This document shows positions 1 through 33,586 of a stretch of DNA of 33,586 bases, one piece after another. A program made the position numbers and the translations under genes. The notes beneath the pieces were generated by a model, which was not told where the DNA came from, made no database searches, and saw nothing but the letters and a program-made list of their open reading frames with translations. Source of the DNA: a virus; the IMG/VR virus record IMGVR_UViG_3300049477_000163, positions 1 to 33,586 of that record; one strand, written 5' to 3'. How positions within the stretch are numbered: position 1 is the stretch's first letter; each line of letters begins with the position of its first letter.

Positions 1-226
1 CGCCACCGCCGCCGCCACCGCCAACCATAAAAACCCGCACAAAATTAATATTACTAGGCACGTCCCATGTGCCGCTTGCGGTTATATCAACGTGAGTAAC
101 GTTGACTAAATCATTTAGATAATTTATCGCCTCACCCATTTTTTGCATCAATGCTTCTGAAACTGGGCTTTCGACGTCCGTCTCTTCGCTGAGCAAGTAA
201 TGTAAAATACTAGGTAACTGAGCCAT
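1..226 (-). CDS. Glycine-rich tail protein, N-terminal part (continues at 33586)
   Basis: This is the first 75 codons of a gene that leaves the window at position 1. It starts with ATG at 226, ten bases after the tail-tip gene, with an AAGGGGAT ribosome site overlapping that gene's stop. The residues run MAQLPSILHYLLSEET, then a predicted beta segment (SGTWDVPSNINFVRVFMVGG) and a poly-glycine run cut by the window end. That is the known opening of glycine-rich phage tail domains. Codon 76 uses base 1 as its first position and 33586-33585 as the rest, and reading continues without a stop to 32910. The full product would be 300 residues. It is inferred to be a virion surface or tail-tip protein, and its receptor is unknown. 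Confidence 0.85.
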   Translation of the reverse strand, partial: MAQLPSILHYLLSEETDVESPVSEALMQKMGEAINYLNDLVNVTHVDITASGTWDVPSNINFVRVFMVGGGGGGG

Positions 227-236
227 AAAATCCCCT

Positions 237-2492
237 TTAAATTAGAACGTAAGGCGCCCCGCCGTCGCTAAAATCATTATCGTCATCAGACAAAGATGCG
301 TAAACAAGTTTTTGCTGGTCCGTTGTTTCTATGTAGTCTGCAAACTCCATTATATCATCCACTTGAAGTGAAAACGGTGGGTTATCGGCTATTTCAACTG
401 TGTTTGATGACGAAGATACTAGAGTTGTATAAAACACCTCGCTAAAATCAGCTCTTCGCACGCGAACGCCTGGGCGCCTCAACCTATTCCATTTTCTGTA
501 TTCACTTGGGCCATAGTCGCTTGGAAGCGATATGTAAGTAATAACAAATCTTTGGTTTGTGATAACATTTGATATCTTAGACGCTGGTGAAATTAAACCA
601 AAACGAGCATCAATGTTAAACCCACTTGACACCATTTCTAATGTCGCTGACCCATTTTTTATATCAATGGTTCTATTTACAACCTCCATTAGTAATGGCG
701 GTTTATCTCTCGTCTGTGTTTCGTTATCAATTAAGTTTAGCCCCTCTGGGTCTACCACTACGATATCCCCTGGTACTATTTGAACTGCGTCTCTGAAATG
801 AACCTTTGCACCATCCATAAATTCAGCCGCAGAACTGTACCTTTGTAACAGCCTATCTTGTGATTGCTCGGCTAAAAACTTTGCGTTGTAAATATTTTTT
901 AAACCACGCGATTCAATCGCCAAAGTTTTATTGCCAGCCGCCGGAACCTGTGGCGTGCCTACAATAGTAATGGACCTGCGCCTAAGCTCGTCATCAAGTG
1001 GAGCATCTTCAAACTGAGTCACAACGGCTGAGTAATAGTTTTTATTCACTGAGCGCTGAATCGATAAATCTTTTGGGTTTGTTACGTTGTCTTGAGAGAC
1101 GGTAATAACATTCGTGCCAGGTATTGGTGGCTTATGAATGCCAACAGAAACGCGAGACAAACCTTCGGCATCAGTTGGCAAAGAGTAACAAGACGATGGC
1201 AAATAAAGCTCTTGCTCTATAAACGATTTTCCCTCGTCGATATCGTCTCTAATGTAAAAGCGCATTTGATACTGAGCTAAAAAAGAATTTTGTAAGAAAT
1301 TGTGTTTTTCAATGTCAACTTCATCTTGATCCATTTTTAGGCCAAATTTTCCAAGCGTGTTGTACTGGCTTAAAAAATCCACCGTTCCCGTGGCCGGGGC
1401 CTCGTAATCAAGAGCTGCGTCTATGATAATAAATGAACCCTGGTCTGTAACACCTAAATCTAAAATCTCAGTCCATGAGCTTAAATTATTCGCGGCCTCA
1501 GTGAAGCCAGTTGTTTGAACGTAGTCGCCAATTAACACCTGGGCGTCCCTAGTTAAATCAACGTCTGCAAAAAATATTGCATTTGCCAAAGCGTTAGTTC
1601 CATCAGTGCCTACGTTTGTGGCCTCGTAATCGTCTATGTATGGCGTTTGGTCTTTATCTGAAAGCATTATTTTTAGCGCGAGCTCCATGGCATTGCCGTC
1701 CAAAACTAAAAAGCTTTCAACCTGAGTAACATCAGCGTGCGCTGCTGGAGTTGTGAAAAGATAACCTCGAGTAAGACCAGTTAATTGGTTACCAGAAATA
1801 CCAGTATAGCGAATGATTTCATCTTCAATTTTCACACACGTAATTAGCGTTTCGTCTTTTGGCGCATACGCTGGATGGTCTGGAACGATAAAGAAATTTT
1901 CAATATCAGCAACAGTCAGTGTTGTGACCGAGCTGTCAATCGCGCCGTCAAGCTCTGTGTCAGCCTTAATGTGAAGCTGCGATCTTTTCTTTTGATCTGG
2001 GGAGTTTAAATTTAATTTACATCGCCCCTGCTCAGCCGACACTGACTCGATCACGCCTCTAAAAATGATAATGTAATCGTCGCTAAAAGCGTTATTGTCG
2101 CCAAACGTGACCCATACTTTTACTTTTTTAAATAACACTTCACCGTAAGCGCCGCCCAGTATTTTAGTGGCCTCTTTGTTTTTATCAATTATAGCAATCG
2201 TCATTTGGCTCACACCAGAACCGCGTGCTTTATCCGGCTCTAGGCTTTGGCGTATCTGTGTCGTAGTGCCTTCGAGTGAAATTAGAATTTTCATTTCATC
2301 AGTTGAAAGGTTTTGAAGGCCACCGTAATAAAGCTCCGGGCCACCGTACTCTAGGCCCTCATCACCATAAAGTGGTGCTTTTTTAACAACGTCAGACGAT
2401 AACAAAAACGGCAAGCCCTCGATCTCGACTACGATAATCGGCTTTATTTCCGTCTGAAGTAAGTTTCTAAAAAGCCTGTTTGATAAAATCAT
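237..2492 (-). CDS. Tail-tip / baseplate hub-like protein, 751 aa
   Basis: This is the largest gene of the window and lies late in the leftward structural operon, after the endolysin gene, whose end it overlaps by 4 bases. The N-terminus (MILSNRLFRNLLQTEIKPII) leads into a mixed alpha/beta protein. A segment around residues 190-245 (DSSVTTLTVADIENF, then IEDEIIRYTGISGNQLTGLTRG) matches a short beta module common in phage tail-tip proteins. No signal peptide or membrane segment is seen. Its size and its place downstream of the distal tail and fibre genes, and just before the glycine-rich tail protein, suggest the central tail-tip or hub protein that carries fibres and contacts the cell. That role is inferred from context and the small module, not from a catalytic motif. 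Confidence 0.65.
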   Translation of the reverse strand: MILSNRLFRNLLQTEIKPIIVVEIEGLPFLLSSDVVKKAPLYGDEGLEYGGPELYYGGLQNLSTDEMKILISLEGTTTQIRQSLEPDKARGSGVSQMTIAIIDKNKEATKILGGAYGEVLFKKVKVWVTFGDNNAFSDDYIIIFRGVIESVSAEQGRCKLNLNSPDQKKRSQLHIKADTELDGAIDSSVTTLTVADIENFFIVPDHPAYAPKDETLITCVKIEDEIIRYTGISGNQLTGLTRGYLFTTPAAHADVTQVESFLVLDGNAMELALKIMLSDKDQTPYIDDYEATNVGTDGTNALANAIFFADVDLTRDAQVLIGDYVQTTGFTEAANNLSSWTEILDLGVTDQGSFIIIDAALDYEAPATGTVDFLSQYNTLGKFGLKMDQDEVDIEKHNFLQNSFLAQYQMRFYIRDDIDEGKSFIEQELYLPSSCYSLPTDAEGLSRVSVGIHKPPIPGTNVITVSQDNVTNPKDLSIQRSVNKNYYSAVVTQFEDAPLDDELRRRSITIVGTPQVPAAGNKTLAIESRGLKNIYNAKFLAEQSQDRLLQRYSSAAEFMDGAKVHFRDAVQIVPGDIVVVDPEGLNLIDNETQTRDKPPLLMEVVNRTIDIKNGSATLEMVSSGFNIDARFGLISPASKISNVITNQRFVITYISLPSDYGPSEYRKWNRLRRPGVRVRRADFSEVFYTTLVSSSSNTVEIADNPPFSLQVDDIMEFADYIETTDQQKLVYASLSDDDNDFSDGGAPYVLI

Positions 2493-2917
2493 GGTTTAAA
2501 ATATCGTGCATCAAGCGACATATCTTTGTCACACCTAATGTCTATGTGAACATGAATCGTGTCTAGTTTTTCCATTCTAATATTAATGTCTTTTAAATAG
2601 TGCCGTAATATCTCTCTAACTGCGCTTGACTCATGATCTTTAACCAAAAAATCACACGCAAGGCCTTCAATGTGAGATGACTTTTTGGCTCCACCGATAA
2701 GCTCGTTATATTTCTCTGGCCTATACCATGATGTAATCATTATCTCGCGACCAAACAAAACCCTGATTTTATCCATCGCAAGCGCCGTTGACTCGATGTT
2801 TTTTATTATAATTTCATTTTTTGGAATAGCATAAAACCCCCAGCGCTGAAGCCAAAGCGCCTCGCGCCACTTAAACCAAGTGCATTTGCCTATTGGCTCA
2901 TTGAGGTTGAAGTTCAT
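2489..2917 (-). CDS. Endolysin, M15-family peptidase
   Basis: This is a zinc peptidase that would cut the peptide cross-bridges of peptidoglycan at lysis. Counting from the ATG at 2917 (142 aa), the M15 motif SHIEGLACD gives His82 and Asp89, and the second motif IHVHID gives His122 and His124. SWYRP at 63-67 is the conserved stretch before the first motif. The frame stays open to a TTG at 2938, but the ATG is the better start and leaves a 20-base overlap with the holin-like gene. No signal peptide is present, so export would depend on the holin. The length fits compact single-domain M15 endolysins of Gram-negative phages. The gene sits directly between the holin-like gene and the tail-tip gene, an unusual position inside the tail module. 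Confidence 0.9.
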   Translation of the reverse strand: MNFNLNEPIGKCTWFKWREALWLQRWGFYAIPKNEIIIKNIESTALAMDKIRVLFGREIMITSWYRPEKYNELIGGAKKSSHIEGLACDFLVKDHESSAVREILRHYLKDINIRMEKLDTIHVHIDIRCDKDMSLDARYFKP

Positions 2918-3134
2918 TTTTGCTCGCCATTTCCTCAAGCTCTTTGGTTTTTGGGTTCACGCCTAGAGTTGGGAAAAATGCCATATATTTATGAACGTCT
3001 TTTAATATTTTCTGAAGCTTTTTATCGTCTGATTTTGTGGGCGTTAAACGCACCACGATGGTTGCAAAAACCACGACAGAAAGACAAACATGTGAAGCCG
3101 CATCAAAGATATTTCGAACATCTTCTATACTCAT
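2898..3134 (-). CDS. Holin-like membrane protein, 78 aa
   Basis: The protein has one hydrophobic segment (about residues 16-30, CLSVVVFATIVVRL), followed by PTKSDDK and a charged tail containing FPTLGVNPKTKELEE. This order of a membrane helix, a PT..DD turn and a basic/acidic helix resembles small single-span holins found next to phage endolysins. The next gene downstream is the M15 endolysin, whose start overlaps this one by 20 bases, so the two would be translated together. An AAGGA site precedes the ATG at 3134. The expected role is timed opening of the inner membrane so that the endolysin can escape. The holin call rests on size, topology and neighbour. Confidence 0.65.
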   Translation of the reverse strand: MSIEDVRNIFDAASHVCLSVVVFATIVVRLTPTKSDDKKLQKILKDVHKYMAFFPTLGVNPKTKELEEMASKNELQPQ

Positions 3135-3146
3135 AAAAATCCTTTT

Positions 3147-4118
3147 TTACCAATGAGCTTGCCACGTAGAACCATCCCACGTGTAGCTTTTATTTGTTGT
3201 TGTGTCGTAATACATTTCACCAGCCTCCGTGGCCGTTGGAGCTGACGATTGCGTGGGTATTCTAATTGTTCTTGCAGAACACACAATTCTTCCGCGAGTT
3301 CCAGTTCCGCTAACGACGCCTACGCGCAAATTAATATCTCCAGTGTTACCAGTAGAAGATGCGTGAGTTTTATTTCCAGTATTTATGTCAACAAATCTAG
3401 TGGAAACGGAATCGTTATTGGCATTGTTTTGAGTAAATAATCCAACGTCAGCTCCAGTTGTAGATCCGCCAAGCGCACTGACGCCAGCATTGCCGGCTGG
3501 CGTAGTCTGTAAACCAATAGTGCCGCCGCCAACATTGGCCGTTATAAAATAACCATTAGCCCAATAAAAAACTGCACTCCCACAGTTATAAGTATTATGT
3601 GCATTTGCCGCAAAATTTGCTCCGTCAATAAATACGTTTGCAGAAGCATTTCCTATTAATACTTGGCCTGAAGTACCAGCTCTAATGAGTCCAATATCAG
3701 CAGAGTTAAATTGGTTTCTTCCCTTAAATGCTACGTCGTTTGCCACCCTAACTGATTTAGTGCCAGTCATTAAAATGTCTTGGTTTGCAGCCGTCGTAGA
3801 AGCTAGATTTGATAAATCATCTTTAGCCTTAGCAAACCAAGCGGTACCGTTATAATATTTCAAATCATTTGACGTTGTATTGTAATAAAGACCGGCTGTT
3901 ACGCCGGTCGGATCTGAAGAAATTTGTGACCCAATAACGATTGGCAAAGTTGTCGAGTCCCCTAGCCTTACTCTGTTTGAAGTATCTAGTTTTAATAGAT
4001 TTAAATCAGCAGAGTTTGCTTGGTTTCTAGCTCTAAGCGATTGATCGTTATTTAATCTTAAATCAGCGCCGTTTAAAGCGTTATCGCCTACGAATTTTGT
4101 GTCAGTTATTTGGGCCAC
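3147..4118 (-). CDS. Tail fibre-like protein, 323 aa
   Basis: The start is GTG at 4118 behind a good AGAGGT site. The N-terminus (TKFVGDNALNGADLRLNNDQSLRARNQANSADLNLLKLD) is clearly related to that of the next upstream gene (residues 6-45), and a second copy of the RN..NSAD motif recurs inside the protein near residue 134. The C-terminus (APTATEAGEMYYDTTTNKSYTWDGSTWQ) is a short module seen at the ends of many phage fibre proteins, and a similar copy (GVTAGLYYNTTSNDLKYYNGTAWF) lies near residues 73-96. The protein is therefore built of repeated small beta modules. It is likely a fibre or appendage at the tail tip that helps bind the host. The receptor cannot be told from sequence. Confidence 0.65.
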   Translation of the reverse strand: MAQITDTKFVGDNALNGADLRLNNDQSLRARNQANSADLNLLKLDTSNRVRLGDSTTLPIVIGSQISSDPTGVTAGLYYNTTSNDLKYYNGTAWFAKAKDDLSNLASTTAANQDILMTGTKSVRVANDVAFKGRNQFNSADIGLIRAGTSGQVLIGNASANVFIDGANFAANAHNTYNCGSAVFYWANGYFITANVGGGTIGLQTTPAGNAGVSALGGSTTGADVGLFTQNNANNDSVSTRFVDINTGNKTHASSTGNTGDINLRVGVVSGTGTRGRIVCSARTIRIPTQSSAPTATEAGEMYYDTTTNKSYTWDGSTWQAHW

Positions 4119-4128
4119 TATTTACCTC

Positions 4129-5172
4129 TTAGTATTCATATGTAACTTGTAATACGTCACCGGCCACAAGAGCTGATGCTCCACCAGTAGCAAGATCATT
4201 TAAAAAGTTAAGCTGTGCTCCAGACAAGCTGTAGTCATAAGATGCGCCCTCTAAAATAGCGCCGGCACCTTTAACTTGAACATGCACAGAGTTTGAAAGT
4301 GGTGAATTTGAAAGCGTTACATATTGGTTTGTTATATCAGTACCGTTTAATACAAACGTTTGTTTTGCTCTGCTCTCTCCACTTGCTGGAGTTGCCCAGT
4401 AACCAGTCCCGTCTGTTCCAGATGCCGTCCATACTTGACCGCTCACTGATGCAACGCCTGATTTTAAGAACTTAAAAGAGCCTTGAGTGCCGCCGGCTGT
4501 GCCGATGAGCATTTCAATGTTACCAGAGTTGCCGTTTGTAGAGTTACCAGTTGTTAAGCTGAGTTTTCCAGACGCTCCAGTTGTAGCGGTACAGTTTCCA
4601 GTTTTAATTGGAATATCACCAGTCGCGCCAGCAGAGCCGGCAGAGTTACCAGTTGTTAGCGCAAGATAACCAGAACCACCGGCCCCGTTACCGCCGCCAG
4701 TGAATATATCCATAGACCCAGAATCACCGGCCCCAGACGTGTCACCAGTATCAATGCTTAAATAACCAGATCCGCCGGACCCAGCGTTTGAACCAGTGTG
4801 TAACCAAAGCGCGCCGCAATCGCCAGTAGATGAACCTCCGGGCTTATCGCCAGTGGCTACGATTAAAGAAATGCCAGGGTCAGTGGAGTTGCTCGCGTGA
4901 TCTTCTGTCATTAAATCAAAATGATCATACGTCGTCGTTTGCTTTGCTCTAAATCCAACTCCGGAACTGCCCCAGTATAAACTTGAAATAATTTGACCAA
5001 ATTTATAAAAAAGCGAATCAACAACCGTGATGTTGTTTGCATCTACGCCAATTACGTTTATGTCACCACTGTCGGCAGCATTACGCGAGCGCAAGTAAGA
5101 TGCGTTATCTAACCTAATTTTCTCATCAGCTACTTGATTATCACCTATGAATTTTTTAATTATCTGAGACAC
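4129..5172 (-). CDS. Tail fibre-like protein with Gly/Ser/Thr-rich repeats, 347 aa
   Basis: The start is GTG at 5172 behind an AAGGGGGA site. Residues 1-45 match the N-terminus of the neighbouring 323-aa protein (KFIGDNQVADEKIRL, then YLRSRNAADSGDINV). The middle (about 105-225) is a run of short repeats of the type LSIDTGDTSGAGDSG and LALTTGNSAGSAGATG, a low-complexity pattern that suggests a beta-helix or fibrous shaft. The C-terminal ~75 residues (ending GDVLQVTYEY) resemble the end of the 229-aa protein upstream (ending GDKVRIIYNYI). The gene thus looks mosaic, with its head shared with one neighbour and its tail with the other. It is probably a tail appendage. No enzyme motif is visible. 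Confidence 0.65.
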   Translation of the reverse strand: MSQIIKKFIGDNQVADEKIRLDNASYLRSRNAADSGDINVIGVDANNITVVDSLFYKFGQIISSLYWGSSGVGFRAKQTTTYDHFDLMTEDHASNSTDPGISLIVATGDKPGGSSTGDCGALWLHTGSNAGSGGSGYLSIDTGDTSGAGDSGSMDIFTGGGNGAGGSGYLALTTGNSAGSAGATGDIPIKTGNCTATTGASGKLSLTTGNSTNGNSGNIEMLIGTAGGTQGSFKFLKSGVASVSGQVWTASGTDGTGYWATPASGESRAKQTFVLNGTDITNQYVTLSNSPLSNSVHVQVKGAGAILEGASYDYSLSGAQLNFLNDLATGGASALVAGDVLQVTYEY

Positions 5173-5182
5173 TTAATCCCCC

Positions 5183-5872
5183 TTAAATGTAATTATAAAT
5201 TATTCGAACCTTGTCCCCAGCCACTAGTAGGCCATCAAGTCCAAGACCATTCCAGTCCAGAACATCACCGCTCACCGTAAAATCGTCACTATAAAATTGT
5301 GCAGTGCCACCTTTAACGTCTAGGGCAACCTCACCAGCCGTCAGAGGTTCTTCGGCTAAAATTAATGACTTACTTGAGGCCTCGCCAGCACTTATAGTTC
5401 TATATTCGACTTTTGTCTTTTCTTCTGGTTCGTCTTCGACGTCCCATTTTTCCCAAACGCCAGCTAAATTATAAACAACTTTATCACCAATATTATAAGA
5501 AATTGATCCAGACCCAAGATCCTGAGCGCCAGCCGTATCGACGCGATAAACAGCGCCCGCCCCAACGCCGGCACCTCCGTCACCGTCAGCCAAAGTTGGT
5601 GAATTTAAAGAAGCGTCCCAGCTTCCAACGTAAACAAATGTATCTAGCGCCTCTAATGAATCTATATCATCTTGAATTGTAACTAATGTTGACTCTATTG
5701 TTGTAACATCGTCTTGCAAATCATTTAATTTTTGCTGTACGTTTGCAACCGTTGCGCCAGACCCACCGTTAGCAAGCGTCTGCACACCTAAAAAAGTGTT
5801 GTTCGCGGTCTTTGACGACCACGCTGTGTTTGATTCGAGTGCTCTAACTCTTTGTCCGTCGGCTATTGACAT
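5183..5872 (-). CDS. Tail appendage protein with coiled coil, 229 aa
   Basis: The start is ATG at 5872 behind TGGAGTAA, six bases after the stop of the distal tail gene. Residues 40-75 (VQQKLNDLQDDVTTIESTLVTIQDDIDSLEAL) form a clear coiled coil, likely a trimer-forming stalk. A beta-rich middle follows (FVYVGSWDASLNSPTLADGDGGAGVGAGAVYRV), of the kind seen in fibre tips. The C-terminal ~75 residues end in GDKVRIIYNYI and resemble the C-terminus of the 347-aa neighbour. It is inferred to be a baseplate or fibre component placed after the distal tail gene. Family assignment is not possible from motif alone. Confidence 0.6.
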   Translation of the reverse strand: MSIADGQRVRALESNTAWSSKTANNTFLGVQTLANGGSGATVANVQQKLNDLQDDVTTIESTLVTIQDDIDSLEALDTFVYVGSWDASLNSPTLADGDGGAGVGAGAVYRVDTAGAQDLGSGSISYNIGDKVVYNLAGVWEKWDVEDEPEEKTKVEYRTISAGEASSKSLILAEEPLTAGEVALDVKGGTAQFYSDDFTVSGDVLDWNGLGLDGLLVAGDKVRIIYNYI

Positions 5873-5877
5873 GATAA

Positions 5878-6648
5878 TTACTCCACAAGTCTAAAAACCA
5901 GTTTCCCAGTTTCGTAATAATAGGGCAGATCTTTTGTATAAAGCTCTTTTAATCTATACCCAGTCCCGTCACGCTCTTCTTCAGTTGATTCTAAAAATAC
6001 TGTGTAAAACGTATTTCTATCCCCACGGTCTGGCATAAACTCAACCTCTGCTTTGGTGGTTAGAAAACGCATAAAAGCCCGCGCATCAGCTATGCCAGAT
6101 AAATTAGTCTCTATTACAGAACCATTTCCTTGAGCAATGTCAGTGATGAATTTTATATTGAGCTCGAAAAATTTCTCAATACCAAATCTAACAACCTCGA
6201 CAACTCCGCTTGCAGACTTATTCACTGATGGTTGAATTGATTTTCTTAAGTCCTCTTGGTCCACATAGTCTTGAAGTAAAAACTGCGGGGTATATTGATT
6301 GCCAGTAAGTGCACCAGTGTAAGCATTGTCGCCAGTTTGATCTGCACCGGTAAATCCAATAAGCTCAAACACATCGACGCCAACATGCGTGCCTGTAGTA
6401 ATAAGCAAATCAAAATTAGCCGTAGCCTGAATCGTAAATCGTCGCTCTACGCGATCAAACGTTACGTCATAAGCTTGTGAGCCAACCGTATTCATTGCAT
6501 TTGCAACGGCGTCAGCTAATTTCTCAGGCGTGTAACTTCCGGCCTCAACCTCTGCCGATAACTCCCCAGAGCCCTCATCAAAATCTAGATAAAAGTTCTC
6601 GTTAGTTACGGCGTCCATATAGTAAAAAACTGATCTCGTATTAATCAC
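5878..6648 (-). CDS. Distal tail-like protein, 256 aa
   Basis: The GTG start at 6648 overlaps the stop of the tape-measure gene (GTGA), so translation is coupled. The protein begins MINTRSVFYYMDAVTNENFYLDFDEG, then has a helical segment (SYTPEKLADAVANAMN, about 38-53) and beta segments, including a TIQATANFDLLITTG stretch. The C-terminal part is rich in aromatic and charged residues (YTVFLESTEEERDGTGYRLKELY). No membrane segment or catalytic motif is visible. The gene directly follows the tape measure and precedes the fibre genes. In siphoviruses this slot usually holds the distal tail (Dit) or tail-tip adaptor protein. The call rests mainly on gene order. Confidence 0.5.
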   Translation of the reverse strand: MINTRSVFYYMDAVTNENFYLDFDEGSGELSAEVEAGSYTPEKLADAVANAMNTVGSQAYDVTFDRVERRFTIQATANFDLLITTGTHVGVDVFELIGFTGADQTGDNAYTGALTGNQYTPQFLLQDYVDQEDLRKSIQPSVNKSASGVVEVVRFGIEKFFELNIKFITDIAQGNGSVIETNLSGIADARAFMRFLTTKAEVEFMPDRGDRNTFYTVFLESTEEERDGTGYRLKELYTKDLPYYYETGKLVFRLVE

Positions 6649-8621
6649 GCCAGCACCTCAGTGCGTCCGTTTCTGTCTGTGTATTCTTTAATTAAATCTA
6701 CGATGCGCATACCTGTATCACGACTATCTAGAACATCCCCTTGTACGTTGATTGCAACTTGAGTCATTGGTTTTTGCTCTTCAATTTCAGGCTGCTCAAC
6801 AGCAGTTGACGTTGCTCCGCCTGCGCCGCCAGTTCCTATGCCTCCACCGCCGGACTCACCTCCGCCACCTGATAGCGATTTAAGTAAAGTTCCTAAAGCT
6901 ATGAGCGCAATACCGGCAAAAATTGCTGGTCCACCAGTCATGCCAACAATTGAAGCTCGAATGGCTTCCATTGCTTGGCCTATACCCAAAACCGAAGTTC
7001 CTATTTGAATCATAATATCGCCGATGAAACCTAAAATAGAACTGCCAAATGCCTTTAAGGCGCTTTGCCCTTTTTTAACTGCAAGCACAGTTGCTTGAAT
7101 TGCGCTTGATACGCCTTGGTTAATATTTTGTGCAGAAACAATTGATGCAACCTTCATTTTGTTTTGAGTTTCTACTGTTGATTTTAGTCTTTCATCATTC
7201 CCCTTTTGAACAATCTCCGTCTTTAACATTTCAAATGTTTGAAGATCGATTAAGCCGGTATCATAATACAAGCGCTGAATATCATTTATTTTTTGCTGCT
7301 CAAGTTGTATTTGAACACCTTTTTGCTCTTCCATTAGCTTGCGGCGCTCTTCGTCGCCAGTCGCTAATTGAAGTTGGGAATTAATTCTATCTTGATGAGC
7401 AGTTAAAATAAGTTGCGTTATTTGAGCTTGATTCGCTGCAACTTTTGTTGGATCTACAAACGCGGGATTGTTGTCTGGAGTTTCTGTTGTAGGAGCCTGA
7501 CGACTGGCCGCCTGCCCGGCTGACAATTGCCTCTGCTGCAATCTTTCTAAATCAGCTTGCAGCTTCTCTCTTTGACTAATTAAATTTTCATTTGCCGTTT
7601 TTAATGCGTCTTGACCGATCCCACCAGACTGAGCGAGAAGTCGCTGATTACCTTCTATTGTGGAATTTAAAGATTTTAAATCTAGTTCAAGCTTTCTAAT
7701 GCTATCAGCTACACCGTTAATCCCTGTTTCTTGTGGCTTAATTGCTAGATTAAATCTCTCTAGTGCCTCACTGGCCCTATTTATTAAATTAGAAAAACTG
7801 GACCCAAAAGTAGAATTTGATTTCTCTGCCACAACGTCGTAAAGATCGCCAAGCTGTACTTTTAATTTAGTAACACTTGTAGAAAGCTGATTAACGCTCG
7901 GATCAACATTTTTAAATGTCTCCCCGCCTTGTTGTAAAACCGCATCTAAAATAGCTTGTCTGCGCCCAGCTTCGCTTAGTGCCCCAGCGGTTGTACCAAT
8001 GCTTTGAGCAAACTTCTTATAAGCCTCTTCTTGGTCAATAATAATACCAAGTGAGCGAAGCGACCTAGTTTGCCCAGTCGCTATGGCTTGAGAAATTTGT
8101 TCAAAATTTTGAGTAACTTCGCCGCCAAAAAGAGCAGTTGCTTTTCTTGCTAAATCTAAAACCTCGGGAAGCCTCTCGGCATTTTTACCAAATTCAACAA
8201 TAAATTTATTTGAGGATTTTAAAATATCTTCAAAATCAACGGTGCCATCGGCTGCGGACTTAAGGCCCTCGCGCAGCTTCCCTAAAGAAACTCCGGCCTG
8301 GGAGCCAAGCAAATCAAATTGCTTGTTAATGCTTGCGATCTTTTCACCGTCAAGAGCGGTGGCAAACGCTGCGCCAGTTGCCGCCACTGCGCCCGCAACT
8401 GCTAAAATCGCCGGGTGAATACTTTTTATTTTACTAACAAAACCGTTTAAGCTGTTTGTAGCGTTGCCAATAGCAGTGCCGGAAAACGCATCTTCGATAT
8501 CTTCACCAAGGCCTTTGGTTTCTTTGCCAGCCTTTTTAACTGAGCCCTCAATTTTAGCAAGGCCTTTAATTACCTTACCGTCATCAAGCTCAATGGAAAT
8601 TATAATCTTGTCATCAGCCAC
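6645..8621 (-). CDS. Tail tape-measure protein, 658 aa
   Basis: This protein sets tail length and is ejected into the host envelope. It starts with GTG at 8621, 8 bases inside the chaperone T frame. It opens with a short beta segment (KIIISIELDDGKVIKGLAKIEGSV), then a hydrophobic stretch at about 69-90 (PAILAVAGAVAATGAAFATAL). Long helical/coiled-coil regions follow, rich in Gln and Lys (about 305-370 and 405-470), then a second hydrophobic block (IFAGIALIALGTLLKSL) and a Gly-rich linker near 585-605. This layout is typical of tape measures. At 658 residues it is on the short side, so a tail of roughly 100 nm is expected from the usual 0.15 nm per residue. It lies exactly where tape measures sit, after the frameshifted chaperones. 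Confidence 0.92.
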   Translation of the reverse strand: MADDKIIISIELDDGKVIKGLAKIEGSVKKAGKETKGLGEDIEDAFSGTAIGNATNSLNGFVSKIKSIHPAILAVAGAVAATGAAFATALDGEKIASINKQFDLLGSQAGVSLGKLREGLKSAADGTVDFEDILKSSNKFIVEFGKNAERLPEVLDLARKATALFGGEVTQNFEQISQAIATGQTRSLRSLGIIIDQEEAYKKFAQSIGTTAGALSEAGRRQAILDAVLQQGGETFKNVDPSVNQLSTSVTKLKVQLGDLYDVVAEKSNSTFGSSFSNLINRASEALERFNLAIKPQETGINGVADSIRKLELDLKSLNSTIEGNQRLLAQSGGIGQDALKTANENLISQREKLQADLERLQQRQLSAGQAASRQAPTTETPDNNPAFVDPTKVAANQAQITQLILTAHQDRINSQLQLATGDEERRKLMEEQKGVQIQLEQQKINDIQRLYYDTGLIDLQTFEMLKTEIVQKGNDERLKSTVETQNKMKVASIVSAQNINQGVSSAIQATVLAVKKGQSALKAFGSSILGFIGDIMIQIGTSVLGIGQAMEAIRASIVGMTGGPAIFAGIALIALGTLLKSLSGGGGESGGGGIGTGGAGGATSTAVEQPEIEEQKPMTQVAINVQGDVLDSRDTGMRIVDLIKEYTDRNGRTEVLA

Positions 8622-8915
8622 GTTTTAGCACCTTTGAAAGCTCTTCTAAAGTTAATGCTTTTTTAGGCTTATCCCAAATATCTGGGTTGGCCTGACGGTG
8701 TAGAGTTCTATGAAGCTTTTGCTGAAATTCTTTTTTAGAGTGTGGATAACTGTGAACCGTGATACTTTCTAACGACTCTTGAGCTTTTAAGATCGGTATT
8801 GCTCTGACGTAATCTTGAAAGTCACTATAAAGCATTTTATTAATCTCACTATCAGAAAATCCGTAAAACCTAGCGACCAGGGCCTTGGTAAAGGCCCAGT
8901 CATCTATTTTTTTTT
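8614..8915 (-). CDS. Tail assembly chaperone, frameshifted C-terminal part (T frame)
   Basis: The frame is open from the A9 slip site at 8915-8907 to the stop at 8614. Read after a -1 shift it gives IDDWAFTKALVARFYGFSD and continues into MLYSDFQDYVRAIPIL, ending SKVLKRG. It adds about 97 residues to the 87-residue upstream protein, so the fusion would be about 184 aa. An internal ATG at 8835 exists but has no convincing ribosome site, and the frame is conserved-looking upstream of it. I therefore treat it as the T part of a G/GT pair. Its role would be to recruit tail-tube subunits to the tape measure before assembly. Confidence 0.8.
8880..8915 (-). promoter_or_regulatory. Programmed -1 frameshift signal
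   Basis: On the minus strand a run of nine A (8915-8907) directly precedes the in-frame TAG (8906-8904). Starting 6 bases beyond the stop is a perfect 7-bp hairpin: 8897-8891 pairs with 8886-8880 (GGGCCTT with AAGGCCC), with a TACC loop. The -1 frame is open through to 8614. A slip site, close downstream stem and gene order together are the classic signal for making the G/GT chaperone pair. Confidence 0.82.
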
Positions 8916-9167
8916 ATTAAAATCCAGAATCACTTCTAAGAGTAAATTAAAATGCTCAACTTCCATTTCGCCACTGACTTCCATCGGAAGTCCTAACGTA
9001 GCCATAAAAGTCTTTGCGTCATCAAGAGTTGAAACACCACTTTTTGCCTCAGCTAATAATTTTGCTTCATTAACCGTGGGCTTGTGAAGTTCATAGTCTT
9101 TGCCGTAAAGACTAACTTTGATTTTGGTTTTTTGCTTTACTTCAAAAGCGTAACCGGATTCAGTCAC
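8904..9167 (-). CDS. Tail assembly chaperone (G-like), 87 aa
   Basis: This small acidic and helical protein sits between the major tail protein and the tape measure, the standard place for tail assembly chaperones. It starts with GTG at 9167 behind a GAAGGGGTAA site. The first part (FEVKQKTKIKVSLYGKDYELHKPTVNEAKLL) is a short beta segment, then helices. The last codons before the TAG are AAT followed by three AAA, a slippery A9 run. Ribosomes that stay in frame stop at 8904 and make the short form. Those that slip back one base make the fusion. Unlike virion proteins, it would act only during assembly and be absent from the particle. Confidence 0.82.
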   Translation of the reverse strand: MTESGYAFEVKQKTKIKVSLYGKDYELHKPTVNEAKLLAEAKSGVSTLDDAKTFMATLGLPMEVSGEMEVEHFNLLLEVILDFNKKK

Positions 9168-9170
9168 TTA

Positions 9171-10091
9171 TTACCCCTTCAAAAAGTTTTGTTGCCAGTC
9201 ACCATAAACTAGCTTTGAAACTTCGTTGACTCGATTTTCATCAAGGAAAATTGATACTTCAAGCTCAATTTTTCTATCCTCTTCACCTGAAATCATTAGA
9301 TTTGAGATGTTTGGATAAGCCGCCCAGAAACAAAAATCATTATCTAAATTGCTCGCCAAGTTTTTAGTTGGGTGGAGCACTAGCATTTTTGTATCTGAAA
9401 AAGCGTTACTAAATTGTTTCGACCCAGAAAGTGCGCCAAGGCCTGTGACCTCAGTGCCGCCAGACGGTGTATAGTCTTGACCAGGAACTCTTAAAAACTC
9501 TTTTAGCTTTGCAGCTACGGTTTCTTTTAGAGTTAAAGTGATCGGACCAAGCTCACTTCCAGTGCGAAGTTTACCAATAATTTCTGACCCTGTTTGGTGA
9601 GCCACGATATCAAAAAGATTTTCTGCTAGTCCAAACTCAACATTGCCATCTAAATATCCGAGGGCAAGTTCTGATCCCTCACGGAGCACTGTAGCCGTAA
9701 AACCAGATGTGCCAGCGGCCCATGCTAGATTTGGTGCGCCCATTCCTTTAAGCTCAACTAAAAGTTTTGCATCACTGCCAACTTGTTTAGCGTGAAAATC
9801 AGCGCCCACTAGAGCGTTGATTGCCGCAGCAGTTTTTTGTGCAACATCAGCGGCGCTATCGCCAACTAAAATTGCAACCTCTGCTAATTCTGTTTTACCA
9901 GCCGGTGCCGGATCAGAGCTTGCGCCAGTGTTGTACCATACATAATAATCTTCTGTCTGGCTTGATACCGCGAAGTAATCGCCTCCAAGACCTGTGCCCG
10001 CAACAGTGTCAAAGCACACTAGATGCTGATTACCAAAAACCGCATCTACTGGCTCTATCACCACGTTTGAAACTTGAGTTGTAACTGACAT
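9171..10091 (-). CDS. Major tail (tube) protein, 306 aa
   Basis: The protein starts with ATG at 10091 behind AGGGGGAT. It is an alpha/beta protein without membrane segments, with a beta-rich C-terminal half that includes LFDIVAHQTGSEIIGKLRTG and PITLTLKETVAAKLKEFL. This pattern matches tube proteins that list a 'voltage' of beta hairpins from the first strand on. The segment SNLMISGEEDRKIELEVSIFLDENRVN near the end is typical of phage tube proteins that note their charge against a reference. The gene lies between the tail terminator-like gene and the chaperone pair, which is the usual place for the tube subunit. Many copies would stack around the tape measure to form the tail. Confidence 0.78.
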   Translation of the reverse strand: MSVTTQVSNVVIEPVDAVFGNQHLVCFDTVAGTGLGGDYFAVSSQTEDYYVWYNTGASSDPAPAGKTELAEVAILVGDSAADVAQKTAAAINALVGADFHAKQVGSDAKLLVELKGMGAPNLAWAAGTSGFTATVLREGSELALGYLDGNVEFGLAENLFDIVAHQTGSEIIGKLRTGSELGPITLTLKETVAAKLKEFLRVPGQDYTPSGGTEVTGLGALSGSKQFSNAFSDTKMLVLHPTKNLASNLDNDFCFWAAYPNISNLMISGEEDRKIELEVSIFLDENRVNEVSKLVYGDWQQNFLKG

Positions 10092-10113
10092 TTTTATCCC
10101 CCTAAATTAAATT

Positions 10114-10539
10114 TTAACTTTCTTCTATACCTAAAATAACTCTCGCGCCGAAGCGCATCTCGACAAATACCCCGTTGTCGTTTTCGGCATTCAATGGATT
10201 AAAGTCCGCCGAATTGAACACCACATTCAAAAGCGTAGCAGTCCTATTAGCGACTTTGCAAACATCAAATATAATCTCTTCAACGGATAAAATTGAATTA
10301 TCTATCGCCTCAGAAACTAGCCTATAGCCCTTAAAAAATACCCTTAAAACCACCGTCGACTCAGTGTCTTGATGGGTGTGGTTTATTGGACCACCGTCTA
10401 TGGTCTCTATGAACACATGAAATGATTTATCCAAAATAGTCTCTGGTATATTATCCACCGCAAATCCGTCATCGTGCTCGGTGTAGCCAAGCCCACCCAT
10501 ACGGTCTTTAAAATAAGTTCTTACGTTAGATAAACTCAT
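10114..10539 (-). CDS. Tail terminator-like protein, 141 aa
   Basis: The ATG at 10539 overlaps the stop of the connector gene (ATGA). The protein opens with a helix (LSNVRTYFKDRMGGLGYTEHDDGF), followed by beta strands (STVVLRVFFKGY), a helix (AIDNSILSVEEIIFDVCKVA) and a final strand (FVEMRFGARVILGI). This alpha-beta pattern and length match tail-terminator or head-tail joining proteins that cap the tube. It lies directly before the major tail gene, as expected for that role. No motif proves the family, so the call rests on fold pattern and position. Confidence 0.6.
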   Translation of the reverse strand: MSLSNVRTYFKDRMGGLGYTEHDDGFAVDNIPETILDKSFHVFIETIDGGPINHTHQDTESTVVLRVFFKGYRLVSEAIDNSILSVEEIIFDVCKVANRTATLLNVVFNSADFNPLNAENDNGVFVEMRFGARVILGIEES

Positions 10540-11243
10540 TCCCTAACCAGCCGCTTTGTAGTCATGTCCAGGCCCTCGTAAGGGTCTTGGATGGCATCGC
10601 CATTTACATCTATCTTAAGCATAGCTTTGCGTCGCCACAAATGCTCTGTGTTCTCATGCTTTCTAGCTTTCTTAAAAAATATGTCCTCTGTCTGATTAGA
10701 CAAGTCATCATAAATAAGGCGAAGCGTTAAATATCTGGACCAGTAATTTACCTCGATTAAATCAATGAAATCAGTTTTCACAAACCGTGAGCCGTCAGAC
10801 TTCCAATACCCATTGGTCCAAAGCCACTCTAAGATTTGACCCTGTGCCTCACGATGCGCGTATTTAAATGACGCCTTACCGGCCGGCATGTATTTAAGAA
10901 TGTCGGATTCAATTGCCACAAGCTCACTATCTTTAGAGTAAAGATAATCCTGCGCGGCGGTTAAGACCGTGACTGTCTTCGTGACTGTAACAGGGCTGCC
11001 ATCGGTTGTGACTCTAACAGCCACGGTCTTAGAGCCTGGCGTCGAGTGCTGAAAATCCAAGAACCAATTAGATGCCTTTATTGGAGCAGATCCAGTGACG
11101 TCAATAAAGCTACCGTCGCCGGCGTCTATCTCTACTAAAGAAATAGCAGCTTCGTCTTTGGTAACATAGGATTTGTCAGCCGATATCCTAAACTTATCAT
11201 TAACCTGTACGGTGTCATCACACTCTATAATAGGAAAAATCAT
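10536..11243 (-). CDS. Head-tail connector-like protein with N-terminal Ig-like domain, 235 aa
   Basis: The start is ATG at 11243 behind AAGGGGAT, coupled to the hydrolase stop. Residues about 1-95 look like a PKD/Ig-like beta domain (FRISADKSYVTKDEAAISLVEIDAG, then TPGSKTVAVRVTTDG). The remainder is helical and aromatic (AQGQILEWLWTNGYW, then NYWSRYLTLRLIYDDLSNQTEDIF) and resembles gp6-like head-completion adaptors. A fusion of a surface-type beta domain to an adaptor would place the extra domain at the neck of the particle. The gene precedes the tail terminator-like gene, which supports a role at the head-tail joint. Confidence 0.55.
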   Translation of the reverse strand: MIFPIIECDDTVQVNDKFRISADKSYVTKDEAAISLVEIDAGDGSFIDVTGSAPIKASNWFLDFQHSTPGSKTVAVRVTTDGSPVTVTKTVTVLTAAQDYLYSKDSELVAIESDILKYMPAGKASFKYAHREAQGQILEWLWTNGYWKSDGSRFVKTDFIDLIEVNYWSRYLTLRLIYDDLSNQTEDIFFKKARKHENTEHLWRRKAMLKIDVNGDAIQDPYEGLDMTTKRLVRE

Positions 11244-11749
11244 TTTATCCCCTTACCGTATTTTAAACAAAAATCATAAACTTCAATCGGAAGTAACTTA
11301 TCTAGAATCTCATGGTCATACTTAAACCCGCAAATCTCAAATAAAATCTCACCAACAAGCTCAGAGCATACATAATCGGCTCTGCCGCTTCTAAAAGGAT
11401 TTCTTTTTAAGTTAAATAAAAAACAAATCGCAATGCCTAAAACCTGAAGCATCCCGTACGGCTTACCTGCGTTTGTCATGGCAAATCTCATATATTTATC
11501 AAAAGCCTCGTCCGTTATATCAAACTCAAACTCATTCACCACTTCGTTCTTAGACAAAAATACCTCGTGATTTGTGAAATTAACGCTCACGCCGGAGGCC
11601 TGGTAAACAAGACCTATGTCATATTTTGTATTGTGCATCACATAAACATGGGAAAATTTAGTGCCCTCAACGAGCCTTATAAGCCAAGAATATATTGGTA
11701 AAATCTTATGTCTTGGTTTAGAAAACCCAACGTAAATTTTTCTCACCAC
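11240..11749 (-). CDS. Papain-fold (permuted NlpC/P60 or LRAT-like) hydrolase, 169 aa
   Basis: The order of likely catalytic residues is His first, Cys later: His34 in FSHVYVM and Cys128 in ADYVCSELV. That order is typical of circularly permuted NlpC/P60 and LRAT-like enzymes, which cut amide bonds in peptidoglycan or act on lipids. YQASG at 49-53 fits the strand after the His. A hydrophobic helix (GMLQVLGIAICFLF, about 99-112) lies between the two residues. The start is one of two adjacent GTG codons (11749 or 11746) overlapping the preceding stop. The gene lies inside the structural block, well away from the lysis genes, so a virion-borne enzyme that helps DNA entry is more likely than a lysis enzyme. 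Substrate is unknown. Confidence 0.7.
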   Translation of the reverse strand: MVRKIYVGFSKPRHKILPIYSWLIRLVEGTKFSHVYVMHNTKYDIGLVYQASGVSVNFTNHEVFLSKNEVVNEFEFDITDEAFDKYMRFAMTNAGKPYGMLQVLGIAICFLFNLKRNPFRSGRADYVCSELVGEILFEICGFKYDHEILDKLLPIEVYDFCLKYGKGIK

Positions 11750-12171
11750 AAAACCTTGTGAAGTTTATAATTAATAATCACGTCAACGTCGTTTTCTGTT
11801 CCAATCGACGTGTAAACTATTCTTAAATAAAGCCCAGTAAAAAGCTTTGCCGGATATGTAGAATTAAAATCAAGCTGGAAAGACTCTTGTGGGTTGATGT
11901 ACCAATCAGTCACATACTGACCAAGAACAGTATTTGCTCCGTACCCAAAAATATTATCCTTATCTATAACTTGTGCCGTAATCTTGTCGCCAATAACGCC
12001 GCCAAGAACAATCAAAACTGCGCCGTCAATTAAACAGTCGTCAGTAATTTGCATATCGTTGTTTGTTGTAGTGTTTTTTGTTGCGACAAACTTATTACCT
12101 CTGAAATTGGCATTTAAGTCCTTTGAGCTATATTCATGAAATGAATTTGGAGCGTACTTTGAACCTTGCAT
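11743..12171 (-). CDS. Structural protein, 142 aa
   Basis: I choose the ATG at 12171 (MQGSKYAPNSF), just after the stop of the previous gene and behind an AAGAGGTG site, rather than the longer frame from 12195. The protein is beta-rich (DCLIDGAVLIVLGGVIGDKITAQVIDKDN, then LFTGLYLRIVYTSIGTENDVDVIINYKLH) and has no membrane helix or enzyme motif. Its length and neighbours suggest a virion protein, maybe a decoration, neck or whisker component. It has no family that I recognise. Confidence 0.6.
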   Translation of the reverse strand: MQGSKYAPNSFHEYSSKDLNANFRGNKFVATKNTTTNNDMQITDDCLIDGAVLIVLGGVIGDKITAQVIDKDNIFGYGANTVLGQYVTDWYINPQESFQLDFNSTYPAKLFTGLYLRIVYTSIGTENDVDVIINYKLHKVLW

Positions 12172-12172
12172 G

Positions 12173-13036
12173 TTACACCTCTTCCCACTCTGCATTACAG
12201 CAAATTGAGGAACCTGTAATGGAAGTTGCGTTAAAGTTTACACATAGTAGCTCTGAGGTGCCTCTAAGTATCACTGGATTTTCAAATTCTATTTCTATAA
12301 CTTGCAATAAACCAGCGGATTGAAAAGTTATAGACCTTGTCGCAATATTTCCAACAAGGGTGCCTACCGTCGGATTTGCCGTATAATGTTTAACCGCAGC
12401 CGTGGCCGCAGAGCTCGTAGAATCAAAAGGCACGTTAGTGGTTGTGACAGATGTTCCGCCGGTGTTTGCTGTTGATCTTTTTAAAGTTTTAATAATACAA
12501 GTCACTGGCGAGCCAGATGTCGTTCGCCCTGATACTACAACTTTTTTAACTCTAATGGTTTTTGAACCACTGCCCTTTATCTCAAAAATGTCTGTAGCGT
12601 TTGCTGCAATTGCAAAATTATCTGTTGCGGCGGCGTATTTTAACGACTCAAAAGGTATTGGCCTTACGTTTAATCCGTACGCAGTTAAAGAAGCTAGTGA
12701 GTTTGTTACTGCCGAATCGTTTGTGCCGTTTGTTATTTGGAACTTTGCCGTTCTATCACTCAAAGCAGAAATTAAAGAAGTTATCCTTTGTGCAATTCTT
12801 TGAAGCCGCCCATTTAAACCACTAGACGCCGTGTCCGATCCAGGTGACGTTTCTGTAAGATCACCTATTCTAGTATTTGTCGTTACTTGCGTCGTCTCTA
12901 AAGCAAGCGATGAGGTGTTTAAATTTGTACCAGCATTTGCCGTTACCTGGCCAATAGAGTTCGTACCAGCGGGCAATGGGTTTGCCACATTGGTATCAAT
13001 TATCTCTCCCTGCGCGAGCCCCTCATTTATTGGCAT
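12173..13036 (-). CDS. Virion structural protein, 287 aa
   Basis: The protein is rich in Thr, Ser, Asn and Ala, with long beta stretches. After an extended N-terminus there is a helical segment at about 74-92 (LNGRLQRIAQRITSLISALSD). The C-terminal half is beta-rich (TIRVKKVVVSGRTTSGSPV, then LLQVIEIEFENPVILRGTSELLCVNF) and could form a jelly-roll-like domain. It starts with ATG at 13036, inside the end of the 66-aa gene. Proteins of this shape are found among phage head fibres or neck appendages. Function is not determined from sequence. It belongs to a run of four such surface-type genes between capsid and connector. Confidence 0.6.
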   Translation of the reverse strand: MPINEGLAQGEIIDTNVANPLPAGTNSIGQVTANAGTNLNTSSLALETTQVTTNTRIGDLTETSPGSDTASSGLNGRLQRIAQRITSLISALSDRTAKFQITNGTNDSAVTNSLASLTAYGLNVRPIPFESLKYAAATDNFAIAANATDIFEIKGSGSKTIRVKKVVVSGRTTSGSPVTCIIKTLKRSTANTGGTSVTTTNVPFDSTSSAATAAVKHYTANPTVGTLVGNIATRSITFQSAGLLQVIEIEFENPVILRGTSELLCVNFNATSITGSSICCNAEWEEV

Positions 13037-13223
13037 CTTTTTTACCCTTAATTGGAGCCGACTTTACAATCGGCTCCTTTACTTCTGTTGGTTTTTTTGG
13101 AGACGCTCTTTTGTGGCACTCTTCAAAAATTTGATTAAACGCAACGGCCTCAGAACCAGAAAGATTCCAGCGACCGTTTTTTAACAAACCTATAAGATTT
13201 CCCCAAAAGATTTCGTCCTTCAT
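13023..13223 (-). CDS. Small structural-operon protein, 66 aa
   Basis: This small protein has an aromatic N-terminus (MKDEIFWGNLIGLLKNGRWNLSGSEAVAFNQIFEECHKR) and a basic, Pro/Lys-rich tail. A pattern of the type W.L.G.EA.AF.QI occurs in other small phage proteins placed among structural genes, but I do not know a function for it. It starts with ATG at 13223 without a clear ribosome site, just after the stop of the repeat protein, so reinitiation is likely. Its 3' end overlaps the next gene by 14 bases. Confidence 0.55.
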   Translation of the reverse strand: MKDEIFWGNLIGLLKNGRWNLSGSEAVAFNQIFEECHKRASPKKPTEVKEPIVKSAPIKGKKDANK

Positions 13224-13227
13224 TTTA

Positions 13228-13965
13228 TTATACTAGCTCCATGTATCTAACGTCAGCAGTGCCACTTGATGTGATACCATGCCAGTTTAAAGCAGGACCA
13301 GCTTCAACTTCCATAGACGCACCAGCAGCTAAACGCAAACCGTTAGCTGTTGTTACTGAGTTATTTAGCCCAAGGTAAACATCGCGGTTAGAAACGTTCT
13401 GAATAATTACAGAAGTTCTATTAGCTAAGTCTGTGCCTATAATGTCTGTTGCAGTATTTGAAACTGAAACAGCAGCATAAACACCAGACTGCTTTGCGTT
13501 TGAGTTTCTTAAGCGGCCAAGGGCATCTGTTTTAAATGACTGATAGTCACCATCAGCAGACGTGCTTGATGCTAGAACATCTTGGCGAACTGATAAAATA
13601 TAAGAACCAGTATCCCCAGACGCGTGCGCGTCGTCTTCAGCTTTATTGTCGCCAATAGTAACTGTCGCATTCACTCTCAATGCGCCATTTGCGTCCAAGG
13701 AAAGTGGCGCATAGTCACCGTCAGCACTTACAAGTGATGTGCCAGCATCGTTTCTAACTGCAAGCATTTGTTGACCGAGGTCACCAGACGCGTGCGCACT
13801 GTCTTCTGCATAAATACCTAGGCCACTTGAAGATGCGATATTCACATCAAGTGCGCCAGCCGTTTGTGTAATAAGAGTGCCATCCGAGCCTCTTAAATAT
13901 GCGCCGACGTTTGCGCCATTATCTGGCACCGTCGTATCGAAAACTAGTTTATCTAGCGTTAACAT
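13228..13965 (-). CDS. Repeat-containing head or neck fibre-like protein, 245 aa
   Basis: Two related blocks of about 45 residues lie in tandem. The first runs from about residue 53 (EDSAHASGDLGQQMLAVRND, then SADGDYAPLSLDANGALRV). The second starts at about 109 (EDDAHASGDTGSYILSVRQD, then SADGDYQSFKTDALGRLRN). Such AHASGD/SADGDY blocks recur in phage surface proteins. The C-terminal part (VIIQNVSNRDVYLGLNNSVTTANGLRL, then ALNWHGITSSGTADVRYMEL) is a beta domain of a type common in phage decoration proteins. The start is ATG at 13965 with AAAGGAG upstream. It is likely a particle-surface protein with a repeated shaft and a terminal domain. Confidence 0.65.
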   Translation of the reverse strand: MLTLDKLVFDTTVPDNGANVGAYLRGSDGTLITQTAGALDVNIASSSGLGIYAEDSAHASGDLGQQMLAVRNDAGTSLVSADGDYAPLSLDANGALRVNATVTIGDNKAEDDAHASGDTGSYILSVRQDVLASSTSADGDYQSFKTDALGRLRNSNAKQSGVYAAVSVSNTATDIIGTDLANRTSVIIQNVSNRDVYLGLNNSVTTANGLRLAAGASMEVEAGPALNWHGITSSGTADVRYMELV

Positions 13966-13998
13966 TCTTTTCTCCTTTTGTTTGGTTTAGTCGCGGCT

Positions 13999-14415
13999 CT
14001 AGACATAGGCCACAATTTCAACCACCTCATCGGCCTTTGAATTTTTAAAATAAACTGTTACGGACGTATAAAAATTGTCGTCTACAAATGAGAATCCTGC
14101 GTTCACTGTTAAATAATTCGTGGCCGATGGTTCATAAGCAAATAAAATTTTAGAGCTATTTCTAGCCTTAATTACAAATTTTTTAGTATTAGCTGGCAAT
14201 ACCTGTGAGTACTCTGTGTTTGCCAGCGGACACGCTACATTGAAAATTGTCGCAGTCGATGAGCCACCAGACCCACCTAGAGCTATAAGTATGTCCTCTA
14301 GTACGCCCTGTAAATCAGCCGACACCACATTGCGTGCGGCGTCTCCGTTTGAATCCGGACGAAGCGATCTTCTATCGTTATCTTTTTGATTATCGGGCGA
14401 GTATTCAAAACTCAT
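13999..14415 (-). CDS. Decoration-like virion protein, 138 aa
   Basis: The ATG at 14415 overlaps the stop of the preceding gene (ATGA). The N-terminal 50 residues are charged and helical (DLQGVLEDILIALGG). The C-terminal part is a single beta domain (EYSQVLPANTKKFVIKARN, then KILFAYEP). That domain type, seen in several phages between capsid and tail genes, usually forms a small trimeric surface or fibre-base domain. The 33-base gap before the next gene holds a strong AAAGGAG site. No enzyme motif is seen. The role is inferred from position and fold pattern. Confidence 0.55.
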   Translation of the reverse strand: MSFEYSPDNQKDNDRRSLRPDSNGDAARNVVSADLQGVLEDILIALGGSGGSSTATIFNVACPLANTEYSQVLPANTKKFVIKARNSSKILFAYEPSATNYLTVNAGFSFVDDNFYTSVTVYFKNSKADEVVEIVAYV

Positions 14416-14645
14416 GATTCACCCGCTTTTAATTCATCCGTCAGCTCTTTAACCGATTGCATTTGTTCCTGTGCTGTTTGAACCGCCGGGTAATACCAGG
14501 CAATCCACTTACCGCCAACAAACATAATGTCGTAGCGATGCCAACACCCGCGCTTAGCGTTGTTTAAACGCATTAAGCGCCGAAGGCCTTGTGGGCTCTC
14601 GGCGCTTAAATAATCGGGAATAGCGGACGAGTTCTCCCGACTCAT
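14412..14645 (-). CDS. Hypothetical protein, 77 aa
   Basis: This small gene follows the major capsid gene. The sequence has an aromatic strand pattern (GCWHRYDIMFVGGKWIAWYYPA, about 33-54) and a helical acidic end (QMQSVKELTDELKAGES). Four Trp in 77 residues is unusual for this window. Its stop overlaps the start of the next gene (ATGA), so it belongs to the late operon. I do not recognise a family. Confidence 0.55.
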   Translation of the reverse strand: MSRENSSAIPDYLSAESPQGLRRLMRLNNAKRGCWHRYDIMFVGGKWIAWYYPAVQTAQEQMQSVKELTDELKAGES

Positions 14646-14657
14646 TCAATAACCTAA

Positions 14658-15506
14658 TTAGTTATTGTCTTTAATGATTAATGCAGACTCAGAAGCGCCG
14701 GCGCCTTTTTGGCCTAAGAATCCAGCCCATGTGCCGAATAATTGGTCAAGTACTGCGCGTTTTGCTTGCGAGCCAAACTCATTTGCACCTTGCTCAGAGT
14801 AGCTTGGTCCTGCTTGTAAACCAAAACCAACGGCTGATTTATCAAACAAGAAATAAGTGTCTGCTGCAACTTTGTTTGAAACAACAACGTCAATTCCATG
14901 GATACGACCGATAACACCAGATGGGATCACAGCAGAACCATAAACCTCAGCCGATTTAAATTCGTCGATATCCAAAAGAACAGCCTCTTGGTCAGTGCCT
15001 ACAAGTAGTGTGGCAGCCGCAAGATCGCCGTCGTTTTGCAAATATTTTTGGCGCATCTCTAAGCAAATTGCATAAGAAATATCGCCAGCAGTGGTTGTAA
15101 CCTGACCAGCCGACTGCAATTGAGCAATGATTTGTTGCTCAAGATAGTAAGCGTGGGCGCGAGCCGCGCGAGCCGCCAGGTCCATTTGCACGTCAATACG
15201 TGATTGAACTTTAGACTTATAGTCCACAATCCAAGCAACATAAGCATTAAACTCTAAAGGCATTGGGTCAGTGCTGTATGTAACTACAGACGCATCACCC
15301 GCCACACCCTCAGCGCGGTCAACTACTGTAAAGCTGCCAGCCTTTGGGATTTCAATTGTCTTTGCTCCTGGCTCAGCAAGGAATGACCAATCAGTCACAC
15401 GTCCCGCAAGCTTTGAAGCCTCAATAAGTTCGCGCTGCACAACCGCAGCAATAAGATCCATTTTCGTAGCACCTACTTGGGTGTTACCATGAATTAAATC
15501 AGCCAT
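14658..15506 (-). CDS. Major capsid protein, 282 aa
   Basis: This shell-forming protein starts with ATG at 15506 behind TAGGAG and follows the scaffold gene. It has a helical region at about 15-30 (MDLIAAVVQRELIEASKLAG), then an extended E-loop-like stretch (AKTIEIPKAGSFTVVDRAEG). A long spine helix with paired Ala/Arg residues follows (MDLAARAARAHAYYLEQQIIAQL, about 108-130), then P-domain strands and an A-domain-like part with VIGRIHGIDVVVSNKV. This order fits the HK97 fold. The shell would be filled through the portal by the terminase. There is no protease gene nearby, in line with a scaffold removed whole. Confidence 0.85.
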   Translation of the reverse strand: MADLIHGNTQVGATKMDLIAAVVQRELIEASKLAGRVTDWSFLAEPGAKTIEIPKAGSFTVVDRAEGVAGDASVVTYSTDPMPLEFNAYVAWIVDYKSKVQSRIDVQMDLAARAARAHAYYLEQQIIAQLQSAGQVTTTAGDISYAICLEMRQKYLQNDGDLAAATLLVGTDQEAVLLDIDEFKSAEVYGSAVIPSGVIGRIHGIDVVVSNKVAADTYFLFDKSAVGFGLQAGPSYSEQGANEFGSQAKRAVLDQLFGTWAGFLGQKGAGASESALIIKDNN

Positions 15507-15522
15507 TTTATACTCCTAAAAA

Positions 15523-16116
15523 TTAGTTAATACCTTTTGCCTTAGCATACTCGATGAGTTCTTTTTTACTCATCTTTGCTAAATCAAGTTTCGTGTTCGG
15601 GCTCGTTGCCGGAACTCCGTCTTTAACGCTAGGGCCGGTTTGTTTAAACATATATGGGTTTGCTTTCTTAAACTCTTCGATGGTTTTTAAAAGCCTCTCC
15701 GAATCCGTTACTCGTAAACTTTGCGAATCAACTTCAAACTGGTCCACATCGATTGCCTTGAGCATCAAATCCGGATTTAAACACCCGAGTTCTGACGCCT
15801 TAACAGCAACTTGGTCCCTGACTTTAGAACGCAGCATTTCTGCTTGCGTCTTTTTCATAGTCCCAAGCTCTTCTCGAAGCATCTCTATCACTTTATCCTT
15901 TTGGCCCTCGGCCTCGAGTTGTCTTTGCTCGAGTTCTTTGGCCTTAGAGCGCCAGTTCTCAAGCTCTTTTTTAAGCTTAAGCGCGTGCTCTGATGAGACT
16001 GTGCTTTCAGTTTTTGTTTGATTCTTTTCAGTTGAACCGCTGGTTTCAACCGCTGCCCCACTGGTGGCTTGTGCGTTAGTGCCGCTGGTCACCTCTGCAC
16101 CTTGTACTTCGGTCAT
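15523..16116 (-). CDS. Scaffolding protein, 197 aa
   Basis: The protein is Ser/Thr/Gln-rich for its first 40 residues. Then comes a long charged coiled coil at about 44-110 (LKLKKELENWRSKAKELEQRQ, then DKVIEMLREELGTMKKTQAEM). The C-terminus carries basic helices and a SAP-like end (LAKMSKKELIEYAKAKGIN) that could bind the coat protein or DNA. The length and coiled-coil content match scaffolds of GP20 type, and the gene lies directly before the major capsid gene. It would guide prohead assembly and leave before packaging. It starts with ATG at 16116 behind AGGGGGAT. Confidence 0.82.
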   Translation of the reverse strand: MTEVQGAEVTSGTNAQATSGAAVETSGSTEKNQTKTESTVSSEHALKLKKELENWRSKAKELEQRQLEAEGQKDKVIEMLREELGTMKKTQAEMLRSKVRDQVAVKASELGCLNPDLMLKAIDVDQFEVDSQSLRVTDSERLLKTIEEFKKANPYMFKQTGPSVKDGVPATSPNTKLDLAKMSKKELIEYAKAKGIN

Positions 16117-16145
16117 TTTATCCCCCTGCTTTATTGTTTTGCAAA

Positions 16146-16718
16146 CTATCTTAAGTTTTTGATAATTCGCCTTATTTCATCCAATACCAAACGCCTGATT
16201 CTAGCTACGCCTTTTTTATCCATACCGAGAAATTGAAATCCGCGCTTCGCTAAATCATTGGCTAGACCTTTGTTTGTTTCAATATGTTTTTGCTCATTTA
16301 AAAACTTAACTGGCTTGCCGGTCTTAGCCCATGTGTAGTTTGCCTTATCCCGACTACCACTCGGTGAAACCTCGACCTCGGCCTTACCGGTGTTTATTTT
16401 ATACGCGAGTGAATCCACCAATCGCCCGGTTTGCGTCACCTGACTCTTTGAGCTTCTGAAAAATAACGGCTGCGGTGGATTCATCTTTATAACGCCGCGC
16501 TCTATTAGCTCTTTTATGTTTTTAGTTCCAGAGCTGGTGTCTTTGATCGGAGCTCCATCTTTTGCTAGGTTTTTACCCTTCCTAGTTTCTTGCTGAATGC
16601 GCTCAACTGAAAACTCCCCTATGTCAGCATAAAGCTTATTCTTTTTCTTAACATCACTAAACGCTGTTTCAATTGCCTTTAAAACTGATTTCACATTTTT
16701 GATTTCAACCTTAGCCAT
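16146..16718 (-). CDS. Virion morphogenesis / HK97 gp10-like protein, 190 aa (paralogue 2)
   Basis: I take the ATG at 16718 (MAKVEIKN), overlapping the stop of the previous gene, rather than the longer frame. The protein is basic, with a helical N-terminus. VTQTGRLVDSLAYKI (about 110-125) matches the LTLTG strand motif of tail-completion and virion-morphogenesis proteins. FQFLGMDKKGVARIRRL near the end aligns with RDFLGLNAKEIEMIRNR of the neighbour at 16711-17316. The two tandem genes thus look like divergent copies. The role is likely at the head-tail joint, as a tail-completion or neck component, though such proteins usually lie after the capsid gene and not before it. Confidence 0.65.
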   Translation of the reverse strand: MAKVEIKNVKSVLKAIETAFSDVKKKNKLYADIGEFSVERIQQETRKGKNLAKDGAPIKDTSSGTKNIKELIERGVIKMNPPQPLFFRSSKSQVTQTGRLVDSLAYKINTGKAEVEVSPSGSRDKANYTWAKTGKPVKFLNEQKHIETNKGLANDLAKRGFQFLGMDKKGVARIRRLVLDEIRRIIKNLR

Positions 16719-17316
16719 TATCGTCACCAAATATCTCGTCGATAAGTGAACCGAGTGTTGTGCTTTGAATTGGTCTTTGGCCCTCAATGATTGACGCAAG
16801 CGTTGTCGTACTAGGTCTTGCTGGTCCAGTTTCAGCCTTTGCTTCTCTGATTACGTCGTCAAATCTATTTCTTATCATTTCAATTTCTTTTGCATTAAGC
16901 CCTAAAAAATCGCGCTTCACACCTACGTTACCACTAATATGCCCATGTGCTTTTTGCGCCTCACTAGCATCTTCCCACCCGATTTTAATCGTAGCCTTAT
17001 CCTCCTCGATCACGTCCATGAGCCCGAGCATGTCGCCGGTCAGTGTTAGGTTTGGCTCGTCTTTTTCTTTTCCTGCCGCCTGAAACTCTAAACTCTCGGC
17101 ATACATTTCAGAATAGTTTTTAAATTGCTTACCGTCCCAGGACACGCCGCCATCGGTGCGGTTTTTAATGATATCTAAAATCTCTTGACCCACCGCTTGG
17201 CGAAGCCGAGACGAGTTTGGGAACGCAGTCCCAAATATCTCGTCAAGGTCTATGACAATTGCATATTGATTGGAGCCTACTGTTATGCGCTCAACCCACC
17301 GATTCAGCTTCGGCAT
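16711..17316 (-). CDS. Phage virion morphogenesis (Mu gpG-like) protein, 201 aa (paralogue 1)
   Basis: The motif LTLTGDMLGLMDVI (about 90-103), a strand pair ending KATIKIGWEDASEAQKAHGHI, and RDFLGLNAKEIEMIRNRFDDVIREA (about 135-160) match phage virion-morphogenesis proteins of the Mu gpG / HK97 gp10 group. Those join the tail to the head. It starts with ATG at 17316 behind CGAGGT, inside the last 26 bases of the portal gene. The C-terminal 30 residues form an extra acidic tail (STTLGSLIDEIFGDD). The neighbour on the next frame is a paralogue. Placement between portal and scaffold is unusual for this family. Confidence 0.68.
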   Translation of the reverse strand: MPKLNRWVERITVGSNQYAIVIDLDEIFGTAFPNSSRLRQAVGQEILDIIKNRTDGGVSWDGKQFKNYSEMYAESLEFQAAGKEKDEPNLTLTGDMLGLMDVIEEDKATIKIGWEDASEAQKAHGHISGNVGVKRDFLGLNAKEIEMIRNRFDDVIREAKAETGPARPSTTTLASIIEGQRPIQSTTLGSLIDEIFGDDNG

Positions 17317-18844
17317 TAACTACCTCGCCCATCTCGTCTTGTCTGATTTCTTCAACAATCTCTTCAGCCCGCTCTCGACTCACACCGCGATCAACTTCAA
17401 TCGCCTCAAGTTGGCTGATGAGACCCATTTCTAGTTTTCTAGAAATAACGTCAAGCTTTTCGCCCTCGCCCATGAGCATTTGTGGCTTATGAAACTTCAC
17501 ATCCACCTTTGCATCTTCTGGAATGAGCACGCCAGATAGCTCTGGGATAAATCCATTTTCAGTCACGTTGGCGTAAGTGTTATTCCACGCCTTAATGATT
17601 TCAAAAAGTTTATCCTCTACACCCTCATATAGGCTCACATCGTCTTGCGTGGCTTCGAATTTTTCTAGCATCTTTAGCCATCTATCAAGACCACTCGTTG
17701 CCTGGTCTGTTTTACCAGACGAGTTTACAACCGACGGGCTCAAGCCCTCGCTCGTTAAATAAAGCGATAAGAAATTTTCAATGAGCTGTAAACTTGACGC
17801 TAGATCCGGGTTAGGGCTTGCGAACTGAAAACTAGGTCGAGCAGTATCACCATCATTTGGATTAATCTTAAGCCACATAGCACGCCGTGGACCGATTTTC
17901 ATATCACGAGGCTCTTCTACCGAGCTTATGATCGCTTGCGACCAGCCTTGCATACGAGCAATTTCGCTTGTGTCAGATAACAGAGCGTTTAGGTCAATCG
18001 AAAACACCGTCGACGAGTAACCAGAGCGTACGTAAAACTCAAAGTCCTTATCAGTCGCCACATCAATAAATGGCATCGTGCCAGCGATTGGCGATCTAAC
18101 GCTCGGGTCATTCGGGTCCGCTACTTCAGGCAATGGATTGCCAGACGCATCCACAAGCTTACCAGTGGCGTTGGTGATGAAATTAAAATCACGCGTCCAC
18201 CAGTAAAATAGACCCTTGTTTCTATAATCGTCCGGGTCTGCAATCGTTTGGTTATTGTAATCAGCATAATAATTCACGCGCGATGTTGGGCTTGTACCAA
18301 CCGCGCCAGTCGTGTTTTGCGAAAACAAACGCCACTTATCAAAGCTTGATATAATAACCGCGTCCATTTTCTCTGGGTTATCGGCGTCAGGGATCACGTC
18401 AAAATGATGCTGGTAAAGCGGTCTAAGCTCTAAGACCCCCTCTTTTAAAACCACCTGTAAAAGCGATTGCTCTTGAAGTTTATAAATCTCGTTTGATTTC
18501 TTAAGCTTCACGTTAGCCATCGCCATGTCGTAGAGCTTTCTAATGTGCTCGTCTTGCGCGTCGTTGACGTTTGTGAACTCCCTATCAGGATTTGTTTTAT
18601 ATAGGCTTGATTTTTCTTTAATGATTTTTCTAGTCAAGTTAATCGAAGTAATCGTGCGACCGTTAATGATCTGATCCACACCCATCTCTTGTCTGATCTT
18701 GTCTAACACAAACGGGCGTTGGCGACCTTTATAAACTTCAAGGCTCATCAAAGAATTTTCTTTACGCCTTAAGTTTTCTTCATTGTTTAGCATTTCATCA
18801 ATTGCGCGCTTGCGCTCGCCTGCTGATAGATAGTCCATTTTCAT
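17291..18844 (-). CDS. Portal protein, 517 aa
   Basis: The portal forms the ring through which DNA enters and leaves the head. The N-terminal half is helical and basic (ENLRRKENSLMSLEVYKGRQRPFVLDKIRQEMG). The middle carries alpha/beta segments (LLQVVLKEGVLELRPLYQHHFDVIPDADNPE). Towards the end is a helical domain (SLQLIENFLSLYLTSEGLSPSVV, then GLDRWLKMLEKFEATQDDVSLYE), which matches the crown and stem region of siphovirus portals. The gene starts with ATG at 18844, two bases after the terminase stop, with GGGGAG upstream. It precedes the morphogenesis, scaffold and capsid genes. Length is normal for the family. Confidence 0.85.
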   Translation of the reverse strand: MKMDYLSAGERKRAIDEMLNNEENLRRKENSLMSLEVYKGRQRPFVLDKIRQEMGVDQIINGRTITSINLTRKIIKEKSSLYKTNPDREFTNVNDAQDEHIRKLYDMAMANVKLKKSNEIYKLQEQSLLQVVLKEGVLELRPLYQHHFDVIPDADNPEKMDAVIISSFDKWRLFSQNTTGAVGTSPTSRVNYYADYNNQTIADPDDYRNKGLFYWWTRDFNFITNATGKLVDASGNPLPEVADPNDPSVRSPIAGTMPFIDVATDKDFEFYVRSGYSSTVFSIDLNALLSDTSEIARMQGWSQAIISSVEEPRDMKIGPRRAMWLKINPNDGDTARPSFQFASPNPDLASSLQLIENFLSLYLTSEGLSPSVVNSSGKTDQATSGLDRWLKMLEKFEATQDDVSLYEGVEDKLFEIIKAWNNTYANVTENGFIPELSGVLIPEDAKVDVKFHKPQMLMGEGEKLDVISRKLEMGLISQLEAIEVDRGVSRERAEEIVEEIRQDEMGEVVNAEAESVG

Positions 18845-18846
18845 AG

Positions 18847-20217
18847 TTAGTAACTCCCCATGTCTCGGGCCGAACTGTGGCCGTAACTGTTTAGATCAGC
18901 TTGAAAGCAGACACCGTAGCCAAGAGCCGTTGTGCAGTGTTGCCATCTGTCAGAATCGTTTTCTAAATACTGACCGCCAGTTTTTAGTCTAGTTAAGCGC
19001 ATTCCTTTATCAAGTGTCTTTGCTTTCTGGTACACAAAAAGTTTATGCCGACCGTTAGCGTCTTTGCAATAAGCATTCACTAAGTTGTGGCGTTTTCTAA
19101 CTGGAGGGTTGGCCCTGGGCACGTCTACTCGAAATCGCATCTTACGACCTTTGACTTGATAATTAGATAAAAACGCTTTGATCTGCTCATAGTCGCTCAG
19201 CTTTGAACGCGTGTCTCTGCTTGCTCCAGTCGAATCCCCGTGAACAATGTAAAGCTGATCATGATTTAAAAGACCGCGTGAATCAGCTTCTTCTAGAGAA
19301 TCAAGCGTGCGTTGACCGTCGATTATAATCTCGTCAAAGAAATGCCACGTATCAGTGTCGTTATGGTATTGACTGAATATTAAACTAAGAGGCTTTCCGT
19401 CACCGATATTAAAATCATAGTGCATTCGAATCGGATACTTCAAATCCACAGAGTAATCCACATTGCGAACATTATCGTCACCGTAGGCGTAGTATATCAC
19501 TTCAGTCGCGATCTCTACCCAACGGCCGTAGATCATGCGCTGAGCCATCTTCTCGTCAAGACGAGATTTGAGCTGCTCGATGTACGCCTTTGGTAAGAAT
19601 GGGTTGTCAAAGGTGTTTGAATAAAACACTTTCACTAACGGATCTTTCGACATTATCAGCTTCTCGTATGGCCACGAGGCGGGTGAGTCGGGGTTGGTTG
19701 CTGATAGCACCCACGGCTCTTTTATATGCGGCACTCGATTCGTTCTTTGCAATATCACATCATACGGTTTCGGATCTTTCGTCTCTGTCAGTTCTTCAAT
19801 CGCAAATGCTGAAAACTCCATAGAGCCTAGCTTTGCTAGATTGCCATCTGCCCATGAGATAGCTTTAATACTCGAATCATTCGGTAGTTTAAAATCCCCA
19901 GTCGATTCATGATACTTGTAATCAACCCCGCACTCGAACATGTGCTCTTTTATTTTCTGACATAGCGTTGCTTTCAACTGTGGTAGCGCAAGTCTGCCAA
20001 CACCCACTCGAGCACCCGGGTGCATGAGCGCGTGCGTAGACACCATGTGTGCGAGTGTTAAAGATTTACTGGACCCAACGGACCCAGAGAGTAGCACTTC
20101 GTGAGTGCCCTTAGTGTAGTCGGCTTCTCGTCTTAAGTATTTTATAACACTGAGCTGCCCGGGTAGTGGCTTAAACAAATGTATCGGTGGCGTTGAGTAC
20201 GTTTGCACTTCTATCAT
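18847..20217 (-). CDS. terL: Terminase large subunit, 456 aa
   Basis: This ATP-driven packaging motor and nuclease has Walker A at residues 45-52 (GSVGSSKS) and Walker B at 135-142 (FSAFAIEE, catalytic Glu at the end). A coupling motif follows at 172-176 (SATNP). The RNase H-like nuclease domain begins around 260, with Asp268 (YDFNIG) and Asp328 (HGDSTG) as likely metal ligands. All key residues are present and the length is standard. The ATG at 20217 overlaps the previous gene. Together with the small subunit it would cut concatemers. The in-frame join of the window ends fits headful or circularly permuted packaging, but the cutting mode is not shown by the sequence. Confidence 0.94.
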   Translation of the reverse strand: MIEVQTYSTPPIHLFKPLPGQLSVIKYLRREADYTKGTHEVLLSGSVGSSKSLTLAHMVSTHALMHPGARVGVGRLALPQLKATLCQKIKEHMFECGVDYKYHESTGDFKLPNDSSIKAISWADGNLAKLGSMEFSAFAIEELTETKDPKPYDVILQRTNRVPHIKEPWVLSATNPDSPASWPYEKLIMSKDPLVKVFYSNTFDNPFLPKAYIEQLKSRLDEKMAQRMIYGRWVEIATEVIYYAYGDDNVRNVDYSVDLKYPIRMHYDFNIGDGKPLSLIFSQYHNDTDTWHFFDEIIIDGQRTLDSLEEADSRGLLNHDQLYIVHGDSTGASRDTRSKLSDYEQIKAFLSNYQVKGRKMRFRVDVPRANPPVRKRHNLVNAYCKDANGRHKLFVYQKAKTLDKGMRLTRLKTGGQYLENDSDRWQHCTTALGYGVCFQADLNSYGHSSARDMGSY

Positions 20218-20468
20218 TGTATTAAATCCGCGTGGTCACGATGCACCATTAATCCTTTCGATGCAATAGCACCACACACTGGACACACATTTAAATTCTC
20301 GAATAACTCAATAGCCTCAGTGCAGCTTTCTAAATGAAATATAAATTGCAAAAGCGCTTCATCGAATTCGTGATCACTTATACCGCGCTCATTAGCAAGT
20401 GCAATCGTTTGATCGTTCACTATATCTGATGCAAAAAAGAGTTCGTTATTTATCCTCAAGATCAGCAT
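20214..20468 (-). CDS. Zinc-ligand-containing small protein between terminase genes, 84 aa
   Basis: The gene lies between the two terminase subunits, overlapping the small one by 23 bases and the large one by 4. The C-terminal part has CPVCG (62-66) and HRDH (76-79), a possible C2H2 zinc site that could bind DNA or stiffen a partner interface. The N-terminal 55 residues look helical and acidic. I know no family for it. A packaging accessory role is suggested only by position. Confidence 0.6.
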   Translation of the reverse strand: MLILRINNELFFASDIVNDQTIALANERGISDHEFDEALLQFIFHLESCTEAIELFENLNVCPVCGAIASKGLMVHRDHADLIQ

Positions 20469-20838
20469 CTGGAGGCGTCAATTCTTTAGACTCGTCTAAG
20501 TTATATTTTAATAAGATCGTGCGTTTGTCTTTATCAAATCCATGTTCAACTTTATCAGTCCATCCAGCGAGATTTTTTAAACAAAATATGAGCATTACTA
20601 CATTGCCGTCCGATGCCATCGTCTGCGCTTTTTGAATAAGCTTCAGTTTTACCTTAGCCATTTTGCGCTCGCGGTATTCCCTGAACCCATAGCCTTTTTC
20701 TTTGCGGATATATTTTTCTATTGTGTCTTCACTAACGTCCAGGTAGCCAGCCGTCATATCTAAAGACGCGCCTAACTCGAGAACCATGTCGAGTTTTTCC
20801 CAATCGATTTTAGCTTGTGGTCTGCCCTTTTTATTCAT
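20446..20838 (-). CDS. terS: Terminase small subunit, 130 aa
   Basis: The small subunit selects phage DNA and passes it to the large subunit. It has a helix-turn-helix at about residues 24-46 (ASLDMTAGYLDVSEDTIEKYIRK), then a long basic helix (FREYRERKMAKVKLKLIQKAQTMASDG). The segment VVMLIFCLKNLAGWTDK is typical of the oligomerisation part in this family. The start is ATG at 20838 behind GGAG. Its order before the large subunit agrees with most siphoviruses. The final residues (LTPPDADLEDK) are acidic and could contact the large subunit. Confidence 0.85.
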   Translation of the reverse strand: MNKKGRPQAKIDWEKLDMVLELGASLDMTAGYLDVSEDTIEKYIRKEKGYGFREYRERKMAKVKLKLIQKAQTMASDGNVVMLIFCLKNLAGWTDKVEHGFDKDKRTILLKYNLDESKELTPPDADLEDK

Positions 20839-20865
20839 ATTACTCCGTTAATCATAACACCCAAT

Positions 20866-21885
20866 TCATTTCGGCACCATTGCGTTTAACTTTAGTCCGG
20901 CCTTGTTCACATAAACTTTTTCTGATTTCACGCTCATTAATTTATTCGAGGATAACAAAGACCGCTTCTCTATTTTAAATATAAGCTTAAATCTTTTATC
21001 ATCAATATTGTACTCGCTAATAAACACTGGATTTGCTTGAGCGTCAGCCCAATCGAAGAATTCCTTATGATTAAATCCCCCGTCATAATCAGCGGTGCCT
21101 TGATACGGAATATCGCAGTATACGATTGAGCTTTCTTTAATCGGCACGCTCTCGTAGCTTGTGTTATAGAAATTCAACCGCTCCAACCGCTCCAACCGCT
21201 CCAACCGCTCCAACTGCTCCAACCGCTCCAACTGCTGCAACCGCTCCAACTGCTGCAACCGCTCCAACCGCTCCAACTGCTGCAACCGCCTGAAATTATC
21301 AGCCAACCCATTAGCTTTAACAATCTCCAAGTGCTCATCATTAAGATACGGCCATAGAAATTCTGGTACTTTTGTTTTTCTATAAAACTCAATTTTATTT
21401 CTTAAAAATAGCCTTTTTTGCTTAACCGAATAACCGTCATTAAACTTCTTAAGGCCCAAAGTCTTTTGAGCAAGCTCATCAAACTCGTTAAATATAATGG
21501 CATTGTGCATTGATTTTTTATAAGGCTCTATTTCTTTTGAGAATAAGTAGCCTGAACCATTATTGCCAAAAGACCATAGTATTTTAGTCATCGGATCAGT
21601 ATCCAAATTAGCAAAAAACTCTTCTCTAGAAACAAACGGTGGCTTGAACACATTGTAATTGTACTGGCCATCAATAGCGTTTTTAATTAAATCACAAATG
21701 CCAGGCCTAATTTCATTAAAGTGAAAATGCTTATAGTGACCACCGCGCCTAAGCATCATCGCGTGCGTTACAGAAAAACCGCCACCAAATAGATCATAAA
21801 ATTGGTCAGCTTTTGGGAATATGCGAATAATTTCATCACATATTTTATCTTTTGAGCCCATGTAAGGAATGCCATATTCAGCCAC
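20866..21885 (-). CDS. dam: DNA adenine methylase (D12 class), with Leu-rich repeat insert, 339 aa
   Basis: The enzyme would put methyl groups on adenine N6. SAM-binding motif I is FYDLFGGGFS (29-38), and the catalytic motif is DIPY (258-261), a known variant of DPPY. The N-terminus IPYMGSKDKICDEII is the family's first helix. Between residues 201 and 236 lies an insert of 12 triplets of the type Leu-[Glu/Gln]-[Arg/Gln], encoded by 9-bp DNA repeats. The C-terminal end (NPVFISEYNI) is normal. It starts with GTG at 21885, overlapping the ParB-domain gene. It may protect phage DNA from host restriction. Similar Leu-rich inserts are known in other phage Dam proteins, but their role is unclear. 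Confidence 0.9.
   Translation of the reverse strand: MAEYGIPYMGSKDKICDEIIRIFPKADQFYDLFGGGFSVTHAMMLRRGGHYKHFHFNEIRPGICDLIKNAIDGQYNYNVFKPPFVSREEFFANLDTDPMTKILWSFGNNGSGYLFSKEIEPYKKSMHNAIIFNEFDELAQKTLGLKKFNDGYSVKQKRLFLRNKIEFYRKTKVPEFLWPYLNDEHLEIVKANGLADNFRRLQQLERLERLQQLERLQQLERLEQLERLERLERLERLNFYNTSYESVPIKESSIVYCDIPYQGTADYDGGFNHKEFFDWADAQANPVFISEYNIDDKRFKLIFKIEKRSLLSSNKLMSVKSEKVYVNKAGLKLNAMVPK
21178..21285 (-). repeat. 9-bp tandem coding repeat array, 12 units
   Basis: On the minus strand the array is 12 units of 9 bases, mainly TTGGAGCGG (Leu-Glu-Arg), with TTGCAGCAG (Leu-Gln-Gln) and one TTGGAGCAG. The order by triplet is LQQ LER LER LQQ LER LQQ LER LEQ LER LER LER LER, followed by Leu. Because a unit is three codons, gain or loss of units would keep the frame. 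The last four units are identical, suggesting recent expansion by slippage. Confidence 0.9.
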
Positions 21886-22477
21886 GGAATATTGCCTTTG
21901 CGATCATGCCGCGCTCTGACAGCTCGTTAACCAGTGAGGTCATTTCTTCGCCATCAACGCATAGCACTTCAACTTTAAACTCTTGTGCTTTATCTAGATC
22001 TTCTTTTTCATCAAGCCCACTCATCTCTGGAGTGCTTATAACAAGATCCGGCACGCCCAATAAATCAAGATCAAACCCATTCACATCGAGCTGTAGATTC
22101 AATGCTTCGAGCTTAAACATCTCATCGTCGTGTTCGGCTAGCTCGGCCACTTTGTTATCAGCTATCATGTGAGCATACTCGGATGCCTCGTCTTCAAAAT
22201 GTTGATAATCAACGGCGCATCTATCCCAGCCTAATTTTTTAATGGCCTCTAATCTACCATGTCCAGAAACCAGAAAACCCGATCTGGACGACACGACAAT
22301 AGGCGACCTTTGGCCCTGGTAATTTATTATTTTAGAAAGCATTTGAATTTGCTGATCGCTATGGCGATTCGGGTTCTTCGGGTTAGGCACAAGCTTATGC
22401 ACATCCACCATCTCGTCAAACGCGCACTCAATCTTTTCTTTTGACGTACTCAGATCAGTCTGCTTGTCTATTTGCAT
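21878..22477 (-). CDS. ParB-like nuclease-domain protein, 199 aa
   Basis: The N-terminal domain has the ParB/sulfiredoxin pattern: VHKLVPNPKNPNRHS (26-40), IINYQGQRSPIVVSS, and the phosphate-binding GHGRLEA (72-78), followed by ADNKVAE. In phages, such domains are often fused to or next to DNA methylases, and here the methylase gene overlaps by 8 bases. It may help target or regulate methylation. A plasmid-partition role is not indicated because no ParA gene is seen. The ATG at 22477 has a good AGAGGT site. That site lies within the start of the divergent rightward gene, so the two 5' ends overlap by 14 bases. Confidence 0.8.
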   Translation of the reverse strand: MQIDKQTDLSTSKEKIECAFDEMVDVHKLVPNPKNPNRHSDQQIQMLSKIINYQGQRSPIVVSSRSGFLVSGHGRLEAIKKLGWDRCAVDYQHFEDEASEYAHMIADNKVAELAEHDDEMFKLEALNLQLDVNGFDLDLLGVPDLVISTPEMSGLDEKEDLDKAQEFKVEVLCVDGEEMTSLVNELSERGMIAKAIFRG

Positions 22478-22712
22478 GAAGTACCTCTACGCAGCTTTAT
22501 TAACTATGTGGACCGGACTAGTCGCCTGGTTTACGATAGCACACCAGAAAATGAAAGCGCGAGTCAAGGGCCTTGAGGCCGAAAATTTAGCACTGAAGGT
22601 GGCCAATGATATTAAACAAGTTGAAAGCGATATTCATAATCTGCCTACTGCTGATGTCGTCGACCGCATGGTCGATAGAAGAAGCAAGAGAGATAATAAT
22701 CCAAAAGGGTAG
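22464..22712 (+). CDS. Inner-membrane spanin-like (Rz-like) protein, 82 aa
   Basis: An N-terminal membrane helix (about residues 7-25, YLYAALLTMWTGLVAWFTI) is followed by a coiled-coil-like segment (KARVKGLEAENLALKVANDIKQVESDI) and a polar end (VDRMVDRRSKRDN). This pattern, with an AN.....E.....L motif, matches small Rz-like proteins. A second start at 22476 would give 78 residues. Its last 107 bases overlap the next gene in another frame, as in Rz/Rz1 pairs. It would link inner to outer membrane at lysis. However, it lies far from the holin and endolysin and points the other way, and neither start has a good ribosome site. Confidence 0.55.
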   Translation: MSICMKYLYAALLTMWTGLVAWFTIAHQKMKARVKGLEAENLALKVANDIKQVESDIHNLPTADVVDRMVDRRSKRDNNPKG

Positions 22713-22902
22713 CCCGGCGAAGTTTGACGGTGTACTGGTGCCAGAGCTTATCTACAAAGACATGTCGACAGAGATATTTTCGTGTGATTTGTTTAAAAAA
22801 AGCCTGGAGCCAAAACCTTGTTATCAGTCAGAAAGTAATTTAGGTTTATTTGCGATGTTTGCAACTGGTGTGGCATTTGGATTTATCGGGGGGAAGTTAT
22901 GA
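22606..22902 (+). CDS. Exported small membrane protein overlapping the spanin-like gene, 98 aa
   Basis: The start is ATG at 22606 behind AAGGTGG. The N-terminus is a signal peptide (LKAIFIICLLLMSSTAWS, cleavage likely near residue 23). The middle is polar, with two Cys. The C-terminus is a hydrophobic Gly-rich span (LGLFAMFATGVAFGFIGG). The overlap with the spanin-like gene resembles Rz1, but no lipobox Cys follows the signal region, so it is not a standard outer-membrane lipoprotein. It could be a unimolecular lysis factor or an envelope protein. Its stop overlaps the start of the next gene by 4 bases (ATGA). Confidence 0.6.
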   Translation: MILNKLKAIFIICLLLMSSTAWSIEEAREIIIQKGSPAKFDGVLVPELIYKDMSTEIFSCDLFKKSLEPKPCYQSESNLGLFAMFATGVAFGFIGGKL

Positions 22903-23255
22903 CAGACGTAATTGAAAAGGCAGACCGCGTAAAGGAGGCACCCAAACGCGGCCGCCCGAGGAAATCGGCGAGTGTGAGGCCGCCGAGTGAAGCTAAAGGT
23001 GTTGAGTGGCTTCGCGCCGTTTACGCCTCAAAGGTACGCACCTATTACTTCGATTTTACTTTCGTCACAACAGACCGTGGGCTTGAGGTTACTGGCATAA
23101 AGGTCAGCTTAAAAAACAATAAGCCCATGACCATGGAGCGGGCGATTCAAAACCTAGGTTCTGCAAAGGTTTTCACTATCGTTAAAAAAGAAATGATTAA
23201 GCAAAAGCTTATCAGTCGCCTTGATCGGGTTTGGTTTTCTGTACCATACCTTTAA
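22899..23255 (+). CDS. AT-hook-containing protein, 118 aa
   Basis: The basic N-terminus contains KRGRPRK (residues 16-22), an AT-hook core that binds the minor groove of AT-rich DNA. The rest is an alpha/beta domain (VRTYYFDFTFVTTDRGLEV, then NNKPMTMERAIQNLGSAKVF). I know no family for it. It starts with ATG overlapping the previous stop, and its last 44 bases overlap the 3' end of a convergent gene. The AT-rich region at 24541-24720 is a possible binding site, but this is inference. Confidence 0.6.
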   Translation: MTDVIEKADRVKEAPKRGRPRKSASVRPPSEAKGVEWLRAVYASKVRTYYFDFTFVTTDRGLEVTGIKVSLKNNKPMTMERAIQNLGSAKVFTIVKKEMIKQKLISRLDRVWFSVPYL

Positions 23256-23586
23256 GGATTAAAATAACTTTGCCAAAATTATCTTTAGTTTTAACGATGT
23301 CGTATTTGGCTTCGTTTAGGCTGAGTTTTGTTTCTGTTTTCATTTCTTCTAGTGACGAGCTGACCGATACGATTGTTTTGTGCGCGTGTTGAACTAAATC
23401 TCGATTTGACGTGAGTTCATTAATTACATGCTCTTCTTTTGATTCTATTCTGACGAGGCGTTCATTGGTAATGTATTGAGACTTTTTAAGCTCTTTTAGG
23501 TCTTCTTTTATATCCTCGTATGAGCGCGAGGCCAGATAAGCAATGGTTGAGATTAAAACGCCTAACGCTAGTGCCCAGTAGTCCAT
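23212..23586 (-). CDS. Membrane-anchored coiled-coil protein, 124 aa
   Basis: One membrane helix (about residues 4-20, WALALGVLISTIAYLAS) is followed by a long coiled coil of about 90 residues (YEDIKEDLKELKKSQYITNERL, then LSLNEAKYDIVKTKDN). The gene runs left, convergent with and overlapping the AT-hook gene by 44 bases. Its 5' end faces the promoter region at 23626-23660. It has no clear ribosome site. Topology fits an inner-membrane protein that reaches into periplasm or cytoplasm, such as a lysis or superinfection factor, but no family motif is seen. Confidence 0.6.
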   Translation of the reverse strand: MDYWALALGVLISTIAYLASRSYEDIKEDLKELKKSQYITNERLVRIESKEEHVINELTSNRDLVQHAHKTIVSVSSSLEEMKTETKLSLNEAKYDIVKTKDNFGKVILILKGMVQKTKPDQGD

Positions 23587-23625
23587 AATGGGACTGTATC
23601 AGAATGACATTAAATATCAAAATAC

Positions 23626-23660
23626 TTGATTTTGTGTCACACATGTGTCACACTTAATAC
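23626..23660 (+). promoter_or_regulatory. Promoter with two tandem TGTGTCACA operators
   Basis: The 9-base odd palindrome TGTGTCACA occurs at 23633-23641 and again at 23644-23652, 11 bases apart (one helical turn). Both lie inside a possible promoter with a -35 of TTGTGT (23632-23637) and a -10 of TAATAC (23655-23660), 17 bases between. The ATG of the next gene follows AAGGAG at 23666. Repression here would control the small operon and perhaps the divergent membrane-protein gene. The ribbon-helix-helix protein at 23879 is the obvious candidate regulator. Confidence 0.6.
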
Positions 23661-23678
23661 ATAACAAGGAGATAAAAG

Positions 23679-23879
23679 ATGGGCACAGTAAGAAACTTAA
23701 GAATACTAAGAAAGCAATTAGCAGACCAAATCGCTGAAAACGAGGCTCAACGAAAAGCGATTCAAAAAGACAAGTCGATTAAAAACAACATGCTTATGAT
23801 GGCATTGATTGATGTCGGATTTAAGCTAGACGTGGCACTTGCCCGCGTTGAGACAGAGCTCAGATACAAGGGTGAGTAA
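23679..23879 (+). CDS. Small helical protein, 66 aa
   Basis: A charged helix runs through most of the protein (LRILRKQLADQIAENEAQRKAIQKDK), then a second helix (MLMMALIDVGFKLDVALARVETEL). No known family was recognised. It starts with ATG at 23679 behind AAGGAG (spacing 7). Its stop overlaps the start of the regulator gene (TAATG), so the two are co-translated from the promoter with tandem operators. It could be a partner of that regulator. An antitoxin-toxin reading is possible but no toxin motif is visible. Confidence 0.65.
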   Translation: MGTVRNLRILRKQLADQIAENEAQRKAIQKDKSIKNNMLMMALIDVGFKLDVALARVETELRYKGE

Positions 23880-24028
23880 TGGCTAAACTCAAACAAAAAA
23901 AGGACAAACATCTAACAGTGCGCGTCAACGCAGACACCCTCGAGGCCTTACGTCGTCACGGTGTTGACGTACCTGACGCAATTAGAGGGCTATTAGCGAG
24001 GCTTCACCGTGATGTGAGTAAACACTAG
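23879..24028 (+). CDS. Ribbon-helix-helix DNA-binding protein, 49 aa
   Basis: This small gene begins with ATG at 23879, inside the TAATG overlap. The product has a basic start (MAKLKQKKDK), a beta strand (HLTVRVN, 11-17), helix A (ADTLEALRRHG, 18-28) and helix B (VPDAIRGLLARLHRDV, 31-46). This is the order of the Arc/MetJ-type fold, which dimerises and inserts paired strands into the major groove. Dimers of such proteins usually bind short palindromes spaced by about one helical turn. The two TGTGTCACA sites upstream match that habit, so autorepression is likely. It is the only transcription regulator I recognise in the genome. Its stop lies 9 bases from the stop of the next, convergent gene. 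Confidence 0.78.
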   Translation: MAKLKQKKDKHLTVRVNADTLEALRRHGVDVPDAIRGLLARLHRDVSKH

Positions 24029-24037
24029 GGCTGGTGG

Positions 24038-24526
24038 TTAAAAACGCGGATTTGGGGCCATGCCGTTATCGGGTCCACCGACTGTGGCCAGGTAAGCCAC
24101 GATTTTTCTCTTGGTATTTTTATCGCTGATATTATCAACGCACCACTCCAGATAGTCCACCGGGATATCTGCCAATTTTTTGCCCTTATGTTTGCCAAAA
24201 TAAAGCACTGTTTCTTGGGCCTTTGACTCATCAACCTTGTGTGGCAAAAACCGTTTAAGCTCTTTAGCGCAGTCACCGCAATATCCGTCGTGGGCTTCTT
24301 TGCGCCCAAGCCCTGCGTGATCATTTAAAAAGTAGCTATAAACAATGCGGTTATACCCGCAGCACGTATATTTATCGTGAAGCCCTAATTTCTTATCCGA
24401 CCAATCGGGTTCTGACTTAATACCTTCGGCTCGATACCAAAAAAGGTCGCCAGCGTGCTCTTGTGGTAAACCGTCGGCAACTTCGACTTCACGCAATATT
24501 TGATTAAAATATATGACCCTAGACAT
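24038..24526 (-). CDS. Zinc-motif protein with DUF3820-like end, 162 aa
   Basis: The C-terminal part VLYFGKHKGKKLADIPVDYLEWCVDN (107-132) matches the FGK.KGK..ADIP.DYL.W signature of the DUF3820 / QSregVF_b group, often found in phages and nuclease-linked proteins. Four Cys (55, 56, 83, 86, as YTCCGY and YCGDC) could bind zinc. The start is ATG at 24526 behind AGGAGG. A possible -10 TATACT lies on the minus strand at 24586-24581, at the edge of the AT-rich repeat region. A role in DNA metabolism is likely given the location next to the primase-helicase gene, but the activity is not known. Confidence 0.7.
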   Translation of the reverse strand: MSRVIYFNQILREVEVADGLPQEHAGDLFWYRAEGIKSEPDWSDKKLGLHDKYTCCGYNRIVYSYFLNDHAGLGRKEAHDGYCGDCAKELKRFLPHKVDESKAQETVLYFGKHKGKKLADIPVDYLEWCVDNISDKNTKRKIVAYLATVGGPDNGMAPNPRF

Positions 24527-24540
24527 TTGGCCTCCTGTTT

Positions 24541-24720
24541 TTTTGACTTACAAACTTACACTTACAGATTCAACTTTCTTAGTATAGGCCGAGCATTAGT
24601 TAGTAAATAAAATAATAATAATAATAATATTAAATATATATGTAATATCTGTAATAGTGTAATATATAAGTAATATCAATAACTTAGACCTTACAGATTT
24701 CTTACACTTTTACACATAAA
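24541..24720. other. AT-rich repeat region, candidate replication origin
   Basis: This gene-free stretch holds CTTACA at 24547, 24555, 24561, 24690 and 24701 on the plus strand. TTACAGAT is at 24562-24569 and 24691-24698, with its complement ATCTGTAA at 24647-24654. Between them is an (AAT)n and TA-rich run (about 24605-24640) that should melt easily. Iteron-like repeats at both sides of a melting element, next to the primase-helicase gene, suggest an origin. It could also be a promoter/operator region for the 24526 gene. Confidence 0.5.
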
Positions 24721-24759
24721 AAATCTATAAAGCAATATATTCGATCTGGTAAAATAGCC

Positions 24760-26721
24760 CTAATTTAGAGTGCTCAAAAAAGCAGAGTGGTTGACCCAGA
24801 AACGCTCCGCGCCATCGGTTCTTTGATACCCTTTTGCCTTTAATGCGCGCCGCACCCTAGCACTTGTTACTCCGGCTTTTTTAGCAATATCTAAGAACAT
24901 TTCAGCAGCGGTGTCCTGCGTTATGCGCAGCATCGAGCGAGATGTTTTCTCTCTCCAAAGGTCCTCAATATACTGTTCTGCGCTCTCAGGCGTTAGGTCG
25001 TCGATTAATTTATTAACTTTTAAAAGCGTACTTTCGCTTAAGCCCATAGCCCCATGTTTCTTAAATAAACTGTAAAATTGGGCAATTAACTGTGAGCTTT
25101 TGTTCATCGGGTAATTATAATCAATCGAGTCAATAGGCAGTATTAAAAAACGCCTGTTACCGGTTGGGTCTCTAAGAAAATCATTAGGGTTTACGCTAGA
25201 TATAAAGCTTGCGGCGTTAGTTTTTTTACTCGGAGCCCTGCCGTAGCTTTCTCTAAAAAAAGAACTCGACTGAGTGAGTAAGCTTTTAAGGAACGCAATA
25301 TCAACTTTCGCCGTCTGGTCAAACTCAGGTACGTGGCAGATAAAAAGCCTTGTGACGATTTCAAGCCAGTCCTTTCTTTGGTCCGGAGCATCTATCTCTT
25401 CATAATATGGTGAGAATTTATCAAACATTGCTCGAATTAAAGTATCTTTACCAATCCCCTGCGACCCTTTTAATATTAAACACCTGTTTTGAACGCTCGA
25501 GTTTAACGAGCGCGCAAACATGTGGGTGCCCCAGTATTTAAATATTTCTGTAACTTCGTCGCTTGTAAAATAAGAGCTCTTTATTGATTTAGAAAACTCT
25601 GAGGCCCAATCTTTACCGTCATATTCTTCTATGTCGCAGAGAAATTTTAAATCACTTTTTTCGAACGAGAACCTTGCAAACTCTGATTTCACATCGTCTT
25701 TTAAAAAACCTTTTGATTTTGCGTAACTTTTAAATACGTCCTCTAATGAGTGCCCAATGACCCAGTTATTTCCAACTTTGAAAAATATTTCTTTAGACAG
25801 GATGTCTTTTCTATATTCGCCAACCGAGGTTTCAAAAAAATGATCCCAAGCCCCGGCCCCAAGGTTTTTTGGTTTTTCGTGCGCTGGTCTTGACTCAATA
25901 AACGACCGAATTCGCCTGACCCAATTAAGCGCAAAAGCAAATGCGTCGCCTTTAACGTGGTTTTTGTCTTTAAAATATGGCCCCTTTTTGTCGGCCCCAT
26001 TTTTAAATAAATCGTATTGAATTATTTTATTAGCAATTAATTCGTCATTTGTCTCGACTCTACAAAGCTCGGCAGCGTATTTAAAAATCTCGCCATGCCG
26101 ACCGCCAAGAGCATTACCTTTAGTTGCAAACGCTTCTCTAAAATCCTCAATGATTGATATGTCTAAGCTTGGGAGTGATTGAAAATCATCCATCGGGTCA
26201 CCGCATAGCCACGAGTAATGCACTTCTTTGCCGTCTTGAAACGAGTGAAACGACGGCGGGATGACTATATATCCACTTGCTTTGAAATCAAAAAGTCTGA
26301 CTTTATGCCTATCGACTGCGATGGTGTACTGCTTTGGGTCCCATTTAAAGAATACGGTCCACCCATGCTTTGCTTTTTTTGCAAGCGTCCAATCGGGCAA
26401 ATGCTTTTTAAATTCACCGTCGATTTTAGTAAACTCGATGTTGTATTTTTTCTCGGTTATTTCAACCGGCATTTTTGCGGCCTCGTATTTAAAATCAAAA
26501 TCAAAGCCTGAGATTCCAGACACTTCGCCACAGATAACTGCGATGCCCGGGCACTGACCGTAAGCCCTGACTAGTCGCTCGATATCTTCATCGGTTTGTT
26601 TTTCGGTGAGCCATTTTTTAAACGTGAACCCGTCTTGCGGCGGTTTTTTATTCTCCACTATTGGTATCACGTTAATTCCAAGGTCATGATATTTTTCTGC
26701 CCAGTCTGCAAATACGCCCAT
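24760..26721 (-). CDS. Primase-polymerase / VirE-type helicase, 653 aa
   Basis: The N-terminal ~200 residues look like a bifunctional prim-pol domain: GISGFDFDF with Asp74 and Asp76 as likely metal ligands, a later strand at 120-127 (GWTVFFKW), and SGYIVIPPSFH (149-159). The C-terminal half is a VirE/SF3-like helicase with Walker A GSQGIGKDT (419-427), a Walker B-like HVPEFDQT (463-470), SFFRESYGR (487-495) and TGNRRF (520-525). Replication initiation and fork unwinding are expected. I chose the second Met, at 26721, since AGGGGGAG lies just before it. In motif II, where His is usual before the strand, Thr122 appears (GWTVFF). The gene runs left from a structured intergenic region. Confidence 0.88.
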   Translation of the reverse strand: MGVFADWAEKYHDLGINVIPIVENKKPPQDGFTFKKWLTEKQTDEDIERLVRAYGQCPGIAVICGEVSGISGFDFDFKYEAAKMPVEITEKKYNIEFTKIDGEFKKHLPDWTLAKKAKHGWTVFFKWDPKQYTIAVDRHKVRLFDFKASGYIVIPPSFHSFQDGKEVHYSWLCGDPMDDFQSLPSLDISIIEDFREAFATKGNALGGRHGEIFKYAAELCRVETNDELIANKIIQYDLFKNGADKKGPYFKDKNHVKGDAFAFALNWVRRIRSFIESRPAHEKPKNLGAGAWDHFFETSVGEYRKDILSKEIFFKVGNNWVIGHSLEDVFKSYAKSKGFLKDDVKSEFARFSFEKSDLKFLCDIEEYDGKDWASEFSKSIKSSYFTSDEVTEIFKYWGTHMFARSLNSSVQNRCLILKGSQGIGKDTLIRAMFDKFSPYYEEIDAPDQRKDWLEIVTRLFICHVPEFDQTAKVDIAFLKSLLTQSSSFFRESYGRAPSKKTNAASFISSVNPNDFLRDPTGNRRFLILPIDSIDYNYPMNKSSQLIAQFYSLFKKHGAMGLSESTLLKVNKLIDDLTPESAEQYIEDLWREKTSRSMLRITQDTAAEMFLDIAKKAGVTSARVRRALKAKGYQRTDGAERFWVNHSAFLSTLN

Positions 26722-26754
26722 AAACTCCCCCTTCAAAGGTGTTGATAAATTATT

Positions 26755-26779
26755 GCCAGATTAATGGCTTTGGCTGCCA
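26755..26779. promoter_or_regulatory. TGGC/GCCA inverted repeats, possible operator
   Basis: GCCA at 26755, TGGC at 26765, TGGC at 26771 and GCCA at 26776 form an interrupted 14-base palindrome and a 9-base odd palindrome (TGGCTGCCA). They lie 34-58 bases upstream of the primase-helicase start and could control it. No binding protein is known. Confidence 0.3.
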
Positions 26780-26900
26780 CGTTAGTTTTTAATGTGCTTT
26801 AAAAGATTCAAGTGTTTTTGCTCTTTTTAACAAACAACGAAAAATCGAACGAGGCAATAAAAAAACTTGAGTGAACAAAGCGTTGTGACTTAAGAATCAG

Positions 26901-27030
26901 TATCAATGGGTTTTTGCTTGCTCGGCCTTACGGATACCCATCTATAAACGAGTGAAGTAAAGAGTGTTTATCCTGTTGGTTATGCCCCTGGGTGTGGACT
27001 TCCGGCCTACATCTAGGGGTTTTTTGTTTT
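26901..27030 (+). ncRNA. Structured leader or small RNA, candidate
   Basis: The region has three successive helices. TGGGT (26907-26911) pairs with ACCCA (26936-26940), within a 6-bp stem. ATAAAC (26944-26949) pairs with GTTTAT (26966-26971). Last comes the terminator stem 26985-26995/27009-27019. No gene fits it. The segment ACCCA can also pair with TGGGT at 26989-26993, inside the left terminator arm, so folding of the first helix and the terminator would be linked. The terminator loop is complementary to the ribosome region of the Sak4-like gene. I find no match to a known RNA family. The promoter is not certain. Confidence 0.5.
26985..27030 (+). terminator. Intrinsic terminator with a 13-base loop complementary to the downstream start region
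   Basis: An 11-bp stem (CCCCTGGGTGT with ACATCTAGGGG, two G-U pairs) is followed by six T, one G and four T. Only the plus direction has the T run. The loop at 26996-27008 contains CTTCCGGCC, the exact complement of GGCCGGAAG at 27136-27144. Confidence 0.8.
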
Positions 27031-27146
27031 ATAACCACTAGCAACATAGCTAAAAACAGCCAAAATAATCGTTGCAAACTCATAAAAAGCATTGCAATTA
27101 TAAACCCACAATTTAACTCTAAAAGCGCATAGGGGGGCCGGAAGCC

Positions 27147-27851
27147 ATGCCGTTACCAAAAGCAAAGACCACACGCGAGCAGAATTATTTAAAGAAAATC
27201 TACCTAATTTACGGTTTAGCAAAGGTAGGGAAAAGCACATCAATATCAAATCTAGGTGACGATGATAATAAGATATTATTTTTCGCTACCGAGGCCGGCC
27301 ACAAAGAGCTTGAAATATATAAGTGGCAAACCGAGGACGGCTCTGACCCCACGACGTGGGAGCAGTTTAAGCAGTGCGTGCTTGAAATGACGAAACAAAA
27401 TGAATTTAAATGCTTGGCCATCGATACGGCAGACAATCTGTATGATTGGTGCGCGAAATACGTAAACAAAAAGCACGAGCTCGAACATGAATCAGACGCA
27501 TCCTTTGGCAAGGGATACAAATTTATTAAAGATGAGTTCATGGCGCCGATTAACTATTTATCGCAAAAAGGTTACGGTATTATTTTCGTCAGTCACTCTA
27601 AGATTCAAGACCTAGAGCTTGGCAACAGGAAAATTAGCTACACAGACTCAACACTAAACAATACGGCTAAAAAAATAATCCACGGTCTTTGCGATTACAT
27701 TCTTCATTTTTATGTTGATCTCGGTGGCAAGCGCATGATTCGCACCAAGGGCACCGAAGCCGTGAACGCTGGCGACAGATCTGGGCGACTTCCTGAGGTG
27801 ATGCCGCTGGACGCTGAGTCATTAAAACAAGAGCTTAAAAAAACAAACTAA
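27147..27851 (+). CDS. Sak4-like RecA-fold ATPase (recombination), 234 aa
   Basis: Walker A is GLAKVGKST (23-31) and the Walker B-like strand is CLAIDTADN (89-97). The segments KKIYLIYG, LFFATEAGHKELEIY and GYGIIFVSHSK follow the order of phage AAA_24/Sak4 proteins. These RecA-related proteins promote strand annealing together with an SSB. Length is normal. The ATG at 27147 has an AGGGGGG site at 27131-27137, which overlaps the sequence complementary to the terminator loop upstream. The next gene encodes an SSB-like protein, in line with the known Sak4/SSB pairing. Confidence 0.82.
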   Translation: MPLPKAKTTREQNYLKKIYLIYGLAKVGKSTSISNLGDDDNKILFFATEAGHKELEIYKWQTEDGSDPTTWEQFKQCVLEMTKQNEFKCLAIDTADNLYDWCAKYVNKKHELEHESDASFGKGYKFIKDEFMAPINYLSQKGYGIIFVSHSKIQDLELGNRKISYTDSTLNNTAKKIIHGLCDYILHFYVDLGGKRMIRTKGTEAVNAGDRSGRLPEVMPLDAESLKQELKKTN

Positions 27852-27891
27852 CAAAAACCAATAACCAATAAACAGAAAAGGAAAACACACA

Positions 27892-28365
27892 ATGGGATTT
27901 TTTGACGAAGAACGCGAAACAGTAACAGAGGGGATATATGCAGCACGACTTGAAGACTGCTCACTTGATGAGACGAAAGAGTTTCCAAGGCTTTCGGTTA
28001 GATATAAGCTTCACTCCGGTCAAACGATGTGGCAAAACTTCACATTCAAAGACACGACAAAAAAATGGATCTCTTGGCAAATCGGCACTATCGGCGCTTG
28101 GAATAAGGCAAAAGAGTCTTGCAAAAACCAGGACGACTTAAAAGAAGTGGCACGCGCTTGTTTGACGGCCATCGGTGAGTTTGTGGGGTCTTACTATGAC
28201 TCTGAGGTCACTCACCGCGAGTATAACGGTAAGACGTATGCGGATTTGAAGCTGAATCAAGCAATTACTCAAGCGCAGGCGAAGGGCTATTTAGCGCCAA
28301 AAACTACGCTTACAAAAGCGCCAGAGGCCCCGAAGTTTGACGCGAGCGAAGAGTTGCCATTTTAA
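27892..28365 (+). CDS. SSB-like / DUF669-like DNA-binding protein, 157 aa
   Basis: The protein is a beta-rich domain (VTEGIYAARLEDCS, then FPRLSVRYKLHSGQTMWQNFTFKDTT), followed by a helical middle and a strand pair (YYDSEVTHREYNGKTYADLKL). It ends in a flexible linker and an acidic tip (SEELPF), like the ..DDIPF tail of SSB proteins that docks repair partners. It lies 40 bases after the Sak4-like gene behind AAAAGGAAA. It would coat single-stranded DNA and aid the ATPase. Whether it truly has an OB fold cannot be seen from motifs alone. Confidence 0.7.
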   Translation: MGFFDEERETVTEGIYAARLEDCSLDETKEFPRLSVRYKLHSGQTMWQNFTFKDTTKKWISWQIGTIGAWNKAKESCKNQDDLKEVARACLTAIGEFVGSYYDSEVTHREYNGKTYADLKLNQAITQAQAKGYLAPKTTLTKAPEAPKFDASEELPF

Positions 28366-28383
28366 TTAGTAAAATATGTGTTT

Positions 28384-28458
28384 CGCCTTGGCTCAGTACC
28401 TAACCTAAACCCCAAGTTTATGTTTTGATTGAATTTAGCTGAGCTCAAGGCGATTTTT
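28384..28458 (+). terminator. Long stem-loop, likely terminator of the Sak4/SSB operon
   Basis: The arms are CGCCTTGGCTCA (28384-28395) and TGAGC-T-CAAGGCG (28440-28452, one bulged T): 12 bp. Inside the 44-base loop lies a 5-bp hairpin (TAAAC 28406-28410 with GTTTA 28416-28420). ATTTTT follows the right arm. The structure covers the proposed start of the next small gene. Confidence 0.55.
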
Positions 28459-28617
28459 GCGGGTGCAATAGTGGACATTAGAATTAAATACTTAATTTAC
28501 GCAATGCCTTGCCTTCTCAGCTCAGTTTATTTACTTAGAGACGAGCTACATATTTTTTTTGCTATTCTTTTGTTTGTTTGGGGAAATGATATTTCACAGG
28601 CGTGGCAGAAAAAATGA
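28429..28617 (+). CDS. Possible small membrane protein, 62 aa
   Basis: The frame has two hydrophobic spans (IKYLIYAMPCLLSSVYLL and LHIFFAILLFVWG). The only long start is TTG at 28429 without a ribosome site, and it lies in the loop of the stem-loop at 28384-28458. An internal GTG or the ATG at about residue 26 are alternatives. It could be a lysis or superinfection protein, or just an open frame. The stop lies one base from the stop of the convergent nuclease gene. Confidence 0.35.
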   Translation: MNLAELKAIFAGAIVDIRIKYLIYAMPCLLSSVYLLRDELHIFFAILLFVWGNDISQAWQKK

Positions 28618-28618
28618 A

Positions 28619-29122
28619 TCAAAAAAGCTCATCATTTTCAGCCTCTAAAAACTTCAGCGCCTTTGGTAGCTCTGCTATCAAAAAGTTTTGCCTAGACATT
28701 CTTTCGAGTGATTTCCATTTACGAAAGCACTCAATTACATACGCGCTCGAGTCAGCGCACACACCAAATGCGCCTTGCTTTATTTTCTCTAATAAAAAAT
28801 TAAACTGCGTAGGGCGTATAGTATGCCGTTTGCCACGCGCTTTAACCTCAATCCACACGCTTTCACCATCAGGCCCAGTTCCACATAAGTCAGGGAATCC
28901 GGGCACCGCTTGCGATGACATATATCTGCCCGCACGCTCATTCCAGGTTGCTTTTGCCTCTACAACGTCTAAGCTAAAGCCAATGGCAAAAAGAGCGTTT
29001 TTTATTTCTAACACCACTGGCCCCTCTTTGTTTTCATTCTTGGAGCGCCGCTTTTTGGGCAACTGTTTTTCAGCAAATTTCATCATGGCTTTTTCGACTC
29101 GTTTTTTAACATCATCGCTCAT
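28619..29122 (-). CDS. VRR-NUC family nuclease, 167 aa
   Basis: The restriction-like nuclease core is visible: Glu39 (VVLEIKN), PGFPDLCG with Asp78, then VWIEVKA with Glu92 and Lys94, and Gln106 (PTQFNFLL). This is the E..D..ExK..Q pattern of VRR-NUC and Holliday-junction-resolvase-type enzymes. It would cut branched or flapped DNA made during recombination. I chose the ATG at 29122 instead of the TTG at 29158. The gene is on the opposite strand to all genes on either side in the rightward operon, so its promoter must lie within or near the Gp157-like gene. The basic N-terminus (KKRRSK) may bind DNA. Confidence 0.82.
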   Translation of the reverse strand: MSDDVKKRVEKAMMKFAEKQLPKKRRSKNENKEGPVVLEIKNALFAIGFSLDVVEAKATWNERAGRYMSSQAVPGFPDLCGTGPDGESVWIEVKARGKRHTIRPTQFNFLLEKIKQGAFGVCADSSAYVIECFRKWKSLERMSRQNFLIAELPKALKFLEAENDELF

Positions 29123-29152
29123 TAAAATATTTGACAATCCTACGGAGGGATT

Positions 29153-29659
29153 ATGCAAGAAGAAAAATCAATACTTGATTTAACGAGCGAGATTAAACAT
29201 CTGCTTTTTCAAAGAAATAATTTTATCTCTATGGGGCAGCCTGTGCCTGATGAGCTCGAGGCCAAGGTCGTTGGTCTAATCCAAGGACAAGAGATTGACC
29301 GCTGTGTGTCGTTTATAAAAATGAGCGAGTCACAAATGGAGTGGCTTGATAAAGAAATCGAGCACCTAGAGGCGCAGAAAAAGAAGTTCCAGGGAGCGAT
29401 TAAAGATTTAAAAGATTTGGCGCTCACAGTTATGACTGAGCATAAGATTACAAAAATGGAAGGTGAGCGAGGGCACTCTTTTGCAATTAGGAAAAACGAA
29501 AGCGTCAACGTAACGGCGCTTGATAAAATACCGTCAAAATATTTACGTCAAAAAATATCAATCGAGGCAGATAAAAACGCAATCAAAGCCATGCTAAAAG
29601 CTGGCGAACAAATTGAAGGGGTCGAGATAGTTGAAAGCTACTCGGTAACGGTGAAGTAA
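29153..29659 (+). CDS. Siphovirus Gp157-like protein, 168 aa
   Basis: The sequence has two helical parts (ILDLTSEIKHLLFQRNN and a long coiled coil, MEWLDKEIEHLEAQKKKFQGAI), then strands with FAIRKNESVNVTALDKIPSKYLR and an end ...VEIVESYSVTVK. This follows the known pattern of Gp157 proteins of siphoviruses, found among replication and recombination genes. The family's biochemical role is not settled. The ATG at 29153 has CGGAGGG upstream. The stop overlaps the start of the next tiny gene (TAATG). Confidence 0.8.
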   Translation: MQEEKSILDLTSEIKHLLFQRNNFISMGQPVPDELEAKVVGLIQGQEIDRCVSFIKMSESQMEWLDKEIEHLEAQKKKFQGAIKDLKDLALTVMTEHKITKMEGERGHSFAIRKNESVNVTALDKIPSKYLRQKISIEADKNAIKAMLKAGEQIEGVEIVESYSVTVK

Positions 29660-29742
29660 TGTTTTTCGTAGGTCTATGGATAGGTTTCTTTTTCGGCATG
29701 GCGCTAACAAGCGTTTTAGTTATAAGTAAAAGTGAATACTAG
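29659..29742 (+). CDS. Tiny membrane peptide, 27 aa
   Basis: The ATG lies in the TAATG overlap with the Gp157-like gene. The product (FVGLWIGFFFGMALTSVLVI) is one membrane helix with a short polar end (SKSEY). The stop is followed at once by the GTG of the next gene. Coupled translation and tight packing support it as a gene. Function is unknown. Confidence 0.55.
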   Translation: MFFVGLWIGFFFGMALTSVLVISKSEY

Positions 29743-29940
29743 GTGGCAAAAATGCAGTTCACCAAGGGTCAAAAAGTTATCTACAAACCAGGCGTTAAAA
29801 AACGAGGGTTTAGTCAGCCGTCAAAAGAGGCTGTCGTCATGATGTTTTACCCAGACATTATGAAGGTTAGAATAAAATGCGCTGGTGAAACCGCGCACAG
29901 AAATATCAAGGCCAAATACGTAGAGGTGATCAGTGGGTAG
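29743..29940 (+). CDS. Small basic protein, 65 aa
   Basis: The start is GTG at 29743 directly after the previous stop, or ATG at 29752. The protein is basic (KGQKVIYKPGVKKRG) with a beta pattern (AVVMMFYPDIMKVRIKCAG) that resembles small KOW/SH3-like folds which bind nucleic acid. No firm family. It overlaps the start of the next gene by 8 bases. Confidence 0.55.
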   Translation: MAKMQFTKGQKVIYKPGVKKRGFSQPSKEAVVMMFYPDIMKVRIKCAGETAHRNIKAKYVEVISG

Positions 29941-30154
29941 ACGAGGCTCACCAATCGTGTTTGATGAGTTTACAAAAGCGCTGAATCTCATCGGTGTCAG
30001 CGTCGTGGACGCTTTAAAGGTCAGAGAGCGAGCGATGAAGAATTTTAAGAAAGAAACATATAAATGCACTTGCGGTAAGTTCATGGACGGTAAACTATCA
30101 GTGCATATCGATTTTGATTTCACGGTTGATAAAATAAAGGAGTCCGATCTGTGA
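29933..30154 (+). CDS. Small hypothetical protein, 73 aa
   Basis: GTG start at 29933 within the previous gene's end. The N-terminal part is helical (FDEFTKALNLIGVSVVDALKV). The C-terminal part has CTCGKFMDGKLSVHIDFDF, with a Cys-x-Cys pair. Its stop overlaps the next GTG (GTGA), so it is part of a coupled chain. No family recognised. Confidence 0.55.
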   Translation: MGRRGSPIVFDEFTKALNLIGVSVVDALKVRERAMKNFKKETYKCTCGKFMDGKLSVHIDFDFTVDKIKESDL

Positions 30155-30330
30155 ATGACGAAGACACTATAGAGCTAGCTGAGGATTTAGAAATAGCGAT
30201 GAAGGCACTAGAGCGCATTCACGCGCTCGCTAATCGCGCCATCAAATGGGGCGATGAGTTTGACAGGCTTCACGATATTCTAGAAGATTCAGAGTGTACT
30301 TTAAGACAGCTTGGAAAGGTAAAGTCTTGA
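30151..30330 (+). CDS. Small acidic helical protein, 59 aa
   Basis: The GTG at 30151 lies in a GTGA overlap, with AAGGAG upstream. The product is one long acidic helix (IELAEDLEIAMKALERIHAL, then WGDEFDRLHDILEDSECTLRQL). Tight coupling on both sides supports it. Function unknown. It could be a small adaptor for one of its neighbours. Confidence 0.6.
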   Translation: MNDEDTIELAEDLEIAMKALERIHALANRAIKWGDEFDRLHDILEDSECTLRQLGKVKS

Positions 30331-30425
30331 CGAAACAAGAGATGACATTATTTTTAATCATAGCCCTAGGTGTATGTGCTTTTATCATAGGTGCATATCT
30401 TGGCGCGGAGTTATATCAAGAATGA
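30327..30425 (+). CDS. Tiny membrane peptide, 32 aa
   Basis: TTG at 30327 overlaps the previous stop (TTGA). ATG at 30342 is an alternative. The product is a single membrane helix (LFLIIALGVCAFIIGAYLGA) with a polar end. The stop overlaps the ATG of the next gene (ATGA). With the 27-aa peptide it makes a second one-helix protein in this operon. Confidence 0.5.
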   Translation: MTKQEMTLFLIIALGVCAFIIGAYLGAELYQE

Positions 30426-30595
30426 AAGACGAGAAAGAAACGCTCATATTTAAAGGGCCAAGATTTGATGAGACGATAAAAAACTGGCACGTTGAAATCT
30501 GTCCAGACGTTTATTTTGGATGCCCCAGAAGACCTAACATGTGGGTGCGTTTTTGGCAGTTTATTTTATTAGGCTGGACATGGACTTTAAGATGA
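30422..30595 (+). CDS. Small aromatic-rich protein, 57 aa
   Basis: I take the ATG at 30422 (MKDEKETLIFKGPRFD), which overlaps the previous stop, rather than the longer open frame. The C-terminal part is rich in Trp and Phe (MWVRFWQFILLGWTWTL) and may sit at a membrane. No family is known. The stop overlaps the next possible ATG (ATGA). Confidence 0.55.
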   Translation: MKDEKETLIFKGPRFDETIKNWHVEICPDVYFGCPRRPNMWVRFWQFILLGWTWTLR

Positions 30596-30690
30596 ATATT
30601 TTCACCACAGTCCAGAATGGAATATTAACGTCGTTTGCGATGTTTGTTGCGCCGGTGGGCTGTGGTGATTTTTTTGTGTGTCGGGGCTAA
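30592..30690 (+). CDS. Possible tiny protein, 32 aa
   Basis: The ATG lies in the ATGA overlap. The frame (MNIFTTVQNGILTSFAMFV) would end with two Cys and a basic residue. But its bases also form the stem-loop at 30602-30675, so the apparent gene may be a by-product of that structure. Weak call. Confidence 0.3.
   Translation: MNIFTTVQNGILTSFAMFVAPVGCGDFFVCRG
30602..30675 (+). terminator. Nested stem-loop with T run, likely terminator
   Basis: The arms TCACCACAGTCC (30602-30613) and GGGCTGTGGTGA (30657-30668) pair over 12 bp with one G-U. The 43-base loop holds a second 7-bp hairpin (AACGTCG 30627-30633 with CGATGTT 30638-30644, one G-U, loop TTTG). Seven T follow. It would end the transcript of the small-gene cluster. 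Confidence 0.65.
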
Positions 30691-30701
30691 TCAGGCTTAA
30701 A

Positions 30702-30766
30702 TCATCGGCATGCCTGGGTGATGGCCGGGAGTATTAATCTATCCGATGAACCGGCACATATTTTTT
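30702..30766 (+). promoter_or_regulatory. Possible pseudoknot leader before the methyltransferase gene
   Basis: TCATCGG (30702-30708) pairs with CCGATGA (30743-30749), and GCCGG (30724-30728) pairs with CCGGC (30751-30755). The order of arms is left1, left2, right1, right2, the pattern of an H-type pseudoknot. Six T follow at 30761-30766, then the AGGGG ribosome site. A palindrome GGCATGCC at 30707-30714 offers another fold. No known riboswitch was recognised. Confidence 0.35.
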
Positions 30767-30777
30767 GAGGGGTTAGT

Positions 30778-31272
30778 GTGAGCGATAAAAGAATTTTAGA
30801 CCCATGTTGTGGCGGCCGAATGTTTTGGTTTAATAAAAAGCACCCACACACAGTATATGGCGATATACGACGCAAAGACTTCATAGCTTGCGATGGTCGC
30901 TCAATTAGCATTCAGCCAGATATTGAAATGGACTTTAAAAATATCCCATTCCCCGACGAAAGTTTTTACCATGTGGTATTTGACCCGCCACATTTAAAGG
31001 GCGCGGGTAAGACTGGATGGATGGCTCAGAAGTATGGGACTCTCGGATCCGACTGGAAGAATGAACTTAAGCTTGGGTTTAAAGAGTGCATGCGCGTGTT
31101 GAAGGTAAATGGCACTTTAATTTTTAAATGGAATGAAGAGTCAATAAAAGTATCGGAGTTAGTTAAGTTATTTGGAGTCGAACCACTCTATGGCCACAGA
31201 ACTAGACAGAGTTCAAAAACCATTTGGATGGCTTTTCTAAAGACGAGCCATGACCAACAAAGCGAGGATTAA
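30778..31272 (+). CDS. SAM-dependent methyltransferase, 164 aa
   Basis: SAM-binding motif I is ILDPCCGGRMFW (6-17), and the catalytic DPPH is at 69-72. The stretch GWMAQKYGTLGSDW (80-93), LGFKECMRVLKVNGTLIFKW (99-118) and the end GHRTRQSSKTIWMAF match a phage class-I methyltransferase group known from many tailed phages. The DPP motif points to DNA or another base with an exocyclic amino group as substrate, but the target is not proved. The GTG at 30778 has AGGGG upstream. The gene begins a new unit after the terminator at 30602-30675, and the leader between them may fold as a pseudoknot. Confidence 0.83.
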   Translation: MSDKRILDPCCGGRMFWFNKKHPHTVYGDIRRKDFIACDGRSISIQPDIEMDFKNIPFPDESFYHVVFDPPHLKGAGKTGWMAQKYGTLGSDWKNELKLGFKECMRVLKVNGTLIFKWNEESIKVSELVKLFGVEPLYGHRTRQSSKTIWMAFLKTSHDQQSED

Positions 31273-31578
31273 ATGACCCACAAATCAGAGCTTGAGGCGG
31301 CGGCAGAGGAATATGGTGCAGACAATAGGCACCTAAAAACGTCGCAGCATTTTATTGATGGAGCCAACTGGGCTTTAACAGAGAGTAGCGTTGTGAAGGA
31401 GCTGAAGAAAGAGAATGAGGAGTTGAAATTACAGCTTGAATTTACAAAACAATACCTAAACCCAGCAGATACTTCATTTCGCGTCATGATGGAGGCTTTT
31501 CATGAATTATCAAGTGAGCAAAAAGACAAGTTGATTGATTTATCAAGATCGCTTGCAAATTTAGCGGAGGCAAAATAA
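31273..31578 (+). CDS. Small phage protein with coiled coil, 101 aa
   Basis: ATG directly follows the methyltransferase stop. The N-terminal motif LEAAAEEYGADN, with FIDGANWAL (27-35), is common in small phage proteins found near replication and modification genes. A coiled coil (VVKELKKENEELKLQLEFTKQYL) follows, then two helices. Function of the group is not known. Its stop overlaps the next ATG (TAATG). Confidence 0.65.
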   Translation: MTHKSELEAAAEEYGADNRHLKTSQHFIDGANWALTESSVVKELKKENEELKLQLEFTKQYLNPADTSFRVMMEAFHELSSEQKDKLIDLSRSLANLAEAK

Positions 31579-31865
31579 TGGATGAGCGAGCCTGTGCGAA
31601 CACAGAAAATAGACACCTTTATAAATTCAGAATGTGGCGAATAAATGTGCGCTATAAATTGGATATGCTAACTCATGCGGCCTTTTGGCGAACGCTTTAC
31701 TTCTTTAGACTTGCTGGAATTTATTCAAGGCTAATGTGTCGCTTAGGTTGGTATCGAAAATTCCCAGATGGCAGGTGTATATATTGCGGCGATGATGCCA
31801 GACAAACCCTCGCCCAACTAACCGCAAAGCACGGCGAGATAACTAAAGGGGATGGGGAGTCGTGA
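31578..31865 (+). CDS. Hypothetical protein, 95 aa
   Basis: The ATG lies in the TAATG overlap. The protein is basic and aromatic (YKFRMWRINVRYKLDML, then FWRTLYFFRLAGIYSRLM), with CIYCG near residue 66 that could bind zinc together with nearby residues. No family recognised. It is coupled to the next gene through a GTGA overlap. Confidence 0.55.
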   Translation: MDERACANTENRHLYKFRMWRINVRYKLDMLTHAAFWRTLYFFRLAGIYSRLMCRLGWYRKFPDGRCIYCGDDARQTLAQLTAKHGEITKGDGES

Positions 31866-32089
31866 GCGAACTATGTGAGCAATGCGATAACTGCCCATGC
31901 GTGTGCCCGAATCAAAACGATGACACTATGACTGTGCTTTATAAAGCTGTACTTGTAAGTCAAAAGCTTAATCTCATGCAGACTGAAGTTATAGCAAAAC
32001 ACGAGTCTATGATTCACTCGACTCGCGTGGCTGTTATGATCTTATATTTAGCTCTATTAACAATATTAATTCATTTAGTAACGAGGTGA
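31862..32089 (+). CDS. Cys-rich small membrane protein, 75 aa
   Basis: The GTG lies in a GTGA overlap. The N-terminus is Cys-rich (CEQCDNCPCVC, six Cys among the first 16 residues), and the C-terminus is a membrane helix (VAVMILYLALLTILIHLV). It would put a metal- or disulfide-binding head at a membrane. No family known. The stop overlaps the start of the next gene. Confidence 0.6.
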   Translation: MSELCEQCDNCPCVCPNQNDDTMTVLYKAVLVSQKLNLMQTEVIAKHESMIHSTRVAVMILYLALLTILIHLVTR

Positions 32090-32484
32090 ACCAAATGGAA
32101 AATCTACCAATAAACATAGTCCTAATAAGCATAACCATCTGCTTAGTCGTAGTGTCGCTGATATTTCTCTCAGCTATTTCGATAAAAAACGATAGAATCA
32201 TGACTAAGGTCATAAACGAATGCGTATCAGATATTAAGAAAATCCAAGCGTGGTCCGAAAACGTAGTAGCAAGGCTGTTAAAAGAATCATCTCGCATAGA
32301 TGATTTAACAGATGATTTTGAGTACTATTTAAAAGTAAATGTAAAAGGGGGAATGGATGCCATTAAAAAAAGGCGCAAGCAAAGAGAGCGTGAGTTACAA
32401 CGTAAGGCTTCTGATAAAAGAGGGCAAATCACCTCGCCAGGCGATGGCCATAGCACTCAATCAGCCCAAGACCAAAAAGCGTAA
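32086..32484 (+). CDS. Single-span membrane protein, 132 aa
   Basis: GTG at 32086 lies in a GTGA overlap, with ATG at 32095 as an alternative. A strong membrane helix (INIVLISITICLVVVSLIFLS) is followed by a helical domain and a basic, polar C-terminus (KKRRKQRERELQRKASDKRG). The last 128 bases also encode the DUF6496-like protein in another frame, so the C-terminal composition may be set by that gene. Function unknown. Confidence 0.55.
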   Translation: MNQMENLPINIVLISITICLVVVSLIFLSAISIKNDRIMTKVINECVSDIKKIQAWSENVVARLLKESSRIDDLTDDFEYYLKVNVKGGMDAIKKRRKQRERELQRKASDKRGQITSPGDGHSTQSAQDQKA

Positions 32485-32500
32485 AAAGACCAAATCATGA
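32357..32500 (+). CDS. DUF6496-like small basic protein, 47 aa, in an overlapping frame
   Basis: The sequence MPLKKGASKESVSYNVRLL, then EGKSPRQAMAIALNQPKTKKRKK matches the well-known small phage pattern MPL.KG.SK..I..NI......G.P..QA.AIAL..., often called DUF6496. The start is ATG at 32357 behind a GGGGGA site, and the stop overlaps the ATG of the next gene (ATGA). It lies within the 3' part of the membrane-protein gene in another frame. The pattern and the coupling make it more secure than many larger frames. Function unknown. Confidence 0.75.
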   Translation: MPLKKGASKESVSYNVRLLIKEGKSPRQAMAIALNQPKTKKRKKTKS

Positions 32501-32904
32501 AAGAGATATGGGTTTACTCTAAATCCGTTGGCGACATGTCTGTGTATTATGCCGAATGTTCTAATAACAGGTTTTTAGCAGGTAAAATTAAAGGCACTGA
32601 AATGGACGCCATTATCACAGCGCTTTTTGCGTTTATGGCAACATTGGGACCAGAGAACATAAATATATTTTTCCATAAAGATCAAACGGACATTTGGAAT
32701 GAGTTTAATGTTTATGAAAAAGACCAGAACCTTTTTATTAATATTTTAAATAGAAAATCATACGCGGCTTCGTTTAAAAAATATCATGCAGTAATTCATA
32801 GCTTTAGTTTTTTGGTAAGATATCATTTAATAAATCCATCTAGTAACAAATCAGAAATGATAAAAAATTACGTTCAAAAAATATGTGAACGTGAAAATAA
32901 ATAA
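32497..32904 (+). CDS. Hypothetical protein, 135 aa
   Basis: The ATG overlaps the DUF6496-like stop. The protein is alpha/beta (MKEIWVYSKSVGDMSVYYAE, GTEMDAIITALFAFMATLGPENINIFFHKDQTDIWNEF). The order of strand, helix and strand is loosely like an RNase H fold, but the Asp residues needed are not clear, so I do not call it. It is the last gene of the rightward cluster. Its stop lies 5 bases from the stop of the late operon. Confidence 0.55.
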   Translation: MKEIWVYSKSVGDMSVYYAECSNNRFLAGKIKGTEMDAIITALFAFMATLGPENINIFFHKDQTDIWNEFNVYEKDQNLFINILNRKSYAASFKKYHAVIHSFSFLVRYHLINPSSNKSEMIKNYVQKICERENK

Positions 32905-32910
32905 TTTTTT
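32868..32910 (+). terminator. Possible terminator at the convergent gene ends
   Basis: TTACGTTCA (32868-32876) pairs with TGAACGTGA (32886-32894), 9 bp with one G-U, loop of 9. A T run follows at 32905-32910, about 10 bases after the stem, which is far for a standard terminator. It lies in the 3' end of the last rightward gene. Confidence 0.35.
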
Positions 32911-33586
32911 TACCACATTATAATTACGCGACCCGAGGCACCGTTGCCACCGGTGCCAGATGGGCTTCCAGATTGTCTGCCGTTACCACCAGCTCCACCG
33001 CCCCCGCCATTTACTACTGCATTGCCACCGTTACCGGCCTCAGTATTAACGCCCGCCCCACCGGCGAGATAAGATGCGCCGCCGCCGCCACCGGACCCAT
33101 AGGCTGGTGACCCGCCACCAATACCGCCCACAGCCCTAACTTGAACAAATGCGCTTCTGCCGCCGTCGCCGCCAGCCACGCTCACGCCGTCTCTACCGCC
33201 GCCGCCGCCAGAAAGTAATGCGCCATCGTCGCCGTCAGCGGCCGTAGAATTTGCCCCTCTATAAATAGAGGCACCGCCGCCGCCGGCATATCTTTTGCCC
33301 AAAAAATCAACGTAACAAGTGCCGCCGTCAGCTGCGGTTTCTGGGTTTGAGTTGCCATCTGTTCCGCCCACTTCCGAGGCATTTGATCCGCCGCCGCCGC
33401 CATAACCAGGCATTGCATATAGTTTTCCGCCAGACCACTCAACAGTTGTCGCAGTTCCATTTGACCCAATCCCGCCAGCAGTTGATGAACTTCCGGCGGC
33501 GCCGCCCGCCCCACCAGTTCCGATAACAATTGTCATGGTTTCTAATGGCGTAACAGAAATTGGACATATCTGATATGATCCCCCAC
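32910..33586 (-). CDS. Glycine-rich tail protein, C-terminal part (continues from 1)
   Basis: The frame enters at 33586 in phase with the gene that starts at 226 and runs to a TAA at 32910, giving residues 76-300 of one protein. After the poly-Gly run it reads SYQICPISVTPLETMTIVIG, then a long Gly/Ala/Ser-rich domain with many GG and GGGGG blocks, ending NGASGRVIIMW. This VxPxxxxTIxIG..G.GG pattern and the end G.V.I.W are typical of glycine-rich phage tail-tip proteins. The ATG at 33536 is internal, not the true start. It is the last gene of the leftward operon. Confidence 0.85.
   Translation of the reverse strand, partial: GGSYQICPISVTPLETMTIVIGTGGAGGAAGSSSTAGGIGSNGTATTVEWSGGKLYAMPGYGGGGGSNASEVGGTDGNSNPETAADGGTCYVDFLGKRYAGGGGASIYRGANSTAADGDDGALLSGGGGGRDGVSVAGGDGGRSAFVQVRAVGGIGGGSPAYGSGGGGGASYLAGGAGVNTEAGNGGNAVVNGGGGGAGGNGRQSGSPSGTGGNGASGRVIIMW

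Follow-up and report, generated by a model that had tools for sequence, protein, structure and literature searches.

The question raised by this locus is whether a short phage RNA controls the translational start of a recombination gene. A few model phages are known to encode antisense RNAs that target start sites. The window (the whole stretch of DNA analyzed, a 33.6-kb virus record for which no DNA similarity to phage records was found) has a 410-base gap that separates two divergent operons, with a primase/helicase gene on the − strand and a Sak4-like gene on the + strand. This divergent-gap context, set by the primase/helicase gene, recurs in relatives described below. To the left of the gap lie genes for the major head protein, portal, terminase, and tape measure, and no integrase was recognized among the window proteins scanned. 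DNA methyltransferase-like and ParB-like/methyltransferase genes adjoin the terminase genes (20866-22477, − strand). The Sak4-like start codon was backed by alignment with the close relative L002, and the primase/helicase gene probably starts at the ATG at 26721. We propose the Sak4-like gene, the first of its operon, as the candidate repressed gene. The features are collected in Table 1.

Table 1. Positions of the genes, the pairing segments, and the proposed RNA (window coordinates unless another record is named)
Feature	Position	Strand	Basis
Primase/helicase gene, Prim-Pol and VapE-like	24760-26736	−	Pfam and PHROGs; alignment with L002, L038, L040
Probable RNA 5′ part, including a long imperfect hairpin	26860-26983	+	Predicted fold
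Intrinsic-terminator-like hairpin with U6 tail, proposed RNA 3′ end	26984-27025	+	Predicted fold
Second pairing segment GGTGTGG, hairpin 5′ arm	26991-26997	+	RNAduplex; available once the hairpin opens
Anti-start element CTTCCGGCC, terminator loop	26999-27007	+	Exact complement of 27136-27144; L002 counterpart TTCCAGCC
Target GGCCGGAAG-CC-ATG-CC, Shine-Dalgarno end through the Sak4-like start codon	27136-27151	+	RNAduplex
Sak4-like single-strand annealing/recombinase gene, 234 amino acids	27147-27851	+	PHROG 124 Sak4-like, E value of 7E-35; Pfam AAA_24, E value of 1E-33
Reverse SAS copy (Cluster K phages)	L142:34871-34883 (Anaya); L143:33635-33647 (Angelica); also L146, L147		

A terminator-like hairpin loop complementary to the Sak4-like start

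The initial annotation had reported a match between a terminator loop and the sequence just before ATG 27147. This match is real: CTTCCGGCC is the exact complement of GGCCGGAAG, and the two form the longest perfect inverted repeat within the gap. The loop itself had been placed at 26996-27008, and the element does lie there, but the free hairpin loop is only about ACTTCCGG, with the final CC closing the stem. Likewise, the nine-base match was exact as described but its extent had been understated. With A26998 bulged, RNAduplex pairs GGTGTGG with CCATGCC (27145-27151), giving a predicted duplex of 16 pairs that includes the start codon. When 417 possible starts in the window (ORFs of at least 50 codons) were scored, the Sak4-like start was the best partner at −33.3 kcal/mol, the second best scoring −20.4 and the mean being −10.0 (standard deviation, 3.6) kcal/mol.

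The match had also been called unlikely by chance. Taken alone and post hoc, the 9-mer is moderate evidence only (p of about 0.013 against shuffled RNA). It occurs three times in the window versus 0.08 times expected from dinucleotide shuffles, and because the third copy lies inside a coding region, the 9-mer by itself does not settle the matter. This third copy of GGCCGGAAG (6536-6544, − strand) is within coding sequence of the structural region, away from starts, and is probably a coincidence.

Folded alone, the hairpin at 26984-27020 has 14 pairs and a predicted energy of −23.2 kcal/mol and runs into TTTTTT starting at 27020. Trans-acting phage sRNAs in general end at an intrinsic terminator, and a predicted hairpin followed by U6 is present here; similar predicted terminator hairpins occur in L002, L046, L072, L137, and L140. 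The surrounding region (26860-27030) folds at −53.7 kcal/mol, below all 200 shuffles (z of −3.5). A second long imperfect hairpin (26899-26981) lies directly upstream of the terminator and is part of a 171-nt strongly folding region. A sigma-70 promoter scan gave no match in the gap at the scan threshold and weak candidates only in the relatives. Rfam gave no match at gathering in the window or in eight related loci, and at E values of up to 10 nothing credible in 26700-27250, C4 not being among the matches.

The match is kept through sequence change in relatives

Co-variation of loop and start in related phages had been suggested as a check on the pairing, and the outcome was positive in L002, L046, L072, L065, and L137. 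The one close relative from IMG/VR, L002, has the same divergent layout, with the Sak4 protein 82% and the primase 42% identical to those of the window, and its gap gives no useful alignment with the window gap. In its terminator, GTCCCCGTGCCGTCGTTCCAGCCACGCTACGGGGACTTTT, the segment TTCCAGCC lies in the loop, and the exact complement of this segment, GGCTGGAA (8 bp), is found in the start region of its Sak4 gene, with a spacer between the two elements of 121 nt versus 128 nt in the window. Between the two phages one G-C pair is changed to A-U, both sides having changed in compensation.

A motif scan and profile search yielded the further relatives L046, L072, L092, L065, L137, L139, and L140, which are 42 to 59% identical. 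In L046, GTTGCTCCTTC within the terminator loop matches GAAGGAGCAAC at the start over 11 bp. In L065, TGTTCATCCT lies in the loop of a 16-pair hairpin and matches AGGATGAACA over 10 bp, with a small gene between hairpin and Sak4. The L072 pair, TATGTAGTCC and GGACTACATA (10 bp), has its first member just upstream of the terminator, and other genes intervene before Sak4; the L137 pair, CCTTCATGT and ACATGAAGG, matches over 9 bp, or 12 with one G-U. All four matches are kept with unrelated sequences. In L072, L137, and L140 the element lies upstream of the terminator hairpin rather than in its loop. For the most part, the element was predicted to be less paired than the RNA overall.

No clear match of the RNA to the phage's own first start was found in L092 or L038, L140 had only the ACCTCC/GGAGGT core against its first start (p of 0.34), and the operonic relative L139 had no match. 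A collection search for the exact loop/start pair returned 34 contigs, which lie outside the set of relatives compared. A first search of genome contigs found no relative, and a second, by protein motif, found distant Sak4 genes only, which were used as controls.

Two side observations were made on these loci. In the divergent gap of the L065 phage (L138, about positions 3510-3660), two more U-tailed hairpins precede the one that carries the anti-start element, and several small RNAs may be encoded there. There were also unexpected matches across phages, one of 10 bp between the L046 terminator hairpin and the L065 Sak4 start and one of 9 bp between the window hairpin and the L038 first-gene start, which may be due to chance, relics of shared ancestry, or cross-regulation.

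Statistical evaluation

For nine divergent loci, including the three failures (L092, L140, and L038), every RNA was paired with every start. Own pairs scored better than swapped pairs, with a permutation p of 3E-5 for energy over the whole gap, 6E-5 for energy with a 75-nt RNA, and 2.3E-5 for the Watson-Crick run with an 85-nt RNA. Against dinucleotide-shuffled RNA, p ranged from 0.0003 to 0.013 in six loci, with no signal in the three failures, and the Fisher combination over all nine loci was 2.7E-8. Since the terminator of each locus was picked by the analyst, these p values are somewhat optimistic, and the whole-gap energies are confounded by the GC content of the other phages' starts, the Watson-Crick runs and dinucleotide shuffles being the cleaner measures. 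Compared with random starts, energies were individually significant only in the window and L046. When up to 700 bases upstream of 63 Sak4 genes were scored, the top five scores all came from the window's subfamily, and the matches of about 50 distant Sak4 genes were at chance level.

Possible additional targets

In several relatives the RNA also fits the starts of other genes. The L002 loop fits ORF 7346 with 14 pairs over the start codon. In L046, AAGGAGCAAC, two bases before ATG 2818, matches the loop as well, and the start of the divergent primase gene comes second in the energy ranking. The L072 element matches the start of the first small gene over 8 bp and the primase GTG over 7 bp; it also matches ORF 1616, which lies downstream of the primase on the opposite strand and gives 15 contiguous pairs with G-U included. 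In L140, GAGGTTAGT before ATG 6403 gives a 9-bp match. The start of an SSB-like gene in the same phage (L140:4832, AAGGAGGTCAACATG) also fits the ACCTCC loop of the L140 RNA. Only one target was evident in the window. Since starts on the opposite strand could be reached only in trans, a trans-acting antisense RNA is the best reading of these matches.

Proposed mechanism and alternative explanations

We suggest, with a probability of about 0.72 judged from sequence comparison and predicted folding, that a short terminated RNA represses translation of the Sak4-like gene in trans by loop-first pairing over its start. The gap would encode a short untranslated RNA ending at the predicted terminator hairpin, the loop of which (ACTTCCGGCC) would be the first part to touch the Sak4-like mRNA, at its ribosome-binding site. 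Pairing could then spread along the opening 5′ arm and across the start codon to reach the 16 pairs. The resulting duplex would keep the 30S subunit off the message, and recombinase translation would be repressed; the position of the pairing, at the start-codon region, favors such a block. In some relatives other early genes are matched by the same loop, so that one RNA may damp several replication genes together. Several observations weigh against this reading: the promoter scan of the gap was negative, three of the nine divergent loci have no clear match to the first start, the element is outside the terminator loop in L072, L137, and L140, the window has a single evident target, and the energies stand out individually only in the window and L046.

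Two modes had been offered in the initial annotation, a separate small RNA and a helix formed within a read-through transcript, of which the former fits the data better and the latter less well. Under such cis control, a read-through leader would fold so that its loop segment hides the start in the same molecule, in the manner of an attenuator or riboswitch. This helix can indeed dominate nested folds of the read-through RNA, with probabilities of 0.998 in L137 and of 0.98 to 0.99 in L072; in the window the value varied with the 3′ end chosen (0.94, 0.20, or 0.82). However, in this folding, which models nested pairs and no kissing pairs, its probability was 0 in L002 and L065 and near 0 in L046 except with the longest 3′ end. 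The small RNA is preferred because of this result in L002 and L065, because genes intervene between hairpin and Sak4 in L065 and L072, and because the L072 element matches starts of the opposite-strand operon. The strong terminator between the two parts likewise argues for separate molecules, and we regard cis control as unlikely.

The remaining explanations would not involve RNA pairing. Co-varying inverted repeats in divergent gaps could in general represent operator pairs, that is, inverted copies of the binding site of a phage regulator that change together as the specificity of the protein changes, and L072 does have several copies. Yet the copies are in complement orientation, and direct copies exceed chance length only in L072 and, weakly, in L065. 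In every case a terminator hairpin contains or adjoins one copy, the other copy lies on the ribosome-binding site at the start codon, and G-U pairs lengthen several of the matches. Because direct copies are not generally enriched, and because of the hairpin location, we consider a DNA operator pair very unlikely. Chance complementarity between a terminator loop and a GC-rich start region has in its favor the repeated 9-mer of the window and its modest post hoc p value, but it is contradicted by co-variation in several diverged relatives (p of about 2E-5 to 3E-8) and appears to us the least credible account.

Significance and a possible extension to Cluster K phages

The persistence of the pairing in uncultivated phages, despite sequence change in both partners, is strong evidence of its use. 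This suggests that some phages control their replication and recombination modules with an RNA of easily reset specificity, possibly as a basis for immunity or copy control. It also supplies a search rule for more cases, namely a terminator-associated loop complementary to nearby start sites.

In the Cluster K mycobacteriophages, many early genes share a 13-bp start-associated sequence (SAS) that overlies their ribosome-binding sites, and K1 phages also carry one reverse copy that is not at a gene start (PMC3203893, PMC11373665). Under the anti-start model, this reverse copy is expected to form a hairpin loop. In Anaya, Angelica, Amelie, and Validus, the apical loop of a long hairpin consists exactly of this lone reverse copy (GGCCTCCTATCCC). 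The hairpin region is conserved, lies at the right end, was matched in 177 records, and, in the records listed, often lacks annotation. Pixie, MacnCheese, SirPhilip, LeMond, and Nibb have not retained the loop, and a search of 8000-56707 of AnnaSerena gave no such loop for its SAS-like motif. We treat the link between SAS and hairpin loop as a lead rather than a result; it nevertheless yields a testable idea for these motifs. More speculatively, and with considerable doubt, a general phage strategy can be imagined in which the RNA encoded between two divergent replication operons has an anti-start loop, and the early genes that this loop matches, on both strands, form a translational regulon, loop and starts evolving as lock and key. 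If true, the same logic would explain the K1-type 13-bp SAS, unexplained since 2011.

Comparison with known RNA systems

The SAS of Cluster K are a shared sequence at early-gene starts, and an anti-SAS RNA is a prediction only. Among phage antisense RNAs, the C4 RNA of P1 and P7 is encoded on the strand of its target and upstream of it, and lambda OOP and P22 sar are read from the strand opposite their targets. Unlike OOP and sar, the hairpin, U-tract, and target of the window are all on the + strand, in two separate complementary segments. Both OOP and sar are small phage RNAs that lower the translation or stability of the mRNA of a phage regulator (PMC12197685). The CI RNA of satellite phage P4 pairs with complementary leader sequences and in this way curbs replication genes of P4 itself (PMC4825925); it causes premature transcription termination at seqA/seqC, whereas the window RNA is proposed to cover a start codon. 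In Listeria monocytogenes, a terminator loop of the sRNA LhrC binds the ribosome-binding site of its target, as demonstrated by compensating mutations (PMC4132741), but the LhrC sRNAs belong to the host and not to a phage, carry three repeated C-rich sites, and target a host virulence adhesin.

The statement in the initial annotation that no system of this form had been described was too strong, as C4 also pairs around a ribosome-binding site, that of the ant mRNA, probably by loops, and blocks its translation (PMC12197685). C4 acts in trans (PMC8546580), and the title of a paper cited in that source describes it as a processed 77-base RNA. The proposed window RNA is not classed as a C4 member because it has no Rfam match and its target is not an antirepressor. 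In place of ant, the proposed target in the window is the Sak4-like gene, and the candidate targets here are replication and recombination genes; the element, unlike that of C4, lies in or next to a terminator hairpin. Like C4, the proposed window RNA is complementary to a phage ribosome-binding site, with 16 predicted pairs over 27136-27151 and with the match co-varying in relatives.
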